From contig NZ_JAUSAR010000005.1 of assembly GCF_030652515.1 (NCBI RefSeq), positions 62,001 to 126,000 of the forward strand: a stretch of DNA of 64,000 nt, read 5' to 3'. The DNA comes from Aquabacterium sp. Lineage in GTDB: Bacteria; Pseudomonadota; Gammaproteobacteria; Burkholderiales; Burkholderiaceae_C. Of the stretch, positions 1 through 64,000 are shown in pieces (position 1 is the first letter of the stretch; every line of letters starts with the position of its first letter). The notes under the pieces were generated by a model. The model saw nothing but the letters and a program-made list of their open reading frames with translations, was not told the DNA's origin and ran no database searches. The position numbers were made by a program, and so were the translations under genes.

Positions 1-1671
1 CTGAACCAGACCTACCGCGAGCTGCAGGAGCTGTCCTTCCAGTACATCAATCCCTGGCGCTATGGCGTGCTGTCGAAGGCGGTGAAAAAAACGCGCGGCA
101 ACCGGCGTGACCTGGTGGACCGCATCCAGCGCGAAGTGGAGCTGGCCTTTGGCGCTGCCGACATGGTGGTCGAGGTTTACGGCCGCGAGAAAACCATCTT
201 CTCGATCTATCACAAGATGATCGAGAAGAACCTGACCTTCGCCCAGGTCAGCGACATCTTCGGCTTCCGCATCGTCACGCGCGAGTTGCTGGACTGCTAC
301 CGCGCCCTGGGCGTGTTGCACCAGCTGTACAAGCCGTTGCCGGGCCGCTTCAAAGACTACATCGCCATCCCCAAGGCCAATGGCTACCAGTCACTGCACA
401 CGACCTTGGTGAACCCGGTGGGCACGGCGGTGGAGTTCCAGCTGCGTTCGCAGGCCATGCACGCGGTGGCTGAAAAGGGCATCGCCGCGCACTGGATGTA
501 CAAGACGCAAGAGGGGGCAGGCGCGGAAGCTTCGCCTCAACAGGCGGCCGTGTGGCTGCAGTCGCTGATCGACATCCAGCACGAGACACGCGATTCGGCC
601 GAGTTCCTGGAGCATCTGAAGATCGACTTGTTCCCCGAGTCTGTCTACGTGTTCACGCCCAAATCGCGCATTTTGGCGTTGCCGCGCGGGGCCACCTCGG
701 TGGACTTCGCCTATGCGATTCACAGCGACGTGGGCGATCACTGCGTGGCGGTCAAGATCAATGGCGAGGCTGCGGCCTTGCGCACCGAGTTGCGCAGCGG
801 CGATGTGGTCGAGATCATCACGGCGCCGAGTGCGCGGCCCAACCCGGGCTGGCTGAACTTCGTGAGCACGGGCCGGGCCCGCTCCAAGATCCGCCATTAC
901 CTGAAGAACATGGAGACGGAAGAGTCGCTGGAGCTGGGCGAGAAGCTGCTGACGCAAGCGCTGCGCGCCGAGGGCCTGGCCATGCCGCCGGGCGACGAGA
1001 CCAGCGAAGGTGCCAGCGGTGCCACCTGGCAGGCTCTGATCCGCTGGGGTGGCAACCGCAGCAAAGATGATTTGTGCGTGGACATCGGCCTGGGCCGCAA
1101 GATCAGCAACATGGTGGCCAAGCGCCTGGCGCAGCTCATGGCCGAGTCGGGCGAGCGGCCCGATGCCCTGACCCTGACCCTGGGGCGCTTTGCCGATTCC
1201 GAATCGCCGTCGCACGGCGGTGTGGTGATCGATGGCAGCGAAGGCGCCACGATGCAATTGGCGCCGTGCTGCAAGCCCATCCCGGGCGATCCGATCGCCG
1301 GCTACCTGGGTCGGGGTGAAGGCCTGGTGGTGCACACGCAGATGTGTGGCGTGGGCCGTCGCTTGTTCGAGCGCGACAGCGAGCGCTGGATCGACGTGAG
1401 CTGGGCCGACGAACCCACGCGGCCTTTCGAGACCGCCATCCAGGTGCTGGTGGCCAATGGCAAGGGCGTGCTGGCGCAGGTGGCCGCGTCCATCAGCAGC
1501 GCCGAGACCGACATCACCCACATCGAGATGGGCGACGAGCGGCTGGGCGAAACCGCCGAGCTGAAGCTGACCCTGGCCGTGCGAGACGTGGAGCACCTCA
1601 ACGACGTGCTGCGCGTGCTCAAACGCTGCCCGGTGGTGCTCAAGGCGGGCCGCGTCATTCCTGGGGCTTAG
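1..1671 (+). CDS. spoT: Bifunctional (p)ppGpp synthetase/hydrolase SpoT, C-terminal part (5' end outside window)
   Basis: The frame is open from the first base, so the N-terminal HD hydrolase domain lies left of the window. Visible domains in order are the ppGpp synthetase (GREK motif, then KDYIAIPKANGYQSLHT and the EFQLR strand), the TGS domain (LFPESVYVFTPKSRI, VDFAYAIHSDVG), a helical/zinc-finger-like part with the CCKPIPGD motif, and a C-terminal ACT domain (about the last 75 residues). The family makes and degrades the stringent-response alarmone in the cytoplasm. The TGS and linker match SpoT better than RelA, but calling it bifunctional depends on the unseen HD domain. Its stop overlaps the end of convergent greB by 17 bases. 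Confidence 0.93.
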   Translation: MNQTYRELQELSFQYINPWRYGVLSKAVKKTRGNRRDLVDRIQREVELAFGAADMVVEVYGREKTIFSIYHKMIEKNLTFAQVSDIFGFRIVTRELLDCYRALGVLHQLYKPLPGRFKDYIAIPKANGYQSLHTTLVNPVGTAVEFQLRSQAMHAVAEKGIAAHWMYKTQEGAGAEASPQQAAVWLQSLIDIQHETRDSAEFLEHLKIDLFPESVYVFTPKSRILALPRGATSVDFAYAIHSDVGDHCVAVKINGEAAALRTELRSGDVVEIITAPSARPNPGWLNFVSTGRARSKIRHYLKNMETEESLELGEKLLTQALRAEGLAMPPGDETSEGASGATWQALIRWGGNRSKDDLCVDIGLGRKISNMVAKRLAQLMAESGERPDALTLTLGRFADSESPSHGGVVIDGSEGATMQLAPCCKPIPGDPIAGYLGRGEGLVVHTQMCGVGRRLFERDSERWIDVSWADEPTRPFETAIQVLVANGKGVLAQVAASISSAETDITHIEMGDERLGETAELKLTLAVRDVEHLNDVLRVLKRCPVVLKAGRVIPGA

Positions 1672-2218
1672 GGGCCGGGTAGCTCACCGACAGCACTTCC
1701 ACGTGCTCCAAGCCGCCTGGCGTCATCAACTGGATCTCGTCACCCACGCGTGATTTGAGCAGGGCGCGGGCAATGGGCGAGACCCAGCTGACTTCGCCCT
1801 GCAGGTTATCGACCTCGTCGATGCCTTTGATGGTGACGGTGCGTTCCACGTCATCCTGGTTCACGTAGGTGACGGTGGCGCCAAAAAAGACCTGGTCGTG
1901 GCCGTGGTGCACCGAGGGGTCGGCCACCTCGGCGATGTCCAGACGTTTGGTCAGGAAGCGGATGCGGCGATCGATTTCGCGCAGGCGCTTCTTGCCGTAG
2001 ATGTAGTCACCGTTTTCGGAGCGATCGCCGTTGGAGGCGGCCCAGTGCACGATCTCGACGATCTTGGGGCGCTCCACATCGATCAGCGCCAGCAGTTCAT
2101 CGCGCAGGCGCTGGTAGCCCTGCGGCGTCAAATAGTTCTTGGTGCCGGCAGGAATGGGCGACGGGGCGAGTTCGTCCTCGTCGTCGTGGTCGGTTTCCTT
2201 GGTGAAGGCCTTGTTCAT
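1655..2218 (-). CDS. greB: Transcription elongation factor GreB
   Basis: Transcript cleavage factor that rescues backtracked RNA polymerase through the secondary channel. The 187-residue protein has the N-terminal coiled-coil domain with the acidic tip (NGDRSENGDYIYGKKRLREIDRRI) and the C-terminal FKBP-like domain (VSWVSPIARALLKSRVGDE). Tyr in the tip and the downstream KKRLREIDRR helix are typical of GreB rather than GreA. I chose the ATG giving MNKAFTKE, the usual GreB start; an upstream in-frame ATG would add nine residues. The N-terminus carries about 20 extra acidic residues (HDDEDELAP) compared with E. coli GreB. It is convergent with spoT and overlaps its 3' end, so the two transcripts run into each other. 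Confidence 0.95.
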   Translation of the reverse strand: MNKAFTKETDHDDEDELAPSPIPAGTKNYLTPQGYQRLRDELLALIDVERPKIVEIVHWAASNGDRSENGDYIYGKKRLREIDRRIRFLTKRLDIAEVADPSVHHGHDQVFFGATVTYVNQDDVERTVTIKGIDEVDNLQGEVSWVSPIARALLKSRVGDEIQLMTPGGLEHVEVLSVSYPAPKPQE

Positions 2219-2310
2219 GGTGGTCGATTGTGCCCAATGCTTCACGCCGGGCCGTGGTTTGAGGGCTGAAGGGCCTACCGCGACAGGGTGGATCCCGCAA
2301 AAATGAAACC

Positions 2311-3009
2311 ATGTCGCAAGTCATCCACCTGGGCCCCGGCGCCCGCATGCTCACCACCCGTGAGGTGGCCAGCCGTTTGGGCGTGTCGTTGCGCACCGTG
2401 CAGTTGTGGGTCGAGGCCGACATCTTGCCAGCGGCGCGCACGCCAGGCGGGCACCGGCGGATCCCTTACAACGCGGTCGAAGCATTGGCGTTGAGCACCG
2501 GTCTGGGGGGAGATCCTCTGGCGGAGCAGGCGCGTCGGCGGGGCAATCCGGCCGCCGTCTTGCCGCGTGGCAGTGCGCTGGACAAGGTCCGCCAGGAGGC
2601 GCGCCACCATGATGTCCTGCTGGTGGCCGACGACCCGCAGTGGCAGGCTCAATGCGCGTCTGCCCTGGAGGTGTTTGGCTCGGCGGTGCGCCTGCGCTTT
2701 GCCGAAACCGGCTACCTGGCGCTGTTGCAGATGGGACAGCAACCGCCGGATCTGTTGATCACCAACCTGGAGTTGCCGGGCATGGATGGCTTTGCCATGC
2801 TGCGCACCTTGGAGCGCTGTGAGGCCGTGACCGGCATCGCGGTGCTGGCTTTGACGTCCTTGACGGCGGACGTGATCGCCGCGCGAGGTGGCCTGCCGGA
2901 CTGGGTTGAGTTGTTCTCGTGGCCCGTGTCGCCCGAAGCCTTGGCGGTGAGGGTGGGGCGCTGGATGCTCACCCAAAGACCGCTGCCCGGCGTTCATCCC
3001 GACGTTTGA
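2311..3009 (+). CDS. MerR-type HTH protein fused to a degenerate receiver domain
   Basis: This 232-residue protein has a MerR/excisionase-like winged HTH at about residues 13-55 (LTTREVASRLGVSLRTVQLWVEAD, then TPGGHRRI) and a CheY-like domain from about residue 104 to 225. In the receiver the acidic pair is kept (Asp107, Asp108), but the phospho-acceptor Asp is replaced by Asn152 (ITNLELPGMDG). The conserved Lys is replaced by Trp204 (SWPVSPEAL). It is therefore probably not controlled by phosphorylation and may dimerise or bind a partner constitutively. It stands alone, divergent from greB, with no kinase beside it. The domain reading is confident; target genes are unknown. Confidence 0.85.
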   Translation: MSQVIHLGPGARMLTTREVASRLGVSLRTVQLWVEADILPAARTPGGHRRIPYNAVEALALSTGLGGDPLAEQARRRGNPAAVLPRGSALDKVRQEARHHDVLLVADDPQWQAQCASALEVFGSAVRLRFAETGYLALLQMGQQPPDLLITNLELPGMDGFAMLRTLERCEAVTGIAVLALTSLTADVIAARGGLPDWVELFSWPVSPEALAVRVGRWMLTQRPLPGVHPDV

Positions 3010-3010
3010 C

Positions 3011-3036
3011 GCCCCCCCGAAGCAAGGGGCGGGGGC
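3011..3036 (+). terminator. GC-rich hairpin after the MerR/receiver gene
   Basis: GCCCCC at 3011-3016 can pair with GGGGGC at 3031-3036, starting two bases after the stop codon of the preceding gene. There is no T run behind it, so the terminator assignment is weak; it may simply be a stabilising 3' hairpin. Confidence 0.3.
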
Positions 3037-3139
3037 ATGCATCCACAGGAAAGCACCTGAGTCGATCGCCCTTGAATGGCCTCAAGATGCGGATGTTTTC
3101 CGTTGGATGGAATGTGGGCAGTGCAATGAGGTGGGTGTC

Positions 3140-3856
3140 ATGAGTGCGGGTGGTTCATCGAAGGTGTCGGGCAGCAAGTTGGTGCGCCGGCTCCTGGTGG
3201 TGGTGTACCTGGGGTTGTTCGCGGCCGTGGCCCTGGTGTGGCGCAGCCCGTCCATGAGCCATTGGCTGGACCCGGTGGTGCTGAGCCAGCTGGGCCGCGA
3301 CCTGTTGGCTTCGCCACTTGGGCCTCTGGCCGTGCTGGCCGGTTATGTGCTGGCGGTGGTGTTGGCCATGCCCATCCTGCTGATGATTTCGGTGGGGACG
3401 CTGGTGTTCGGCCCTTGGCTGGGCATGGTGTATTCGCTGGCGGGCATGCTGAGTGGCGCGGTCGTCACGTATGGCGTGGGGCGCTTGAGCGGGGCCTATC
3501 TGCTGGACCGTTTTGGCGATCCCCAGGTGCAGCATCTGGCGCGGCGCCTGAAGGACCGCAGCTTGCTGGCCATCATTTTTCTGCGCGCTTTTCCGGTGGC
3601 GCCTTTCCTGGTCATCAACGTGACGGCGGGCGCACTGAGGGTGCGCTTTCGCGATTACGTGCTGGGCACGGTGCTGGGCGTGCTGCCCGGCACGATCATG
3701 CTGTCCTTGTTCATGGACCGGCTGGTGGCGGCCTGGCGCGATCCTGGCGTGGGCACCTATGTGGGGGCGGCGTTGTTCCTGGTGGCGTTGGTGACGGCGG
3801 CCCGGGCTTTGCGCAAGCGCATGATCGCGGCCTTGGCGGCACCCCAGGTGGGTTGA
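3140..3856 (+). CDS. TVP38/TMEM64 (SNARE-associated, DedA-like) family membrane protein
   Basis: The 238-residue integral membrane protein has an N-terminal TM (LLVVVYLGLFAAVALVW), two central hydrophobic hairpins around the family core (GPWLGMVYSLAGMLSGAVVTYGVG) and the FLRAFPVAPFLVINVTAG segment typical of TVP38/VTT-domain proteins, followed by a last TM (FLVALVTAARAL). Family members are implicated in lipid or ion movement across the inner membrane; the substrate here is unknown. The start was set at the ATG giving MSAGGSS; an ATG 33 bases upstream is in frame but gives an unlikely leader. It converges on the TonB-like gene with a 21-base gap. Confidence 0.85.
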   Translation: MSAGGSSKVSGSKLVRRLLVVVYLGLFAAVALVWRSPSMSHWLDPVVLSQLGRDLLASPLGPLAVLAGYVLAVVLAMPILLMISVGTLVFGPWLGMVYSLAGMLSGAVVTYGVGRLSGAYLLDRFGDPQVQHLARRLKDRSLLAIIFLRAFPVAPFLVINVTAGALRVRFRDYVLGTVLGVLPGTIMLSLFMDRLVAAWRDPGVGTYVGAALFLVALVTAARALRKRMIAALAAPQVG

Positions 3857-3877
3857 TGCCCGGCATCGCCGGACTCG

Positions 3878-4564
3878 CTACAGGGACTGCGGCTGGCCGG
3901 TGGATTCGATGGGCGTGTTGTCGAACACGACTTCGACGCGGATCAGTGATTTGACTTGTTGGCCCTGCACTTCGCCAGGCCGGAAATGCGCTTGCAGGAA
4001 GGAGTCCCTGGCCGCGTCTTCCAGGGGCTTGGGCAAGGATGGGCCGTCGATGCGCACTCGGCGCACCACACCGGTTTCATCGATGAACAAGGCCAGGATG
4101 GTGGTGTAGCGTCCGGGCTCCTTGATCTGCTCGGGGAAGGGCACGATCACCGGTGTGCTGGAGCGGGGCGGTGTGCTCAACAGGGGCCGGGGCAGGTACT
4201 GGTCACCCGCGTCGGCGACGGCGGTGGGTGACGAATCGCCTTCCGCCTGGACCAAGGGCTGGTCCTCGGTGACGGGAACGATTGGCTCGATCGCGTCTGC
4301 AGGCAGGGGCAGAGGGGGCGATTCGGCGTTGGCTGGCGCTGCCGGGATGGGGGGTGCCTCATCACTGGGGATGCGAAGCTGCGCGTGTGGTGATGTGGCT
4401 CGCGGGCTCAGCCGGGCATGCACGACGCCGCTACCCGCGCTTTTGGCGCTTGGCTGAACAGTTTGAACAGGTGATGAGGACACCATCAAGGTCAGCGCCG
4501 CAGCGTGCATCACCACCACGTGGGCGGCGATGACACACACTGATTGGCGCCTTTTGTTCATCAT
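3878..4564 (-). CDS. TonB C-terminal-domain protein at the end of the pilus operon
   Basis: The 228-residue protein has a cytoplasmic N-terminus (MMNKRRQS), one TM helix (VCVIAAHVVVMHAAALTLMV, a signal anchor), a Pro/Ala/Ser-rich periplasmic stretch at about 40-150, and a C-terminal TonB-like fold at about 155-225 (ILALFIDETGVVRRVRIDG, then DAARDSFLQAHFRPGEVQG). The first ATG shares a base with the TGA of pilY1, so the two are translationally coupled. In many betaproteobacterial pilus operons pilE sits in this position. The role is unknown. It is unlikely to be the main iron-uptake TonB, because a tonB-exbBD set lies at 27.1 kb; it could anchor or energise something linked to PilY1, which is inference. 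Confidence 0.8.
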   Translation of the reverse strand: MMNKRRQSVCVIAAHVVVMHAAALTLMVSSSPVQTVQPSAKSAGSGVVHARLSPRATSPHAQLRIPSDEAPPIPAAPANAESPPLPLPADAIEPIVPVTEDQPLVQAEGDSSPTAVADAGDQYLPRPLLSTPPRSSTPVIVPFPEQIKEPGRYTTILALFIDETGVVRRVRIDGPSLPKPLEDAARDSFLQAHFRPGEVQGQQVKSLIRVEVVFDNTPIESTGQPQSL

Positions 4565-7500
4565 CAGTTCAGCAGTTCGCGCCACGAGGTGCGATTGGCG
4601 CCCGTCGCAGCGCTGGTGCTGGTGGTGGGCGGACTGCTGGTGGTGATCTTGGCATTGCTGCCGGGGATGATCAGCAGGGATTTGCCGTTGGTCAGCTCGA
4701 TCCAGGTCAGGCCCACGCCCAGGAACTTGTCGAGGCTGGTGCCCACCACGTTGCCGGTGGCGCTGGAGGGGGCCGATCCGGTGCTGATGTCGAAGGTGTA
4801 GTTCCAGCCCGAGCCGCCCGAGGGGCTGCACACACTGCTGCCAGGGATGGCAGAGATGGCGGCCAGGGTGGTGTACTGCAACTGCATGTCCACCGACACC
4901 CGTTCGCCCGATGTGGGCAAGTCCACGCGCCATCCCTTCTGGGTGGCCCAGTTGACGGCGTTCTTGCTGGCGGTGCGCGTTTTGGTCGTGGCGTTGGTCA
5001 GGGTTTGGGTGACCATGTCTGTGCGCTGGCGAACGTCGCCCAGGCCGGTGGTCGCCAGGCTGTCCTTGACCGCGTAGATGGATTGGGTGGTCGTGTCGAC
5101 GATGTCACCCAGGCCCAGGTAGCGGCCCGTGGCCACCAGGATGACGGGGTAGCTCACCGAGTCGTAAGTGACGACAGCGGTTTCAGGCCGGGTGGTGATG
5201 GGTTGTGGCGTGCTGCTGTTGATCTGGAAGGTGGCCAGCAGCATGGCCTTGCCATGGGGCTCGACCAGATTGTCGATGTCAAAGCGCCAGAGGTTGCCGA
5301 GCATGTCGCCCCCATAGAAGCGGGTGGAGGTGTTGTCGGTGTTGTCTTCAATCCAGGCGTTCAGTTTGCCCAGGCCGCTCGGAGTGGCGCTGGTGCCCGC
5401 AGGCGTGGTGCCCGAGGTCATGGTGGGGATGCCGTTGGGGATGTCGCTCACAGGCCGGCCGGTGTTGGCATCCAGCACGTACAGGCGGCCATTGCCATCA
5501 CCCGTGGTGTTGTTGTAGCCGGAGGTCAGCACGACCACCCAGGTGCCGTTGGCTCGCTTGGTGATGATGGGCGTGCCATAGGTCAGGCCCATGTTGGCAT
5601 CGGTGAACTCCCACAGGATCTTGGGATCGAGCGGGTTGGTGATGTCCAGCGCATAGTAGGACTTGCCGCCTGCGTTCAGGCCACCCACCAGGATGGTCTT
5701 CCAAGTGGAGCCGACGCGGATGTCGCCCACGGTGGGCGTGCCATCCACGAAGAAGTGATGGCGATCTGCGTAGTTGGTGTCGGCCAAGCGGTACAGTTCG
5801 GGCATCACGGCAGTGGGGATGAAGCTCCACAACTCCGTGCCGGCCGACACGGCGCCGGTGCCCGTGGTGGTGGTGGCGGCAAACGCGTGCAACATGCCGT
5901 CGTTGGCGGCCGAGAACACCACGGGGCGGCGGTTGGCGTGCGTGCTCACGAATTCGGAGTAGCCGGTGTCCACGTAGTGGAAGGGGGGCTTGCTCACGTA
6001 GACGGGAGACGCATTGATCACGTCGCCCAGCATGGACTCACGGGCACGGTAGACAACGGCCGTCTTGGACTCGGTGCCGTCGGTGTAGTTGTAGCTGCTC
6101 AGGGTGGCATCACCGCGCAGGAAGTTGACCAGATTGGCGCCCAGGTTGGCCTGGACCTTGGGATCGGCGTCCAGGTTGTTGCATTGGGTAGGCGTCAGCG
6201 GTTTGCCGCAGTAGTTGGTGAAATGGCCACCCAAACCATCAGCGCTGAGGTTGGTGTAGTTGAAGTCACGGCGCGTGGGCGTGGTGGCACCCGGCTGCGC
6301 ATAGTAAATGTTCCGGTCGGCGGGGTTGAGCTTGGCGATCTCTTTCTTGGCGTTCCAGATTTCAACCGAGGTGTTGATCTCGCCGGTGTCGCCGTTCAGG
6401 GAATAGGCCACCAGTTCGCCGGTCCAGGCCACCGTGGTGTACTTGGCGACAAACACTTGGTTGTCCGTGCCCTTGACGGGTTTGAGGGAGCTGGTGGCGG
6501 CCGATGAAGAGGCGCCATCGGTCCGCTCGACGTTGGACAGAGCCGCTCCGATGGCTTCGCTCACGGCGCTGGGATCGGAGGCCGACCAATACTGGCCGCG
6601 GCCGTTGACAGCGGCGTGCCACAGGTCGTCCACGTGGGTGACGCCTTCGGAGGCTACTTCGGAGATGGGCCACTCCAGGGTGCCGTCGGCCCGGGACAGT
6701 TCGTAGTAACTGCCGGTTCTCAGACTGGCATTGAGGTAGTCCTTGCGGTAGGGCAGGATGCCATTCATGCCCAAGCCGAGCGTGAAGGTGGTCATGTGCT
6801 GGGTCTCGGCCTTGTCCAGGCCGTTGGGGGTCACCTCGTTGTTGCAGACGTCTGTGCCCAAGGCGCCGAGGCAATTGCCCAGCGCGCTGGTGCGCAGGTC
6901 GGTGACGTAAAAGTACTGGGCCACGTCGGCCAGGCTGTTGCTGGAGCCCTCGGCGGTGGCTGAGGTCACCGTGGGCGTGCCGGCCACGGTGTTGTCAACG
7001 ACAGCGCTGATGGTGGCGGCGCCATTGCTCACTGAGGATGTGGGCAGGGATGGAATATTGTAGGGCCAGTTTTTGCAGGTGCCGGTGACCGAGTTCAACG
7101 CGGGGCCCACGGTGGTGTCGCTTTTGGTGACGGTATCCGTGCCAGTGGTGGTCGGGGTGCTCCACACGGTCGTGCTGGCGGTGACTGCCCCGTCCACCCC
7201 GTTGATCCGCTTCTGGGTGGTGCTGTAGGTGCCGGTCAGTGTCTGGTGGCTGGTGAGAGTCTGCACCAGGGTGCGGGTGGTCTGCGTTGCCGTGGTGGTG
7301 TACTCGCGCCTGGACCCGCCGCAACCCACATAGGTGCTGACCGGCGTGGTCCCGCTGATGGTGGTGGTGGTCTTGTCGTACGCTGAGTCCTGAGTGCGGC
7401 TGACGGTGTAAGGCCTCACGGTGGTCACGACACTGTCCATCCCGTCCCAATAGGGCTTGGCCTCGGTGCCATCTTGCTGGCCAACGCTGGTGCCATCCAG

Positions 7501-8718
7501 TTTGAAGGGCCCATAGGTTGAGGTTTCATCATTGTTGTTCCAGTAGCCGTCCGTGGACAGGATGCTGTAGTTGCGCTGGCAGGCGTACTCCATCGGGTCG
7601 GTCGTTTGGCCCGGCGCCTTGTTGGCGAAGTAGCGGCCCACCTTGGACAAGGCTCCGCGCAAAGGGGTTGCGTTCCCAGGGTCGGCTTTGTAGAGGTTCG
7701 AGTAAAAAGAGGTCTTCTGGCTGTTTTCAAAGGCGCCGGTCGGCAGGAACTTGGTGCTGGGTGCTGCGCTGGTGGAGCTGATGGTGGTGAAGCCCACGCG
7801 GTACTTGCCGTCAATGGGGCTGAAGGCACGGCCCGCAGCCGAGCGCATCATCAGGACACGCGTGCGGTAGTAGGCATACCAGTCGGCATACCGCTGCGCC
7901 TGGGCCGAGTCGGTGTTGACGGTAACCTGCGTGAAAGGGGCTGAAGCGGGAGGCCGCAAGAAGCACTCGTTGGCAAAGCCATCATCACCGATGGTGTCCA
8001 GGCCATCTATCGTGTACTTCCAGCCCATGGCTGGTTTGCTGCCTGTGTAGTCGTAATAGGTGCGGCCGTTCAGGTTGGTGACGTTGGTTTGAACCCCCAC
8101 TTTCCAGGTGGCTGTGGGGCTGCCGCCGCCCGCCATGCCGGTCACGGTCACCACCAGGGTGGGATTGTTCCAGCTCTTGACGATGCCTACCATCCACTGT
8201 GTGTCGTTGGCGGTGTTGACGATGCCCACCCGGCTGTCTTTGGTGAAGCTGTCCCAGGCACCATTGCTTACGCTGAAAGTTCGGTCGCCCGTGCCGATGG
8301 ACACCGGGGTGTTCAGGTTCTTGGAGTTGGTCACCGTGACCTGGAAACCGTCAATGGGGGCGTACTGGAAGGAGGCGGCTGGGTAGGGCGTGCCATCCGG
8401 ATTGAGCGGTCGGTTGGCGCTGTAGTCGTAATCTGGGTTGTAGGCGATGCCATTGCACTGCTTGGACTTGAAGCCGTAGGCGGTGGTGTCGCGCATGTCG
8501 TCGGGCATGAAGGCCGAGGCCATGCTGCCCGAGTCATCCAGGATGAACATCACATTGGGCTTGGCGCTGATGTCCGACGTGGTCGCCAGCGGCGTGTTCG
8601 AGATGTCGGTGGGCGCCGCGCGCACGCCCGGGTTGAGCGCGGCCAGCCCGATCAGCATGGCCACCAGGGCCCGGTTCATCGAGGGGAACCCGGAGTGGGT
8701 GCGAGGGTGGTTTTGCAT
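4564..8718 (-). CDS. pilY1: Type IV pilus tip-associated adhesin/assembly factor PilY1
   Basis: The 1384-residue secreted protein has a signal peptide (about residues 14-35, ending GVRA-AP). A von Willebrand A-like N-terminal domain carries a MIDAS-type DDSGSM motif near residue 60. The conserved C-terminal PilY1 beta-propeller begins at about residue 890 (ESMLGDVINASPVYV, VVFSAANDGMLHAF, HFFVDGTPTVGD, ILVGGLNAGGKSYYALDI). PilY1 sits at the pilus tip, primes assembly with the minor pilins and mediates adhesion or surface sensing. A Thr-rich segment of over 100 residues (about 433-548) interrupts the vWA part. The start is the ATG giving MQNHPRTHS, preceded by an AAGGAAG ribosome site; a longer ATG start is less likely. 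It follows pilX and is coupled to the TonB-like gene. Confidence 0.95.
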   Translation of the reverse strand: MQNHPRTHSGFPSMNRALVAMLIGLAALNPGVRAAPTDISNTPLATTSDISAKPNVMFILDDSGSMASAFMPDDMRDTTAYGFKSKQCNGIAYNPDYDYSANRPLNPDGTPYPAASFQYAPIDGFQVTVTNSKNLNTPVSIGTGDRTFSVSNGAWDSFTKDSRVGIVNTANDTQWMVGIVKSWNNPTLVVTVTGMAGGGSPTATWKVGVQTNVTNLNGRTYYDYTGSKPAMGWKYTIDGLDTIGDDGFANECFLRPPASAPFTQVTVNTDSAQAQRYADWYAYYRTRVLMMRSAAGRAFSPIDGKYRVGFTTISSTSAAPSTKFLPTGAFENSQKTSFYSNLYKADPGNATPLRGALSKVGRYFANKAPGQTTDPMEYACQRNYSILSTDGYWNNNDETSTYGPFKLDGTSVGQQDGTEAKPYWDGMDSVVTTVRPYTVSRTQDSAYDKTTTTISGTTPVSTYVGCGGSRREYTTTATQTTRTLVQTLTSHQTLTGTYSTTQKRINGVDGAVTASTTVWSTPTTTGTDTVTKSDTTVGPALNSVTGTCKNWPYNIPSLPTSSVSNGAATISAVVDNTVAGTPTVTSATAEGSSNSLADVAQYFYVTDLRTSALGNCLGALGTDVCNNEVTPNGLDKAETQHMTTFTLGLGMNGILPYRKDYLNASLRTGSYYELSRADGTLEWPISEVASEGVTHVDDLWHAAVNGRGQYWSASDPSAVSEAIGAALSNVERTDGASSSAATSSLKPVKGTDNQVFVAKYTTVAWTGELVAYSLNGDTGEINTSVEIWNAKKEIAKLNPADRNIYYAQPGATTPTRRDFNYTNLSADGLGGHFTNYCGKPLTPTQCNNLDADPKVQANLGANLVNFLRGDATLSSYNYTDGTESKTAVVYRARESMLGDVINASPVYVSKPPFHYVDTGYSEFVSTHANRRPVVFSAANDGMLHAFAATTTTGTGAVSAGTELWSFIPTAVMPELYRLADTNYADRHHFFVDGTPTVGDIRVGSTWKTILVGGLNAGGKSYYALDITNPLDPKILWEFTDANMGLTYGTPIITKRANGTWVVVLTSGYNNTTGDGNGRLYVLDANTGRPVSDIPNGIPTMTSGTTPAGTSATPSGLGKLNAWIEDNTDNTSTRFYGGDMLGNLWRFDIDNLVEPHGKAMLLATFQINSSTPQPITTRPETAVVTYDSVSYPVILVATGRYLGLGDIVDTTTQSIYAVKDSLATTGLGDVRQRTDMVTQTLTNATTKTRTASKNAVNWATQKGWRVDLPTSGERVSVDMQLQYTTLAAISAIPGSSVCSPSGGSGWNYTFDISTGSAPSSATGNVVGTSLDKFLGVGLTWIELTNGKSLLIIPGSNAKITTSSPPTTSTSAATGANRTSWRELLN

Positions 8719-8753
8719 GCTTGCTTCCTTCCGCGCCGTGAGGCAAGGGCACA

Positions 8754-9410
8754 TCAGATGTGCACAATCGTTTCGACGAAGCTGGTCGTGTTGCGTGGAC
8801 CGATCACCCGGACCACGATTCGGTAGTAAACGCCCGACACATTGGTGAAGCGTTCGTAGTCGGAGTAATCCAGCTTGCCGCGTTTGGCGGCGTTGTTGCT
8901 GCTCGATACCAAAGGCCGGGCGCAGGAGGTGCTGGTGGCGTTGGGATCACCGACGGCATCGCACAACCGAAAGATCACCCAGCGGACCTTGTTCTCGTTG
9001 ATGGTGCGCTCGGCGGCAGGCAGGACGGTGCAGTCGGCCTCTGCGGTGCCGGGGGCATATTGGCAGCGGTCGTGGTCCCAGTCAATCAGCTTGCGCACGC
9101 CGGTCGTCTGCTGGCCGGTGACGTCCAGGTTCTCATAGGCCGTGGCGTAGTAGCCATCGCCATGGGCGTTGAGGCTGCCGGCGGGGGCCTCGTTGAGGGC
9201 CGTGATGGCCTCTTTGGTGGCGCGGTCGGCCACGGCGGTGGCATCCTGCTTGAAGCTCAGGTTGCCCATCACCACGGAGCTGGTGTCCACCGATCGGACC
9301 AGGGCCACGGTGGCCAGCGACAAGGCGGCCAAGGACAGCAGGGCGAACAGCAAGGAGACGCCGCGGTTCTTGAGGGATGAGTGGGTGGTCAGGTGCATGG
9401 CGAGTCTCAT
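8754..9410 (-). CDS. pilX: Type IV pilus minor pilin-like protein PilX
   Basis: The 218-residue protein has a short positive N-terminus (HSSLKNRG) and one hydrophobic helix (VSLLFALLSLAALSLATVALV), followed by the PilX-type region (MGNLSFKQDATAVADRATKEAI) and a soluble domain with paired cysteines. Minor pilins PilV, W and X with PilY1 form the complex that primes pilus assembly at the inner membrane. The ATG overlaps the pilW stop by one base. An ATG four codons downstream is also possible. The call rests on position and the N-terminal pattern; the C-terminal domain is poorly conserved. Confidence 0.85.
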   Translation of the reverse strand: MRLAMHLTTHSSLKNRGVSLLFALLSLAALSLATVALVRSVDTSSVVMGNLSFKQDATAVADRATKEAITALNEAPAGSLNAHGDGYYATAYENLDVTGQQTTGVRKLIDWDHDRCQYAPGTAEADCTVLPAAERTINENKVRWVIFRLCDAVGDPNATSTSCARPLVSSSNNAAKRGKLDYSDYERFTNVSGVYYRIVVRVIGPRNTTSFVETIVHI

Positions 9411-10555
9411 CACGAGTTCCAGAGCACATTGCGCAAGGGGACCACGGTGTCGTAGACCTTGTAGCGGTACTTGTTCCAGTCGGTGCCCAGGTGGGTCAAT
9501 GAGAGGGACAGGCACTGGCGGTTGGTGTAGCAGCTTGTGGCCCCGGCCACCGTCACGCCCGTCGTGCCCAGATCCCACTGAAGGGTGCTGCTCGTCGCGT
9601 TGCCGCCGCCTTCGTTGTCTTTCTCGAATTGGCTGCTGCGGGCCACCAGGATCACGCGAATCGACAAGACCTGTTGCCATCCGCCCGTGGTGGATGGGGT
9701 GTTGTTGTCGTATGTGTCGACCACATCGTCGCCGTTGGTGTCCTTGCCATACATGGCTCGGAGCATGACGACCTGGGGCTGCGCGTCCTCGGCCGTGCTC
9801 CACATGCCTCCAGCCCGTGAAAGGGTGCTGGTCTGCAAGGCCTGTGTGGCGGTGTCGATGGAAAACCGGCGCAAGGACAGGGCGCCCACGTTGAGCAGGT
9901 AGCTGCCGGCGGCGGGGTAGCCAACGGTGGGCAGCAGGTTGGCCGACGCGGGTTGATTCCAGTCGGCATCGCTGGCCTCTGCGTGCGGGATGTTGATGGT
10001 GGTCAGCTGGTTGCTGCCATTTTGCTTGACCTGGACCACGCTGCACCAGTCAGTGGCACTGGGGGTGGGCGGCGCCGCGATCAGCAGATCGTTTTCGACC
10101 ACACCCACAGCCGATTGCACCACGAAGTAGCTGCCGTCGGCGGGATGGTTTTCGGTGACCTTGATGGGCACCGAGAACGAGCTCTTGGTGCTTCTGAGCA
10201 CCGTGATGACGTTGGAGCCATTGGACCCGTTTTCAATGACGACGGGGGCCAGGGTGAAGTTGGCGATGGGGTTGGCATCGACCTTGTACTTGACCATGCA
10301 ACCCAGGCCAGCCGGGTTGGCACTCACACCGTAGCCTGCCATTTGAACTTCGCGCTGGATGGCATACAGGCCCAGTGCGCCGCTGATCTGCGCATCGGCG
10401 CCACTGGTGATCGTGCGCTTGCGGCCCTCCGACACCAACAGCACTTGCGCGATGGCCACGATGGTGAGCATGCCCAGGACCACGCCCACCATCAGCTCGA
10501 TGAGGGTGAAGCCTTGCTGGCGGCGATGAGGGAAGGTGGCAGCGCGCATGGTCAT
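9410..10555 (-). CDS. pilW: Type IV pilus minor pilin PilW
   Basis: This 381-residue prepilin has a class III leader (MTMRAATFPHRRQQG) followed by FTLIELMVGVVLGMLTIVAIAQVLL, so PilD cleavage is expected after the Gly. The FQ/LxxI-QREVQMAGYG segment after the helix is typical of PilW, and the C-terminal two-thirds are a large extracellular domain with several cysteines (for example SCYTNRQCLS). It is part of the priming complex with PilV, PilX and PilY1. The chosen ATG starts two bases after the pilV stop codon; the open frame continues 15 codons upstream but would run into pilV. Confidence 0.93.
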   Translation of the reverse strand: MTMRAATFPHRRQQGFTLIELMVGVVLGMLTIVAIAQVLLVSEGRKRTITSGADAQISGALGLYAIQREVQMAGYGVSANPAGLGCMVKYKVDANPIANFTLAPVVIENGSNGSNVITVLRSTKSSFSVPIKVTENHPADGSYFVVQSAVGVVENDLLIAAPPTPSATDWCSVVQVKQNGSNQLTTINIPHAEASDADWNQPASANLLPTVGYPAAGSYLLNVGALSLRRFSIDTATQALQTSTLSRAGGMWSTAEDAQPQVVMLRAMYGKDTNGDDVVDTYDNNTPSTTGGWQQVLSIRVILVARSSQFEKDNEGGGNATSSTLQWDLGTTGVTVAGATSCYTNRQCLSLSLTHLGTDWNKYRYKVYDTVVPLRNVLWNS

Positions 10556-10556
10556 G

Positions 10557-10976
10557 TCAACTGATGGAGGTTTCAGATTTGTACTTGTGAGAACCGCCAT
10601 CGGGCAGCGACCAGGTGATCACGATGTAGATGTCGCCGGAGTTCTTCACTTCTACCGTGGCGGCGCCATTGGGCAAGGCCTGGGTGACCTTGTCCATCCA
10701 GGCCTTGCAACGCGCGTAGCCGTTGCAACTGCCGGTGGTGTAGTTGCTCAGGTTGGCTTTGTCAGACCACATCAGCCCGGTCAACTCGGTGGCCAGGTAG
10801 GATGCGTCGGTGCGCACTTTGGCGGCACCTTGTGTTTGGTTCATGTTGGCTTGCAGGCCCACCAAGGCCAGCACGCCCACGCTGAACAACAAGACGCTCA
10901 CGAGCACCTCGATCAGCATGAAGCCTCGAACAGTGCGAGCACGGGCGCGGATCTTTGGGGGTGTGGATGGGTGCAT
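10557..10976 (-). CDS. pilV: Type IV pilus minor pilin PilV
   Basis: This short prepilin of 139 residues has a basic leader (PPKIRARARTVRG) and then FMLIEVLVSVLLFSVGVLALVGLQ, the PilV N-terminal helix with Glu at mature position 5. The rest is a small domain with a Cys pair (SCNGYARC) and a strand-rich end (DIYIVITW). The gene starts three bases after the fimT stop and is followed almost directly by pilW, so the cluster is one transcript. The methionine rather than threonine after the leader Phe is common in PilV. Confidence 0.93.
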   Translation of the reverse strand: MHPSTPPKIRARARTVRGFMLIEVLVSVLLFSVGVLALVGLQANMNQTQGAAKVRTDASYLATELTGLMWSDKANLSNYTTGSCNGYARCKAWMDKVTQALPNGAATVEVKNSGDIYIVITWSLPDGGSHKYKSETSIS

Positions 10977-10979
10977 GGT

Positions 10980-11648
10980 TCAGCTCGCTGGGCAGTAGCG
11001 GGGGTCGGTGGTGCTAGTCACGGCCTCATCGCAGACGAGGGTGCGGCCACCGCTTGAAATCATGATCCTGTAGCGGCGGTGGTCAGTGCCATTGGTGCCG
11101 TCGTTGACCAGGATTCGGCCAATGGGACCAGCATTGGCCACTTGGCCAAAGGCATTGAAGGTGATGCTGGTGGCAGGGGTGGCGCCATCGCGCTGCTTGG
11201 CCGAGACGGTCACGCCACTGCCGCCATCGCCGATGGGCCTGGCCGCCACGGTTTGCGGCGCGGTGGTGTCGGAGGGGGCGACCGAGCACTTGCTGGTCGG
11301 ATCGGTCAAGCTGACCACCCATGAACCGCCGGTGGCGCTGGTGGTGCAGTCGTCGCTCAGCACCTTGGGGTCGGCGGTTGTCACCATCCAGAAGGTGACG
11401 TTCTGATTGCGGCGCACGGCCTCCGCGCGGGCCTTCTGCAAGCCTTCCTGGATCGACTCGGCCGTGTTGCGGATGCGCGAGTTGACCATCCAGGCGCCCA
11501 GGCTGGGCATGGCCGAGGCCAGCAGGATGCCCATGACCGCCAGCGTGACCGCTATTTCGATCATGGAGAAGCCGCGTTGGCGTTGATGAGCGTGTTTGAG
11601 ACTGCACGAGACCACTTTTGAACCCCTTGAACACACGAATGGGACCAT
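10980..11648 (-). CDS. fimT: Type IV pilus minor pilin FimT/FimU (GspH family)
   Basis: First gene of the minor pilin operon, encoding 222 residues from the ATG. It has the prepilin signature QRQRG-FSMIEIAVTLAVMGILLASAMPSL followed by the GspH/FimT region (NSRIRNTAESIQEGLQKARAEAVRRN), then a soluble domain with disulfide-type cysteines. FimT-family minor pilins help start the pilus and in some species bind DNA. The start is uncertain: a GTG at 11615 (leader VVSCSLKHAHQRQRG) has a better ribosome site (AAGGGG eight bases upstream) and a more usual leader length than the ATG at 11648. Confidence 0.9.
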   Translation of the reverse strand: MVPFVCSRGSKVVSCSLKHAHQRQRGFSMIEIAVTLAVMGILLASAMPSLGAWMVNSRIRNTAESIQEGLQKARAEAVRRNQNVTFWMVTTADPKVLSDDCTTSATGGSWVVSLTDPTSKCSVAPSDTTAPQTVAARPIGDGGSGVTVSAKQRDGATPATSITFNAFGQVANAGPIGRILVNDGTNGTDHRRYRIMISSGGRTLVCDEAVTSTTDPRYCPAS

Positions 11649-11752
11649 TCACGTGATCGATTCTAGGAAGGGGCTTTCCGGGGCGTGCGGCAATAATTGG
11701 CAGTAAAAAGGCCCAGTTCGACGGACGGTCGGTGGGTCCGACAGACGGTTTC

Positions 11753-12724
11753 TCAGCGGGGGCTGGACACCATTTTGAGCACGTCCCAGTAGGACGGTGA
11801 GGGCGGAACAATGCCCCTTTCACGCAATACCTTGTGCAATTTTGGCAGTCGGAAGTAGGGAACCGATGCCATGAAATGATGCTCGATGTGGAAGTTGACG
11901 CGGATGGGCGCCACCGTCATCCGGGCCAGGAAACCGGCCCGCGTGCTGCGCGTGTTGCGCAGCATGTTGCCGCTGCGTTCGGTGCAGGCGTGCTCGGCCA
12001 TGGAGCGCAATCGCATGAACACGCCGAAGGTGGTCAGGTAGGCCACCCACCAGGCCGAGTAGACCCACAGGTGCCCGCTCAAGGCCAGCGCCGTGGCCAG
12101 CAGCGCATGCAGCACGATGAAGCCGCTCATGCGCCGCAGGCCTTCAGCCGCGTAGTCATGCCAGCGTCGACCATCGCGTGGCAGTTTGACGATGTCGGCG
12201 GCCACGGTCCACTGGAGCACACCCATGTCCATCAGCACCTGGCCCACGATGCGGCGCAGGCCGCTGAGCCCGCTGAGGTCGCGCAGGAACTTGCGGCGCA
12301 CCGACGAGCGCGAGGCCGGGAATGGTTTGACCAGGCTCAGGTCGGGGTCGCCCGCCTGGTTGGTGTGCGCGTGGTGCTTGAGATGGTGTTCACGGTAACG
12401 GGCCACATCGACCCAGATCCAGCGGCCCGCCAGCCAGTCGGCGGCGTGGTTGTTCAGCCAGCGGGTCTTGAACAAGGTGCCATGCGCGCCTTCGTGCAAC
12501 AAGATGGCCAGCGCCAGTTGGCGGCCGCCCAGCACCACCACCACCAACAGGTAGGTCAAGGGATGCGGAAACCAGATCAGTGCGGCAAAGCACAAAGCGA
12601 TCACGCCCCAGGTGAAGCCCAGGGCCGACCAGCCGGCCAGGTCGGAGCGGGCGGTGAATTGCGCGATCTCTTCGCGGCTGAGCACGTCGGATGGGCGCAG
12701 GCGTGATGGCAGGGCGGTGTTCAT
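11753..12724 (-). CDS. Membrane fatty acid desaturase
   Basis: The 323-residue integral membrane protein carries the three histidine boxes of the desaturase superfamily: HEGAH, HLKHH and HIEHH. These lie between hydrophobic spans such as TYLLVVVVLGGRQLALAIL and FIVLHALLATALAL. They bind a di-iron centre that inserts double bonds into acyl chains; the exact substrate cannot be told. The ATG at 12724 was chosen; a TTG at 12748, overlapping the end of the regulator gene, would add eight residues. The tight link to the PaaX-like regulator just upstream on the same strand suggests that protein controls it. The nearby 3' region toward fimT shows only a weak hairpin. Confidence 0.9.
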   Translation of the reverse strand: MNTALPSRLRPSDVLSREEIAQFTARSDLAGWSALGFTWGVIALCFAALIWFPHPLTYLLVVVVLGGRQLALAILLHEGAHGTLFKTRWLNNHAADWLAGRWIWVDVARYREHHLKHHAHTNQAGDPDLSLVKPFPASRSSVRRKFLRDLSGLSGLRRIVGQVLMDMGVLQWTVAADIVKLPRDGRRWHDYAAEGLRRMSGFIVLHALLATALALSGHLWVYSAWWVAYLTTFGVFMRLRSMAEHACTERSGNMLRNTRSTRAGFLARMTVAPIRVNFHIEHHFMASVPYFRLPKLHKVLRERGIVPPSPSYWDVLKMVSSPR

Positions 12725-12744
12725 GAGGATGGGGTTTGGCTTGG

Positions 12745-13578
12745 TCAATGGGGCAATGACGAGGAGGCGGACTTGCCTGCGATGGGTGTTGGTGCGTCGA
12801 CCTGGGCATGGAACTGGCGCCAGATGCCGTGGCCCAATTGATCGAAGTCCTGCACCGCGTTCATGAAACGCTGGCGGCTTTCAATGTCCACCAGCGGTGC
12901 TGGCAGCAAGGGGTCGAACACCACGTGGCGGATCGCCTTGCGGCCCAGCAGGTAGGACTCGCGCGCGGCGTCTTCAACGGGCAGTTGCTGGGCGCGCGCA
13001 GTCCATTGCGACAGTTGCGCCTGGATGTGGCCATAGGCCTCATTCAACTCCTGGCCATGCCAAAGGTGGGGGATGCGGGCTTCGCGCTCCTGGTCAAACG
13101 CTGTGGCAATGAACACGCAGGCTTCGCGCTCCAGGCCCAGGGTGTGCAGCCGCTTGCGCACCGTCTCGATGCCGCCTTGCAGGTTGTCGGGGCGCACGAA
13201 CAGGCCTCGATCCAGTTCACGCAGGCCCACCATTTGAAGTGCGCGGTCGCGGTGGCGCAGGGCAACCCGGTCGCTGCGGCCCAGGGCCCCGCAATGCACG
13301 GCAATGTACCCGCCTTGCCAAGGCCTGACGCGCTGGCTGGCACTGCGCCAGGTGGCCACGTCGGCCGCCAGTTCGTTGGCGCTGGCGCTGAGTTCGTACA
13401 CGCCACGGCTCACGGATTCGATCATGCCGTCGGCCGACAGGCGGGCCAAGGCCACCCGAAGATTGTTGGCGGGAATGCCGAACAGCGCGGCTGCGGCCAG
13501 CAGGTGCCGCACGGGCAGGTGATCGCTGCCAGCGGCCAACAGCAGGTCAAGGATCAGGTTTTTGGCGGTGATGCTCAT
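12745..13578 (-). CDS. PaaX-family transcriptional regulator
   Basis: The 277-residue protein has an N-terminal winged HTH (LLAAAALFGIPANNLRVALARLSADGMIESVSRGVYEL) and a PaaX C-terminal-like region (PWQGGYIAVHCGAL, then RPDNLQGGIETVRKRLHTLGLE). PaaX regulators are GntR-like repressors that often answer to acyl-CoA thioesters. The desaturase follows directly, so an acyl-CoA or fatty-acid signal is an attractive inference but not shown. The start is the ATG giving MSITAKN, five codons inside the longest frame. The upstream 77 bases toward the mutarotase gene are relatively AT-rich and probably hold its promoter. Confidence 0.82.
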   Translation of the reverse strand: MSITAKNLILDLLLAAGSDHLPVRHLLAAAALFGIPANNLRVALARLSADGMIESVSRGVYELSASANELAADVATWRSASQRVRPWQGGYIAVHCGALGRSDRVALRHRDRALQMVGLRELDRGLFVRPDNLQGGIETVRKRLHTLGLEREACVFIATAFDQEREARIPHLWHGQELNEAYGHIQAQLSQWTARAQQLPVEDAARESYLLGRKAIRHVVFDPLLPAPLVDIESRQRFMNAVQDFDQLGHGIWRQFHAQVDAPTPIAGKSASSSLPH

Positions 13579-13655
13579 GAATATTACAAACAAACATCAA
13601 AAGTGATTTTGCTTGTAATGTATTCGGGGCGAAGGGTGGCGTCAAGCGCCGAGCA

Positions 13656-14513
13656 CTACGCCAAAAGCGTCAGGCACTGCCGACCCGTCCACTCCTCGCC
13701 GGGCGCCAGCGTTTTGGGCTGAAGGATGCGGGCGGCTTCCACGCACAGCATGTGCTGCCAATCATCCGCAGGCATGTCGCTCAAGGCGGCGCATTTGTCA
13801 GGCCCCGGGTTCCACACCACGGCGTCGGGCAGGTTGTCCGACTGGATCTGCAAGCGGCGTTTGCCTTCGGTGAGCAGCAGGCTGCTGGCCTTTTCATAGA
13901 TGCGGTCGAACTCGCCCGAGAAGCTTTTTTCCGGGTGGTCTTCCACCGCTTCGCCGTTCAGCAGGTTGTCGATGTAAAGGTGGCCTTCCAGACCATGCAA
14001 GCGCACGCGGCTCAATTCAGCCACGCCCAGGTAGGTGTGCAGGGCCGCTGAAAAAGGCCACACCGTGCTGCCACTGTTGCGCACGTAAAGCTCCAACTCC
14101 AGTTGCGCGCCGCTGACCGACACGGTCAACTCCAGTTCGAAACCATGCGGCCACAGGGCGCGGGTCTCGTCGCTGTCCGCCAGCTGGAATGTGGCTTGGG
14201 CGTGGTCTTTGCCTTGGCGCTGGCTTTCAAGCTGCCACGCGCGGTTGCGGACAAAGCCATGGCGGGGCAGGCTGCGGTCCGGGCCCTTTTGCTCGAACTG
14301 CGGAAAGATCACCGGGATGCCGCCCCGGATGGCCTTGCCCGCGCTGTAGTCGGCCTGGGGCGAGAGGTAAAGCTGCTCGGTGCCGCCTGCGGGCACCCAG
14401 GACACCACGTGGGCGCCATGCAGCAGCACCGTGGCTTGCGCGCCATCGGGCGATTGGATCTGGATGGCCGGCTGGCCGTGGTGGTCGTGGAAAGTGGTGA
14501 GGGTCTCGGTCAT
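13656..14513 (-). CDS. D-hexose-6-phosphate mutarotase (YeaD-like aldose 1-epimerase family)
   Basis: Catalyses anomer interconversion of hexose 6-phosphates in the cytoplasm. The 285-residue protein matches the YeaD type: AIRGGIPVIFPQF, the HGFVRNRAW active-site His segment, ALHTYLG with the second His, EFDRIYEKA, the VVWNPGPDKC loop and the catalytic Glu in CVEAARI. The ATG overlaps the stop of the DUF429 gene by four bases, so it is translationally coupled to it. The much longer frame upstream is an antisense-like artefact of the DUF429 region. Confidence 0.92.
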   Translation of the reverse strand: MTETLTTFHDHHGQPAIQIQSPDGAQATVLLHGAHVVSWVPAGGTEQLYLSPQADYSAGKAIRGGIPVIFPQFEQKGPDRSLPRHGFVRNRAWQLESQRQGKDHAQATFQLADSDETRALWPHGFELELTVSVSGAQLELELYVRNSGSTVWPFSAALHTYLGVAELSRVRLHGLEGHLYIDNLLNGEAVEDHPEKSFSGEFDRIYEKASSLLLTEGKRRLQIQSDNLPDAVVWNPGPDKCAALSDMPADDWQHMLCVEAARILQPKTLAPGEEWTGRQCLTLLA

Positions 14514-15466
14514 GCGGTGAGTATCCATCCTTCGATGGGGTCCACCACCTTGGGCAGGCCCCACGAGTGGGTGGGGTTCTCTTCGCCCTCGCGCTGGGCC
14601 CAGGCGGCCTGCACCAGGCACAAGGCGGCGTCCAGGCGGTCGCCTTTGGCATCGGACACCAGGAAGTCGCGCTGGCCGGGGGTGAGCTTCAAGCGCAGGT
14701 TCAGGCGGGTGCGGCCTTGCTCCAGCGCATCGACCAGGTCCATGCGCGCGATGAGGCGGGCGTGCTGTTGCTCCGCAGGTGCGGCCTGGTCGCTTTTGTA
14801 GCTGCGCCTGCCCAGCACTTCGCCGGAAAGGAAGCCCGGGTAGGCCTCGAAGGCCAGGGCATCGGGTCGGCCCTGGCGCAGGCCGGGCAGGGTGAAGTCG
14901 GCCTGCACCAAACGGATCAGGCCTTCGAAATACATCTTGCCCACCGGCACGTAGCGCGTCTGCAAGGGGCTGGTGCTGCTGATGCCGGGCACGGCGGTGT
15001 CGGTGGGGCGGTGCAGCAGCTTGGGGCCATTGCCGCGCTGCAGGTCCCAGGTCTGGCCCCAGCCATCGACCAGGCTCTGGAAGCCAGCGCGGTCCTGGCA
15101 ATGGGCATGCAGCGCGTGGATCAGGGTTTCGGCGGCAGTGGCCTTTGGCCCTGCCGCTTGCTGCACGGCCTGGCGCAAGGCCGCCAGGTGATGGGCTGGA
15201 AAGTCACTGGGCGGATGCTCACACAGGGCCTGCACGAAAGGGCGTGGCAGCCCGAATGGAAAGTCGCACGCGGCCAACACGCCAGGCGCGCTGGCCAGCA
15301 CCTGCTCCAGCCCCGCCAGCGTGGCCACCTCACCCAGCTTGTCCAGCTTGACGACCATGCCCGAGCGCCGACCCCAGGCCAGGGTCAAAGGCTTGCGGGA
15401 TGAAGGCGCGCACGAGAAATCCAGGCCCAGCAAGGTGCCGGGCACAGTGCCGTTCAAGCCGGACAT
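14510..15466 (-). CDS. DUF429 domain-containing protein
   Basis: The 318-residue soluble protein has the DUF429 start (LLGLDFSCAPSSRKPLTLAWG) and an RNase H-like acidic pattern: LDFS, then AACDFPFGLPRPF, and near the C-terminus DAKGDRLDAALCLVQAAWA. This family is a predicted nuclease-like fold of unknown activity. Its ATG abuts the stop codon of the BLUF gene exactly, and its 3' end overlaps the mutarotase start, so folE, BLUF, DUF429 and mutarotase look like one transcript. Confidence 0.85.
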   Translation of the reverse strand: MSGLNGTVPGTLLGLDFSCAPSSRKPLTLAWGRRSGMVVKLDKLGEVATLAGLEQVLASAPGVLAACDFPFGLPRPFVQALCEHPPSDFPAHHLAALRQAVQQAAGPKATAAETLIHALHAHCQDRAGFQSLVDGWGQTWDLQRGNGPKLLHRPTDTAVPGISSTSPLQTRYVPVGKMYFEGLIRLVQADFTLPGLRQGRPDALAFEAYPGFLSGEVLGRRSYKSDQAAPAEQQHARLIARMDLVDALEQGRTRLNLRLKLTPGQRDFLVSDAKGDRLDAALCLVQAAWAQREGEENPTHSWGLPKVVDPIEGWILTA

Positions 15467-15895
15467 TCAGTTGGGTTTGCAGCCGATGGACGCGGTGACG
15501 ATCAGCTCTTCGAGCAGCGCCAGCGAGACCTTGCCGGGCACGGCGTAAGGGTCCAGCACCGGGCGTTCAGAGTATTTCAGCAAGATCGAGGGGTTGACCT
15601 TGCTCAGGTTGACCTGGCCCATGGTCCAACTGGCAAAGCGGCGCTCGTCGATCTCTTCGTAGTCGAGCAGGATGACGTTGCCGTGGCGGGGGTCATTGGC
15701 GATGCGCGTGTAAAGCTGGTTCACGGCGTCGCGGCCACCTTCCAGCAACTGCATGAAGATGTCGCCGCTGTGGCACAGCAGGCCGGTCACGCCCAGCGCC
15801 AGGTTGTTCTTGCGCGAGGATGACAGGATGGTCTCGATGGTGTCGGCGGCCAGGGGCTTGTGAGCCCGGCTGGCATAGAGCAGTCGAACGAGCAT
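15467..15895 (-). CDS. BLUF-domain blue-light photoreceptor (single domain)
   Basis: The 142-residue protein is essentially one BLUF domain plus a short helical tail. Flavin-site residues are all present: Tyr7 (LLYAS), Asn31 (SRKNN), Gln49 (FMQLLEG), and Trp90/Met92 (FASWTMG), each one position earlier than in the cyanobacterial PixD numbering. The DPRHGNV loop is also typical. Single-domain BLUF proteins bind FAD and signal through protein partners, for example PixD with PixE; no output domain is fused here. It starts ten bases after the folE stop and ends where DUF429 begins. A functional tie with folE is inferred from position only. Confidence 0.93.
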   Translation of the reverse strand: MLVRLLYASRAHKPLAADTIETILSSSRKNNLALGVTGLLCHSGDIFMQLLEGGRDAVNQLYTRIANDPRHGNVILLDYEEIDERRFASWTMGQVNLSKVNPSILLKYSERPVLDPYAVPGKVSLALLEELIVTASIGCKPN

Positions 15896-15905
15896 GGTGG
15901 TGACC

Positions 15906-16637
15906 TCAGCTTTTCCGTTGGTTGACCAGGGCGAGGAATTCGCGCCGCAGGTTGGGATCCTTCAGGAAGGAGCCGCGCATCACACTGTTGATCATCTTGG
16001 AGTCCATGTCCTTGACGCCGCGCCACTGCATGCAGAAGTGGTCGGCCTCCATCACCACGGCCAGGCCATCAGGCTGCATGCGCGATTGCAGCAAGTCGGC
16101 CACTTGCGTGACGGCTTCTTCCTGGATCTGCGGGCGGCTCATGATCCAGTCGATCAGGCGGGCGTATTTGGACAGGCCGATCAGGTTGGAGTGCTCGTTG
16201 GGCATGACGCCGATCCAGACCTTGCCCATGATGGGGCACAGGTGGTGCGAGCAGGCGCTGCGCACGGTGATGGGCCCCACGATCATCAGCTCGTTCAGGC
16301 GTTCCGCATTGGGAAACTCCGTCACGGCAGGGGCCTTGTGGTAGCGGCCCTTGAAGATCTCGTGCAGGTACATCTTGGCCACGCGGCGGGCGGTGTCCTG
16401 CGTGTTGTGGTCGCTGTCGGTGTCGATCACCAGGCTGGACAACACGCCGGCCATCTTGTCTTGCACCTCGTCGAGCAGTTTTTCCAGCTCGCCGGGTTCG
16501 ATGAATTCGGCGATGTTGTCGTTGGCGTGAAAGCGCTGTTGGGCTTCTTTCAGGCGTTCCCGGATCTTGACGGACACGGGCGTGCCTTCATCAATGTCAG
16601 GGGCCGCGTCGATGGCGCGGAGGTTGGGCGTGGTCAT
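15906..16637 (-). CDS. folE: GTP cyclohydrolase I
   Basis: Makes 7,8-dihydroneopterin triphosphate from GTP, the first step to tetrahydrofolate and pterins and shared with queuosine precursors. The 243-residue protein has the family signatures DTARRVAKMY, the zinc ligands in VRSACSHHLCPIMGK plus the later Cys in ADHFCMQWRGVK, and GLSKYARL. There is a 30-residue variable N-terminus. It is the first gene of a minus-strand run with the BLUF, DUF429 and mutarotase genes. The start ATG (MTTPNLRAID) has about 115 bases upstream before the next gene. Confidence 0.96.
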   Translation of the reverse strand: MTTPNLRAIDAAPDIDEGTPVSVKIRERLKEAQQRFHANDNIAEFIEPGELEKLLDEVQDKMAGVLSSLVIDTDSDHNTQDTARRVAKMYLHEIFKGRYHKAPAVTEFPNAERLNELMIVGPITVRSACSHHLCPIMGKVWIGVMPNEHSNLIGLSKYARLIDWIMSRPQIQEEAVTQVADLLQSRMQPDGLAVVMEADHFCMQWRGVKDMDSKMINSVMRGSFLKDPNLRREFLALVNQRKS

Positions 16638-16752
16638 GGGGCGCTTTCAAAGCCTGGCAAAGCAAGCAGTCTGCAGATGGCCGATGCTAACAAGCCCCAG
16701 GGCCTTGTGCGCGTTGAATGCAAGGCAGCCCCGGCTTTGCGGGGGGAATGCC

Positions 16753-17484
16753 TCAGTTTTTGGGCGCCACCGGCTTGGGCGGAGGCTTGCGACCCGTGTG
16801 TGCGAACATGGCTTCCAGCAGCGCCACGTCTTCGTCCTGCCCCTTGGCGGTGGCCCCGGCCTTGCCGGGCTTGGCTGGGGTGGTGGAAGTGGCCGACGCC
16901 AGGGCCACGGCGGGTTTGGCGGCAGGAGCGGCCTTGACCTGGTCGTTCACGGCCGCGCGGTCCAGCTCGGTGGATGGAGACAAGGCTGTGGCCGATGGCG
17001 CCGTGGGGGTGGGGCTCAAGGCCGCCAACGGTGCGTCGGCATGGGTGGTTTCAATCACGGCAGGGCCTGCGGCCGTGGGCGCCGAGACCTCGGCGCTGGA
17101 CTCCAGCGTGTCATGCTTGGCGGAGGTCGGCGCACGGGCAATGGTGGTGGGCGGCGGCATCACCTGGGCAATCGCGGGCTTGCTGTCCTGGATGACCAGC
17201 ACGAAGCCGGCCATCAAAGCCAGCACACCCACGCCCATCGCACCCCAAAGCGCTCCCTGCAGCCAACTGCGGCGGTGTGATTTGTGGGTGCGCCGTCCGC
17301 CTTTGGTGCGGCTGGGCCGCGAAGCGTGGCGGGTTGATTCCAGCGTCGATAGAATCCGCACGCGTTGGTGGTCTTCGGCGGCGGGCTCGTCGTCCATGCC
17401 CGCGAACAGGCTGGGGCGATCAAGGCTGGGCCGCTGGCCGCGTCCGGGTTTGGGGGCTTGATGGTCGCCCGATGGGTAGCTCAA
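16753..17484 (-). CDS. Unknown single-TM Pro/Ala/Thr-rich protein
   Basis: I do not recognise this protein. It has a polar, basic N-terminus (about residues 1-75), one TM helix (GALWGAMGVGVLALMAGFVLVI, about 77-98) and a low-complexity Ala/Pro/Thr-rich region of about 130 residues. It ends with DEDVALLEAMFAHTGRKPPPKP. The likely start is a TTG at 17484 with GGGAG six bases upstream (SYPSGDHQAPK follows); an ATG at 17397 (MDDEPAAEDHQ) is the alternative. It is divergent from the T6SS-associated M15 peptidase, separated by 110 bases that must hold both promoters. A periplasmic spacer or envelope role is possible but unsupported. Confidence 0.6.
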   Translation of the reverse strand: MSYPSGDHQAPKPGRGQRPSLDRPSLFAGMDDEPAAEDHQRVRILSTLESTRHASRPSRTKGGRRTHKSHRRSWLQGALWGAMGVGVLALMAGFVLVIQDSKPAIAQVMPPPTTIARAPTSAKHDTLESSAEVSAPTAAGPAVIETTHADAPLAALSPTPTAPSATALSPSTELDRAAVNDQVKAAPAAKPAVALASATSTTPAKPGKAGATAKGQDEDVALLEAMFAHTGRKPPPKPVAPKN

Positions 17485-17594
17485 CGCCAACTCCCTGTGT
17501 TGATTTTTGTGGTGTCGCCAAAGCGCGGATTCTACGAAGCGTCCGACACACCGGCGCGGCCAATCGTCTTTTTGCAAACAATCGTTACAACAAT

Positions 17595-18353
17595 ATGCTC
17601 GCAGGGTGGATTTTTGGGTACTTCGTGCTGGGCTGTCTGGTCCTGGCTTGCTTGGTGTTTCCTTCGGGGCGGCGCGCGGTGGTGGCATGGGTTGGTTCGT
17701 CCTGGAAGGGCCGCCATCAGCGCCGCGTGAGCGTGATTCCCTGGATCGTGCTGGGCAGTGTCCTGCTGATGCTGCCCGCGGCCGGTGTCTGGTGGTGGGG
17801 TGGTGGCCAACAAGGCGGGCGCACCTTGGATGCCTTTGACGACACCACCCTGGACGACGGCAATCGCCACGTGGCCCACTTGCTGCAAGGCGAGCAACTG
17901 GTGCCACCGCCGCCCTTGCCGCCCGAAGCCTTCACCACCGCTGAGGTCGAGGTGGTGCGGCCCATGCTGTCCAGCGCCGACCGCCGTTGGGATCGCATGG
18001 ACGAAGCCTTCGTGCAACGCGTGCTCACGGTCTTCAAAGTCATGAAAGAGCGGCATGGCTACGACATGGCCTTGCTGGAAGGCTACCGCAGTCCCGAGCG
18101 CCAGAACCTGCTGGCCGCGCAAGGTGCGCACGTGACCAACGCGGGCGCCTGGCAGAGCTACCACCAGCACGGCTTGGCGGCTGATTGCGCCTTTCTGCGC
18201 AACGGCAAATTGGTGATCTCCGAGAAGGACCCGTGGGCCATGCGCGGCTACCAGCTCTATGGCCAGGTGGCCGAAGAGTTGGGCCTGACCTGGGGTGGCC
18301 GCTGGCGCCTCATGGACTTCGGCCACGTCGAGTGGCGCAGAAACAGACAGTAA
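17595..18353 (+). CDS. M15-family D,D/L,D-peptidase, membrane anchored, T6SS-associated
   Basis: The 252-residue protein has two N-terminal TM helices (WIFGYFVLGCLVLACLVF and VIPWIVLGSVLLMLPAAGVWWW) and a C-terminal VanY/M15 metallopeptidase domain. Zinc-site motifs are present: EGYRSPERQ, SYHQHGLAADCAF (His and Asp ligands) and DFGHVEW (His ligand). Such enzymes cut peptidoglycan peptides. It is followed by PAAR, tssM and tagF on the same strand. In Acinetobacter the T6SS-cluster peptidoglycan hydrolase TagX opens the wall for the apparatus; I infer the same housekeeping role here. An effector role is less likely given the double anchor and lack of an adjacent immunity gene. Confidence 0.85.
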   Translation: MLAGWIFGYFVLGCLVLACLVFPSGRRAVVAWVGSSWKGRHQRRVSVIPWIVLGSVLLMLPAAGVWWWGGGQQGGRTLDAFDDTTLDDGNRHVAHLLQGEQLVPPPPLPPEAFTTAEVEVVRPMLSSADRRWDRMDEAFVQRVLTVFKVMKERHGYDMALLEGYRSPERQNLLAAQGAHVTNAGAWQSYHQHGLAADCAFLRNGKLVISEKDPWAMRGYQLYGQVAEELGLTWGGRWRLMDFGHVEWRRNRQ

Positions 18354-18463
18354 CAAGTCCCCGCCCCAACGGGGGGGAAGGACCATGGACATCCGCCATT
18401 AGACTGCGCCCCTGCCTGCTGCAAGTGCGGGCCACGACGACAACACACGGGGAGTCAGACGAC

Positions 18464-18730
18464 ATGGGGCGTCCTTTCATTGTTCTGGGTGACAGCACCG
18501 ACCATGGCGGCACGGTGGTGGGCGCCTCTGGCGTGACCGACACCCATGGCAAGCGCATCGCACGCGTGGGTGACCAGGTCACTTGCCCTCACCGGGGGCA
18601 TGGCACCACGGTGATCGTGTCGGGCGATGCCACCATGATCATCGACGGCCAGCCCGCCGCGCGCCATGGCGACAAATGCGCCTGCGGCGCCACCCTGATC
18701 GCAGCCCAGGCGGTATCCACCGGCATCTGA
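18464..18730 (+). CDS. PAAR-domain spike-tip protein
   Basis: The 88-residue protein consists only of a PAAR domain: GRPFIVLGDSTDHGGTVV, the CPHRGHG zinc-type loop, DGQPAARHGDKCACGATL. It sharpens the VgrG spike of the type VI secretion system and may carry effectors noncovalently; no effector domain is fused. The ATG follows GGGGAG by ten bases. One base separates its stop from the next gene, so it is cotranscribed with it and tssM. No vgrG is in this window. Confidence 0.93.
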   Translation: MGRPFIVLGDSTDHGGTVVGASGVTDTHGKRIARVGDQVTCPHRGHGTTVIVSGDATMIIDGQPAARHGDKCACGATLIAAQAVSTGI

Positions 18731-18731
18731 G

Positions 18732-20216
18732 ATGAGCAAGCTGTTGAAGGCCGGGTTGTTGTGCCTGGGGATTGGGGCGCTGGTCTGGCTCGTCACCTTG
18801 TGGCAATGGCAGACGGCTGAGCGCGATGTCTCGGACACCGAGATCGTGGGGCAGTTGTTCGTGTTGCCGGTGGTGCTGACCGCCGTGTTGTTGGGCGCGG
18901 TGTGGGGCGTGGCCCGCTTGCGGGCCGATGCGGCCAAGCCGGTGGTGATCAAGGCTCGACCGGCGGTGGTGGACAAGTCGGCTGTGGTGCCAATGGACGA
19001 GCGGCGACTCAGCTTGGCTGTGGTGCAAGCGGCAGTGCGTTTGTCGGCGGGCGACTCCCCCGAGCAGGTGCTGTCGCAAATCCGGTCGGGTGATGTGCGT
19101 CCCGGCCTCGACCCCGAGTTGCAGGACCTGGACGGCGGCCCGGTGTTCACGGCGCGCCTGCCGGAGCTGGACGTCGATGGCTTGCGCCAGGCGTTGCCGC
19201 CTGAAGTCGGTGACCGCGTGGTGCGCGCATTGGCCTTGCTGCAGGCCCCCGCAGATCAGTTGCTGGAGCGAGTGTTGATGCTCGCCGAGGACTGGCCCAT
19301 TGACGAAGCCTCCGCTCAAACCTCCATGATGGCGGTAGATCAGCCCGCGCACCTCAGTGGCATGGCAGCGGCGGCCACCACCGGCGCGCGCCGAGGCCCG
19401 GTGCTGCCCCGCTTGACCGTGCGCTTGGCCTTGCCTTCCTCATGGACTGAAGCCGAGCGCGAGCACGCGTCCGCCTGGCTGCGCATGCGCTGTGCCGTGC
19501 TGACGTCCCCCGCCTTGCATGTGCATGCGCTGGACCAGGCCGATGGCCTGTGGGCCTTGCTGGACCAGCAAACCCTGCAATGGTCGCGCGAAGGTTTGCC
19601 GCAATGGTGCCTCGTGCTGGTGGCCGACAGCGCCCTCGACGAGCGCGAGATTGAGCGGCGTCAGGCCGTGGGCGAACTTTTCACAGGCGCCCATCAAACC
19701 GGCCGCATCCCCGGTGAAGCGGCGGCGGGCTTGCTGCTGGCCACGCCTCATTGGCCTGGGCTGGACACGCAAACGCCGCCACCTGCGCGCCTGTTCCGCC
19801 CCGTCCGTCTGCGCCGCGACAAATCGGCCGATGCCGCTGGTCGCGTGGGTGCCACCGTGTTGCAAGACGCCATGGGCCAAGCCTTGAGCGTGTGCACCGC
19901 CTTGCCCGCTGACCTGCTTCAAGTGGTGGCCGATGCCGACCACCGCGCCAGCCGCACCGCCGAAGTCTTCGAAGCCTTGCAAGACCTGGCGCCCCAACTG
20001 GACCCGATGTTGTCGGTGACCCGCGTGGGCGAAGCCTGCGGTGACCTGGGTCTGGCCAGCGCCCTCGTGCCTGTGGCCTTGGCCACGGGCCTGGCCCAAC
20101 AAGACGATGCCCCCGGCGTGACCATGGCCGTGCTGGTGCAGGCCACGCACGAACGTGTGGCCCTCGCTTTGACTCCCTGGACTTGGACGCCGCCATCGGC
20201 CCAAGCCAAGACCTGA
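18732..20216 (+). CDS. T6SS-linked two-TM protein with a ketosynthase/thiolase-like C-terminal half
   Basis: The 494-residue protein is not a named T6SS component that I recognise. It has two N-terminal TMs (KAGLLCLGIGALVWLVTLW, about 6-24; IVGQLFVLPVVLTAVLLGAVW, about 38-58), then a cytoplasmic part. Residues about 285-490 follow the layout of the C-terminal half of a beta-ketoacyl synthase: a strand/loop WCLVLVADSALDE, a GRIPGEAAAGLLLA segment resembling the GEGAAALVL motif, LLQVVADADHRASRTAEVFEAL in the place of the HGTGT region, and GEACGDLGLASALVPVALA in the place of the GHTLGAAG helix. The catalytic histidines are not conserved, so it would be non-enzymatic. The gene lies between PAAR and tssM with one-base and 18-base gaps, suggesting a partner of the membrane complex. 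Confidence 0.6.
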   Translation: MSKLLKAGLLCLGIGALVWLVTLWQWQTAERDVSDTEIVGQLFVLPVVLTAVLLGAVWGVARLRADAAKPVVIKARPAVVDKSAVVPMDERRLSLAVVQAAVRLSAGDSPEQVLSQIRSGDVRPGLDPELQDLDGGPVFTARLPELDVDGLRQALPPEVGDRVVRALALLQAPADQLLERVLMLAEDWPIDEASAQTSMMAVDQPAHLSGMAAAATTGARRGPVLPRLTVRLALPSSWTEAEREHASAWLRMRCAVLTSPALHVHALDQADGLWALLDQQTLQWSREGLPQWCLVLVADSALDEREIERRQAVGELFTGAHQTGRIPGEAAAGLLLATPHWPGLDTQTPPPARLFRPVRLRRDKSADAAGRVGATVLQDAMGQALSVCTALPADLLQVVADADHRASRTAEVFEALQDLAPQLDPMLSVTRVGEACGDLGLASALVPVALATGLAQQDDAPGVTMAVLVQATHERVALALTPWTWTPPSAQAKT

Positions 20217-20234
20217 TCGACCTGGACTGGAACC

Positions 20235-23200
20235 ATGCAGAGAATCTGGCAGTTTTTTCTCAACCCCAAGGTCCTGACCGTGTTGGGCGTGGCCGCTTTG
20301 GCGGCCTTGTTGTTCCTGGGTGCCGACACGCTTCAGGTGGGGCTGATCTGGGCGGCGGTGGTGCTGGGCTTGATGGCCGTGGCCTGGCTGATGGTTTGGG
20401 CCGTGCGCCGCGCCAAAGCGGCCAAGGCCTCCTCGCAACTGGAGCAAGCCCTGCAAGCCGAGGCCGACAAGGCCGTCAAGTCGGCGGGCAAGGACAAGCG
20501 TGATGAAGTGCAGGCCGTGCGCGAACGCATGGTCGACGCGGTCAAGCTGATCAAGTCGTCCAAGCTGGGCGAAACCTCGGGCTCGGCCGCCTTGTACGAG
20601 CTGCCCTGGTACGCCGTCATTGGCAACCCGGCGGCAGGCAAGAGCTCGGCCGTGGTCAAGTCGGGCTTGAAGTTTCCCTTCGCCGACAACACCGAGAACG
20701 TCATCCAGGGCATTGGCGGAACGCGCCACTGCGACTGGTTCTTCACCACCGAAGGCATCCTGCTGGACACGGCGGGCCGCTATGCCGTGCATGAAGAAGA
20801 CCGCAGCGAATGGCTGGGCTTTTTGTCGCTGCTGAAGAAGCACCGCCCCAAGGCGCCCATCAACGGTGTGATCATCGCGGCCAGCGTGGCCGAGCTGGGC
20901 GCCAACAAGCCCGAGTTCGCCATCGAGCTGGCCCGCAAGCTGCGCCAACGCGTGCAGGAACTGACGGAAAAGCTGGAGGTGTTCGCACCCGTTTACGTGG
21001 TCTTCACCAAGGCCGATCTGATCTCGGGCTTCGTGGACTTCTTTGAAGACCGCGACCGCAGCGAGCGCGACAAGGTGTGGGGCGCCACGCTGCCCTACGA
21101 CACCACCGGCAAGGCCGATGCCGTGGCGGCGTTTGATCACCATTTCGACGACCTGTACGAAGGCCTGAAGGAGGCCTCGGTGGCGCGCATGTCGCTGCAC
21201 CGTGGCGAGCAACTGCCGCCGGGCGTGCTGACCTTCCCCTTGGAGTTCGCGGCGCTCAAGTCCTCCTTGCGCACCTTCATCACCACGCTGTTTGAAGAGA
21301 ACCCCTATCAATTTCGGCCCATCTTCCGGGGCTTCTACTTCACCAGCGCGGTGCAAGAGGGCCAATCCACGGGCCGCGCCAGCGAGCGCGTGGCCGAGCA
21401 GTTCGCCTTGCAGCTGCAGCCGGGCACGGCCTCCAAGGTGTACTCGCAAAGCGGTTTCTTCCTCAAGGAGCTGTTCTCCAAGGTCATCTTTGCTGATCGC
21501 CAGTTGGTGCAGCAGTACACCAGCCGCCAGAAGCTGCACCTGCGCTACGCCAGCTTCTTCGCGGGCGTGGTGTTGCTGGGTGCCTTGCTGGGCACGTGGA
21601 CCTGGTCTTACCTGGGCAACCGACAACTGGTGAGCAATGTGCAGGCCGACCTGGCCAAGGCGCAGCGCGTGCAAGAGGGGCGTGTCGATCTGCAGTCCCG
21701 CCTCGAAGCACTTGAGATCCTGCAAGACCGGCTGGCCCAGATGCAGCAGTACCGCAGCAGTCGGCCCTGGTCGTTGGGACTGGGGCTGTACCAGGGGCAG
21801 GCCATCGAGGCCCGGCTCCAGCAAGAGTACTTCGCTGGCTTGCAGGCGGTGATGCTCAAGCCGGTGGAGCAGTCCATCGCGGCGTACCTGTCCGATGTCA
21901 ATGCCCATGCGGCGGACCTGCGGCCCATCCAGCGGGAGGGTGACGGTGCGCCTGCCGTGGCGACTGTGGCAGTTGCGTCGTCTGGCGCGGCCTCCGGTGT
22001 GGTGCTGGATCCGAATGCGGCCGCCCCGGCGGCGGCAGGCGAGTCGGCCTACGCCAGCGCTTCCAGCACCAACGTCACCGAGGCCTACAACGCTTTGAAA
22101 GCCTACCTGATGCTGGGTGACCGCTCGCGCCTGGAGTCAGGCCACATGAGCGACCAGTTGACCCGCTTCTGGCGCAGCTGGCTGGAAGCCAACCGCGGCA
22201 CCATGCCTCGTGATCGCCTGATTCAGAGCGCCGAGCACATCATGGGCTTTGCTCTGGCCCAAATGGCCGATCCCGCGTTCCCACAACTAGACCTGAACCT
22301 GGGCCTGCTGGACCAGACGCGCGAGAACCTGCGCCGTGTGATCAAGGGCATGCCGGCGCGCGAGCGCGTCTATGCCGAGATCAAGGCGCGCGCGGCCACG
22401 CGTTTCGCGCCGATGACAGTGGCCCGCTTGATCAGCGATCCCGACCGGCCGATCGTTGCTGGTAGCTACGCCATCTCGGGCACCTTCACCAAGGAAGCCT
22501 GGGACCAGTACGTCAAGGAGGCCTTCAAGAACGCGGCCAACAACGAACTGCAGGCCACCGACTGGGTGCTCAAGACCGCGTCCAGCGACGACCTGACTCT
22601 GGAGGGCAGCCCCGAACAAATCCAGAAGGCGCTGACCCAGTTGTACAAGCTTGAATACGTGCGCGAATGGCAGAAGTTCATGCAGGGCATCACCGTGCAG
22701 GAGTTCGGCAGCTTCGAGAAAGCCGTGATGCACATGAACCGCCTCGGTGACCCGGCGGCCTCGCCCGTGGGCCTGTTGATGCGCACGCTGTACGACCAGA
22801 CCGCCTGGGACAATCCATCGCTGTTGAACGACAAGCTGGCCCAGGGGCAACGCGGTTTCGTGGCCTGGTTCAAGCAATCCATTTTGCGCATGGCGCCCTC
22901 GGCGGTGCCGGTCAACGTCAACGTGGCCATGCCGACATCCGACATCCCGCTGGGCCCCATTGGCAAGGAGTTCGTCGGCCTGAACCGCCTGATGATGCCG
23001 CGCGATGGTGGTGCCACGCTGGTGCGCAGCTATCTCGATGCCTTGTCCAAGATCCGCACGCGTTTCAACCAGATGAAGAACCAGGGCGATCCGGGGCCGG
23101 CGTCGCGCCAGCTGATGGTGCAGACCCTGGAGGGCAGCTCCGAGTTGGCCGATGCCTTGAAGCTGGTCGACGAGCAGATGCTCAATGGCATGAGTGATTC

Positions 23201-24086
23201 GGCCAAAGCCACCTTGAGACCTTTGCTGGTGCGGCCTTTGATGCAGGCTTTTGCCGTGATCGTGCGCCCTACCGAGTCCGAGCTGAACCGCGTGTGGATG
23301 GCCCAGGTCTTCGAGCCTTATCAGCAAACGCTCTCTGCCAAGTACCCGTTTGACCGGGCCTCCAAGGTGGAAGCCAGCCCCGTGGAGGTGGCGAAGGTCT
23401 TCGGATCGGAGGGCGCGGTGGCCAAGTTCGTGGAGCAGTCGCTGGCGGCCCTGGTGGTGCGGCGCGGCGACACGGTCAGCCCGCGCACCTGGGCCGACAT
23501 GGGCGTGCGTTTGCTGCCGGACTTCTCAGGTGGCCTGGCGGCCTGGGTGGCGCCCTTGAGCGGGCAGGGCGGTGGTTCCGGCAGTGCGGGTGGCGCTGCA
23601 GCGGCGGCCGCAGAAGCCCAGACGGTGTTCGAGTTGCTGCCCCAAGCGGTGCCGGGCTTGACCGAGTACACCGTGGACATCGACGGACAGCAAATGCGTT
23701 ACCGCAACGCCGCTGCGACCTGGTCGCATTTTGTGTGGCCGGGGCCGGGCACGCCGGGCGTCAAGATCTCGGGCGTGACCTACGACGGGCGCACCGTGGA
23801 GTTCTTCAACGAGCCGGGTCGGTATGGCCTGGAGAAGATGATCAACACGGCCCAGCGCAAGCGCACCGACAGCGGTGCGTTTGAGTTGCGCTGGCCACAA
23901 GGCTCGCTGGCCGTGGCCTTGCAACTGCGCATCATCTCGAACGCTTCAGCACCGGCTGCCGCGCCAACCACCACTGCGGCGGGTGGCGCATCCACCGGTG
24001 GCGGGCGTCCTGGCGCCTTGCCGGCCATGGTGGCAGGTGGCGCGGACGCCACCGTGGCCTCGATCACGCCGGAGGCCAAGCCATGA
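20235..24086 (+). CDS. tssM: Type VI secretion membrane-complex protein TssM (IcmF)
   Basis: The 1283-residue inner membrane protein has two N-terminal TMs (about 14-54), a cytoplasmic NTPase-like domain with Walker A GNPAAGKSS (about 130-138) and Walker B-type LLDTAGRY (about 176-183), and NKxD-like FTKADL. A third TM follows at about 438-457 (FFAGVVLLGALLGTWTW), then a large periplasmic region that normally contacts TssJ and ends with a beta-rich domain. Partners TssL and TssJ are not in this window. A Gly/Ala-rich linker of about 20 residues (GQGGGSGSAGGAAAA) sits before the C-terminal domain, and the tail after it is Ala/Thr/Gly rich. Its last four bases overlap tagF. Confidence 0.96.
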   Translation: MQRIWQFFLNPKVLTVLGVAALAALLFLGADTLQVGLIWAAVVLGLMAVAWLMVWAVRRAKAAKASSQLEQALQAEADKAVKSAGKDKRDEVQAVRERMVDAVKLIKSSKLGETSGSAALYELPWYAVIGNPAAGKSSAVVKSGLKFPFADNTENVIQGIGGTRHCDWFFTTEGILLDTAGRYAVHEEDRSEWLGFLSLLKKHRPKAPINGVIIAASVAELGANKPEFAIELARKLRQRVQELTEKLEVFAPVYVVFTKADLISGFVDFFEDRDRSERDKVWGATLPYDTTGKADAVAAFDHHFDDLYEGLKEASVARMSLHRGEQLPPGVLTFPLEFAALKSSLRTFITTLFEENPYQFRPIFRGFYFTSAVQEGQSTGRASERVAEQFALQLQPGTASKVYSQSGFFLKELFSKVIFADRQLVQQYTSRQKLHLRYASFFAGVVLLGALLGTWTWSYLGNRQLVSNVQADLAKAQRVQEGRVDLQSRLEALEILQDRLAQMQQYRSSRPWSLGLGLYQGQAIEARLQQEYFAGLQAVMLKPVEQSIAAYLSDVNAHAADLRPIQREGDGAPAVATVAVASSGAASGVVLDPNAAAPAAAGESAYASASSTNVTEAYNALKAYLMLGDRSRLESGHMSDQLTRFWRSWLEANRGTMPRDRLIQSAEHIMGFALAQMADPAFPQLDLNLGLLDQTRENLRRVIKGMPARERVYAEIKARAATRFAPMTVARLISDPDRPIVAGSYAISGTFTKEAWDQYVKEAFKNAANNELQATDWVLKTASSDDLTLEGSPEQIQKALTQLYKLEYVREWQKFMQGITVQEFGSFEKAVMHMNRLGDPAASPVGLLMRTLYDQTAWDNPSLLNDKLAQGQRGFVAWFKQSILRMAPSAVPVNVNVAMPTSDIPLGPIGKEFVGLNRLMMPRDGGATLVRSYLDALSKIRTRFNQMKNQGDPGPASRQLMVQTLEGSSELADALKLVDEQMLNGMSDSAKATLRPLLVRPLMQAFAVIVRPTESELNRVWMAQVFEPYQQTLSAKYPFDRASKVEASPVEVAKVFGSEGAVAKFVEQSLAALVVRRGDTVSPRTWADMGVRLLPDFSGGLAAWVAPLSGQGGGSGSAGGAAAAAAEAQTVFELLPQAVPGLTEYTVDIDGQQMRYRNAAATWSHFVWPGPGTPGVKISGVTYDGRTVEFFNEPGRYGLEKMINTAQRKRTDSGAFELRWPQGSLAVALQLRIISNASAPAAAPTTTAAGGASTGGGRPGALPAMVAGGADATVASITPEAKP

Positions 24087-25069
24087 GCATCGTCACCACC
24101 CATGCCACCGAGGTGCTGTACTTTGGCAAGCTGCCGTCGCGGGGTGATTTTGTGCGCAGCGCGCACCATGCTTCGGTCATTCAGAGCCTCGACCAGTGGC
24201 AGGCGCAAGCGATGGAGCGCTTGTCCACCGACCCGCGTTGGAAGCTGGTCTACGACCAGGCTCCCACCGTGCAGTTCGCCATCCTCGGGCTGCACAGCCA
24301 GGTTGGCTTGGCAGGCCATTGGCTGGCCAGCCAGGATGCGTCGGGGCGGCGCTTTCCCTTCATCACGGCTGGCGTGTTCGATGTGAGCGACCAGCTTGAT
24401 TTCATCCAGCACGGCCCCTTGGTGTTGGCGCGCTTGTGGGCCCGACTGGAGCAGGTCGGGCGCGTGGCCCATGCCGCCACCGACCTGGCGCATGCCCAGG
24501 CCAGCTTGACCACGCCCATTGAGGGCGACTTCAAGACCAGCGGCCCGCGCCTGGAGCTGATCGATTTTCTGGAAACGCACACCGTGGCCAGCCTGGAGCA
24601 GATGCTGGCGGCCTCGGGCGCGCGGGTTTCGGTGCGCCAGACCCTGTTGGCCCTGGGCATCTTGCTGCAACCAGTGATGGCGCAGGGGGCCAGCAAGTTG
24701 CACAAGGGCTTGCGCCTGCCCTTGGCGGCGGATGCGGGCTTGCGTTGGCCCGTGGCCTGTTTCTGGCTGTCGCTGATCCTGGGGTTTTTCAAACGCGTGG
24801 ACGCGGAGTTGGCGCTGTTTGTGACCACGCACAGCACCCACCCCGAAATGATCCTTTGTTTTCAGGGCGCGTCGGCGGCTTCGCTGTGCTCGGTCATCGA
24901 CCCGGAAGCCTTGCAGCGTGACACGGTGGAGGTGACGCAGGCCGACTGGGTGGAAGACTGCCTGGAGGACGACTACGGCCTGCGCAAATTGTCAAACTAC
25001 TTGCGCGACCCGGCCTTGTCATTGGCCCAGGCCTTGCGCACGTTCGAAGAAATCTTTCTGGGAGTATGA
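24083..25069 (+). CDS. tagF: Type VI secretion-associated protein TagF (ImpM)
   Basis: The N-terminal domain has the TagF signature YFGKLPSRGDFVR and SLDQWQAQAM, then GLAGHWLASQDASGRRFPF; 328 residues total. TagF acts as a post-translational brake on T6SS in Pseudomonas and Agrobacterium, working through Fha or other core parts. Gene overlaps of four bases on both sides (tssM and the OmpA-like gene) show tight translational coupling. No TagF-PppA fusion is present, and neither ppkA, pppA nor fha is visible in this window. Confidence 0.93.
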   Translation: MSIVTTHATEVLYFGKLPSRGDFVRSAHHASVIQSLDQWQAQAMERLSTDPRWKLVYDQAPTVQFAILGLHSQVGLAGHWLASQDASGRRFPFITAGVFDVSDQLDFIQHGPLVLARLWARLEQVGRVAHAATDLAHAQASLTTPIEGDFKTSGPRLELIDFLETHTVASLEQMLAASGARVSVRQTLLALGILLQPVMAQGASKLHKGLRLPLAADAGLRWPVACFWLSLILGFFKRVDAELALFVTTHSTHPEMILCFQGASAASLCSVIDPEALQRDTVEVTQADWVEDCLEDDYGLRKLSNYLRDPALSLAQALRTFEEIFLGV

Positions 25070-25866
25070 CGAGCATGAACCACGCCAAAGTTCTGGCTTT
25101 GTCCCTGACGCTGTGGTGCGCGGCAAGTGGCGCGCAAACCGCCATGGCCACCGCTGGCGCCCAAGTGCTGGGGCCCAACCAGGTGGTGGTCGCTGGCACC
25201 GTGCCCGACGAGGCCACCCGCGTGCAGGTGGTATCGCGGCTGCGCGAGCTGTACGGTGCTGACCGGGTGGTCGATCAGCTGACGCTGGGCGCGGTGGTGG
25301 CACCGCCTCAGTGGTCTCAGAACCTGCAGAAGGTGCTGTCGCCCTCCTTGAAGCAAGTCAGCCGTGGGCAGTTGAGCGTGCAGGGCAACATCATCGATTT
25401 GAAGGGCGAGGTGTCCAACGAGGCCGTGCGCCAGCAAATGGCCAGCGACATGGCGGCCTCGCTCAACCCGACCTACACCGTGCGCAATGGCTTGCGCGTG
25501 GCCGCGCAAGAGCAAAGCCTGGTGGACCAGACCTTGGGCAACCGCATCGTGGAGTTCGAAGCGGGCAGCGCGGTGCTGAGACCGGCGGGCACCGGCATCC
25601 TGGACGAGATGGCGCTGGCGCTGTCCAGGCTCAAGGGCAAGAAGGTCGAGGTCATTGGCCACACCGACGCGCAAGGCGGCCGGGTGGCGAACGTGGCGCT
25701 GTCATTGGCGCGAGCTGAGGCGGTCAAGACCTACCTGGTGAGCAAGGGGCTGGTGGCCGAGGCCATTGGGACCATGGGGCTGGGGCCGGATCGACCCGTG
25801 GCCAGCAATGCCACCGAAGAGGGCCGGGCCCGCAACCGGCGCATCGAATTTCGGGTCGAGCCCTGA
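25066..25866 (+). CDS. OmpA-family (peptidoglycan-binding) protein of the T6SS cluster
   Basis: The 266-residue exported protein has a signal peptide (VLALSLTLWCAASGAQT), a middle region of BON-like repeats (GTVPDEATRVQVVSRLRELYG and GEVSNEAVRQQMASDMAA) and a C-terminal OmpA/MotB domain (about 165-266: IVEFEAGSAVLRPAGTGILDEMA, EVIGHTDAQG, NVALSLARAEAVKTYL, ARNRRIEFRV). The Asp and Arg that bind diaminopimelate are in HTDAQG and RNRRIEF. It probably fastens the secretion complex to the wall where TssL lacks a peptidoglycan-binding extension (a TagL/TagN-like role, inferred). The start ATG overlaps the tagF stop; a second ATG three codons on is possible. Confidence 0.87.
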   Translation: MTSMNHAKVLALSLTLWCAASGAQTAMATAGAQVLGPNQVVVAGTVPDEATRVQVVSRLRELYGADRVVDQLTLGAVVAPPQWSQNLQKVLSPSLKQVSRGQLSVQGNIIDLKGEVSNEAVRQQMASDMAASLNPTYTVRNGLRVAAQEQSLVDQTLGNRIVEFEAGSAVLRPAGTGILDEMALALSRLKGKKVEVIGHTDAQGGRVANVALSLARAEAVKTYLVSKGLVAEAIGTMGLGPDRPVASNATEEGRARNRRIEFRVEP

Positions 25867-25890
25867 GCCCGGTCAGAGGGAGCGAGCCGT

Positions 25891-26979
25891 TCAGAGGTTG
25901 GCTTCGCCCTCTTCCGGCTCCACGCCCAGCAATTCGTGCAGGTGAGACATCGAGCCCTGGTCCTTGACGACCTTGCGCAACCACTCGTGCAGGGGCATGT
26001 CGCCCCACTTCACGGCTTTCTCGGCCAGGTAGGCTACAGGGCTGTGCGGCTCGGTGCGGCGAAAGAAGGCGGCCACATCGCGCAGTTGTTGCAATGCCTG
26101 TGCGCGGCTGCGAAGCGGACCTTTGGCCGTGCCCTGCCGCGACAGGTCGTCGGCAGTGCCTCCATCGGCTTTTGACTCAGCGTCATGCGTCCCCGCGGGC
26201 TGTTCGTCTGGCGCTGCAGCCAAGGCGCCCACCTCCCGGGCCAAGCGCTCGACATCATGCACCGCGCCTGACAAGGCTTCCTTGGCCGACACGAAGGAGG
26301 GGCCCTGGTGCCCCAGCTTGGCGTCCACCACGGTTTGCCAGGCCCGCAGTTGCTGCTCGCAAGCCTGCACGGTTTGCAAGGTGGCGCGCAACTCGTCTTT
26401 GGGGGTTTCGCGCAAGGCCCGCATGAACTGTTCCAGTGTGACGCGGTCGCTAGCCTGAGCGCGGGCGTCCTGCGGCGAGCGCTCCTGCTGGGCTTGCCAT
26501 TGGTGAGCGATTGCCATGTCTTGCAGCGAATACACCGCGCCTTGTCGACCTCGGGTCAATGGCCGGGTGTTGGCCAGACTCACCAGGCGCTGCAACAGCC
26601 AGGTCATGTTTCCCACGCGCTGGTCCATGTCACCATCATCGGCCTGGGGGTGCAGGTCGTCCCAGTGGTTTTCGCACAGGGCCGTGCACAACTGCAGGCC
26701 CTGGAGCAGGCCCGCGTAGCCCTGGGTCAGGGCCAGAGCTTCGGTCAGCCATTGGGCCAGCCGCAAGTCTTTGGTCTGCTGGCTCAGCAGGTGCGTGCAT
26801 TGGCGCACCACGCCAGGCCAGTCGGCCACTTTCAGGGCCGTCACCCATTCGCCTTGGTCCAGGGTGGGGTCGTCTTCGCGCCGCATTTCGGCGATCTGGT
26901 CGAACTCGGTGGAGAAAGACAGGTCTGCGCCGCAAGGCAGACCGCCAGCGATGGGGGCCAGCAAGGCTTCGTTGTTCAT
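25891..26979 (-). CDS. tssA: Type VI secretion protein TssA (ImpA family)
   Basis: The 362-residue protein has an ImpA N-terminal domain (about 5-120: LLAPIAGGLPCGADLSFSTEFD, WLTEALALTQGYAGLLQGLQLC, NHWDDLHP), a variable charged middle, and the C-terminal TssA segment (RSRAQALQQLRDVAAFFRRTEPHSPVAYLAEKA and HEWLRKVV). TssA primes and caps sheath polymerisation. The gene converges on the tagF/OmpA end with only 24 bases between, and is read away from the tonB locus. The ATG giving MNNEALLAPI has AGGGA upstream; the longer open frame is not coding. Confidence 0.94.
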   Translation of the reverse strand: MNNEALLAPIAGGLPCGADLSFSTEFDQIAEMRREDDPTLDQGEWVTALKVADWPGVVRQCTHLLSQQTKDLRLAQWLTEALALTQGYAGLLQGLQLCTALCENHWDDLHPQADDGDMDQRVGNMTWLLQRLVSLANTRPLTRGRQGAVYSLQDMAIAHQWQAQQERSPQDARAQASDRVTLEQFMRALRETPKDELRATLQTVQACEQQLRAWQTVVDAKLGHQGPSFVSAKEALSGAVHDVERLAREVGALAAAPDEQPAGTHDAESKADGGTADDLSRQGTAKGPLRSRAQALQQLRDVAAFFRRTEPHSPVAYLAEKAVKWGDMPLHEWLRKVVKDQGSMSHLHELLGVEPEEGEANL

Positions 26980-27094
26980 GGGGTCCCTGGTGTATTCGTG
27001 CGTGTTTTTCAGCCCGTGATTTTCCCATGAAGGACGGGGTGGTTCCCCTGGAGAACGCACCCCCCGCAATGGGTGGATGTCCGACTGATTCACT

Positions 27095-27115
27095 AAATGT
27101 GAGTGATTCTCAATT
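27095..27115. promoter_or_regulatory. Fur-box-like operator upstream of tonB
   Basis: The sequence AAATGTGAGTGATTCTCAATT resembles the extended Fur consensus (AATGANAATNATTCTCATT type) with the imperfect palindrome TGAG-TGATT-CTCA at its centre. It lies 23 bases before the tonB start in the 159-base divergent region between tssA and tonB, in the only AT-rich stretch nearby. Position and target gene fit iron-repressed tonB. Binding itself is not shown. Confidence 0.65.
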
Positions 27116-27138
27116 GCAATAAATGTTAAAGTGACGGC

Positions 27139-27906
27139 ATGGTTTTCACCGAGTTTTCTTTTGCGGGCGGCGGCCACGTGCCACGTGCAGATTTGTCCCC
27201 AGGCCAGCGTTGGACGCTGACGGCGGGGGCCGTGTTGCTGCACGGCCTCGTGGCCATCGCGGTGTGGCACTCATCCACGCTGCCAGCGATCCCGCCCGAC
27301 CCTGCTCCACTCATGGTGAGCTTGATCACCGATGGCGCAGTGCAATTGGCACCCCCTGCGCCGCCCACGGTAGAGCCGCCCAAACCGGTGCCCGCGCCCA
27401 AGCCCGTGGCCAAGGCGCCTCAAAAAGCACCGCCGCCTGTGCTGGCCGCCAACCGAGCGCCCGAGCCACAAGACATGCAGGTGCCGGTGGCCGCGCCTGA
27501 GCCGCGCCCCGCGCCTGCCGTGACCACACCGACGCCGGTGCAGAACACGCCCACGGTGGCCGCGACGTCGGCCGCCAGCACGGCGCCATCCACCGAACCG
27601 GCGGTACCGCCGCCCCCCAAGACCTTGCCATCGTCTGCGGTGCGTTTCCTGATCAAGCCTCAACCGGTTTACTCGCCCGCGTCGCTGGAACTGGGCGAAT
27701 CCGGAACCGTGACCATGCTGATCCTGGTGGACGAAAACGGCCGGGCCAAAGAGGTCAAGGTGACCAAATCGTCGGGCTATCCACGGCTGGATCGCGCGGC
27801 CGTGGCTGCGGAAAACGCTGCTCGTTTTCAACCTTATCTTGAAGCGGGTGTGCCACGCAGTGTCTGGGTACCCCACAGCATTACTTTCAATCTTGAAGAG
27901 CGTTGA
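27139..27906 (+). CDS. tonB: Energy transducer TonB
   Basis: The 255-residue protein has an N-terminal anchor (LTAGAVLLHGLVAIAVW, about 31-47, with the membrane Ser/His type residues including His35-region LLHG), a Pro-rich periplasmic spacer (EPPKPVPAPKPVAKAPQKAPPPV and onward to about 170) and the C-terminal TonB domain (YSPASLELGESGTVTMLILVDENGRAKEVKVTKSSGYPRLDRAA). It carries proton-motive energy from ExbBD to outer-membrane receptors. It is the first gene of tonB-exbB-exbD, six bases before exbB, and has a Fur-like box in its promoter region. Confidence 0.95.
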   Translation: MVFTEFSFAGGGHVPRADLSPGQRWTLTAGAVLLHGLVAIAVWHSSTLPAIPPDPAPLMVSLITDGAVQLAPPAPPTVEPPKPVPAPKPVAKAPQKAPPPVLAANRAPEPQDMQVPVAAPEPRPAPAVTTPTPVQNTPTVAATSAASTAPSTEPAVPPPPKTLPSSAVRFLIKPQPVYSPASLELGESGTVTMLILVDENGRAKEVKVTKSSGYPRLDRAAVAAENAARFQPYLEAGVPRSVWVPHSITFNLEER

Positions 27907-27912
27907 CCCACC

Positions 27913-28695
27913 ATGAACGAAACCACCACCCCCGTCACCACGACCGCCATGGTTGAGGCGAGCAATCCCGTTGAAGCCATGGGCTTCGGGCACTTCATCA
28001 AGAACACCGATGTCGTCGGGCAAGGCCTGTTCGTGATCCTGGTGATCATGTCCCTGCTGTCCTGGGCCTTGATCATCACCAAGGGCGTGGGCCTGATCCT
28101 GCGTCAACGGCGCAGCAAGACCTTCCTGAACTTCTTCTGGAACGCCACCTCGCTGGAAGCGGTGCAGCACGAAATCACCACGCACGGCGTGAGCGAGCCC
28201 TTTGCCCACCTGACCTCGCACGCCATGCACGCCCAGGCTCACCACGCGCGCTATGGCGCGGCCAAGCTGGAAGAAGCCGGATCGGCCCAGGACTTCCTGA
28301 CCCGCACCATCAAGAAGGTGCTGGACGAAGAAACCATGCGCCTGGAAAGCGGCCTGGCCGTGTTGGCCACCATTGGCGCCACCGCGCCCTTCGTGGGCCT
28401 GTTCGGCACCGTCTGGGGCGTGTACCACGCGCTGCTGGCCATTGGTGCCACGGGTGCTGGCACGCTGGACAAGGTGGCTGGCCCCGTGGGCGAGGCCCTG
28501 GTCATGACGGGCGTGGGCCTGGCCGTGGCGATCCCGGCCGTGATGGGCTACAACTGGTTGACCCGCAGCAACCGAGTGTGGGGCGCCCGCCTGGACGCCT
28601 TCGCGTTCGAGTTGTTCACCTTCCTGTCGACCGGCCAGACCCTCAAGACCAATGCCAACGTGCATCCCTTGAAGACCACCAGCACAGGCAACTGA
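27913..28695 (+). CDS. exbB: TonB-system proton channel subunit ExbB (MotA/TolQ/ExbB family)
   Basis: The 260-residue inner membrane protein has TM1 at about 36-58 (LFVILVIMSLLSWALIITKGVG) and the family core near residue 150 (LAVLATIGATAPFVGLFGTVWGVYHAL). TM3 is at about 190-210 (GEALVMTGVGLAVAIPAVMGYNW). It forms the pentameric proton channel around ExbD. It sits between tonB and exbD with 6- and 10-base gaps. It is distinct from TolQ at 59.2 kb, so the genome has at least two such motors. Confidence 0.95.
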   Translation: MNETTTPVTTTAMVEASNPVEAMGFGHFIKNTDVVGQGLFVILVIMSLLSWALIITKGVGLILRQRRSKTFLNFFWNATSLEAVQHEITTHGVSEPFAHLTSHAMHAQAHHARYGAAKLEEAGSAQDFLTRTIKKVLDEETMRLESGLAVLATIGATAPFVGLFGTVWGVYHALLAIGATGAGTLDKVAGPVGEALVMTGVGLAVAIPAVMGYNWLTRSNRVWGARLDAFAFELFTFLSTGQTLKTNANVHPLKTTSTGN

Positions 28696-28705
28696 GGAGC
28701 ACACC

Positions 28706-29137
28706 ATGGCTTTCGCCAGTTTTGACAGCAAGAGCAGCGGCGCCCCGATGGCCGAGATCAACATGGTGCCGCTCATCGACGTGATGCTGGTGCTGCTGGT
28801 CATCTTCATCGTGACGGCACCCTTGCTCAGCCATTCCGTGAAGCTGGAGCTGCCCAAGGCCAGCTCGCAGGTCGTGTCGGCCAAGGCCGAGAAGATCAAC
28901 TTCTCGATCGATGCCGATGGCGTGCGTTACTGGAACGATCAGGCGCTGACCCGCGAAGAAGCCGCCGCGCGTTTCGTGGTCGAAGGCCAGAAGCCCACGC
29001 AGCCAGAGATCCACCTGCGCGCTGACCAGGCAGTGGCCTACAAGGCGGTCGCCGAGACCTTGGCCGATGCGTCCAAGGCCGGCTTGAGCAAGATCGGTTT
29101 CGTGACCGATCCGGAGCCGGATGCCACCAAGAAGTGA
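28706..29137 (+). CDS. exbD: TonB-system proton channel subunit ExbD
   Basis: The 143-residue protein has a short cytoplasmic N-terminus and one TM (MAEINMVPLIDVMLVLLVIFIVTAPLL) with the proton-carrying Asp in PLIDVML. A periplasmic ExbD/TolR domain follows (IHLRADQAVAYKAVAETLADASKAGLSKIGFVTD). It works with ExbB and TonB at 27.1-28.7 kb. A ribosome site (GAGGAG) stands before the ATG. Confidence 0.95.
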   Translation: MAFASFDSKSSGAPMAEINMVPLIDVMLVLLVIFIVTAPLLSHSVKLELPKASSQVVSAKAEKINFSIDADGVRYWNDQALTREEAAARFVVEGQKPTQPEIHLRADQAVAYKAVAETLADASKAGLSKIGFVTDPEPDATKK

Positions 29138-29161
29138 GGTGGCGGGGTAGGATCGGCGCCC

Positions 29162-30367
29162 ATGAATGCGCAGACTTCTTCCTCCATCCCGCCGCAGGCT
29201 CTGGCCGGCATCAAGGTGATCGAATTGGGCCAGCTGATTGCTGGCCCTTTTGCTGGCAAAACGCTGGCCGATTTCGGGGCCGATGTCATCAAGATCGAGC
29301 CACCGGCCAGCGAAGGCGGCTCGGGCGGTGACCCCCTGCGCCAGTGGCGCATGCTGCACCAGGGCACCAGCGTGTGGTGGCAGGTGCAAAGCCGCAACAA
29401 GCAAAGCGTGGTGCTGGACCTGCGCACCGATGAGGGCCGGGAGGCCGTGCGCCACCTCATCGACGAGGCCGATGTGGTCATCGAGAATTTCAAGCCTGGC
29501 ACCATGGAAAAGTGGGGGCTGGGTTTCGATGAACTCAGCCGCAGCAACCCCGGTTTGATCATGCTGCGCATCAGTGGTTATGGCCAGACGGGGCCCTACC
29601 GCGAACGCCCTGGTTTCGCCGTGGTGGCCGAGGCCATGGGTGGCATGCGCTACCTCAATGCCGAGCCGGGCCGAGTGCCCGTGCGTGCCGGGGTCAGCCT
29701 GGGCGACACCCTGGCCGCGCTGCATGGTGTGATTGGTGTGTTGCTGGCCTTGCAGGCTCGCCATGCCAGCGTCAGCGGTGCGGCACCCAAGGGCCGCGGC
29801 CAGGTGGTCGATGTGGCCCTGTACGAGGCCGTCTTCAATTGCATGGAAAGCCTGTTGCCAGAGTACAGCGCCTTCGGGGCGGTGCGTCAGCCTGCGGGCT
29901 CGGCCTTGCCCGGCATCGCGCCCAGCAACGCCTACCCCTGCGCCGATGGCATGGTGGTGATCGGTGGCAATGGCGACTCCATCTTCAAGCGCCTGATGAT
30001 CGCCACTGGCCGCACCGACTTGTCGGTGGATGCGGAGCTGGCCACCAACCCGGGCCGGGTCAAGCGCGTGGCCGAGATTGATGAGGCCATTGGCGCCTGG
30101 ACCGCGCAGCGCCCGGTGAGCGAGGTGGTGGACGTGCTCAACGCCGTCAGCGTGCCGGTGGGCCGCATCTATTCCGCGCGCGACATCGCGGAGGATCCGC
30201 ACTACCAGGCGCGCGAGATGATCGTGCCCGTCACCACCCACGATGGATTGACCGTGCAGGTGCCGGGCGTGATCCCCAAGCTGTCGGCCACACCGGGCCT
30301 GATCACGCGGCGCGCCCCGACCTTGGGCGAAGACACGGAGCGGGTGCTTGGCCCCCGGCGGCCGTGA
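29162..30367 (+). CDS. CaiB/BaiF family (class III) CoA-transferase
   Basis: The 401-residue protein has the class III CoA-transferase start (GIKVIELGQLIAGPFAGKTLADFGADVIKIEPP) and LRISGYGQTGPYRERPGFAVVAEAMGGM. The catalytic Asp is in VSLGDTLAALHG. The C-terminal domain contains VPVGRIYSARDIAEDPHYQAREM. These enzymes move CoA between carboxylic acids; whether this one uses formate, carnitine, succinate or another acid cannot be told from sequence. It follows exbD by 24 bases and overlaps the DUF1289 gene by four. Confidence 0.92.
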   Translation: MNAQTSSSIPPQALAGIKVIELGQLIAGPFAGKTLADFGADVIKIEPPASEGGSGGDPLRQWRMLHQGTSVWWQVQSRNKQSVVLDLRTDEGREAVRHLIDEADVVIENFKPGTMEKWGLGFDELSRSNPGLIMLRISGYGQTGPYRERPGFAVVAEAMGGMRYLNAEPGRVPVRAGVSLGDTLAALHGVIGVLLALQARHASVSGAAPKGRGQVVDVALYEAVFNCMESLLPEYSAFGAVRQPAGSALPGIAPSNAYPCADGMVVIGGNGDSIFKRLMIATGRTDLSVDAELATNPGRVKRVAEIDEAIGAWTAQRPVSEVVDVLNAVSVPVGRIYSARDIAEDPHYQAREMIVPVTTHDGLTVQVPGVIPKLSATPGLITRRAPTLGEDTERVLGPRRP

Positions 30368-30585
30368 ACCCTTTGCCCTCCGAGTCCGATCCCGCACCCA
30401 GCCCTTGCACCAAGGTGTGCCGCATGGATGGGCAGGTGTGCGCAGGCTGCGGCCGCACCCTGGATGAGATCGTCCGCTGGCGTGGCATGAGTCCGGATGA
30501 AAAGCTCGACGTGCTGGCGCGTCTGGCTGCCCAAAAGGCGGCATCATGGGCCGCATCTTCCCCATTTCCTGCTGCAGGAGTCTGA
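30364..30585 (+). CDS. DUF1289 small four-cysteine protein
   Basis: The 73-residue protein has the DUF1289 pattern SPCTKVCRMDGQVCAGCGRTLDEIVRW, with four cysteines that probably bind zinc or a metal cluster. Function unknown. It starts with GTG inside the end of the CoA-transferase gene and its TGA directly abuts the sppA ATG, so translation of the three genes is coupled. Confidence 0.85.
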   Translation: MNPLPSESDPAPSPCTKVCRMDGQVCAGCGRTLDEIVRWRGMSPDEKLDVLARLAAQKAASWAASSPFPAAGV

Positions 30586-32445
30586 ATGTCTGATCCTCAT
30601 CGCGCGTCTGCGCTGTCCTGGTTTGGCAAGCTGTGGTCCTGGCTGGATGCCGGTCGCCGCTTGGTCCTCAACCTGGTGTTCTTGCTGTTGATCGTGGTGG
30701 TCGTGGTGGCCTTGTTCAAAAGCCGGGGCCCTGTCTTGTCGGACAAGACGGCGCTGGTGCTGGATTTGCAAGGCGTCATCGTGGAGCAGCACACCGATGA
30801 TCTGCGGGCCACGGCCCTGCAGCAGGTGCGGGGCCAAGACACCCAGAAAACCCAGTTGCGTGATCTGCTGACTGTGCTGGACGAGGCCGCCAAGGATGCC
30901 AACATCTCGCACGTGGTGCTGGTGCTGGACGAGTTTCAGGGCACGGGCCTGGCCACCTTGCGTGAAGTGGCCGCGGCGCTGGACCGCTTCAAGGCCAGCG
31001 GCAAGAAGGTGATCGCCTGGGGCAGCAGCTACGACCAGCGCCAGTACTTCCTGGCCGCGCATGCCAGCGAGGTGTTTATTCACCCCATGGGCATGGTCTT
31101 TCTGGAAGGCTTCGGCCGCTACCGCAACTACTACCGCGATGCGCTGGACAAGGTTGGTGTCAGCATCAACCTGATCCGCGTGGGCACCTACAAAAGCGCC
31201 GCCGAACCCTTCATCGCCAACGCTGCGTCGCCAGCGGCCAAGGATGCCGAATCCTTCTTGTACAAGGGCTTGTGGGGCACCTACACCGAGGGCGTTGAGA
31301 AAGCCCGCAAGTTGCCAACAGGCGCGGTGATGGCCTACATCGACGGTGCGCCCGAGCAATTGGCGGCCGTCTCGGGTGATTCGGCCAAGCTGGCTTTGCA
31401 GGCCAAGCTGGTGGACGGCATCAAGACGCGCGACGAGTTGCGCGAGTTGCTGATCCAGCGCGGGGCCAAGGACGACGATCAGGCCAGGGGTTTTCGGCAG
31501 ATTGCCTTCGGCGACTACCTGGCTCGCCAGCGGCCTTCGTTCACTGGCGATGCCGTGGGTGTGATCGTGGCCGAAGGCGAGATCGTGGAGGGCGTGGCCC
31601 CGGCGGGGTTGGTGGGCGGCCGGTCCACGGCCGCGCTGATCCGCAAGGCGCGCGAGGACAGCAACATCAAGGCCCTGGTGCTGCGCGTCAACTCGCCGGG
31701 CGGCAGCGCGTCTGGCTCGGAGCTGGTTCGGCGCGAGCTGGAACTGACCCGCCAGGCGGGCAAGCCCGTGGTCGTGTCGATGGGTGATCTGGCGGCCTCG
31801 GGTGGCTATTGGATGTCCATGGCCGCTGATCAGGTGATCGCCGACGCGGCCACGATCACGGGCTCCATCGGCGTCTTCGCCTTGCTGCCCACGGCCGATC
31901 AAGCCATGGACAAACTGGGCGTGCACACGGACGGCGTGCCCACCACCTGGCTGGGCGGTGCCGGTGACCCACGTCGCCCACTGGATCCGCGCTTTGCCAG
32001 CATGGTGCAATCCAGCATCGACCACATCTACGCCGATTTCACGGCCAAGGCGGCGCAGGCCCGCAAGACCACGCCCGAGAAGATCAATGAGGTCGCGCAA
32101 GGGCGGGTGTGGACGGGCGCACAGGCCAAGGAGCGCGGGCTGGTGGACAACCTGGGCTCGTATGGCGATGCCTTGAAGGCCGCCTCGGTGCGCGCCAGGT
32201 TGTCGGAAGGGTACCGGGTGACCTACGTGGAGCGTGAGCCGGGCAAGCTGGCGGGTTTGCTGCGCGCGTTGGGCGGTGATGCCGCGCTGGCTTGGGCCCA
32301 TCAACTTGAGGCGGCTTGGATGCCGCTGGGCGCACCACCCGAGATCGCGCGTGACCTGCGCCGCGACCTGGGCCTGGTGACCGACCTGGCCAACGGCCGC
32401 CAACCCTTCAGCGTCAGCGCGCATTGCCTGTGCGAGCCGTTTTGA
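30586..32445 (+). CDS. sppA: Signal peptide peptidase SppA, 67 kDa type
   Basis: Inner-membrane serine protease that degrades leftover signal peptides. The 619-residue, two-repeat form (E. coli size) has an N-terminal TM at about 26-45 (LVLNLVFLLLIVVVVVAL). The general-base Lys is in RVGTYKSAAEPF of the N-terminal repeat and the nucleophile Ser is in MGDLAASGGYWMSMAAD of the C-terminal repeat, as in the known Ser-Lys dyad. NSPGGSASGSELVRRE and TGSIGVFALLPT are family motifs. The tail from about residue 570 on is not conserved. Confidence 0.95.
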   Translation: MSDPHRASALSWFGKLWSWLDAGRRLVLNLVFLLLIVVVVVALFKSRGPVLSDKTALVLDLQGVIVEQHTDDLRATALQQVRGQDTQKTQLRDLLTVLDEAAKDANISHVVLVLDEFQGTGLATLREVAAALDRFKASGKKVIAWGSSYDQRQYFLAAHASEVFIHPMGMVFLEGFGRYRNYYRDALDKVGVSINLIRVGTYKSAAEPFIANAASPAAKDAESFLYKGLWGTYTEGVEKARKLPTGAVMAYIDGAPEQLAAVSGDSAKLALQAKLVDGIKTRDELRELLIQRGAKDDDQARGFRQIAFGDYLARQRPSFTGDAVGVIVAEGEIVEGVAPAGLVGGRSTAALIRKAREDSNIKALVLRVNSPGGSASGSELVRRELELTRQAGKPVVVSMGDLAASGGYWMSMAADQVIADAATITGSIGVFALLPTADQAMDKLGVHTDGVPTTWLGGAGDPRRPLDPRFASMVQSSIDHIYADFTAKAAQARKTTPEKINEVAQGRVWTGAQAKERGLVDNLGSYGDALKAASVRARLSEGYRVTYVEREPGKLAGLLRALGGDAALAWAHQLEAAWMPLGAPPEIARDLRRDLGLVTDLANGRQPFSVSAHCLCEPF

Positions 32446-32459
32446 ATCCTGAGCAAGCC

Positions 32460-33128
32460 ATGAGAACACTCACCCCCCTTGAAGCCCGCGTCCTGGGCGT
32501 GCTGGTTGAAAAACACCACACCGTGCCGGACAGCTACCCCTTGTCGCTCAACGCCTTGACCCTGGGCTGCAATCAGAAAACCGCGCGCGATCCGGTCATG
32601 CAGGCCACCGAGGCCCAGGTGCTGCAGGCCATCGAAGGCCTGCGCGAACTCAGCCTGGTCAATGAGGTGAGCGGCAACCGCGTGGTTCGCTTTGAGCACA
32701 ACGCGGCGCGTGGCCTGGGCGTGCCCAGCCAGGCGGTGGCTTTACTCACCTTGCTGGCCTTGCGCGGCCCCCAAACGTCCGCCGAGTTGCGCTTGCACAC
32801 CGAGCGGCTGCACCGCTTTGCCGATGTCTCGTCGGTGGAAGGGTTCCTGGACGAGTTGGCCGAACGCGAACAGCCCATGGTCGTCAAGCTGGCGCGGGCG
32901 CCTGGCGCCCGCGAGTCGCGCTGGGCGCACCTGCTGTGTGGCGAGGTGACGATGCCGGTGGCAAGCTTGGCCACAGGGCAGGGCGAAGAGTCGGTGCTGG
33001 CCGAAGAGCTGGTGGCCTTGAAGGCCCGCCAGTCCGACATGGCTTTGGAGCTGGCCAATCTGCGCACCTTGGTGCTGCGCATGGCCGACGAGTTGGGCAT
33101 GAAGCCACAGCCAGACCCCGACGCCTGA
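32460..33128 (+). CDS. yceH: YceH/UPF0502 (DUF480) family protein
   Basis: The 222-residue protein has two winged-helix-like units, beginning TPLEARVLGVLVEKHHTVPDSYPLSLNALTLGCNQKTARDPVM, with the second at ALLTLLALRGPQTSAELRLHTERLHRFADVSSVEGFL. A C-terminal coiled segment follows (AEELVALKARQSDMALELANLRTLV). Members are conserved but without an established molecular role. The start is the ATG at MRTLTPLE, 14 bases after sppA; the frame reaches back into sppA but that part is not conserved. Confidence 0.9.
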   Translation: MRTLTPLEARVLGVLVEKHHTVPDSYPLSLNALTLGCNQKTARDPVMQATEAQVLQAIEGLRELSLVNEVSGNRVVRFEHNAARGLGVPSQAVALLTLLALRGPQTSAELRLHTERLHRFADVSSVEGFLDELAEREQPMVVKLARAPGARESRWAHLLCGEVTMPVASLATGQGEESVLAEELVALKARQSDMALELANLRTLVLRMADELGMKPQPDPDA

Positions 33129-33151
33129 GCCGCAGGCCAGTTGCTCTGGGT

Positions 33152-34384
33152 TCACCGCCAGGCTTGTGCCACCCGTTCATGGGTGGGATGGCGGTCCAGC
33201 CAGTACACCACGAACACACAACCCACGGCCGCCAGCAAGGTGCCGATGGTGAAGGTGGGGGCATAACCCAGCAGATCGCCTGCCAAGCCACCCGCGATGC
33301 CGCCCAGGCTGCTCACCAGCACCACCACGCTGGCCAGCAGAGTGTAGTCGGTGCCAGCGTGCAAAGGATCGGATGCATCCATCATCAAGGCGAACAGGGC
33401 CACCGAAGCCATGGTGCCCACCAGGCCTTCCACGATGGTGGCCGTCCACAACAACTCGACGTTACCCAGGCCGAGTGCCGCCGCGATGTACAGGCCGAAT
33501 CCGAATGTCTGGGCCAGACCACTGAACAGCAAGGCCTGGCGCCGCCCGACCCGGAAGGTCAGCCAGCCACCGATCACCGCGCCCAGCAGGCTGGTGGCCG
33601 AACCCACGGCCCCCTTCATGCCTGCGATGGTTTCCTTGCTCAGCCCCTGGTCGCTGAGGAAAGGCACGATCAGCGAGCTGACCATCTGGTCGCCAAAGCG
33701 GTAGCAAAAGATCAGCCCGGCGATGGCGGGCATGCCGGGCCTGAGCGCCCGATGGATCCAGGCAATGGCCAGCCGCCAGCCACCCGGGCGATCAGGGCGA
33801 GCTGCCTGCGGGGGAGGCTCGCGCAAGGTGAGCACGGGCACGATCGTGATGGCCAGCATGGCCGCCATGCACAGGAACATCACGCTCCAGTTGCTGCGGG
33901 CAAAGACCCACAGCAGCAAGCCGCCCCCCAGGATCATGCCCAAGCGGTAGGCGCCCACCTGGATGGCATTGGCCAGGCCGCGCTCCTTGGCGTTCAACAG
34001 CCGCACCGCCAGCCCATCGGTGACCACATCCTGCGTGGCCGCGATGAGGTTGAAGGCGAACACGGCACTGAACAGCGCGATGCTGCCCAGTTGCAGGTCA
34101 AGCTGCGACAGCAGCAGGGCGGCGGCGCAGGCCGCGCCTTGCAGCCCCAGCAGCCAGCCCCGGCGGGTGCCATGGTGGTCCAGCACGGGGGCCCACATGA
34201 ACTTGAGGGCCCAGGGCAAGGCCAGAAACTGCAGGAAGCTGATCGCGGTCAGTGACCAGCCTGCTTCGCGCAGCAGCACCGGCAAGGCCAGCGTGAAGAA
34301 GCCGAAGGGCAGGCCTTGGGCGGCGTAAAGGCCGGTGAGCAAGGTGAGTTGCTGAGCTCGGGTGTTCTGAGCAAGTTGTTGCAT
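33152..34384 (-). CDS. AmpG-like MFS transporter (muropeptide permease family)
   Basis: The 410-residue protein has about 12 TMs and AmpG/PAT-family markers: GLYAAQGLPFGFFTLALPVLLREAG at the start, FLALPWALKFMWAPVLDHHG, AATQDVVTDGLAVRLL and RFGDQMVSSLIVPFLSDQG. AmpG imports anhydro-muropeptides for cell-wall recycling and feeds beta-lactamase induction; this is a homologue, and the substrate is inferred. The start is at MQQLAQNTRA; an upstream ATG at 34417 lies inside the XRE gene. The XRE regulator is 13 bases upstream on the same strand. Confidence 0.85.
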   Translation of the reverse strand: MQQLAQNTRAQQLTLLTGLYAAQGLPFGFFTLALPVLLREAGWSLTAISFLQFLALPWALKFMWAPVLDHHGTRRGWLLGLQGAACAAALLLSQLDLQLGSIALFSAVFAFNLIAATQDVVTDGLAVRLLNAKERGLANAIQVGAYRLGMILGGGLLLWVFARSNWSVMFLCMAAMLAITIVPVLTLREPPPQAARPDRPGGWRLAIAWIHRALRPGMPAIAGLIFCYRFGDQMVSSLIVPFLSDQGLSKETIAGMKGAVGSATSLLGAVIGGWLTFRVGRRQALLFSGLAQTFGFGLYIAAALGLGNVELLWTATIVEGLVGTMASVALFALMMDASDPLHAGTDYTLLASVVVLVSSLGGIAGGLAGDLLGYAPTFTIGTLLAAVGCVFVVYWLDRHPTHERVAQAWR

Positions 34385-34397
34385 GCCGATGCCCTGT

Positions 34398-35150
34398 TCA
34401 GCGTTGGCCAGTGGCATGGGGCCGCCACAGGTCCACAAAAGCCTGGAACCACCAGGAGCGCAGCCCGATCACCAGCGTGTAGGGCTTGCGCTGCGTGGCA
34501 GGCAGGCGTTGGTCGGCCAAGTGCTGCTGGGCAAAGTCTTCAGCCACGCGCTGCAGGCGCTCAGCAAAAGGTTTGGCCAGGCTTTGCCCGATGGAGCCGT
34601 GCACGAGCAGCAAGAGCTCGTCATCGCCTTCAAAGCCCCCTGCGAAATACTCTTCCACCACATGTTCTCGGAAGAAACTCATCACCGGGCCGTGGGGCCG
34701 CCAGCGGAAGGTTTTGGACACCTTGAGCCGGTAGCGGTTGAGGGGCCGCAACTCGATGATGCCCAGCTTGTCCAGCTTGGCCAGCAGGCGGAAGCACTCG
34801 GTCTCGGTGATCTCGTAGGTCGACACGATCTGCTCGAAGGTCCATTGGCTCAAGCAGCAGATGGCCATCAGCAGCAGCTTGCGGTCGGCCACCACGGCTT
34901 TTTCTTGCGCCAGGGTCAGCTCGCGCTTCAAGGGCTGGGCATCGGCCACGCGGCGGGCCAGGTCGGCGAAGTCCAGCTTGAGCACGCGGCAGATGTCGTC
35001 GATGCGGGACAGGGGCATGTCGCCCTTGGCGAAGACGCGCTTGATGCTGGATTCGGCCATGCCCAAACGCTCGCCCAGCTGGGCATAGGTGATGCCGGCT
35101 GATTTCAGCTCCTGCTTCAGCGTGTTCACGAGGTCTTGGGTGGTGCTCAT
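34398..35150 (-). CDS. XRE-type HTH transcriptional regulator with a winged/effector C-terminal domain
   Basis: The 250-residue protein has a Cro/C1 HTH at about residues 5-62 (LVNTLKQELKSAGITYAQLGERLGMAESSIKRVFAKGDMPLSRIDDICRVL). The C-terminal part includes a likely second helix-turn-helix (WTFEQIVSTYEITETECFRLLAKLDKLGIIELRP). The start is the ATG giving MSTTQDL. An inverted-repeat cluster at 35161-35207 lies just upstream, so autoregulation and control of the divergent YiaA/DUF2145 genes is plausible. It is probably cotranscribed with the AmpG-like gene. Confidence 0.85.
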   Translation of the reverse strand: MSTTQDLVNTLKQELKSAGITYAQLGERLGMAESSIKRVFAKGDMPLSRIDDICRVLKLDFADLARRVADAQPLKRELTLAQEKAVVADRKLLLMAICCLSQWTFEQIVSTYEITETECFRLLAKLDKLGIIELRPLNRYRLKVSKTFRWRPHGPVMSFFREHVVEEYFAGGFEGDDELLLLVHGSIGQSLAKPFAERLQRVAEDFAQQHLADQRLPATQRKPYTLVIGLRSWWFQAFVDLWRPHATGQR

Positions 35151-35160
35151 GGTGGCGTCG

Positions 35161-35207
35161 GGTATCGAAATTTGATACCAAGTATGCACGATGGCGCTAC
35201 TTGGTAT
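35161..35207. promoter_or_regulatory. Inverted-repeat operator cluster between the XRE regulator and yiaA
   Basis: Two overlapping dyads share one arm. GGTATC (35161-35166) and GATACC (35174-35179) form a short palindrome with a 7-base spacer. ATACCAAGTA (35175-35184) and TACTTGGTAT (35198-35207) form a perfect 10-base inverted repeat. The cluster begins 11 bases before the regulator ATG and lies 75 bases before the divergent gene. This is a classic layout for a self-regulating repressor; the identity of the binding protein is inferred. Confidence 0.6.
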
Positions 35208-35281
35208 TGATTGATTGACCTGTGGAAGCTGAATTTCCACAATCCATTCCCATGTTCAACACGCTCCCAAGGGGCCCCGAG

Positions 35282-35698
35282 ATGACCACCACCATTCGCC
35301 GTGACACCAAATCCTGGAAGACCCAGGTCTGGCTCTCTTTCGGCATCGCCGTGACCGTGTGCGCCACCGGCCTGGGCTGGTTGCCCGGCGCCGACCTGGA
35401 GCGCGCCTTCATGGTCATGGGCTATGTGTTCTGCCTGTCGGCCGTGTTCGCGCTGTCCAAGTTCGTTCGTGACAAGGAACTGCGTGGCCATGACACGCCC
35501 ATGTGGTCGGTGGTGGTGTGGTCGGGCTTTGCCTTTGCCATCGGCCTGACCGGTTGGGGCCTTTACCAGATGGACATCAACCCGACCTACAAGGCCTACC
35601 TGCTGGTGACCTGGCTGTTCCTGATCTCCAGCGCCTTCACCCTGGCCAAGATGCTGCGCGACGACCACGAGGCCGATGTGGCCGAACACAAGGAATGA
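35282..35698 (+). CDS. yiaA: YiaA/YiaB-family inner membrane protein
   Basis: The 138-residue protein contains two copies of the two-helix YiaAB unit. Each ends in a K/R-R-D motif: FALSKFVRDKE after the first hairpin and FTLAKMLRDDHE after the second. TMs are at about 12-30, 39-56, 76-94 and 101-118. Function unknown in this family. The start ATG (MTTTIRRDTK) is 20 codons inside the open frame. It heads a plus-strand trio with the next two genes, divergent from the XRE regulator. Confidence 0.87.
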   Translation: MTTTIRRDTKSWKTQVWLSFGIAVTVCATGLGWLPGADLERAFMVMGYVFCLSAVFALSKFVRDKELRGHDTPMWSVVVWSGFAFAIGLTGWGLYQMDINPTYKAYLLVTWLFLISSAFTLAKMLRDDHEADVAEHKE

Positions 35699-35700
35699 CC

Positions 35701-36120
35701 ATGAAGATTTTGCAAAAAACAACCCGAATCCTGGCCTTGAGTGCGGCCCTGAGCCTGGCCTCCATGGCGCAGGCCCACAACGAGGCCTCTGAAGCCAGCG
35801 CGCTGTCGGCCCTGCCGGTGGCGGTCTCCGTGGCGGCGCCCTCCATGGTGCTGTCGGCGGGCGTGGTGCTGACCGTCGTCTCTGTGCAGGTGGTGGCTGG
35901 TGCCACCGTGTGGGTGGTGCAGCGCGCCAGCGACGGCGCCCGGATGGTGATCCGCTGGGGCTCGCAGGCCGCAGGGGTGGCCTCGGTGGCCTTGGGCACC
36001 GCCGTCACGGTGACGGCGATCAGCGCGGGCTACATCCTGTCGGCGGCGGGCCAGGCCATCGCCTTCGTGCCCAACGCCTTGGGCGCCTCGCTGCTCTACA
36101 ACGAACGCTTCACCGATTGA
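35701..36120 (+). CDS. Small exported hydrophobic protein (STM0539-like)
   Basis: The 139-residue protein has a signal peptide (ILALSAALSLASMAQA-HN) and two or more hydrophobic stretches (MVLSAGVVLTVVSVQVVAGATVWVV; GVASVALGTAVTVTAISAGYILSAAG). It ends LLYNERFTD. It resembles the STM0539-type small proteins often found beside DUF2145 genes; that name is from memory and moderate in confidence. AAGGA sits six bases before the ATG. The gap to yiaA is two bases and to DUF2145 twelve, so the three are one transcript. Confidence 0.65.
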   Translation: MKILQKTTRILALSAALSLASMAQAHNEASEASALSALPVAVSVAAPSMVLSAGVVLTVVSVQVVAGATVWVVQRASDGARMVIRWGSQAAGVASVALGTAVTVTAISAGYILSAAGQAIAFVPNALGASLLYNERFTD

Positions 36121-36132
36121 TCGGAGCCCAGC

Positions 36133-36909
36133 ATGTTCCATTTCAAAACCGCCGTGGCCGCCTGGTGCCTGGCTCTGTCTTTCACGGCCCACGCGGGCAG
36201 GCCTTGCGAGGTCAAGCCCCTGACCGTGGGCGCCGTGCAAAAAGGCCTGGCCTTGGCCGAGCAGACCGTCAAACGCCTGAACGACACGGGTGCCAAGGTC
36301 GTGATGCTGGCCAGAGCCGGACAGGACCTGAGCCAGTACGGGTTGCGCTACTCGCACCTGGGCCTGGCCTACCGCGATGGCAGCACCTGGCGCGTGGTGC
36401 ACAAGCTCAACCAGTGCGGCACCGACCGCTCGGCCTTGTACCGCCAAGGCATCGGCGACTTCTTCATGGATGCACCCTTTGAATACGAAGCCGGTGCGGT
36501 CGTGCTGTCACCCCAGGTTCAGGATCGCCTGTGGCCCATGCTCCAGGATGGCCAAGTCCTGCGGACTCTGCACACGCGGGCCTACAGCATGGTGGCCTAT
36601 GCCTGGGCGCAGCAGTACCAGCAGAGCAACCAATGGGCGATCGAAACATTGGCCCTGGCGATGGAACCTCAGGCAAGCCGCCGTGACCAGGCTCAGGCCT
36701 GGCTGCGCTTCAAGGGCTATGAGCCCACCGAGCTGCACTTGTCCACCTTGAGCCGACTGGGCGCCCGCCTGACCTCGGCCAATGTCAGCTTTGACGACCA
36801 CCCCACGCACCTGCGCTTCTCGGGCCGCATCCGCACGGTCACGGTCGATTCCGTGTTCGCCTGGCTGAACCGCTCGGGATTGGGCGAGTCCCCCCTGCTT
36901 ATCCATTGA
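36133..36909 (+). CDS. DUF2145 domain-containing exported protein
   Basis: The 258-residue protein has a signal peptide (VAAWCLALSFTAHA-GR) and the DUF2145 core: LARAGQDLSQYGLRYSHLGLAYRDG, VVHKLNQCGTDRSALYRQGIGDFFMD, then AYSMVAYAWAQQYQQSNQWAIETLA. The His in SHLG and the Cys in NQCG resemble a papain-like/NlpC arrangement, so a peptidase-type fold is possible but not established. It is the last gene of the yiaA trio; the following transporter begins about 80 bases on. Confidence 0.85.
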   Translation: MFHFKTAVAAWCLALSFTAHAGRPCEVKPLTVGAVQKGLALAEQTVKRLNDTGAKVVMLARAGQDLSQYGLRYSHLGLAYRDGSTWRVVHKLNQCGTDRSALYRQGIGDFFMDAPFEYEAGAVVLSPQVQDRLWPMLQDGQVLRTLHTRAYSMVAYAWAQQYQQSNQWAIETLALAMEPQASRRDQAQAWLRFKGYEPTELHLSTLSRLGARLTSANVSFDDHPTHLRFSGRIRTVTVDSVFAWLNRSGLGESPLLIH

Positions 36910-36989
36910 TTGGCGGCCCCAAGTTTGCCTATACATTTTCGGCTGACGATACAAGTTGCGCATCCAGCATCAGTGAGAGGAACACGATC

Positions 36990-38906
36990 TTGAGCAAACC
37001 CCCTGGCCAAGCCACGCCTCCGAGCGGACAGTTCGCCCTCCTGGGCCAGCGCCGCTTCGCGCCATTTTTCTGGACGCAGTTCCTGGGCGCGGCCAACGAC
37101 AACCTGTTCAAGTTCGCCTTCACGGTGCTGGTGACTTACCAGCTGAACGTGTCCTGGCTGGACGCCAAGATGGCGGGTCTGGTCATTGGCGCCCTGTTCA
37201 TCCTGCCCTTCGTGCTGTTCTCGGCCACGGCGGGGCAGTGGGCCGACAAGTACGACAAGGGCCGCATCATGCGGGCCATCAAGCTGCTGGAAGTGGCCAT
37301 CATGCTCCTGGTGGCGTTTGGCTTCTTTGGTCAGAACGTGCCGCTGCTGCTGGCTTGCGTGTTCCTGATGGGCTTGCACTCCACCTTTTTCGGCCCCGTC
37401 AAATACGCTTACCTGCCACAGCACCTCAGCCCGCGCGAGTTGACCGGCGGCAACGGCATGGTCGAGATGGGCACCTTCGTGGCCATTCTGCTGGGCAATG
37501 TGGGCGGCGGCCTGTTGATGAGCATCCCCGAGGTCGGCGTGCATTGGGCGGCGGGCGCTTGCCTGAGCGTGGCAGTGATCGGCTGGTTGATGTCTCTGCA
37601 GATCCCGGCCTCACCCTCGTCCGACCCTGGCCTGAAGCTCAACTGGAATCCCGCCACCGAAACCTGGCGCAACCTCAAGCTGGCCGCCGAGTACCCCAGC
37701 GTGTTCCGCTCTTTGCTGGGCATCTCGTGGATGTGGTTCTTTGGCGCCGTTTTCCTGGCGCAATTCCCATCCTTTGCGCGCGATGTGTTGGGCGGCGACG
37801 AGCAGGTGGCTTCGTTGCTGCTGGTGGTGTTCTCCGTGGGCATCGCCATTGGCTCCCTCTTGTGCGAAACCTTTTCTCACCGCAGCGTCGAGATCGGCCT
37901 GGTGCCCATCGGCGCGGTGGGCATGACGGTGTTCGCCTTCGACCTGTACCTGGCCAGCCGTGGCCTGAGCCACCCCGTGGGCAGCCTGATGACCGTGGGC
38001 CAGTTCGTGGCGCAGCACGACCATTGGCGCGTGATGATCGACCTGGCCATGCTGGCCTTCAGCGCGGGTTTGTACAGCGTGCCCATGTACGCCCTGATCC
38101 AGCTGCGTGCTCAGCCCAGCCACCGCGCGCGCATCATCGCGGCCAACAACATCCTCAACGCGCTGTTCATGATCGTGAGCAGCCTGATGGCCGGGGCCTT
38201 GCTCGGCGCGGGCCTGTCGATCCCCGAGGTGTTTGGGGCCACGGCCGTGCTCAACATCATCGTGGTGGGCTATGTGTTCTGGCTGATGCCCGAGTACATC
38301 GTGCGCCTGGTGATGCTGTTCGCGACCCGCATCGTCTACCGCCTGAAGGTGCGTGGTGAAGACCACCTGCCCACCGATGGCGCGGCCATCCTGGTGTGCA
38401 ACCACGTCAGCTTTGTCGATGCGGTGATCCTGGGCGTGATCAGCCCTCGTCCCATGATCTTCCTGATGGACCACCGCATCTTCAAGATGCCCGGTGTGGG
38501 CTGGTTCTTCCGCGCGGTCAAGGCCATCCCCATCGCGCCCCAGAAAGAAGATCCGGTGGCCTACGAGCGCGCCTTTGAACGTGCCCGCCAGGCCTTGAGC
38601 GACGGGGAGCTGCTGTGCCTTTTTCCTGAAGGCGCCATCACCCGCGACGGCACCTTGCAGCCCTTCAAGGCCGGCATCATGAAGATCCTGGAAACCAACC
38701 CGGTGCCGGTGATTCCCTCGGCCGTGCACAACCTGTGGGGCTCCAGCTTTTCGCGCATCGATGGGGTGGCCATGGCCAAGCCCCTGCGGCGCGGCCTGTT
38801 CAACCACGTGGGCCTGGTGGTGGGCGAAGCCATTGCGCCCGACCAGGTCACGCCTGAAGGTTTGCAAGCCCGTGTGCAGGCCTTGCTGAACGAGCCGGCC
38901 CCTTGA
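36990..38906 (+). CDS. LplT-like MFS transporter fused to a PlsC-type acyltransferase
   Basis: The 638-residue fusion has an MFS/LplT-type domain (about 1-430, starting QFALLGQRRFAPFFWTQFLGAANDNLFKF) and a C-terminal 1-acyl-glycerophosphate-type acyltransferase (about 440-638). The acyltransferase motifs are NHVSFVD (NHxxxxD), FLMDHRIFKMPG, FPEGAITRDG (the EGT block) and VIPSAVHN. It resembles the LplT-Aas system, which flips and re-acylates lysophospholipids, but lacks the acyl-ACP synthetase part. The likely start is a TTG at 36990 with GAGAGGA upstream; an ATG at 36906 overlapping DUF2145 is an alternative. Its stop overlaps the second transporter by four bases. Confidence 0.9.
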   Translation: MSKPPGQATPPSGQFALLGQRRFAPFFWTQFLGAANDNLFKFAFTVLVTYQLNVSWLDAKMAGLVIGALFILPFVLFSATAGQWADKYDKGRIMRAIKLLEVAIMLLVAFGFFGQNVPLLLACVFLMGLHSTFFGPVKYAYLPQHLSPRELTGGNGMVEMGTFVAILLGNVGGGLLMSIPEVGVHWAAGACLSVAVIGWLMSLQIPASPSSDPGLKLNWNPATETWRNLKLAAEYPSVFRSLLGISWMWFFGAVFLAQFPSFARDVLGGDEQVASLLLVVFSVGIAIGSLLCETFSHRSVEIGLVPIGAVGMTVFAFDLYLASRGLSHPVGSLMTVGQFVAQHDHWRVMIDLAMLAFSAGLYSVPMYALIQLRAQPSHRARIIAANNILNALFMIVSSLMAGALLGAGLSIPEVFGATAVLNIIVVGYVFWLMPEYIVRLVMLFATRIVYRLKVRGEDHLPTDGAAILVCNHVSFVDAVILGVISPRPMIFLMDHRIFKMPGVGWFFRAVKAIPIAPQKEDPVAYERAFERARQALSDGELLCLFPEGAITRDGTLQPFKAGIMKILETNPVPVIPSAVHNLWGSSFSRIDGVAMAKPLRRGLFNHVGLVVGEAIAPDQVTPEGLQARVQALLNEPAP

Positions 38907-40255
38907 AGCCTGAGCAGCCACACCAGTTCCGGCTGCTGGGGCAGCGCCGCTTTTCGCCGTTTTTCTTCACGGTTTTCCTGGGGTCGATGAATGACAACGT
39001 CCTCAAGTTCTCCGTCACGCTGCTGTTGACCTACCAGGTGGCGGTGCCCTGGCTGCCGCCCAACCTGGTCGGACCCTTCATGGGCGCCATCTTCATCGCA
39101 CCTTCCTTGTTGCTGTCGGCCACCATGGGCCAATGGGCCGACCGGTGCGACCTGGGTTGGTTGATCCGCCTGGGCAAAAGCCTGGAGGTCATCATGATGG
39201 TCCTGGCGGCCTGGGCCTTGTGGCGGCGCGATGCGGCCCTGATGGTGGGCTGTGTGCTGCTGTCCGGGGCGCACGTGGCCTTGTTCTCCACCGTGAGGTA
39301 CGCCTACATCCCCCAGCATCTGCGCTTGCACGAGCTGACCGGTGGCAATGGGCTGCTGGAGATGGGCATTTTCCTCGCCATCCTGATGGGCACCTTGGTG
39401 GGCGGTCTGCTGGTCGCGCCTGAGTTGGGCGGCACCTGGACCGTGGGCCTGGCGGTGGTGCTGATGAGCGTGCTGGGCCGCATCTCATCCCACTGGATCC
39501 CCAGCACGCCTGCGGTCGATCCCGGCTTGAAAATCCATTGGAACCCGGTGGCCGAGACCTGGCGCAACCTGAAGCGTTGCCATGAAGACCCGCTGGTGTT
39601 CGCCTCCATGCTGGGCATTTCGTGGATGTGGTTCTTCGGGGCCGGGTTCCTGGCCATGTTCCCGATCCTGAGCAAGGATGTGCTGAATGGCCAGGAGGGC
39701 GTGGCGTCTTTCCTGCTGGTGTTGACCTCGCTGGGCATTGGCGTGGGCGCCTTGATGTGCGAGCGCTTGTCTCGCGGCCGGGTGGAGCTGGGGCTGGTGC
39801 CGCTGGGTGCTTTGGGCATGGCCGTGTTTGCCATTGAGATGTCGATGGCCGTGCATGCGCTGGAGCAGGCCAAGGCCCTGAATGCACGGCCCGCCTGGAC
39901 CGCGATGGCGTTTGTGGCCCATCCCGCGCATTGGCGCTTCCTGGTGGATTTGGTGTTGATGGCGCTGTCGGTCGGCCTGTTCAGCGTGTCTTTGTACGCG
40001 CAGATGCAGGCGCGTGCCGAGCCCAGTCACCGGGCCCGCCTCATCGCGGCCAACAACATCCTCAACGCGCTGTTCATCCTCTTGAGCGCGGTGCTGGTGG
40101 GCGGCTTGAGCGCTGCCGGTCTCAGCATGGGGCAGTTGTTCGCGGCCCAGGCCGTGGTCCACATTGTGGTGTGCGGACTGGCGTTTGCGTGGCAGCCCAT
40201 TTTTGTCAGGCGTGCCGTGATCCTGGTCAGGCAATGGCTTGGGTCACAATCGTAG
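38903..40255 (+). CDS. Second LplT-like MFS transporter, without acyltransferase domain
   Basis: The 450-residue protein is a paralogue of the preceding gene's transporter half: QFRLLGQRRFSPFFFTVFLGSMNDNVLKF, HLRLHELTGGNGLLEMG, HWNPVAETWRNLKR, LGISWMWFFGAGFLAMFP and SHRARLIAANNILNALF all have close counterparts there. It probably moves lysophospholipid or a related amphiphile (family inference). The start appears to be TTG at 38903, overlapping the upstream TGA as TTGA. It has 12 TMs and lacks the acyltransferase extension. Confidence 0.88.
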   Translation: MKPEQPHQFRLLGQRRFSPFFFTVFLGSMNDNVLKFSVTLLLTYQVAVPWLPPNLVGPFMGAIFIAPSLLLSATMGQWADRCDLGWLIRLGKSLEVIMMVLAAWALWRRDAALMVGCVLLSGAHVALFSTVRYAYIPQHLRLHELTGGNGLLEMGIFLAILMGTLVGGLLVAPELGGTWTVGLAVVLMSVLGRISSHWIPSTPAVDPGLKIHWNPVAETWRNLKRCHEDPLVFASMLGISWMWFFGAGFLAMFPILSKDVLNGQEGVASFLLVLTSLGIGVGALMCERLSRGRVELGLVPLGALGMAVFAIEMSMAVHALEQAKALNARPAWTAMAFVAHPAHWRFLVDLVLMALSVGLFSVSLYAQMQARAEPSHRARLIAANNILNALFILLSAVLVGGLSAAGLSMGQLFAAQAVVHIVVCGLAFAWQPIFVRRAVILVRQWLGSQS

Positions 40256-40281
40256 CCATTCGCATCAACTCTTCAAACATC

Positions 40282-40962
40282 ATGGGAAGCTTCTTGTCGC
40301 GCTCGGTCCTGGCCCGTGTGGTGCCGTTTGTGTTGTTCATGCTGCTGCTGGCCTTGCGCGGCCAGGTGCCCGCCGATGGCAGTTGGGGCATCGATCCTCG
40401 TTGGGTCTATGGCCTGTGTGTGCTGGTGGTCAGTGGCAGCTTGCTGTTCTTCTGGCGTGATTACCAGGAACTGGCGCGCGGCAGCTTGCCAGCGGCCAAG
40501 GAGTTGGTGCTGGCGGTGATTGTTGGCGTGGTGGTGTTCGTGCTGTGGGTCAACCTGGCCCAGCCCTGGATGATGTTGGGCGAGGCCACGGCCAGTTTCC
40601 GCCCGGTGGACAGCGAGGGGCGCATTGAGTGGGGCCTGGTGGTGGTGCGCTGGGTGGGCGCGGCCCTGATGGTTCCCATCATGGAAGAGCTGTTCTGGCG
40701 TTCCTACCTGATGCGCTGGATTGACAACCCCGACTTCGAGAAGGTGGACCCGCGCGCGGTCACGCTGAAGGCGGTGGCTCTGTCCACCGTGGTGTTCATG
40801 CTGGCGCACACGCAGTGGCTCGCGGCCATCCTGGCGGGCCTGGCGTATGCCTGGCTGTACAAGCGGACTGGCTCCTTGTGGTCGCCCATCCTGGCCCATG
40901 CCGTCACCAACGGCGTGCTGGGGGTGTGGGTGGTGCTCTACGGCAACTGGCAATTCTGGTAA
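40282..40962 (+). CDS. CPBP/CAAX-type intramembrane protease
   Basis: The 226-residue membrane protein carries the ABI/CPBP motifs: the Glu-Glu pair in PIMEELFWRSYLMRW, the His in FMLAHTQW, and the last motif PILAHAVTNGVLG. The layout resembles the CAAX-protease-like proteins linked to exosortase systems (TIGR03008 type), but no exosortase or PEP-CTERM gene is in this window. Function is unknown. It starts at an ATG 26 bases after the transporter and is 23 bases before the EEP-family gene. Confidence 0.85.
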   Translation: MGSFLSRSVLARVVPFVLFMLLLALRGQVPADGSWGIDPRWVYGLCVLVVSGSLLFFWRDYQELARGSLPAAKELVLAVIVGVVVFVLWVNLAQPWMMLGEATASFRPVDSEGRIEWGLVVVRWVGAALMVPIMEELFWRSYLMRWIDNPDFEKVDPRAVTLKAVALSTVVFMLAHTQWLAAILAGLAYAWLYKRTGSLWSPILAHAVTNGVLGVWVVLYGNWQFW

Positions 40963-40985
40963 TCAGGTCAACAAGGAGACGTGCC

Positions 40986-42023
40986 ATGGAGCGCACGCGC
41001 AAGTGGTGGCAATCGCTGGGCCAGTGGGTGGTCGCGGCGGTGGCCGTGGGGCTTTTGCTGGTGTGGTTGGGTTTGTCCAATGACCCGGAAAGCCATGCCG
41101 CGCTGGCCTTGTTGCTGTATGTGCCTTACCCGGTCTACCTGGTGCCCGCGGTGCTGGCATTGATCTGGTCGCTCAGTTTGGGATGGCGTTGGCGCGTTCT
41201 GGCCATGGGCAGCGTGTTGTTCGTGCTGACCGTGTTGATGCGCCCAGCCCTGGGGAGTCCCGACGATGGCTACCGGCGCGTGCGCCTGATGACCTACAAC
41301 ATCAAGGCGTATTTGGCGGTGCACCGGCCCACGGGTGTGGCCGACCTGGCGATGGAGGTTTTGCAGCACGATCCTGATGTGGTGGTGCTGCAAGACGCTG
41401 GACAGCTCCTGGATGTGCGCTACACCCCCCCGACGTCGATCAAAACCATTCTTGGCCAGAGAGAGGTCTATGCCTTTGGGCAGTACATCGTGGCCAGTCG
41501 GTTTCCCATGAAAGGCTGCTTGCCGGGGTGGATTCCCTACAACGGGCAGAACCACAGCTATGTGCATTGCGTGATCTCGGTCAATGGCACCGATTTTGAC
41601 TTGGTCACGGTGCATTTCGTGACGCCGCGCGATGGGCTGAATGCGGCACGAAGTGGCGGTGTCAAGGGCCTGGGCGCCTGGCGCGACAACATGAACAAGC
41701 GCTTGACGCAGTCCGGGGTGTTGGCCGAGCACCTGCGTTTGATGAAGCGCCCCCGCGTCGTGGCTGGCGACCTGAACGCACCTGAAAATTCAAGCGTGGT
41801 GCAAGATCTGCTGGACACGGGTTTGCGGGATGCGTTTGCTTCCGCTGGCCTGGGCTATGGCTACACCCATGGCCACTCGCTGTGGCCCGGGATCTCGTTC
41901 CTGCGCATTGACCACATCCTGGTCAGCGAAGAGATCGGTGTGAGCGATGCGTTCGTGGGTGGCAAGGTCGCGTCGCAGCACAGGCCGGTCATTGCCGATC
42001 TGCTGCTGGTGCGGCAACCTTGA
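40986..42023 (+). CDS. Membrane-anchored endonuclease/exonuclease/phosphatase (EEP) family protein
   Basis: The 345-residue protein has three N-terminal hydrophobic segments (VVAAVAVGLLLVWLGL, LLLYVPYPVYLVPAVLALIWSL, VLAMGSVLFVLTVL) and an EEP catalytic domain from about residue 95. Family motifs are MTYNIK, VVLQDAG (Asp in place of the more usual Glu), VTVHF, VAGDLNAP, RIDHILVS and the final QHRPVIADL. The catalytic His and Asp-Asn are kept. The substrate could be nucleic acid, phosphoinositide or sphingolipid head group; the genes around it suggest an envelope lipid theme, which is inference. AAGGAG precedes the ATG. Confidence 0.85.
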   Translation: MERTRKWWQSLGQWVVAAVAVGLLLVWLGLSNDPESHAALALLLYVPYPVYLVPAVLALIWSLSLGWRWRVLAMGSVLFVLTVLMRPALGSPDDGYRRVRLMTYNIKAYLAVHRPTGVADLAMEVLQHDPDVVVLQDAGQLLDVRYTPPTSIKTILGQREVYAFGQYIVASRFPMKGCLPGWIPYNGQNHSYVHCVISVNGTDFDLVTVHFVTPRDGLNAARSGGVKGLGAWRDNMNKRLTQSGVLAEHLRLMKRPRVVAGDLNAPENSSVVQDLLDTGLRDAFASAGLGYGYTHGHSLWPGISFLRIDHILVSEEIGVSDAFVGGKVASQHRPVIADLLLVRQP

Positions 42024-42625
42024 TTTTGTCGGGGCAGCGCGGGGCTGGGAATCGGCAGTGGTGGGCAGGGCTCCTACGGTGGCGGCCCACCGCGTTGCGG
42101 CGGACTGCTCTGCGGTGCTCGGCCACGGCGGGCGGCTGAGGAACTCGCTGTCCTTCGGCACCTCAAACAGTCCTCGCCGACCCCTCGCTGTGCGAGGGGC
42201 AACCCGCCGCGGCCTCCGCTCCTCGACGCCCCCGAAGTCGCCCAACCCACCACCGCCTCATCCCTGATCGCCCCGCTGGTGGCGGGGCACGAAATGCAGC
42301 TGTGGCATTCCACCAGCGGGGCGAGACAGGGCTGGGGCGGCATCCGACGGGCCGCCTGGCTTGGTGCTGAGACGCACAGCGCCGAGGTGGGCGCGCGACA
42401 GCGCGCATCAACATCTGACTGGCCCTGGTTGTCTGAGCGCAGCGGCCAAAGGCCGCGCAGCGAGTTCCACGGCCGCACCTCGGCGCGAGCATCGAAGGCA
42501 GTCCCGCGCAGCGGGACCACCAAGCTGAAGCCCGGCCGGATGCCGCCCCAGCCCGCGCCCCGGGCTGCACTGACAAAGCGCCTCACCGAGCGCCGACGCG
42601 TGACAGGCCCGTGAGCAAGTCGGCG
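42024..42625. repeat. Non-coding 600-base element between convergent genes, probable dispersed repeat
   Basis: This is the only gene-free stretch longer than 300 bases. It separates the 3' ends of the EEP gene and tgt. Open frames exist on both strands, but none has a start with a ribosome site or a recognisable domain. A minus-strand conceptual translation contains phrases such as VVPLRGTAFDARAEVRPWNSL that I recall from spurious ORFs in many Burkholderiales genomes, which suggests a family of dispersed intergenic elements. It contains a large hairpin (42269-42323). No transposase, terminal repeats or target duplications were seen. Confidence 0.5.
42269..42323. repeat. Long hairpin with perfect 14-base arms
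   Basis: CGCCCCGCTGGTGG (42269-42282) and CCACCAGCGGGGCG (42310-42323) are perfectly complementary. Inside the loop AATGC and GCATT can also pair, and outside the arms CCCTG and CAGGG extend the stem with two unpaired bases. It could act as a bidirectional terminator between two convergent genes, though it lacks T runs. Confidence 0.7.
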
Positions 42626-46157
<3,532 letters not shown>

Positions 46158-46192
46158 GATTTTTATAGTGAATGACTTGTTTGACGCGCACT

Positions 46193-47236
46193 CTATCGTT
46201 GAATCAGCATCGCATCCCCGTAGCTGAAAAATCGATATTGATGTTCGATGGCATGCCGGTACAGCGCGCGGATGTGTTCATACCCCGCGAAGGCGCTCAC
46301 CAGCATCATCAAGGTGCTTTTGGGCAGGTGGAAGTTGGTGACCAGCACGTCCACCACCTTGAACTCGAACCCAGGCGTGATGAAGATGGCCGTGTCGCGG
46401 CTGCCTGCTTTCAGGATCTGGCCGGGCGGGCAGAACAGGGCGGCTGATTCGAGTGCGCGCAAGGTGGTGGTGCCCACCGCGACCACGCGGCCACCCTGGG
46501 CCTTGGTGCGGGTGATGGCGTCCACGGTGGATTGGCTCACCTCGAACCACTCGCTGTGCATCTTGTGCTCGGCCAGGTTTTCGGTGCGCACCGGCTGGAA
46601 GGTGCCCGCGCCGACGTGCAGGGTGACTTCGGCGGTTTGCACGCCGCGCTGGGCCAGGGCGGCCAGCAGGGCCTCGTCGAAATGCAGAGCGGCGGTCGGT
46701 GCCGCCACAGCGCCCGGGCGTGCCGCGAACACGGTCTGGTAACGCTGGACGTCGTCGCTGGAGTCGGCGTGGGTGATGTAGGGCGGCAAGGGCACGTGTC
46801 CGTGCTGCTCCAGCAGGGTCAAAGGGTCGCCGTCAAAACGAAGGTGGAACAAGCCGTCATCGGGGCCGCCCCGGCCCAGCACGGTGGCGTCAAAGGCATC
46901 GGCAAAACGAACCACGCTGCCCGGTTTGGGCGATTTGCTGGCGCGCATGTGGGCCAGCACTTCGTCGCCGGGCAACACGCGCTCGACCAGGGCCTCCACC
47001 GTGCCGCCGCTGCTTTTCAGCCCATGCAGGCGGGCTTTGATCACACGGGTGTTGTTGAACACCAGCAAGTCGCCCGGATTCAGTTGCGATGGCAGATCGC
47101 GAAAAATGCGGTCAATGGGGTGTGGGCTGCGGCCGTCCAGCAGGCGCGAGGCACTGCGCTCGGCGGCGGGGTGTTGGGCGATCAGCTCGGGCGGAAGCTC
47201 AAAGTCGAAATCACCAAGGGAGAAACTGCGGGTCAT
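46193..47236 (-). CDS. queA: S-adenosylmethionine:tRNA ribosyltransferase-isomerase
   Basis: Converts preQ1-tRNA to epoxyqueuosine-tRNA using the ribosyl part of S-adenosylmethionine. The 347-residue protein has the QueA signatures [76 protein letters not shown] and [19 protein letters not shown]. The start is at [10 protein letters not shown]; further ATGs upstream (MAAVM and earlier) are possible but non-conserved. It is divergent from recG with 165 bases between, and is first in a queA-kinase-tgt run. Confidence 0.95.
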
Positions 47237-47401
47237 GACTGCTGCCATTGAGGGGCTGACGAGCCCCGTGCCAAGGAAGGCATGATTGTCGGCCAGTTCG
47301 GACATGTCAATGGGCGTTAATCACCACCTGATGCGGGGGGTGTGCCTGCGGCATTGCACAATCCAGAATCCATTCACCCCCCGTGACAAGCAGCCCCTTC
47401 C

Positions 47402-49507
47402 GTGTCGGCGACCAAGCCCAAACCCAGCCCTCCGCAGTCGGCACCCGCCAAGGCCATGGACAAACTGGGCCTGGTGCGCGACATCGATCTGGCCCTGCAC
47501 CTGCCCTTGCGCTATGAGGATGAAACACGCCTCACCTTGCTGCGCGATGCCCGCGATGGTGACACCGTGCAAGTCGAAGGCGTGGTGCGTGACAACCGGA
47601 TTGAAATGCGTTCGCGTCGGCAACTGCTGGTCAAGCTGGACGATGGCAGTGGCGAGGTGCAACTGCGCTTCTTGAACTTTTATGCCACCCAGCAGAAAGC
47701 CTGGGCCCCCGGGGTGCGCCTGCGCGTGCGCGGCGAGGTGCGCCATGGCTTCTTTGGGCGGGAGATGATGCATCCCTCGGTCAAGGTGGTGGCGTCTGAC
47801 ACGCCGCTGGCCGACGCGCTCACGCCTGTCTACCCCACCAGCGCCGGCCTGCCGCAAACCTATCTGCGCAAAGCCGTTGCCTCGGGCTTGATGCGCGCGC
47901 ACCTGGACGAGATCCTGCCCCCGGGCGTGATGCCCGCCGCCTGGCCCAGCCTGCGCGAGGCCTTGAACTTCCTGCACCACCCCAGCCCCGAGGTGCCGCT
48001 GGCCACCCTGGAAGACCACAGCCACCCCGCCTGGATGCGGTTGAAGTACGAGGAACTGCTCGCCCAGCAACTGTCGCAATTGCAGGCCCGGCAAGAACGT
48101 GCCCACCTCCAGGCACCCGCGCTGCCATCGCAAGCGGGCGGCCTGCATGAGCGCTTGCTGAAGGTGTTGCCTTTTCAGCTGACGTCCGCCCAACACCGGG
48201 TCTGCGATGAAATCGCTCAGGATCTGGCGCGCCCACAGCCCATGCACCGCCTGTTGCAGGGCGATGTCGGTTCTGGCAAAACGGTGGTGGCCGCCCTGGC
48301 TGCCGCCGTGGCCATGGACGCTGGTTGGCAATGCGCCCTGATGGCCCCGACAGAAATCCTGGCCGAGCAGCACTTTCGCAAGCTGGTGGGCTGGCTGGAA
48401 CCCCTGGGCATCAAGGTGGCTTGGCTCACCGGCAGCCTGAAAGCGAAGGCCAAGCGCGAGCAAATGGCCATGGTGGCCTCGGGCGAAGCGCAATTGGTGG
48501 TGGGCACACACGCCGTCATCCAGGACCAGGTCGAGTTCGCGCGACTGGGCCTGGCCCTGATCGACGAGCAGCACCGCTTCGGCGTGGCGCAGCGCCTGCA
48601 ATTGCGCGGCAAGCTCAAGGGCGCCGACCTGGAGCCGCACCTCCTGATGATGAGCGCCACGCCCATCCCGCGCACCCTGGCCATGACCTACTTGGCCGAC
48701 TTGGAGGTCAGCACCATTGATGAGTTGCCGCCGGGCCGCACGCCCATCGTCACGAAGGTGTTCGCCGATTCACGCCGCGACGAGGTCATCGAACGCATCC
48801 GCGATGAAGCGGCCAAAGGCAGCCAGGTCTACTGGGTCTGCCCCCTCATCGATGAAACCGAAGAATCCGACCAGGCCGCCGACCAGGCGGCTGGCCGCAA
48901 CAGCAATCGCCGCCCGCCGCTGGACCTGAGCAACGTCACGCAAACGCACGAGGAGTTGTCCGCCGCGCTGGCTGGCCATGCCGTGGGTTTGCTGCACGGG
49001 CGCCTGCCCACGGCTGAAAAAGCCGAGGTGATGGCCCGTTTTTCACGTGGCGAACTGTCGGTGCTGGTGGCCACCACGGTGATCGAGGTGGGCGTGGACG
49101 TGCCCAACGCCAGCCTGATGGTCATCGAACACGCCGAGCGTTTCGGGCTGAGCCAGTTGCACCAGTTGCGCGGCCGCGTCGGGCGGGGCGCGGTGGCCAG
49201 CGTCTGTGTGCTGCTTTATTCGTCGCCTTTGTCCGACTCTGGCAAGGCCCGCCTGAAAGCCATGGTGGAGACCAACGATGGCTTCGAGATCGCCCGCCGC
49301 GACCTGGACATCCGCGGCCCTGGCGAGTTCATGGGGGCGCGCCAGTCCGGGGCGGCTCTGCTGCGTTTCGCCGACCTGGGCGAGGACCAGGCCCTGATCG
49401 AGCGCGCCCGCGAAAGCGCCCAGACCTTGCTGCGCAACCACCCACAGATTGCCCAACGGCATGTGCAGCGCTGGCTGGGCCACAAAGCCGAGTACCTCAA
49501 GGCCTGA
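47402..49507 (+). CDS. recG: ATP-dependent DNA helicase RecG
   Basis: Branch-migration helicase that remodels stalled forks and Holliday junctions. The 701-residue protein has the N-terminal wedge domain (LHLPLRYEDETRL, VQVEGVV, LLVKLDDGSGEVQLRFLNFY) and helicase motifs: Walker A GDVGSGKTVVAALAAA, motif II DEQHRFGVAQR, motif III MSATPIPRTLAM, motif V ATTVIEVGVDVPNASLM and motif VI HQLRGRVGRG. The C-terminal TRG-type segment follows. It starts with GTG; its promoter region is shared with queA. oxyR begins 29 bases after its stop. Confidence 0.96.
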   Translation: MSATKPKPSPPQSAPAKAMDKLGLVRDIDLALHLPLRYEDETRLTLLRDARDGDTVQVEGVVRDNRIEMRSRRQLLVKLDDGSGEVQLRFLNFYATQQKAWAPGVRLRVRGEVRHGFFGREMMHPSVKVVASDTPLADALTPVYPTSAGLPQTYLRKAVASGLMRAHLDEILPPGVMPAAWPSLREALNFLHHPSPEVPLATLEDHSHPAWMRLKYEELLAQQLSQLQARQERAHLQAPALPSQAGGLHERLLKVLPFQLTSAQHRVCDEIAQDLARPQPMHRLLQGDVGSGKTVVAALAAAVAMDAGWQCALMAPTEILAEQHFRKLVGWLEPLGIKVAWLTGSLKAKAKREQMAMVASGEAQLVVGTHAVIQDQVEFARLGLALIDEQHRFGVAQRLQLRGKLKGADLEPHLLMMSATPIPRTLAMTYLADLEVSTIDELPPGRTPIVTKVFADSRRDEVIERIRDEAAKGSQVYWVCPLIDETEESDQAADQAAGRNSNRRPPLDLSNVTQTHEELSAALAGHAVGLLHGRLPTAEKAEVMARFSRGELSVLVATTVIEVGVDVPNASLMVIEHAERFGLSQLHQLRGRVGRGAVASVCVLLYSSPLSDSGKARLKAMVETNDGFEIARRDLDIRGPGEFMGARQSGAALLRFADLGEDQALIERARESAQTLLRNHPQIAQRHVQRWLGHKAEYLKA

Positions 49508-49536
49508 TCTGCAAATGCCCCACAATCATCCCCATC

Positions 49537-50460
49537 ATGACCTTGACTGAACTCCGCTACATCGTTGCCGTGGCCCGCGAACGCCACTTTGGCCGGGCCG
49601 CTGAAGCCTGCTTTGTGTCGCAGCCAACCCTGTCGGTGGCCGTCAAGAAGCTGGAAGACGAGCTGGACGTGAAGCTGTTCGAGCGCGGCAGCGCCGAAAT
49701 CAGCGTCACGCCACTGGGCGAGGAGATTGTTCGCCAGGCGCAATCGGTGCTGGAACAAGCCCAGTCCATCAAGGAAATCGCCAAGCGTGGCAAAGACCCC
49801 CTGGGGGGCCCCTTGCGCTTGGGCGTGATCTACACCATTGGGCCCTACCTGCTGCCCGACCTGGTGCGCAACACCATCACCAGCGTGCCGCAGATGCCCT
49901 TGATGCTGCAAGAGAACTTCACCGTCAAGTTGCTGGAGATGCTGCGCGCCGGTGAACTCGATTGCGCGATCCTGGCCGAACCCTTCCCCGATGCCGGTTT
50001 GGCCGTGGCTCCCTTGTACGACGAGCCCTTCCTGGTGGCCGTGCCCAAGACCCACCCTCTGGCACAGCGAAAGCAGATCAGCGGCGAAGAGCTCAAGCGC
50101 GAGACCATGCTCCTGCTGGGCACCGGCCATTGCTTCCGCGATCACGTGCTCGATGTCTGCCCGGAGTTCGCGCGCTTTTCCAGCGATGCTGAAGGCATCC
50201 GCAAGAGTTTTGAAGGCTCGTCCCTGGAAACCATCAAGCACATGGTGGCGGCCGGCATGGGCGTGACCGTCGTGCCCAGGCTGTCGGTGCCCGATGAGCC
50301 CCACCCGCACCTGGCTTTCATCCCGTTTGACGCACCCGTGCCCACGCGCCGCGTGGTGTTGGTGTGGCGGCGCAGCTTCACGCGCTATGAGGCCATCGCG
50401 GCCTTGCGCAACGCCGTGTATGCCTGCCCGCTGGAAGGCGTGGCGCGCCTGACCGGCTGA
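49537..50460 (+). CDS. oxyR: Hydrogen peroxide-sensing LysR regulator OxyR
   Basis: The 307-residue LysR protein has an N-terminal HTH (LTELRYIVAVARERHFGRAAEACFVSQPTLSVAVKKLEDELDVKLFER). Its sensor cysteines fall at residues 199 and 208 (GTGHCFRDHVLDVC), the same spacing and numbers as the redox pair of E. coli OxyR. This gives strong support for OxyR rather than a generic LysR protein. Family members form a Cys199-Cys208 disulfide with peroxide and activate catalase, peroxiredoxin and iron-storage genes, often acting as repressors when reduced in betaproteobacteria. recG-oxyR order is common in Burkholderiales. Confidence 0.95.
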   Translation: MTLTELRYIVAVARERHFGRAAEACFVSQPTLSVAVKKLEDELDVKLFERGSAEISVTPLGEEIVRQAQSVLEQAQSIKEIAKRGKDPLGGPLRLGVIYTIGPYLLPDLVRNTITSVPQMPLMLQENFTVKLLEMLRAGELDCAILAEPFPDAGLAVAPLYDEPFLVAVPKTHPLAQRKQISGEELKRETMLLLGTGHCFRDHVLDVCPEFARFSSDAEGIRKSFEGSSLETIKHMVAAGMGVTVVPRLSVPDEPHPHLAFIPFDAPVPTRRVVLVWRRSFTRYEAIAALRNAVYACPLEGVARLTG

Positions 50461-50469
50461 AGTGGCCGC

Positions 50470-51294
50470 TCAGGCTGTTGAAGTAGAAGAGGATGTGCCA
50501 AACGCCTCATCGGGCTCGAAGCAATCGACCACCGAGAAGTACAGCGAGGCGTAAAAGGCCGACACCATCCACATGGCGCCCATGGTGAGCAGCACATTGA
50601 CCAGCATGGGTTGGTTCAGCACGGCGGCCAGCACACCGTTGACCAGGACCAGCGCCACGGCCAACCCCATCCACCCCAGACCAAAGAACAGGAAGGCACC
50701 CAGGTTTCGCCAAGACGCGATGGCGCTGAAAAACAAGGCCTTGCCCAACGACAGCTTGGCCCAATAGGTCAGGGCCGGGGTGTGCCAGAAAATCAGCGAC
50801 ACCGGGATGGTGAGCATGAACTGCCACAGCATCGCGGCCTGCACGTCGGGGTTGCCAATCAGGTCGGAGATTTCCTTGGCGGATTTCATGGCCTTGGCCA
50901 GGGTGTCCGCGCCAGGCCCGAAGGCATCGGCCAGCACCATCACCAGCAGGGTGGCCAGCAAATAGGCGCCGCCCAGTTTGGCCCACATCCACTTCATCTG
51001 CGAAGGCTGTCCGCGCCAGGGCTCCAGGAACACGCCGGGCGTGACCCGTTGTTCGGTCAGCACCCGCCGGCTGGCCAGCATGAAGCCCATCCAGACCAGT
51101 GGCATCAGGGACACGATCAGCAGGGGGCCCAGGGCAGGCAGCCCGATCTGCGCCAGGATTTCGCAGGTGATGATGGCGGCGCACACGATCAGTCCCCACA
51201 AGCCCACGAAGCCCAGTGGCTGGCGAACGCAGGCGCGCAGGCCGTGGCCCATCCAGGTCAGGCCCATGCGGGCGGGCATGATGCGCAGCTTCAT
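50470..51294 (-). CDS. BPSS1780-family membrane protein
   Basis: The 274-residue protein has six or so TMs, with GLWGLIVCAAIITCEILAQIGL near the start and AYLLATLLVMVLADAFG, MLTIPVSLIFWHTPALTYW, FLFFGLGWMGLAVALVLVNGV and LVNVLLTMGAMWMVSAFYASLYFSVVDCF after it. The pattern (basic N-terminal domain of about 25 residues and the RQPLGFVGLW entry) fits the BPSS1780 family of unknown function found beside thrB in Burkholderiales. The start overlaps the thrB stop by four bases, so it is coupled to thrB. It is convergent with oxyR, nine bases apart. Confidence 0.85.
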   Translation of the reverse strand: MKLRIMPARMGLTWMGHGLRACVRQPLGFVGLWGLIVCAAIITCEILAQIGLPALGPLLIVSLMPLVWMGFMLASRRVLTEQRVTPGVFLEPWRGQPSQMKWMWAKLGGAYLLATLLVMVLADAFGPGADTLAKAMKSAKEISDLIGNPDVQAAMLWQFMLTIPVSLIFWHTPALTYWAKLSLGKALFFSAIASWRNLGAFLFFGLGWMGLAVALVLVNGVLAAVLNQPMLVNVLLTMGAMWMVSAFYASLYFSVVDCFEPDEAFGTSSSTSTA

Positions 51295-52277
51295 GCGGCG
51301 GGGGCTCCGGTGATGGACGAAGGGCGCTGGTATTGCCATGGGGATTGTCGGCGCTGAGTCAGCACCCGCTCGAAGTGGGTGGGGTCGTGCGCTTGCAGCA
51401 TGGCGGCATCTCGGGGCAGGTGGAAATCCCACAGGCGGGATGTCCAGAATCGCAGGGCGGCTGCGCGCAGCAAGGCTGGCAGCAGGGCCAGCTCATCGTT
51501 GCTGAGCCGGCGTTGTTCGTCGTAGGCAGCCACGAAAGCCTGCGCGCGGGTCGAGTCGAGTTGGCCGGTGGCCAGGTCGATGCACCAGTCGTTCAGGCAC
51601 ACCGCGATGTCGAAGCCGAAGGTATCGCAGCCCGCGAAGTAAAAGTCGAAAAAACCAGACAGCGTGGGGCCATCGAACATCACGTTGTCACGGAACAGGT
51701 CGGCGTGGATGGGGCCCTGGGGCAGGCCTTGATAAGCCTGTGAGGCGGCGAGCGCTTGCTGGTAGGCCAGCTCAGATTCGATCAATTCGCGCTGCACGTC
51801 TTCCAGGAAGGGCACCACCACGGGGATGGTTTCGTTCCACCAGGCCAGCCCGCGCAGATTGGGTTGATGCCGCGGGTAGTCCAGGCCCGCCAGGTGCATG
51901 CGGGCCAGCATGGCGCCCACTTGCGCGCAATCGGCCGCCTGGGGAGCCAGTTGATTGCGGCCTTTCAGGCGCGTGACCACGGCGGCGGGCTTGCCTTTGA
52001 GGGTGTGCAGGATCGCACCGTGTTCATCCGCCTGAGGTGCCGGGACCGGGATGCCGCGCTCGGCCAAGTGGCGCATCAACTCCAGATAGAAGGGCAGTTG
52101 TTCGAAGCTGAGGCGCTCGAACAAGGTGAGCACGTAGTCACCCCGGTCGGTGCCGACGAAGTAGTTGGTGTTCTCGATGCCCGAGGTGGCACCCTGCAGC
52201 GATTGCAAGGTGCCCAATCCCAAGGCCGTGATCAGGCCGGAGGCTTCAAGCGGGGACACTTCAGTGAAAACGGCCAT
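51291..52277 (-). CDS. thrB: Homoserine kinase (ThrB, protein-kinase-like type)
   Basis: Phosphorylates homoserine for threonine synthesis. The 328-residue protein belongs to the choline-kinase/APH-like ThrB form of betaproteobacteria: MAVFTEVSPLEASGLI, GIENTNYFVGTDRGDYVLTLFERL, ARMHLAGLDYP, PQGPIHADLFRDNVMFDG (catalytic HxDxxxxN loop) and SGFFDFYFAGCDTFGFDIAVCLNDWC (Mg-binding Asp). The start is the ATG giving MAVFTEV; the open frame continues 32 codons upstream without conservation. It is coupled to the BPSS1780 gene; other thr genes are not near. Confidence 0.94.
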   Translation of the reverse strand: MAVFTEVSPLEASGLITALGLGTLQSLQGATSGIENTNYFVGTDRGDYVLTLFERLSFEQLPFYLELMRHLAERGIPVPAPQADEHGAILHTLKGKPAAVVTRLKGRNQLAPQAADCAQVGAMLARMHLAGLDYPRHQPNLRGLAWWNETIPVVVPFLEDVQRELIESELAYQQALAASQAYQGLPQGPIHADLFRDNVMFDGPTLSGFFDFYFAGCDTFGFDIAVCLNDWCIDLATGQLDSTRAQAFVAAYDEQRRLSNDELALLPALLRAAALRFWTSRLWDFHLPRDAAMLQAHDPTHFERVLTQRRQSPWQYQRPSSITGAPAA

Positions 52278-52486
52278 GAGACAGGTCGAGCAGCAAAGGC
52301 GGCGGGTTGCACCAAGGCAACCGCTCGGGGAAAGCCCTCGGACGTAGGAGAAAACCCTCAACGTTCGGGGCACGCAGAACGTGTGATTGTAGGAGTCGCT
52401 GTGGCAGACTGCTCACAGTTCTGAAATCAGGCCCCCCAAGGTTGGCGGGGCTCGCTAATTTCCCCAAGAGGAGCCGGTTGATCATC

Positions 52487-53092
52487 ATGCGTACCCAAGC
52501 ACTGTGCAAATCATTGTCGTTCAAACGACTGTCCCTGGCTGCGGCCGTTGTTTCGAGCGTGCTGGCGGGTTCCGTGGCGCATGCTGCTCCTTTCAGCGCC
52601 TACATCGGCGCGACGGCCGGCTTGTCGCCCAGTGCGCAAAGCTGCGACGGCTATTCCGGTTGCGATCGCGTGGCTGGCGGTGCCAAATTGTTCGGCGGCT
52701 GGAATGTCACCCCCAACGTGGCCGCTGAGGTCAACTACTTCTATTTCGGCAAGACCGATAGCGGTGCCAACCTGACCGACAAGTCCAGTCGTGCGGTCAG
52801 CGCCAAGGCTGTGTCCATTGGCATGAACTGGAACATCGAGATGTTCGAGTTCGCGACCAGCCACATCCGCGCGGGTGTCGCACGTGTCCAGAACAAGGCT
52901 GACATCACCAACAGCCTGGGTGTGGCCAGCCACGAGATCGACTACACGACCTCGCCATACTTTGGGATGGGGTTGTCCTTCCCCTTCAACCGCCATCTGC
53001 GCATGGTGATGGGCTATGACTTCCTCCAGATCAGTGGTGGAAACAACCGCAATCGCCACATGCTGTCGGGTGGGTTCCAAGGCGAGTTCTGA
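52487..53092 (+). CDS. Small outer membrane beta-barrel protein (OmpA-like barrel)
   Basis: The 201-residue protein has a basic N-terminus, a signal peptide (LSLAAAVVSSVLAGSVAHAA-PF) and an eight-strand-type barrel of alternating residues (FSAYIGATAGL, GGAKLFGGWNVTPNVAAEVNYFYF, AVSIGMNWNIEMF, SHIRAGVARVQNKADI, SPYFGMGLSFPFNRHLRMVMGYDFLQI). It ends in the C-terminal aromatic, GGFQGEF. A disulfide-like pair (SCDGYSGCD) lies in the first loop. Function unknown; it resembles other opacity/OmpW-sized barrels. The ATG has AAGAGGAG upstream. A GC-rich hairpin follows the stop codon. Confidence 0.82.
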   Translation: MRTQALCKSLSFKRLSLAAAVVSSVLAGSVAHAAPFSAYIGATAGLSPSAQSCDGYSGCDRVAGGAKLFGGWNVTPNVAAEVNYFYFGKTDSGANLTDKSSRAVSAKAVSIGMNWNIEMFEFATSHIRAGVARVQNKADITNSLGVASHEIDYTTSPYFGMGLSFPFNRHLRMVMGYDFLQISGGNNRNRHMLSGGFQGEF

Positions 53093-53098
53093 TCCGTT

Positions 53099-53120
53099 GA
53101 GGCCTGCGCCAGCAGGCCTC
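53099..53120 (+). terminator. Hairpin between the outer membrane protein gene and polA
   Basis: GAGGCCTGC and GCAGGCCTC form a perfect 9-base stem with loop GCCA, beginning six bases after the stop of the barrel gene and ending 12 bases before the polA start. There is no T run. It probably ends the upstream transcript or limits read-through, and would sit at the 5' end of any polA read-through message, over its ribosome site. Confidence 0.5.
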
Positions 53121-53132
53121 ACAATGCGGGCC

Positions 53133-56009
53133 ATGAACGATCTGGCCTCACCTTCCGATGCCCCGCCAACGCTCCTGTTGGTGGACGGCTCCAGTTACCT
53201 GTACCGCGCCTTCCACGCCATGCCCGACCTGCGCGGGCCGCAGGGTGAAGCCACGGGCGCCATCCATGGCGTGGTGAACATGCTGGGCTGGCTGCGCGAC
53301 CACATCGCCGCCGAGCACGCCGTTTGCGTCTTCGACGCCAAAGGCCCCACCTTCCGCGACGAGTGGTACCCCGAGTACAAGGCCCATCGCCCCTCGATGC
53401 CGGACGATCTGCGCACGCAGATCGAGCCCATCCACGAGGTCGTCAAGCTGCTGGGCTGGCCCGTGCTCGAGGTGCCTGGCATCGAAGCCGATGATGCCAT
53501 CGGCACGCTGGCCCGCGTGGCCACTGCATCCGGCCACAAGGTGGTCATTTCCACCGGTGACAAGGACCTGGCCCAACTGGTCAACCCGCAGGTCTCCCTC
53601 ATCAACACCATGGCCAAGCCGCCCGAAGTGCTGGACACCGCTGGGGTGCTGGCCAAGTTTGGCGTGCCTCCCGAGTTGATCATCGACTACCTGACCCTGA
53701 TTGGCGACCCGGTGGACAACGTGCCCGGCGTCGAGAAGGTCGGGCCCAAGACCGCGGTGAAGTGGCTGCAGGAGCACGGCACCTTGGCTGGCGTGATGGC
53801 CGCGGCGGACTCTTTCAAGGGCGTCACGGGCGAGAACCTGCGCAAGGCGCTGGACTGGCTGCCTCAGGGCCGCCGCCTGATCACCGTCAAGCTGGATTGC
53901 GACCTTGCCGGCCATGTGCCCGAGTGGCCCGTCCTGGACGCGCTGGCGCTGAAGGCCCCCGACCTGCCGAGCTTGCTGGATTTCTACACCCGCTTCGGTT
54001 TCCGAACGGCCAAGGCCGAAGTTGAAAAGCTGCTGGGCGGCGGCACATCGGCGGCCAAGGTCTCGCCGCCCGCCGCCAAAAACAAAGGCACGGCCAAAGC
54101 GGCCAACGGCACGCAGGACCTGTTTGGTGCCGGGGCCGAGGCCGATGCGCAGGGGGCTGCCGAGTCGGCAATCGATGCTTTGGCGGCTGCGACCCCTGGC
54201 ATGGACACCCGGTACGACACCGTCACCGACTGGCCCACGTTCGAGCTCTGGCTGGCCAAGATCGAGGCGGCGGAGATGACCGCCTTCGATACCGAAACCG
54301 ATTCGCTGGAAGCCATGAAGGCCCGCATCGTGGGCTTGTCGTTCTCGGTGACGGTGGGCGAGGCGGCCTACATCCCCCTGGCGCACCAGGGCCCCGATGC
54401 GCCCGAGCAATTGCCACTGGACGAGGTGCTGGCGCGCCTGAAGCCCTGGCTGGAGGCCGCGCAACATTTCAAGGTCGGCCAGAACATCAAGTACGACAGC
54501 CATGTGCTGGCCAACCATGGCATCGCCGTGCAGGGCTATGCCCATGACACCATGCTGCAAAGCTACGTGCTCGAAGCGCACAAGCCCCACAGCCTGGAAA
54601 GCCTGGCCTGGCGCTTCCTGGACCGCAAGGGCCTGAGCTATGAAGACGTGGCCGGCAAAGGTGCGCAGCAGATCTCTTTCGCACAAGTGGCCGTGGCGCG
54701 CGCGGCGCAATACTCGTGCGAAGACAGCGACCTGACCTTGCACTTGCACCAGACCCTGTGGCCTCAATTGCAGGCAGAGGCAGCCTTGCAGGATGTTTAC
54801 CTGCGCATGGAGATGCCGGTGTCAGCGCTGTTGCAACGCATCGAGCGCAACGGCGTGCTGATCGACCGCGAGAAGCTGCAGCAGCAAAGCCATGAGCTGG
54901 GCCAGCGCATGATGGCTTTGGAGCAGGAGGCCTACGAGCTGGCTGGTCAGCCCTTCAACCTGGGCTCGCCCAAGCAGATCGGCGAGATCCTTTTCACCAA
55001 GCAGGGCCTGCCGGTGGTCAAGAAGACGGCTTCAGGTGCGCCATCGACCGACGAAGAAGTGCTGGAGAAACTGGCCGAGGACTACCCGTTGCCCGCGCGC
55101 CTTCTGGAACACCGTGGCCTGGCCAAGCTCAAGTCCACCTACACCGACAAGCTGCCCCTGATGGTCAATGCCACGACGGGCCGGGTGCACACCAACTACG
55201 CGCAGGCCGTGGCCGTGACCGGTCGCCTGTCCAGCAACGACCCCAATCTGCAGAACATCCCCGTGCGCACAGCGGAAGGGCGGCGCGTGCGCGAAGCCTT
55301 CATCGCGCCACCGGGCCAGGTCATCGTCTCGGCCGACTATTCCCAGATCGAGTTGCGCATTATGGCGCACTTGTCCGAGGACGAAAGCCTGCTGCGCGCC
55401 TTCGCCGAAGGGCAGGACGTGCACCGTGCCACGGCCTCCGAGATCTTCGGCACGCCGGTGGACCAGGTCAGCAGCGAGCAGCGCCGTTACGCCAAGGTCA
55501 TCAACTTCGGCCTGATCTACGGCATGAGCGCCTTTGGGCTGGCCTCCAACCTGGGCATTGAGCGTTCGGCCGCGGCGGCCTACATCGAGCGCTACTTTCA
55601 GCGCTACCCCGGCGTCAAGCGCTACATGGACGAGACCCGGCAGTCGGCCCGCGAGAAGGGCTATGTCGAGACACTGTTCGGTCGGCGCATTTACCTGCCC
55701 GAGATCAACGGCGGCAGCGGCCCGCGCAAGGCCGGTGCCGAGCGGCAGGCCATCAACGCGCCCATGCAAGGCACGGCCGCCGACCTCATCAAGCTGGCCA
55801 TGGTCGAGGTGCAGAAGGCGCTCGACCTGGAGGCCAAGGCCAGCCTCATCATCATGCAGGTGCACGACGAACTGGTGCTGCAGGTACCACAAGCCGAGCT
55901 GGATTGGGTGCGCACGCAGGTGCCTGCCCTGATGGCTTCGGTGGCGCAATTGCGCGTGCCGCTGCTGGCTGAGGTGGGCGCCGGTCCCAATTGGGAAGCC
56001 GCCCATTGA
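53133..56009 (+). CDS. polA: DNA polymerase I
   Basis: Replication and repair polymerase. The 958-residue protein has the 5'-3' nuclease (LLLVDGSSYLYRAFHAM, FDAKGPTFRDEWYPEYKAHRP, EADDAIGTLA, STGDKDLAQLV, NVPGVEKVGPKTA), the 3'-5' exonuclease with Asp386/Glu388 (FDTETDS), NIKYDSH and the YSCEDSD block, and the polymerase (SADYSQIELRIMAH, RRYAKVINFGLIYGMSAFG, QVHDELVLQV). Proofreading residues are intact. There is an Ala/Lys/Gly-rich linker of about 45 residues between nuclease and exonuclease. ATG choices are MRAMNDL or MNDLASP; I used the second. An earlier frame part overlaps the barrel gene and is not coding. Confidence 0.96.
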   Translation: MNDLASPSDAPPTLLLVDGSSYLYRAFHAMPDLRGPQGEATGAIHGVVNMLGWLRDHIAAEHAVCVFDAKGPTFRDEWYPEYKAHRPSMPDDLRTQIEPIHEVVKLLGWPVLEVPGIEADDAIGTLARVATASGHKVVISTGDKDLAQLVNPQVSLINTMAKPPEVLDTAGVLAKFGVPPELIIDYLTLIGDPVDNVPGVEKVGPKTAVKWLQEHGTLAGVMAAADSFKGVTGENLRKALDWLPQGRRLITVKLDCDLAGHVPEWPVLDALALKAPDLPSLLDFYTRFGFRTAKAEVEKLLGGGTSAAKVSPPAAKNKGTAKAANGTQDLFGAGAEADAQGAAESAIDALAAATPGMDTRYDTVTDWPTFELWLAKIEAAEMTAFDTETDSLEAMKARIVGLSFSVTVGEAAYIPLAHQGPDAPEQLPLDEVLARLKPWLEAAQHFKVGQNIKYDSHVLANHGIAVQGYAHDTMLQSYVLEAHKPHSLESLAWRFLDRKGLSYEDVAGKGAQQISFAQVAVARAAQYSCEDSDLTLHLHQTLWPQLQAEAALQDVYLRMEMPVSALLQRIERNGVLIDREKLQQQSHELGQRMMALEQEAYELAGQPFNLGSPKQIGEILFTKQGLPVVKKTASGAPSTDEEVLEKLAEDYPLPARLLEHRGLAKLKSTYTDKLPLMVNATTGRVHTNYAQAVAVTGRLSSNDPNLQNIPVRTAEGRRVREAFIAPPGQVIVSADYSQIELRIMAHLSEDESLLRAFAEGQDVHRATASEIFGTPVDQVSSEQRRYAKVINFGLIYGMSAFGLASNLGIERSAAAAYIERYFQRYPGVKRYMDETRQSAREKGYVETLFGRRIYLPEINGGSGPRKAGAERQAINAPMQGTAADLIKLAMVEVQKALDLEAKASLIIMQVHDELVLQVPQAELDWVRTQVPALMASVAQLRVPLLAEVGAGPNWEAAH

Positions 56010-56019
56010 CCCATGCTTT

Positions 56020-56053
56020 CTGTCAAACGGTTGTCACAATGATTGCGTACACT
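56020..56053 (+). promoter_or_regulatory. Pho box and -10 element upstream of ppk1
   Basis: CTGTCAA-ACGG-TTGTCAC (56020-56037) has the two 7-base direct repeats and 4-base spacer of the PhoB site (consensus CTGTCAT-AWAW-CTGTCAY). A -10-like TACACT follows at 56048-56053, ten bases downstream, as PhoB-activated promoters require. The ppk1 ATG is 50 bases further on. This predicts induction by phosphate starvation; PhoB binding is inferred from sequence alone. Confidence 0.75.
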
Positions 56054-56103
56054 GAGTCGCCCCATTCCGTGTTGTTGAAGGGGATTGCCCTGTCCATGAA
56101 ATC

Positions 56104-58179
56104 ATGATTCCGTCAGATGAGGTGCCCAAGGCATCAGGAGCCCTGCGCTTGAAATTGCTCAGCCGCGAACAGGCCATTCTGGAGTTCAACCGGCGCGTCC
56201 TGGCCCAGGCCCAGCGCGACGATGTGCCCCTGCTTGAAAGGCTGCGCTACATCTGCATCGTGTCGTCCAACTTCGACGAGTTCTTCGAGGTTCGCTACGC
56301 CGATGTGCTGGAGGCCTCGCGCATGCAGGGCACCGGCATTGGCCCCAAGTACCTGGCCGATGTCTCTGACGAGGCGCACCGCCTGGTGCAGGAACAGTAC
56401 CGGATCTTCAACGAGGTGGTCGGCCCGGCGCTCAAGGCCGAGGGCATCGACATCCTCAACCACGCCGACCGCGATCTGATGCAACGCGAGTGGGTGTCCG
56501 GCTTCTTCCACAAGCAGGTGCGCCCGCTGCTGGTGCCCATCGGCCTCGACCCTTCGCACCCCTTCCCGCAGGTCGCCAACAAAACGCTGAACTTCATCGC
56601 CAAGCTGGGTGGCCGCGATGCCTTTGGCCGCGACAACTCCATCGCCATCGTGCGCATTCCGCGCGTGCTGCCCCGCGTGATCCTGCTGCCCGACGACATC
56701 AGCCATGGGCGGCAGTCGTTTGTGCTGCTGTCCAGCGTCATCCGGGCGCACCTGCACGAGCTGTTCCCGGGGCGCGAGATCCTGTCCTTCTCGCAGTTTC
56801 GCGTCACGCGCGACTCCGACATCGACGTGGATGAAGACGATGTGACCGACCTGCGCCAGGCCCTGCGCAGCAAGATGAGCACGCGCCAGTTTGGCCAGAC
56901 CATCCGCCTGGAAGTGGTCAGCAGTTGCCCGCCCGAGCTGTCCGACTTCTTGCTCGAGCAGTTCGGCCTGACCGAGCAGGCGCTGTACAAGGTCAACGGC
57001 CCCGTCAACCTGGTGCGCCTGACCCAACTGATCGACCAGGTGCAAGGCAAGACATTGCGCTTTCCCGCCTACCAGCCCGGTTGGCCCGAAGGCCTGCCGC
57101 AGCAGGGTGGCATGCTGGAGCACCTGCGCAAGGGCGACATCATGCTGCACCACCCCTTCGAGTCGTTCGACACGGTGGTGGAGTTCCTGCGCGAGGCGGT
57201 TCACGACCCCGATGTGCTGGCCATCAAGCAAACCATTTACCGCACCGGCAGCGAGTCAGTGCTGATGGAGTTGCTGCTGGAGGCCGTGCGCCGCGGCAAG
57301 GAAGTGCTGGCCGTGGTGGAGCTCAAGGCCCGCTTTGACGAAGAGGCCAACATCAACTGGGCCGAGCGCCTGGAGGCCCTGGGCGCCCAGGTGGTGTACG
57401 GCATCGTGGGCCTGAAGACCCACGCCAAAATGATGCTGGTCACGCGCCGCGAAGGCACGCGTCTGCGCCGCTATGCCCACTTGTCCACCGGCAACTACAA
57501 CCCGCGCACGGCTGGCGTCTACACCGACGTGGGTTACCTGACCACCAGCCAGGAAATCACGGCCGACGTGGACATGGTGTTCCAGCAACTGTCCAGCCTG
57601 ACGCAACTGCGCTCGCCCAAGCAATTGATGCTGGCGCCCTTTGGCTTGCAAAAGCAGTTGATCCGGATCATGGCCCGCGTGGGCGAGGCGGCACAGGCCG
57701 GACACCCTGCGCGCATCGTGCTCAAGCTCAACTCCCTGACCGACGAGCCCCTGATCGTGGCCTTGATCGAAGCGGGGCAGGCCGGTGCCAAGATCGACCT
57801 CGTCATCCGTGGTGCCTGCGTGCTGCCCCCGGGCGTGCCGGGCTTCACCGACAACATCCGCGTGCGTTCGGTGGTGGGGCGCATGCTAGAGCACACGCGC
57901 ATCCTGTACTTCCGCTGGGGCGAGAGCGAGCACGATGAGGCCCTCTACCTCTCCAGCGCCGACTGGATGAACCGCAACATGACGCGGCGCATCGAGGTGG
58001 CCTGGCCGGTGCGCGACCTGGCCTTGCGCCAGCGCGTGATCGACGAATGCCTGGTGCCTTACCTGATGGACAGTTGCGATGCCTGGGAGCAGCAGAGCGA
58101 CGGGCGCTACGAGCGCGTGGGCGTGGATGGTCCCAGCGCCCAGCGCGCCTTGATGGAATTGCACCGCGCGGTGGATTGA
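56104..58179 (+). CDS. ppk1: Polyphosphate kinase 1
   Basis: Makes long-chain polyphosphate from ATP. The 691-residue protein has an N-terminal domain (ILEFNRRVLAQAQ, NFDEFFEVRYADV), a head domain, and C1/C2 domains. The autophosphorylated His is His440 in LKTHAKMMLVTRREG, and the second conserved His is His610 in RWGESEHDEALYLSSADWMNRNM. THAKMM and GNYNPRTAGVYTDVGYLT are family signatures. It has its own promoter with a Pho box. sixA follows after 22 bases, probably on the same transcript. Confidence 0.96.
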   Translation: MIPSDEVPKASGALRLKLLSREQAILEFNRRVLAQAQRDDVPLLERLRYICIVSSNFDEFFEVRYADVLEASRMQGTGIGPKYLADVSDEAHRLVQEQYRIFNEVVGPALKAEGIDILNHADRDLMQREWVSGFFHKQVRPLLVPIGLDPSHPFPQVANKTLNFIAKLGGRDAFGRDNSIAIVRIPRVLPRVILLPDDISHGRQSFVLLSSVIRAHLHELFPGREILSFSQFRVTRDSDIDVDEDDVTDLRQALRSKMSTRQFGQTIRLEVVSSCPPELSDFLLEQFGLTEQALYKVNGPVNLVRLTQLIDQVQGKTLRFPAYQPGWPEGLPQQGGMLEHLRKGDIMLHHPFESFDTVVEFLREAVHDPDVLAIKQTIYRTGSESVLMELLLEAVRRGKEVLAVVELKARFDEEANINWAERLEALGAQVVYGIVGLKTHAKMMLVTRREGTRLRRYAHLSTGNYNPRTAGVYTDVGYLTTSQEITADVDMVFQQLSSLTQLRSPKQLMLAPFGLQKQLIRIMARVGEAAQAGHPARIVLKLNSLTDEPLIVALIEAGQAGAKIDLVIRGACVLPPGVPGFTDNIRVRSVVGRMLEHTRILYFRWGESEHDEALYLSSADWMNRNMTRRIEVAWPVRDLALRQRVIDECLVPYLMDSCDAWEQQSDGRYERVGVDGPSAQRALMELHRAVD

Positions 58180-58201
58180 TCGATCAAGGGCAAGGCAGAC
58201 C

Positions 58202-58687
58202 ATGGACCTGATCCTCTGGCGACACGCACAAGCCCAGGCCCATGTGGCCGAAGAAGATGACTCAACCGCGTCATTCGCCGAGGACCTGGCCAGGGCCCTC
58301 ACGCCCAAGGGCGACCGTCAAGCCGAGCGCATGGCCGCCTGGTTGAACCAACGCCTGACCGACACCACGCGCGTGCTGGTCAGCCCGGCCAGACGCACCC
58401 AGCAGACGGCGCAAGCCCTGGGGCGTTCCTTCAAGACGGTGGCCACCATCGCGCCCGATGCCTCGGTCGATGACCTGCTGCTGGCCGCCCGGTGGCCCCA
58501 TGCCAAGGATCCGGTGCTGCTGGTCGGCCATCAACCCACCCTGGGTTTGCTGGCCGCCCGCCTGTTGACCGGGCAAGACCTGCCCTGGGCCATCCGAAAA
58601 GGCGCCGTCTGGTGGTTCCGTGGCCGTGACCGTGAAGGCACCCTGGAGGTGAGCTTGCACGCGGTGCAGTCTCCCGACTTTCTCTGA
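58202..58687 (+). CDS. sixA: SixA-type histidine phosphatase
   Basis: The 161-residue protein is in the phosphoglycerate-mutase-like histidine phosphatase family. The phospho-acceptor His is in LILWRHAQA (RHx motif), the second Arg/Glu region is LVSPARRTQQTAQALG and the second His is in LLVGHQPTLGLLA. SixA enzymes dephosphorylate phosphohistidine on HPt domains. Its place right after ppk1 is common in betaproteobacteria. The real substrate is not known. Confidence 0.88.
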   Translation: MDLILWRHAQAQAHVAEEDDSTASFAEDLARALTPKGDRQAERMAAWLNQRLTDTTRVLVSPARRTQQTAQALGRSFKTVATIAPDASVDDLLLAARWPHAKDPVLLVGHQPTLGLLAARLLTGQDLPWAIRKGAVWWFRGRDREGTLEVSLHAVQSPDFL

Positions 58688-58727
58688 GCCTGCGGGCGGT
58701 TTGCGATTCCCGGGATAATCAGGGCAC

Positions 58728-59216
58728 ATGAGCCCGACGACTGCTTTCCTTCCCACCCCGGGTGCCGCGGCGCCCGATACCTGGCATTTCAGGCACCAGG
58801 TCCGCATCTACTGGGAAGACACCGACGCGGGCGGCATCGTGTTCTACGGTAATTATTTGAAGTACATGGAGCGGGCCCGCACCGAATGGCTCAGCGCCCT
58901 GGGCTTCAGCCAGGAGCGCCTGCGCAGTGGCGGCGAGGGCATGTTCGTGGTGGGTGAAACCCACTTGCGCTACCTCAAGCCCGCCCGGCTGGACGACGTG
59001 CTCACCGTCACGGTGCGCCTGGTCGAGTTGGGCCGTGCGACCATGGCGTTCCTGCAGGAAGTCTGGCGGGGTGATACCTTGCTGACCCAAGGCCGCGTGC
59101 GCATTGGCTGGGTGGCGCCTTTCAAGGATCACTTCAAGCCCGCCCGCATTCCCGCTCAGATCCTGGCCATCTTGCCGATCCCAAACCAACAAGCCTCCGG
59201 AGTTGACCGCCCATGA
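58728..59216 (+). CDS. ybgC: Tol-Pal-associated acyl-CoA thioesterase YbgC
   Basis: The 162-residue 4-hydroxybenzoyl-CoA-thioesterase-type hotdog protein has WEDTDAGGIVFYGNYLKYMERARTEWL (catalytic Asp in DTDAGG and the Tyr/His-type helix), GEGMFVVGETHLRYLKPARLDD and LTQGRVRIGWV. It hydrolyses acyl-CoA or acyl-ACP and starts the tol operon. The N-terminus has about 20 non-conserved residues. Its TGA overlaps the tolQ ATG by four bases. Confidence 0.93.
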   Translation: MSPTTAFLPTPGAAAPDTWHFRHQVRIYWEDTDAGGIVFYGNYLKYMERARTEWLSALGFSQERLRSGGEGMFVVGETHLRYLKPARLDDVLTVTVRLVELGRATMAFLQEVWRGDTLLTQGRVRIGWVAPFKDHFKPARIPAQILAILPIPNQQASGVDRP

Positions 59217-59929
59217 ATCAAGACTTGTCCATCATTGAATTGGTGATGCATGCCAGCGTGGTGGTGCAGATCGTGCTCGTGCTGCTGTTGGCCGTGTCGC
59301 TGGCCAGCTGGAGCATCATTTTCGGCAAGGCCATCGGCCTGAAACGCCTGAAGGGCGACAACGAAGAATTCGACCGCGAATTCTGGGCGGGCCGCACTTT
59401 ACAAGAACTTTACCAAGATGCATCGCGGGCCAGCGGCCCACCATCGCCGCAGGAGCGCATCTTCGCGGCGGGCATGCGCGAGTTCCTGAAACTGCGCGAG
59501 CGCCGCGTCGTCGACGTGGCCAGTTTGCTGGACGGATCACGCCGCGCCATGCGGGCCAGCTACCAGCGCGAGATGGACGTCATCGAAGCCCGCCTGGATT
59601 TCCTGGGCTCGGTGGGGTCGGTCTCGCCTTACATCGGGCTGTTCGGCACCGTGTGGGGCATCATGAACGCCTTCACAGGTTTGTCGAGCATGCAGCAGGT
59701 GACGCTGGCCACGGTGGCGCCCGGCATCGCCGAAGCGTTGGTGGCCACGGCCATCGGCCTGTTCGCGGCCATCCCGGCTGTGCTGGCGTACAACAACTTC
59801 TCGCGCGACATCGACCGCATTGCCACTCACCTGGAGTCCTTCATCGAGGAGTTCTCCAACATCCTGGCGCGCAACACGCAGCCTGCAGCCGGTGCAGACG
59901 CCGCCCGTCCTGCGACCACTGCCCGCTGA
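59213..59929 (+). CDS. tolQ: Tol-Pal system proton channel subunit TolQ
   Basis: The 238-residue inner membrane protein has TM1 (VVVQIVLVLLLAVSLASWSIIF), a cytoplasmic helical loop, and TM2/TM3 with the family signature LGSVGSVSPYIGLFGTVWGIMNAF and VAPGIAEALVATAIGLFAAIPAVLAYN. With TolR and TolA it uses proton-motive force to constrict the outer membrane at division. The order ybgC-tolQ-tolR-tolA and TolQ-type GSVGSVSPYIG separate it from ExbB. Confidence 0.95.
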   Translation: MNQDLSIIELVMHASVVVQIVLVLLLAVSLASWSIIFGKAIGLKRLKGDNEEFDREFWAGRTLQELYQDASRASGPPSPQERIFAAGMREFLKLRERRVVDVASLLDGSRRAMRASYQREMDVIEARLDFLGSVGSVSPYIGLFGTVWGIMNAFTGLSSMQQVTLATVAPGIAEALVATAIGLFAAIPAVLAYNNFSRDIDRIATHLESFIEEFSNILARNTQPAAGADAARPATTAR

Positions 59930-59941
59930 GGCCCGGACACC

Positions 59942-60382
59942 ATGGCGCAAAGCAACTGGCGAAGCGGGCGCGGTCGGCGCACCAAGAATGAGATCAACAT
60001 GGTGCCGTTCATCGACGTCATGCTGGTGCTGCTCATCATCTTCATGGTCAGCGCGCCCTTGATGCCGACCGGCGTGGTCGACCTGCCCACCGTGGGCAAG
60101 GCCAAACAGGCGCCTGAAAAAGTCATCGAAGTGGTGGTGGGCGAGGGCGAGCAGGTCAGCCTGCGAATCGACCAGCAAGACAGCGGCAGCATGAAGCTCG
60201 CCGAGCTGACCAAGCGCGTGAAAGCAGCGCAAGACAGCACGGCTGGCGGCCCCACAGCCGCGCCTGTCATCATCAGCGCCCGCAAGGATGTGCGCTACGA
60301 CGCCGTGCTCAAGATCATGGACACCTTGCAGCGTGCAGGCGTGGCCCGCGTCGGGCTGACGGTGCACACCACCGGGGGATGA
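59942..60382 (+). CDS. tolR: Tol-Pal system protein TolR
   Basis: The 146-residue protein has one TM (INMVPFIDVMLVLLIIFMVSAPLM) with the proton-path Asp in PFIDVML, and a periplasmic ExbD/TolR domain (VIISARKDVRYDAVLKIMDTLQRAGVARVGLTV). It begins 12 bases after tolQ and its stop overlaps the tolA start. Confidence 0.95.
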   Translation: MAQSNWRSGRGRRTKNEINMVPFIDVMLVLLIIFMVSAPLMPTGVVDLPTVGKAKQAPEKVIEVVVGEGEQVSLRIDQQDSGSMKLAELTKRVKAAQDSTAGGPTAAPVIISARKDVRYDAVLKIMDTLQRAGVARVGLTVHTTGG

Positions 60383-61248
60383 GCAGCGTGACCGTGGCGC
60401 GTGCTGAGGTGTTTCGGCCCAAGGCCGAGGACACGCTGGGCCTGGGCATGGTCCTGGCCCTGGCTGCGCACCTTTTGCTGGTGCTGGCCCTGGCCTTCGG
60501 GGTGAACTGGCGAAGGCACACGCCAGTGATTGCCGAGGCTGAAGTCTGGGCCGAAGTGCCAACGGCCGCCGCACCCGCCGAAGAGCCGCCACCACCACCC
60601 ACGCCGATTGAAGAAACCCCGCCACCGCCACCCCCGGTCGCGCAGGCCGAGCCTGAACCCGTGCCAGAGCCCGAAGCCGACATCCCGAGCGCGCCCGTGC
60701 CCAAGGCCAAGCGCAAGAAGGAAAAACCTTTGCCGCCCGTGGCCAAGGTCGAGCCCCCGCCCAAGCCCAAAAAGAAGCCCCCGGAACCGAAGGAAACCTT
60801 CATCAACGAGCCGCCGGTGGTCGCCAAGAAGCCCAAGACTCCGCCCGCGCCACCTGCGCCCGCAACGCCGACCGTGTCAACGGCTGAGCGCGAGGCCCAG
60901 CGCAAAGCCGCCATGCAGCGCATGATGAAAGACCTGGGCTCGTTGGGCACGTCCGAGCAGTCTGCAGGCCCTTCTGCCAACTACGTGGGCAAACTCAGGG
61001 CGCGCATCATCCCCAACATCACCTTTCTGATGGACGAGGGCAGTGGCAATCCCACGGCCTTTGTGGAGATCCGTTGCGCCCCCGATGGCACCATCCTGTC
61101 GCGCCGCCTGCTGGATCCCAGCGGCTCACCCGCCTGGGACAAGGCCGTGCTGGATGGCATCGACAAGACACGCTCCCTGCCCTTCGATGAGCGCGGTCGT
61201 TTGCCGGACACGGTCTTCCAGATCGGGATCAGCCCGCGCGATCGGTGA
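60379..61248 (+). CDS. tolA: Cell-envelope integrity protein TolA
   Basis: The 289-residue protein has one N-terminal TM at about 23-45 (LGMVLALAAHLLLVLALAFGV), a long Pro/Lys/Glu-rich linker (EEPPPPPTPIEETPPPPPPVAQ and KPKKKPPEPKE), a helical segment (AEREAQRKAAMQRMMKDLG) and the C-terminal TolA domain (YVGKLRARIIPNITFLMDEGSGNPTAFVEIRCAPDGTILSRRLLDPSGSPAWDKAV). The linker is shorter and more Pro-rich than the E. coli Ala-rich helix. tolB and pal do not follow; the next gene is on the other strand and overlaps the tolA 3' end by 20 bases. Confidence 0.93.
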   Translation: MSSVTVARAEVFRPKAEDTLGLGMVLALAAHLLLVLALAFGVNWRRHTPVIAEAEVWAEVPTAAAPAEEPPPPPTPIEETPPPPPPVAQAEPEPVPEPEADIPSAPVPKAKRKKEKPLPPVAKVEPPPKPKKKPPEPKETFINEPPVVAKKPKTPPAPPAPATPTVSTAEREAQRKAAMQRMMKDLGSLGTSEQSAGPSANYVGKLRARIIPNITFLMDEGSGNPTAFVEIRCAPDGTILSRRLLDPSGSPAWDKAVLDGIDKTRSLPFDERGRLPDTVFQIGISPRDR

Positions 61249-62059
61249 TGCTCACGCGCCAGATCCAACCGTGGTGCAAGGCCATCGCCAGCCACTGACT
61301 CAGGTCGAAATCAGCGTGCGCGTGGTTCAGCAAGGTGGACAAGCTGGGGGCGGGGTGGGTGGCTGAAGGGGCCAGGGCGCTCATCCAGTCCACCATGGCC
61401 TCGGGTACGGCCAGCACTTCGGCGCGCCATTGGGGGCGCCACACCACGGCGGTCTCGGCCTGCCGGGCCCGCAAGGCCTCGCGCACTTTGTCCAGCATGG
61501 CGGCGGCCTGGGCCGGGTCTTCGGCACTGTCGGCCTGGTGGGCCTGCCAAAGCGTGACCACTGGCCAATCTGATCGGATCACGCTCAAGCCAGGGCGCAA
61601 TTCAAGGCGCAGGTGGGCGGGGTCTTGCGTGCCCAACAAGGCCAGCGATTCGGCCTCGAACAGGGCATCCCTGGCGTGTTCGGCGGTGTGCCGGGCCCAA
61701 TCCAAGCGGGCGCAGTCGGCCAGGTAGGGCCAGGCTTGCACTTCTGCCAAACCGTTCAGCCAATCGGGCAGGTCTTGTCCCCAGGCTGTCAGGTCGCCTT
61801 GGGTGGGCGGGTGGTGGTGCCACAACTGCCGGGCCAGCAGTGCCAATGCCTCGTCACCCAGCAAAGCCTGCACCGTGGGGTAGGCGGCGGCCAGCACCCG
61901 CTCGGCCGTGGCGCTGGCGTTGCCCTGGTAGGCCGCCAAGCCTAGCCGCAATGATGGCCCTTGTTCACGCCAAGCCGGGTTGGCCTGGGAAGCTGTTGGC
62001 AGGCCCCATAAAGATCGCAGCACGGCGGCCTGGCGTTGGCCCTCTTCGAGCATGCTCAT
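61229..62059 (-). CDS. bufC: DUF2063 partner protein of the DUF692 enzyme (BufC/HvfC/MbnC-like)
   Basis: The 276-residue protein has the DUF2063 N-terminal region (GLAAYQGNASATAERVLAAAYPTVQALLGDEALALLARQLWHHHPP, then GDLTAWGQDLPDWLNGL). The C-terminal part is like the HvfC second domain (SLSTLLNHAHADFDLSQWLAMALHHGWI). In the methanobactin and bufferin pathways such a protein forms a complex with the DUF692 oxygenase and positions the precursor. Its ATG overlaps the bufB stop by four bases. The gene name reflects the closest known pathway, not proven function. Confidence 0.85.
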   Translation of the reverse strand: MSMLEEGQRQAAVLRSLWGLPTASQANPAWREQGPSLRLGLAAYQGNASATAERVLAAAYPTVQALLGDEALALLARQLWHHHPPTQGDLTAWGQDLPDWLNGLAEVQAWPYLADCARLDWARHTAEHARDALFEAESLALLGTQDPAHLRLELRPGLSVIRSDWPVVTLWQAHQADSAEDPAQAAAMLDKVREALRARQAETAVVWRPQWRAEVLAVPEAMVDWMSALAPSATHPAPSLSTLLNHAHADFDLSQWLAMALHHGWIWRVSITDRAG

Positions 62060-62976
62060 GATCTGGCCGCCATGGCGCGAGTGGCCACCGCATCGGCCTG
62101 CCGGGCTTGTGCCAGCAGCACTTCCAGCTCCGGCAGGTCCGTGTCCCATTCGACCAAGGTGGGTTGGGGGCCAAAGCGTTGCACGGCTTCGGCATAGACC
62201 TGCCACACCACGGGTTGCACTTCGGCGCTGTGGTCGTCCACCACCAGTTGGTCTGCCTTGACGGGCGTTTGAAAGCCCGCCAGGTGCACCTCGCCCACCA
62301 CGTCGCTTGGCAGGGCCTGGATGAAGGCCAGGGCGTGCTCCCCGGCTGCCATCAAGTCTGATGCCAGGGACATCCTCTCCAGTGACGATCGGCCCTGGCG
62401 CGCGGCATTCAGGCCGTTCACCACCAGGTTGTTCACGTCCAGCAGCAACTGGCAGCCACTGCGCCGACACAGCTCGGCCAGAAAATGTGGCTCGGGCAGG
62501 CAATCGTCCGCGTAGCTCAGGTAGGCAGACAGGTTTTCGACCAGGATGGGGCGCCGCAGGCGCGACTGCACCTCGCCCACGTTGCGAACCAGGATGTCCA
62601 GCGATGCGGGGGTGAAGGCCACGGGCAGCAGATCGCTGGCATGCACCATCTCGCCGCCCGGCCAGGCGCCCCGGGCAAAGCAGGCGTGGTCGGACACCCG
62701 AACTGGCTCGATCTGCTCGACCAACCGAACCAGCTTGTCCAGGTGCCTCGCATCCAGTCCACAGGCCGAACCCAGTGACAGGCCCACGCCATGCAGGCTC
62801 ACGGGGTAGTGGTCCCGCGCGGCCGTCAGCACGGCCAGCGCCGCTCCGCCGTCACCAAAGAAGTTCTCGGAATGGACCTCGACAAACCCCAACGGCGGCA
62901 AAAGCGCCATCAGGGCCTGATAGTGCGGCTGGCGCAGGCCGATGCCGGCCAGATCATTGGCGGGGAGGGCCGCCAT
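62056..62976 (-). CDS. bufB: DUF692 multinuclear iron oxygenase (BufB/HvfB/MbnB-like)
   Basis: The 306-residue TIM-barrel enzyme modifies cysteines of a small precursor. Metal-ligand-type motifs follow the family: EVHSENFF (His35-Glu37), LHGVGLSLGS (His62), VSDHACF (Asp96-His97), LVENLSAY (Glu), LLLDVNNLVVN (Asp), VGEVHLAGF (Glu/His), DDHS and LVEWDTDLP. Known DUF692 members turn Cys into oxazolone-thioamide (methanobactin) or thiooxazole (bufferin) groups. It starts five bases after the precursor gene stop and overlaps bufC, so the trio is one operon. Confidence 0.92.
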   Translation of the reverse strand: MAALPANDLAGIGLRQPHYQALMALLPPLGFVEVHSENFFGDGGAALAVLTAARDHYPVSLHGVGLSLGSACGLDARHLDKLVRLVEQIEPVRVSDHACFARGAWPGGEMVHASDLLPVAFTPASLDILVRNVGEVQSRLRRPILVENLSAYLSYADDCLPEPHFLAELCRRSGCQLLLDVNNLVVNGLNAARQGRSSLERMSLASDLMAAGEHALAFIQALPSDVVGEVHLAGFQTPVKADQLVVDDHSAEVQPVVWQVYAEAVQRFGPQPTLVEWDTDLPELEVLLAQARQADAVATRAMAARS

Positions 62977-62981
62977 CCGTT

Positions 62982-63281
62982 TTACTTCTTCTCGGCTTGC
63001 TTGGCCACGGCCACCTTGGCTTCTTCGGCAGACAGGCCACCCAGCTTGGCGCAGGTGCCCTTGGCCACCAGCTTCCATTCGTCGGGCGCCTTGTCCACCG
63101 TGGACTGGCCGGCGCAAGAGTGGCTGCCCGACAGGTTGGCGCAGCTGTTTTCGCCCGCTTTGGCGATGCCATAGCACTTTTCCTTGCCCTTCGAGGCACT
63201 CATTTCGGCCGAAGCTTGCGACACCAGGCCCAAAGCCATGACGGAGGCGAGGGCGGAGGACAGCAGCTGACGTTGGTTCAT
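62982..63281 (-). CDS. bufA: DUF2282 exported precursor peptide (bufferin BufA1-like)
   Basis: This small 99-residue protein has a Sec signal peptide ([21 protein letters not shown], cut after Ala25) and four cysteines at 36, 47, 56 and 77. They lie in the conserved pattern [33 protein letters not shown]. The same pattern is seen in DUF2282 proteins that are RiPP precursors modified by DUF692 enzymes and that bind copper in the periplasm. The start is the ATG giving MNQRQLL; an in-frame ATG 87 bases further upstream lacks support. It heads the bufABC operon with a palindrome in its upstream region. Confidence 0.9.
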
Positions 63282-63352
63282 TTTGTAGACTCCAAAAAAG
63301 TGGTTGACGGTGAAGCGGCTGCATTGGCCGCCGTTTTCTTGGTCGTTGGGCG

Positions 63353-63374
63353 CCCCAAAATCTGACATTTGGGG
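63353..63374. promoter_or_regulatory. Palindrome upstream of the bufferin-type operon
   Basis: CCCCAAA (63353-63359) and TTTGGGG (63368-63374) are perfectly complementary with an 8-base spacer; they lie 72-93 bases before the bufA start and 119 bases before the divergent gene. This could be a regulator site or an RNA hairpin in the leader. A second small dyad, GCTATTTCATAGC, is at 63431-63443. No copper-box consensus could be named with confidence. Confidence 0.4.
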
Positions 63375-63492
63375 TCCAGATTTTCATTTGCCGTGAAAAA
63401 CTGCCCTACATGGCGGTTTCACGATCCTAGGCTATTTCATAGCATGGCAATCATTCACGACCACCGTCGGGACGTGGAACGTTAGGAGTGTC

Positions 63493-64000
63493 ATGTCTGA
63501 TTCACCATTGCCGCCGCTGAACTGGGAGGGTGCCTTGAGCCAGCTCGATTCTGGCGTGGCCGACTCAGCGAGTCAGGATCAGAACTTGATCGACAACGAA
63601 ACGGGCGTTTTCCTCTGGCCTACGCCGCCTTTCGCCACCTACCCACCCGCCCGCCAGCAAACGGAACACGAAACCTGCGAAATCGAAGGGCTCAATGGCC
63701 GGATCATGAAGGGGCGGCTGAGTTTTTTCGTACCCGATGAAGAAGTGGCCCACATCCAGGTGCCGCCCTCCCGCACCACGATGGCCTTGCGCTTTGGCCA
63801 GTTCCGCACCTTGTTGCTCACCAACCCGCTCAAGCCCAAGAAGGGGGCGGACGGGCAGGACCCGCACGCGTCGATGCTGGGGCACCGCGCCAGCGTTGAT
63901 TTCCGCGTGAAGTTCAAGGCTGGAGGCCAGGTTGAAGGCCAGACCATGGGCCACCGCGAAACCGAGTTCGGCATATTCCTGTTTCCGCCCGTGGGCGACG
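63493..64000 (+). CDS. Unrecognised protein, N-terminal part (3' end outside window)
   Basis: The frame opens at an ATG after TTAGGAGTGTC (a GGAG ribosome site) and is still open at the right edge, giving about 169 residues. The N-terminus is acidic and polar (about 1-45). Then come VFLWPTPPFATYPP, a strand-rich region with CEIEGLNGRIMKGRLSFFVPDEEVAHIQVPPS and RFGQFRTLLLT, and VDFRVKFKAGGQVEGQTMGHRETEFGIFLF. The pattern recalls regulatory N-terminal or PilZ-like beta-barrel regions of GspE/PilB-type ATPases, but this is only a weak impression. It is divergent from the bufferin-type operon across 211 bases. Confidence 0.7.
   Translation, partial: MSDSPLPPLNWEGALSQLDSGVADSASQDQNLIDNETGVFLWPTPPFATYPPARQQTEHETCEIEGLNGRIMKGRLSFFVPDEEVAHIQVPPSRTTMALRFGQFRTLLLTNPLKPKKGADGQDPHASMLGHRASVDFRVKFKAGGQVEGQTMGHRETEFGIFLFPPVGD

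Follow-up and report, generated by a model that had tools for sequence, protein, structure and literature searches.

Operons with the gene order of the locus analyzed here are known from Caulobacter vibrioides, where the Buf1 operon (CC3254-CC3257, CCNA_03363-03366) shows the same succession of DUF2282, MNIO and DUF2063 genes and is reported to be ECF-driven, under SigF/NrsF, and induced by copper (PMC3511200, PMC8224329). SigF is described as controlling two such operons together with msrPQ (PMC8224329). The Caulobacter sigF and doxX genes are linked to the Buf1 operon, and the anti-sigma factor is NrsF, a DUF1109 protein with six predicted membrane spans. CC2907-CC2906-CC2905 is likewise described as a DUF2282-DUF692-DUF2063 operon without DoxX, with its ECF factor encoded elsewhere (PMC3511200), and a DoxX-less three-gene bufferin-type operon is thus not new. 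It differs from the present operon in its anti-sigma family, and the available part of its description mentions no tolA/pilB neighbourhood. In Cupriavidus metallidurans, gigPABT-rpoQ-rsqA comprises the DUF2282-type GigP, DUF692, DUF2063 and DoxX proteins and an ECF pair; its divergent order is that of the outgroup loci in our analysis, and all six genes lie together, unlike in the genome studied here. ECF control of betaproteobacterial gig/bufferin genes has been assumed without a mapped promoter: in the accessible part of the report no promoter was found upstream of gig, whose expression rose when rpoQ, the linked sigma gene, was deleted (PMC10304878). The Haemophilus influenzae oxazolin system HvfABC-X shares an MNIO, a DUF2063 partner (DUF2063/RRE in Hvf), the DoxX-like HvfX and the site-3 residues, and its HvfA precursor contains EGKCG repeats.

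The window, a stretch of 64,000 nucleotides from an Aquabacterium sp. contig, contains three genes in the Buf1 order bufA-bufB-bufC (Table 1). The spacing between bufA and bufB is 5 bases, bufB and bufC overlap by 4, and bufC meets tolA tail-to-tail with a 20-base overlap. An earlier note, made from the sequence alone, had described a tight three-gene operon next to tolA, and coordinates, spacing and Pfam matches all agree with this. The pilB-like ATPase on the other side is an 858-aa protein matching PF00437 with 409 bits, as scored on a related locus (L004:4494-7070). Among 80 related loci from other records, all three proteins were matched in 75 and one was missing in the remaining five; the operon is therefore not a chance arrangement. 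Of the 77 loci that could be scored, the window included, 35 have tolA in the flanking region. The dN/dS values of 0.08-0.26 among the five closest operons indicate purifying selection.

Table 1. Features of the bufABC locus (window positions) and of the unlinked trio.
Feature	Location	Strand	Remarks
bufA, Buf1 (DUF2282) precursor	62982..63281	-	99 aa
bufB, MNIO (DUF692) maturase	62056..62976	-	306 aa
bufC, DUF2063 partner protein (PME-type 1)	61229..62059	-	276 aa
tolA, convergent neighbour	60379..61248	+	PF13103; site landmark outside the system
pilB-like T2SSE ATPase gene start	63493..64000	+	second landmark; runs beyond window end
ECF-type promoter motif TGTCAGA-N15-CGACCAA	63339..63367	-	upstream of bufA
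Trio ECF sigma	contig C56		PF04542 46.9 bits, PF08281 34.5
Trio zf-HC2 anti-sigma	contig C56		69 aa; 28.0 bits, cut-off 22.2
Trio DoxX	contig C56		61.5 bits, cut-off 23.6; behind ECF/anti-sigma pair

BufA matches PF10048 with 84.7 bits (curated cut-off 22.4) and carries a putative signal peptide that, judged by eye, spans residues ~1-25 (MNQRQ... with a hydrophobic core) and would be cleaved after A25 (ASA-E). Its cysteines lie at positions 36, 47, 56 and 77, an outer pair enclosing a central pair. In an alignment of 104 rows, to which loci L009-L012 contribute a second copy each, C47 is kept in 104, C56 in 103, C77 in 101 and C36 in 100, and gaps account for six of the eight losses; the DUF2282 precursor with four conserved cysteines of the earlier note is thus borne out. 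Against NCBIfam BufA2 the protein scores 19.7 bits (cut-off 60); it has four cysteines as opposed to the six of Buf2, and it contains none of the EGKCG repeats that mark HvfA. A PDB search with BufA returned a single entry, a designed repeat protein, which we attribute to chance. For Buf1 peptides it is reported that the central cysteines are modified, that the outer ones form a disulphide and that Cu(I)/Cu(II) is chelated (PMC12452194); by analogy, the role proposed for BufA in the earlier note, that of a copper buffer in the periplasm with Cys47 and Cys56 modified, is a well-founded prediction.

BufB matches PF05114 with 287.6 bits (cut-off 25). Residues H62, H97, E147, D180, N182, H231, D247, H249 and E276 are conserved in 98-101 of 101 aligned rows, and their allocation to iron sites 1 and 2 is one that we assume. 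The earlier note had proposed a comparison with a characterised HvfB, in which N175, D242 and H244, the site-3 trio, are essential (PMC13419390); counted on the 3BWW alignment, their equivalents are all present as N182, D247 and H249. The score against the NCBIfam BufB equivalog, 305.9 bits, lies ~4 below the cut-off of 310, which orthologues straddle (306.2 for L010 and 311.0 for L011), and the match is split in two near an insertion at approximately residues 196-211 that is found in 21 of the 101 rows. Because this cut-off is a naming threshold and no family feature, we still file the enzyme as BufB; scores against the HvfB (175.1 bits, cut-off 360) and MbnB (35.3 bits, cut-off 325) equivalogs are far lower than those models require. 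BufC matches PF09836 (DUF2063) over residues 31-101 with 53.1 bits (cut-off 27.2), and its identification also draws on a 16-member alignment; a C-terminal RRE fold gave no sequence-level match in Pfam or in a PDB search with BufC (best E 0.8). With Pfam matches, ligand conservation and gene order in agreement on the Buf1 family and on a DUF692 enzyme with a DUF2063 partner, bufABC is, as far as sequence can tell, a Buf1 bufferin operon of a known kind. In three other genomes (G007, G010 and G015) the tolA-pilB site holds a BufB-like stretch that was considered as a decaying fossil and rejected as such; the 289-aa frame is intact, evolves under purifying selection and has lost nearly all iron ligands.

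The earlier note had also observed that the usual DoxX-type fourth gene is missing. This holds at the locus, and in the Aquabacterium genomes that carry this operon the tolA-pilB site has neither doxX nor an ECF sigma gene; it does not hold genome-wide. On contig C56 of the same genome we identified an ECF sigma - zf-HC2 anti-sigma - DoxX trio, unlinked to bufABC, whose DoxX reaches 190 bits with a profile that we built from bufferin-linked DoxX proteins, whereas the two other DoxX proteins of the genome gave no match to it. The assembly is rated 9% contaminated, and the pieces on C56 and C30 (see below) agree with the window in composition. The complete trio was found in 12 of 42 genus genomes. 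All 12 belong to the 16 genomes that carry the operon at tolA (15 of these with a recognised bufC), and the trio was found nowhere among the remaining 26, some of which are incomplete (Fisher 1.6e-7, a test that ignores shared ancestry). Among the four exceptions, G013 and G025 have fragments of the trio that lie at the ends of contigs or on a contig of 3 kb, while G018 gave no DoxX match and G021 neither part of the trio; a BufD-type DoxX at E <= 1e-12 was found in neither G018 nor G021. The supposedly missing fourth gene thus probably has its place in another part of the genome, next to a regulator.

Upstream of bufA, the motif TGTMAGR-N15-CGAC, a predicted shared promoter element, is present in 11 of 16 genus operons, has one base changed in three and is absent in two, G018 and G021; it also precedes doxX in all 12 trios. 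On contig C30, the motif precedes a second, Buf2-type bufferin operon (precursor 104.4 bits against NCBIfam BufA2, cut-off 60), a site outside the set used to define it. The form TGTMAGRN{15,16}CGACYMA has three matches in the 5.4 Mb genome, the bufA site among them, and the strict form GTGTAAGA-N15/16-CGAC has two, at the Buf2 precursor and doxX, against one in the control. Genus-wide there are 47 matches, whereas the reversed pattern has 10. Over the whole genome, the relaxed motif is no commoner than expected by chance (12 matches vs 13 in the control), and the case for the bufA site therefore lies in its conservation and position; initial recognition of the motif was by eye, in part of the same sequences. 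Blind word-pair enumeration of ECF against bufA upstream regions returned no common motif, and none of 17 ECF genes examined has the motif upstream, so the unlinked ECF factor seems not to be autoregulated in that way.

A minimal, self-sufficient Buf1 operon with its own promoter and no need of DoxX, the trio serving something else, would fit the recurrent absence of DoxX from the vicinity of the operon (in the BufB tree, 31 of the 90 rows that could be scored, with 14 changes), the retention of the operon in G018 and G021, and the DoxX-less Caulobacter operon. The Caulobacter genome is, however, described as carrying DoxX in its other SigF operon (PMC3511200), and the confinement of the 12 trios to operon genomes and the motif common to doxX and bufA also speak against such self-sufficiency, which we consider unlikely; the description "minimal form" was misleading and is abandoned. 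Since one motif marks bufABC, doxX and Buf2, DoxX would rather be a shared partner in trans than a missing part.

A nearby DoxX occurs in 53 of 77 scorable loci, L029 being scored without one although DoxX is present there. Of the 80 fetched loci, 19 have the full pilB-antisigma-sigma-bufABCD-tolA cluster at this site, as does G014, a member of the same genus; these clusters could suggest that the trio is a lost piece of such an ancestral cluster, moved as a block. In a quick ECF tree, however, the 39 linked ECFs fall on one side of a fully supported branch and the trio ECFs on the other, at a large distance that carries a long-branch warning, and in a quick DoxX tree the trio DoxX does not group with the linked DoxX of G014 (support for the split group weak, 42). 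Block relocation of sigma, anti-sigma and doxX was rejected on the ECF tree and appears highly improbable, and the trees do not support a simple relocation of lost genes. The linked-cluster sigma genes contain a promoter-type motif in frame within their region-4 coding sequence, where the rare Cys codon TGT is kept in 32 of 39 cases vs 12 of 108 at other positions of these genes.

We regard it as probable that the Buf1 operon, a second bufferin operon and a DoxX common to both form one copper-stress sigma regulon, which is best read as a parallel to the Caulobacter SigF regulon with a different anti-sigma family and with the sigma/anti-sigma pair and doxX unlinked. BufA would be made with a Sec signal peptide and presented by BufC to BufB in the cytoplasm, where the mixed-valent iron centre of the enzyme may oxidise C47 and C56 to copper-binding heterocycles, reported to be thiooxazoles in Caulobacter Buf1 (PMC12452194). 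After export, closure of a C36-C77 disulphide would yield a mature peptide holding excess periplasmic copper. The ECF factor, presumably held by the small zf-HC2 protein, most likely activates bufABC, doxX and the Buf2 operon through the one promoter motif. The peptide may instead serve another metal or stress (gold, silver, cadmium, chromate or oxidants), with copper merely one inducer: the gig genes are named for gold, SigF is reported to answer chromate and cadmium (PMC3511200), and an msrP-like gene, which equally fits the parallel to SigF with its control of msrPQ, lies downstream of the motif in four genus genomes. We find this improbable, as loss of Caulobacter sigF is reported to impair copper tolerance and to leave cadmium and chromate sensitivity unaffected (PMC8224329), and copper chelation is what is described for Buf1. 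More tentatively, one ECF/zf-HC2 module might command unlinked Buf1 and Buf2 operons and a single DoxX serving both in trans, which would then be a regulon-level partner outside peptide maturation, while in relatives with linked clusters the same promoter type inside the sigma gene would feed the anti-sigma as a brake.

As such, a Buf1 operon is one among thousands. The split arrangement provides a natural experiment in which comparison singles out the promoter and the regulon, and since doxX can be deleted without touching bufABC, its role is testable apart from maturation. It is also a warning that genes "missing" from bufferin clusters may be unlinked.

The earlier note had described a tight three-gene bufferin-type operon adjoining tolA, and this observation is confirmed: bufA and bufB are separated by 5 bases, bufB and bufC overlap by 4, and bufC is convergent with tolA, the two gene ends overlapping by 20 bases. 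As an operon, the arrangement is ordinary. Bufferins, their thiooxazoles and their role in copper handling have already been described (PMC12452194), as have thiooxazole metallophores in general (PMC12668002).

Features of the bufferin loci in the genome to which the window belongs (C, contigs of this genome; L, fetched loci or DNA pieces; plain coordinates refer to the window)
Feature	Location	Strand	Position	Profile match
bufA	62982-63281	minus		DUF2282, above curated cut-off
bufB	62056-62976	minus		MbnB_TglH_ChrH (MNIO), above curated cut-off
bufC	61229-62059	minus		DUF2063, above curated cut-off
pilB-like T2SSE ATPase gene, 858 aa	start 63493		far side of operon from tolA	
ybgC-tolQ-tolR-tolA	58728-61248		window contig	
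ECF sigma	L165:6176-6796		first of C56 mini-operon	NCBIfam TIGR02943, 240.5 bits (cut-off 162.2)
zf-HC2 anti-sigma	L165:6793-7002		second of C56 mini-operon	
DoxX	L165:7058-7528		third of C56 mini-operon	
Second bufferin operon	L003:7679-9659		C30	BufA2, 104.4 bits (cut-off 60); BufB, 384.9 bits (cut-off 310)

Among the five closest operons (the window and L009-L012, from the best 80 of 193 related loci), dN/dS was 0.08-0.20 for bufA, 0.14-0.25 for bufB and 0.17-0.26 for bufC. Cys47 of BufA was kept in 104/104 alignment rows and Cys56 in 103/104, and each candidate iron ligand of BufB (H62, H97, E147, D180, N182, H231, D247, H249 and E276) in 98-101 of 101 rows, four rows in each alignment (L135-L138) being second copies of L009-L012. 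Based on a 3BWW alignment and residue counting, N182, D247 and H249 are the equivalents of HvfB N175, D242 and H244, reported to be essential for thiooxazole formation (PMC13419390). The window BufB scored 305.9 bits against the NCBIfam BufB model, 4 bits short of the cut-off of 310, and its match was broken near a lineage insertion; the L010 protein was likewise below (306.2) and that of L011 above (311.0).

The best 80 of 193 confirmed related loci were annotated with the window's own proteins, and BufA, BufB and BufC matches were all present in 75. Among these 80, the nearest named loci were three of Aquabacterium, two from MAGs and one from an isolate (BufB 83-84% identical), and a record labelled Leptothrix (81%), which makes Aquabacterium the most likely genus. 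In the same set, the flank included tolA in 35 of the 77 loci that could be scored (window counted), ECF matches were found in 38 of 80, and 19 of 80, including Roseateles, Methylibium and Rivibacter, carried anti-sigma, ECF sigma (divergent), bufA, bufB, bufC, doxX and tolA in this order on one piece; 13 of the 19 had a recognisable pilB as well, one weakly. In a quick tree built from 94 BufB rows (L135-L138, as copies of L009-L012, as well as L154 and L003 left out), 59/90 scorable rows had a local DoxX, with 14 changes along the tree. The window falls in a 16-row Aquabacterium clade (15 genomes, L048 and L148 being one locus), all without local DoxX and nested among lineages having one; the BufB of genome G021 (L149) lies outside it.

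Within the genus, tolQ was present in 40 genomes (pieces L115-L154), and bufA and bufB were found beside tolA in 16 of these, with bufC recognised in all except G021. None of the 16 operon-bearing pieces held an ECF or DoxX match. Both tolA and pilB occur on 21 of the other 24 pieces, separated by only 94-192 bases in 16 and by 738-996 bases with a BufB-like frame in five. G014 is one of the three without the pair; its cluster is on another contig, where the whole linked block is kept between pilB and tolA (L161). In L125, L134 and L150 (G010, G015 and G007), the gap is occupied by a single MNIO-derived gene, intact and encoding 289 aa, with no BufA or BufC match beside it; the L150 copy scored 60.5 bits against PF05114. 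As nearly all iron ligands are substituted or deleted and dN/dS among the three copies is 0.13-0.16, the gene product is read as a conserved pseudoenzyme; G003 and G034 have more diverged frames at the site. In this genome tolB is on C64 (L089), and since TolB was matched in 0/40 of the fetched tolQ pieces, the Tol cluster looks split in the genus, within reach of the pieces.

This genome has three DoxX genes, and only the one on C56 matched a profile of bufferin-linked DoxX (190 bits). It is the third gene of an ECF sigma, zf-HC2 anti-sigma and DoxX trio unlinked to the operon, and in G009 bufA and the trio are ~650 kb apart on a single 4.9-Mb contig. The trio was found in 12/42 genus genomes, 12/16 with the operon at tolA versus 0/26 others (Fisher 1.6e-7, uncorrected for ancestry, some of the 26 being incomplete); G014, among the 26, has the linked version. 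As for the remaining operon-bearing genomes, in G013 the ECF gene is cut by a contig end and there is no DoxX, G025 has DoxX on a 3-kb contig without ECF, G018 has ECF and anti-sigma without DoxX, and G021 has none of them. Close ECF and anti-sigma genes, with no such DoxX adjoining, occur in G001, G035 and G036, which have no operon at tolA. A quick tree of 58 ECFs contains a branch with full support that sets the 39 linked ones apart on one side, the trio ECFs lying far away on the other, and the 13 unlinked DoxX form one side of a weakly supported branch (42) not joined by the linked DoxX of G014. Both trees disfavour a simple move of the linked regulator and doxX. From these placements we infer a probable loss of the linked genes, whose job would now be done by another ECF-DoxX module that reads the same kind of promoter.

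The putative promoter motif, read by eye as TGTAAGRA / TGTCAGATT, 15 bases and CGACYMA, lies before bufA (outgroups and genus) and before the unlinked doxX. Counted as TGT[AC]AG[AG]-N15/16-CGAC at most 250 bases from bufA, it was found among the best 80 of 193 loci in 25/37 linked-ECF loci (0.38 expected, judging by the remaining sequence of these loci) and in 23/36 loci without ECF in the piece (0.11 expected), some of these pieces being so short that an ECF could be just outside. Trans control may therefore be common outside Aquabacterium too. No-ECF loci with the motif include L017, L024-L028, L032, L037 and other Rhizobacter/Rubrivivax-type loci; the 13/36 without it include L013, L014, L016, L021 and L036. 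In the genus, the motif precedes bufA in 11/16 operons (three more one base off, none in G018 and G021) but in just 1/10 other DUF2282 loci, that of G014; it precedes doxX in 12/12 trios (12/13 with the G025 DoxX counted). These counts are not an independent test, because the counted sequences include those used to read the motif.

More independent support came from whole-genome searches. In this genome TGTMAGRN{15,16}CGACYMA had three matches (before bufA, before doxX and inside the ECF gene; control 0), and genus-wide 47 versus 10 for the reversed pattern. The strict form, GTGTAAGA-N15/16-CGAC, had two matches in 5.4 Mb (control 1), before doxX and before the C30 bufferin precursor, a site outside the set that defined the motif. 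A relaxed form was at chance level (12 matches versus 13 in the control), which counts against the motif. The C30 operon is of the Buf2 type (six-Cys precursor, MNIO and DUF2063), with no adjacent DoxX and with Lactamase_B, TauE and, by eye, AraC-like regulator genes as neighbours.

Elsewhere in the genus the motif precedes an msrP-like gene in G022, G033, G032 and G041, by eye in the latter two; the first 150 residues from G022 and G033 gave 95.6 and 125.8 bits with the MsrP model (cut-off 207) and 17.1 and 24.8 with PF00174 (cut-off 24), a family with no match in this genome. A secreted-looking protein following the motif in G020 (L186; weak NHL-repeat match at most, E 0.42) and G013 (L187) is a further regulon candidate, and several other genus matches had no convincing gene downstream. 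The sequence TGTAAG/TGTCAG-N15-CGAC also occurs in frame (C-K/Q-E-L...T-N) in region 4 of 30/39 linked ECF genes (38 loci among L022-L088, and L161), 94-163 bases before the anti-sigma match. Its Cys codon is TGT in 32/39, as against 12/108 of the remaining Cys codons in these genes (Fisher 7e-16, uncorrected for ancestry). An internal promoter feeding the anti-sigma gene and a coding coincidence are both possible.

Comparable systems are known. Caulobacter CC2907-CC2905 is reported to be a three-gene operon without DoxX whose ECF is encoded elsewhere (PMC3511200), and SigF-controlled genes include two bufferin-type operons and msrPQ, copper-induced in both media, the sigF mutant being copper-sensitive (PMC8224329). 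Cupriavidus gig is copper-induced and divergent from rpoQ-rsqA; a promoter was reportedly not found for it, and its expression was not lowered by rpoQ deletion (PMC10304878). A GIG is also reported from Legionella (PMC5413113). Among the papers listed in searches of an open-licence library, no title or abstract beginning described an unlinked ECF-DoxX module or bufferins in Aquabacterium. The present analysis adds a probable split regulon, for which a promoter is proposed, together with a second bufferin operon and a role of DoxX in trans that can be put to the test.
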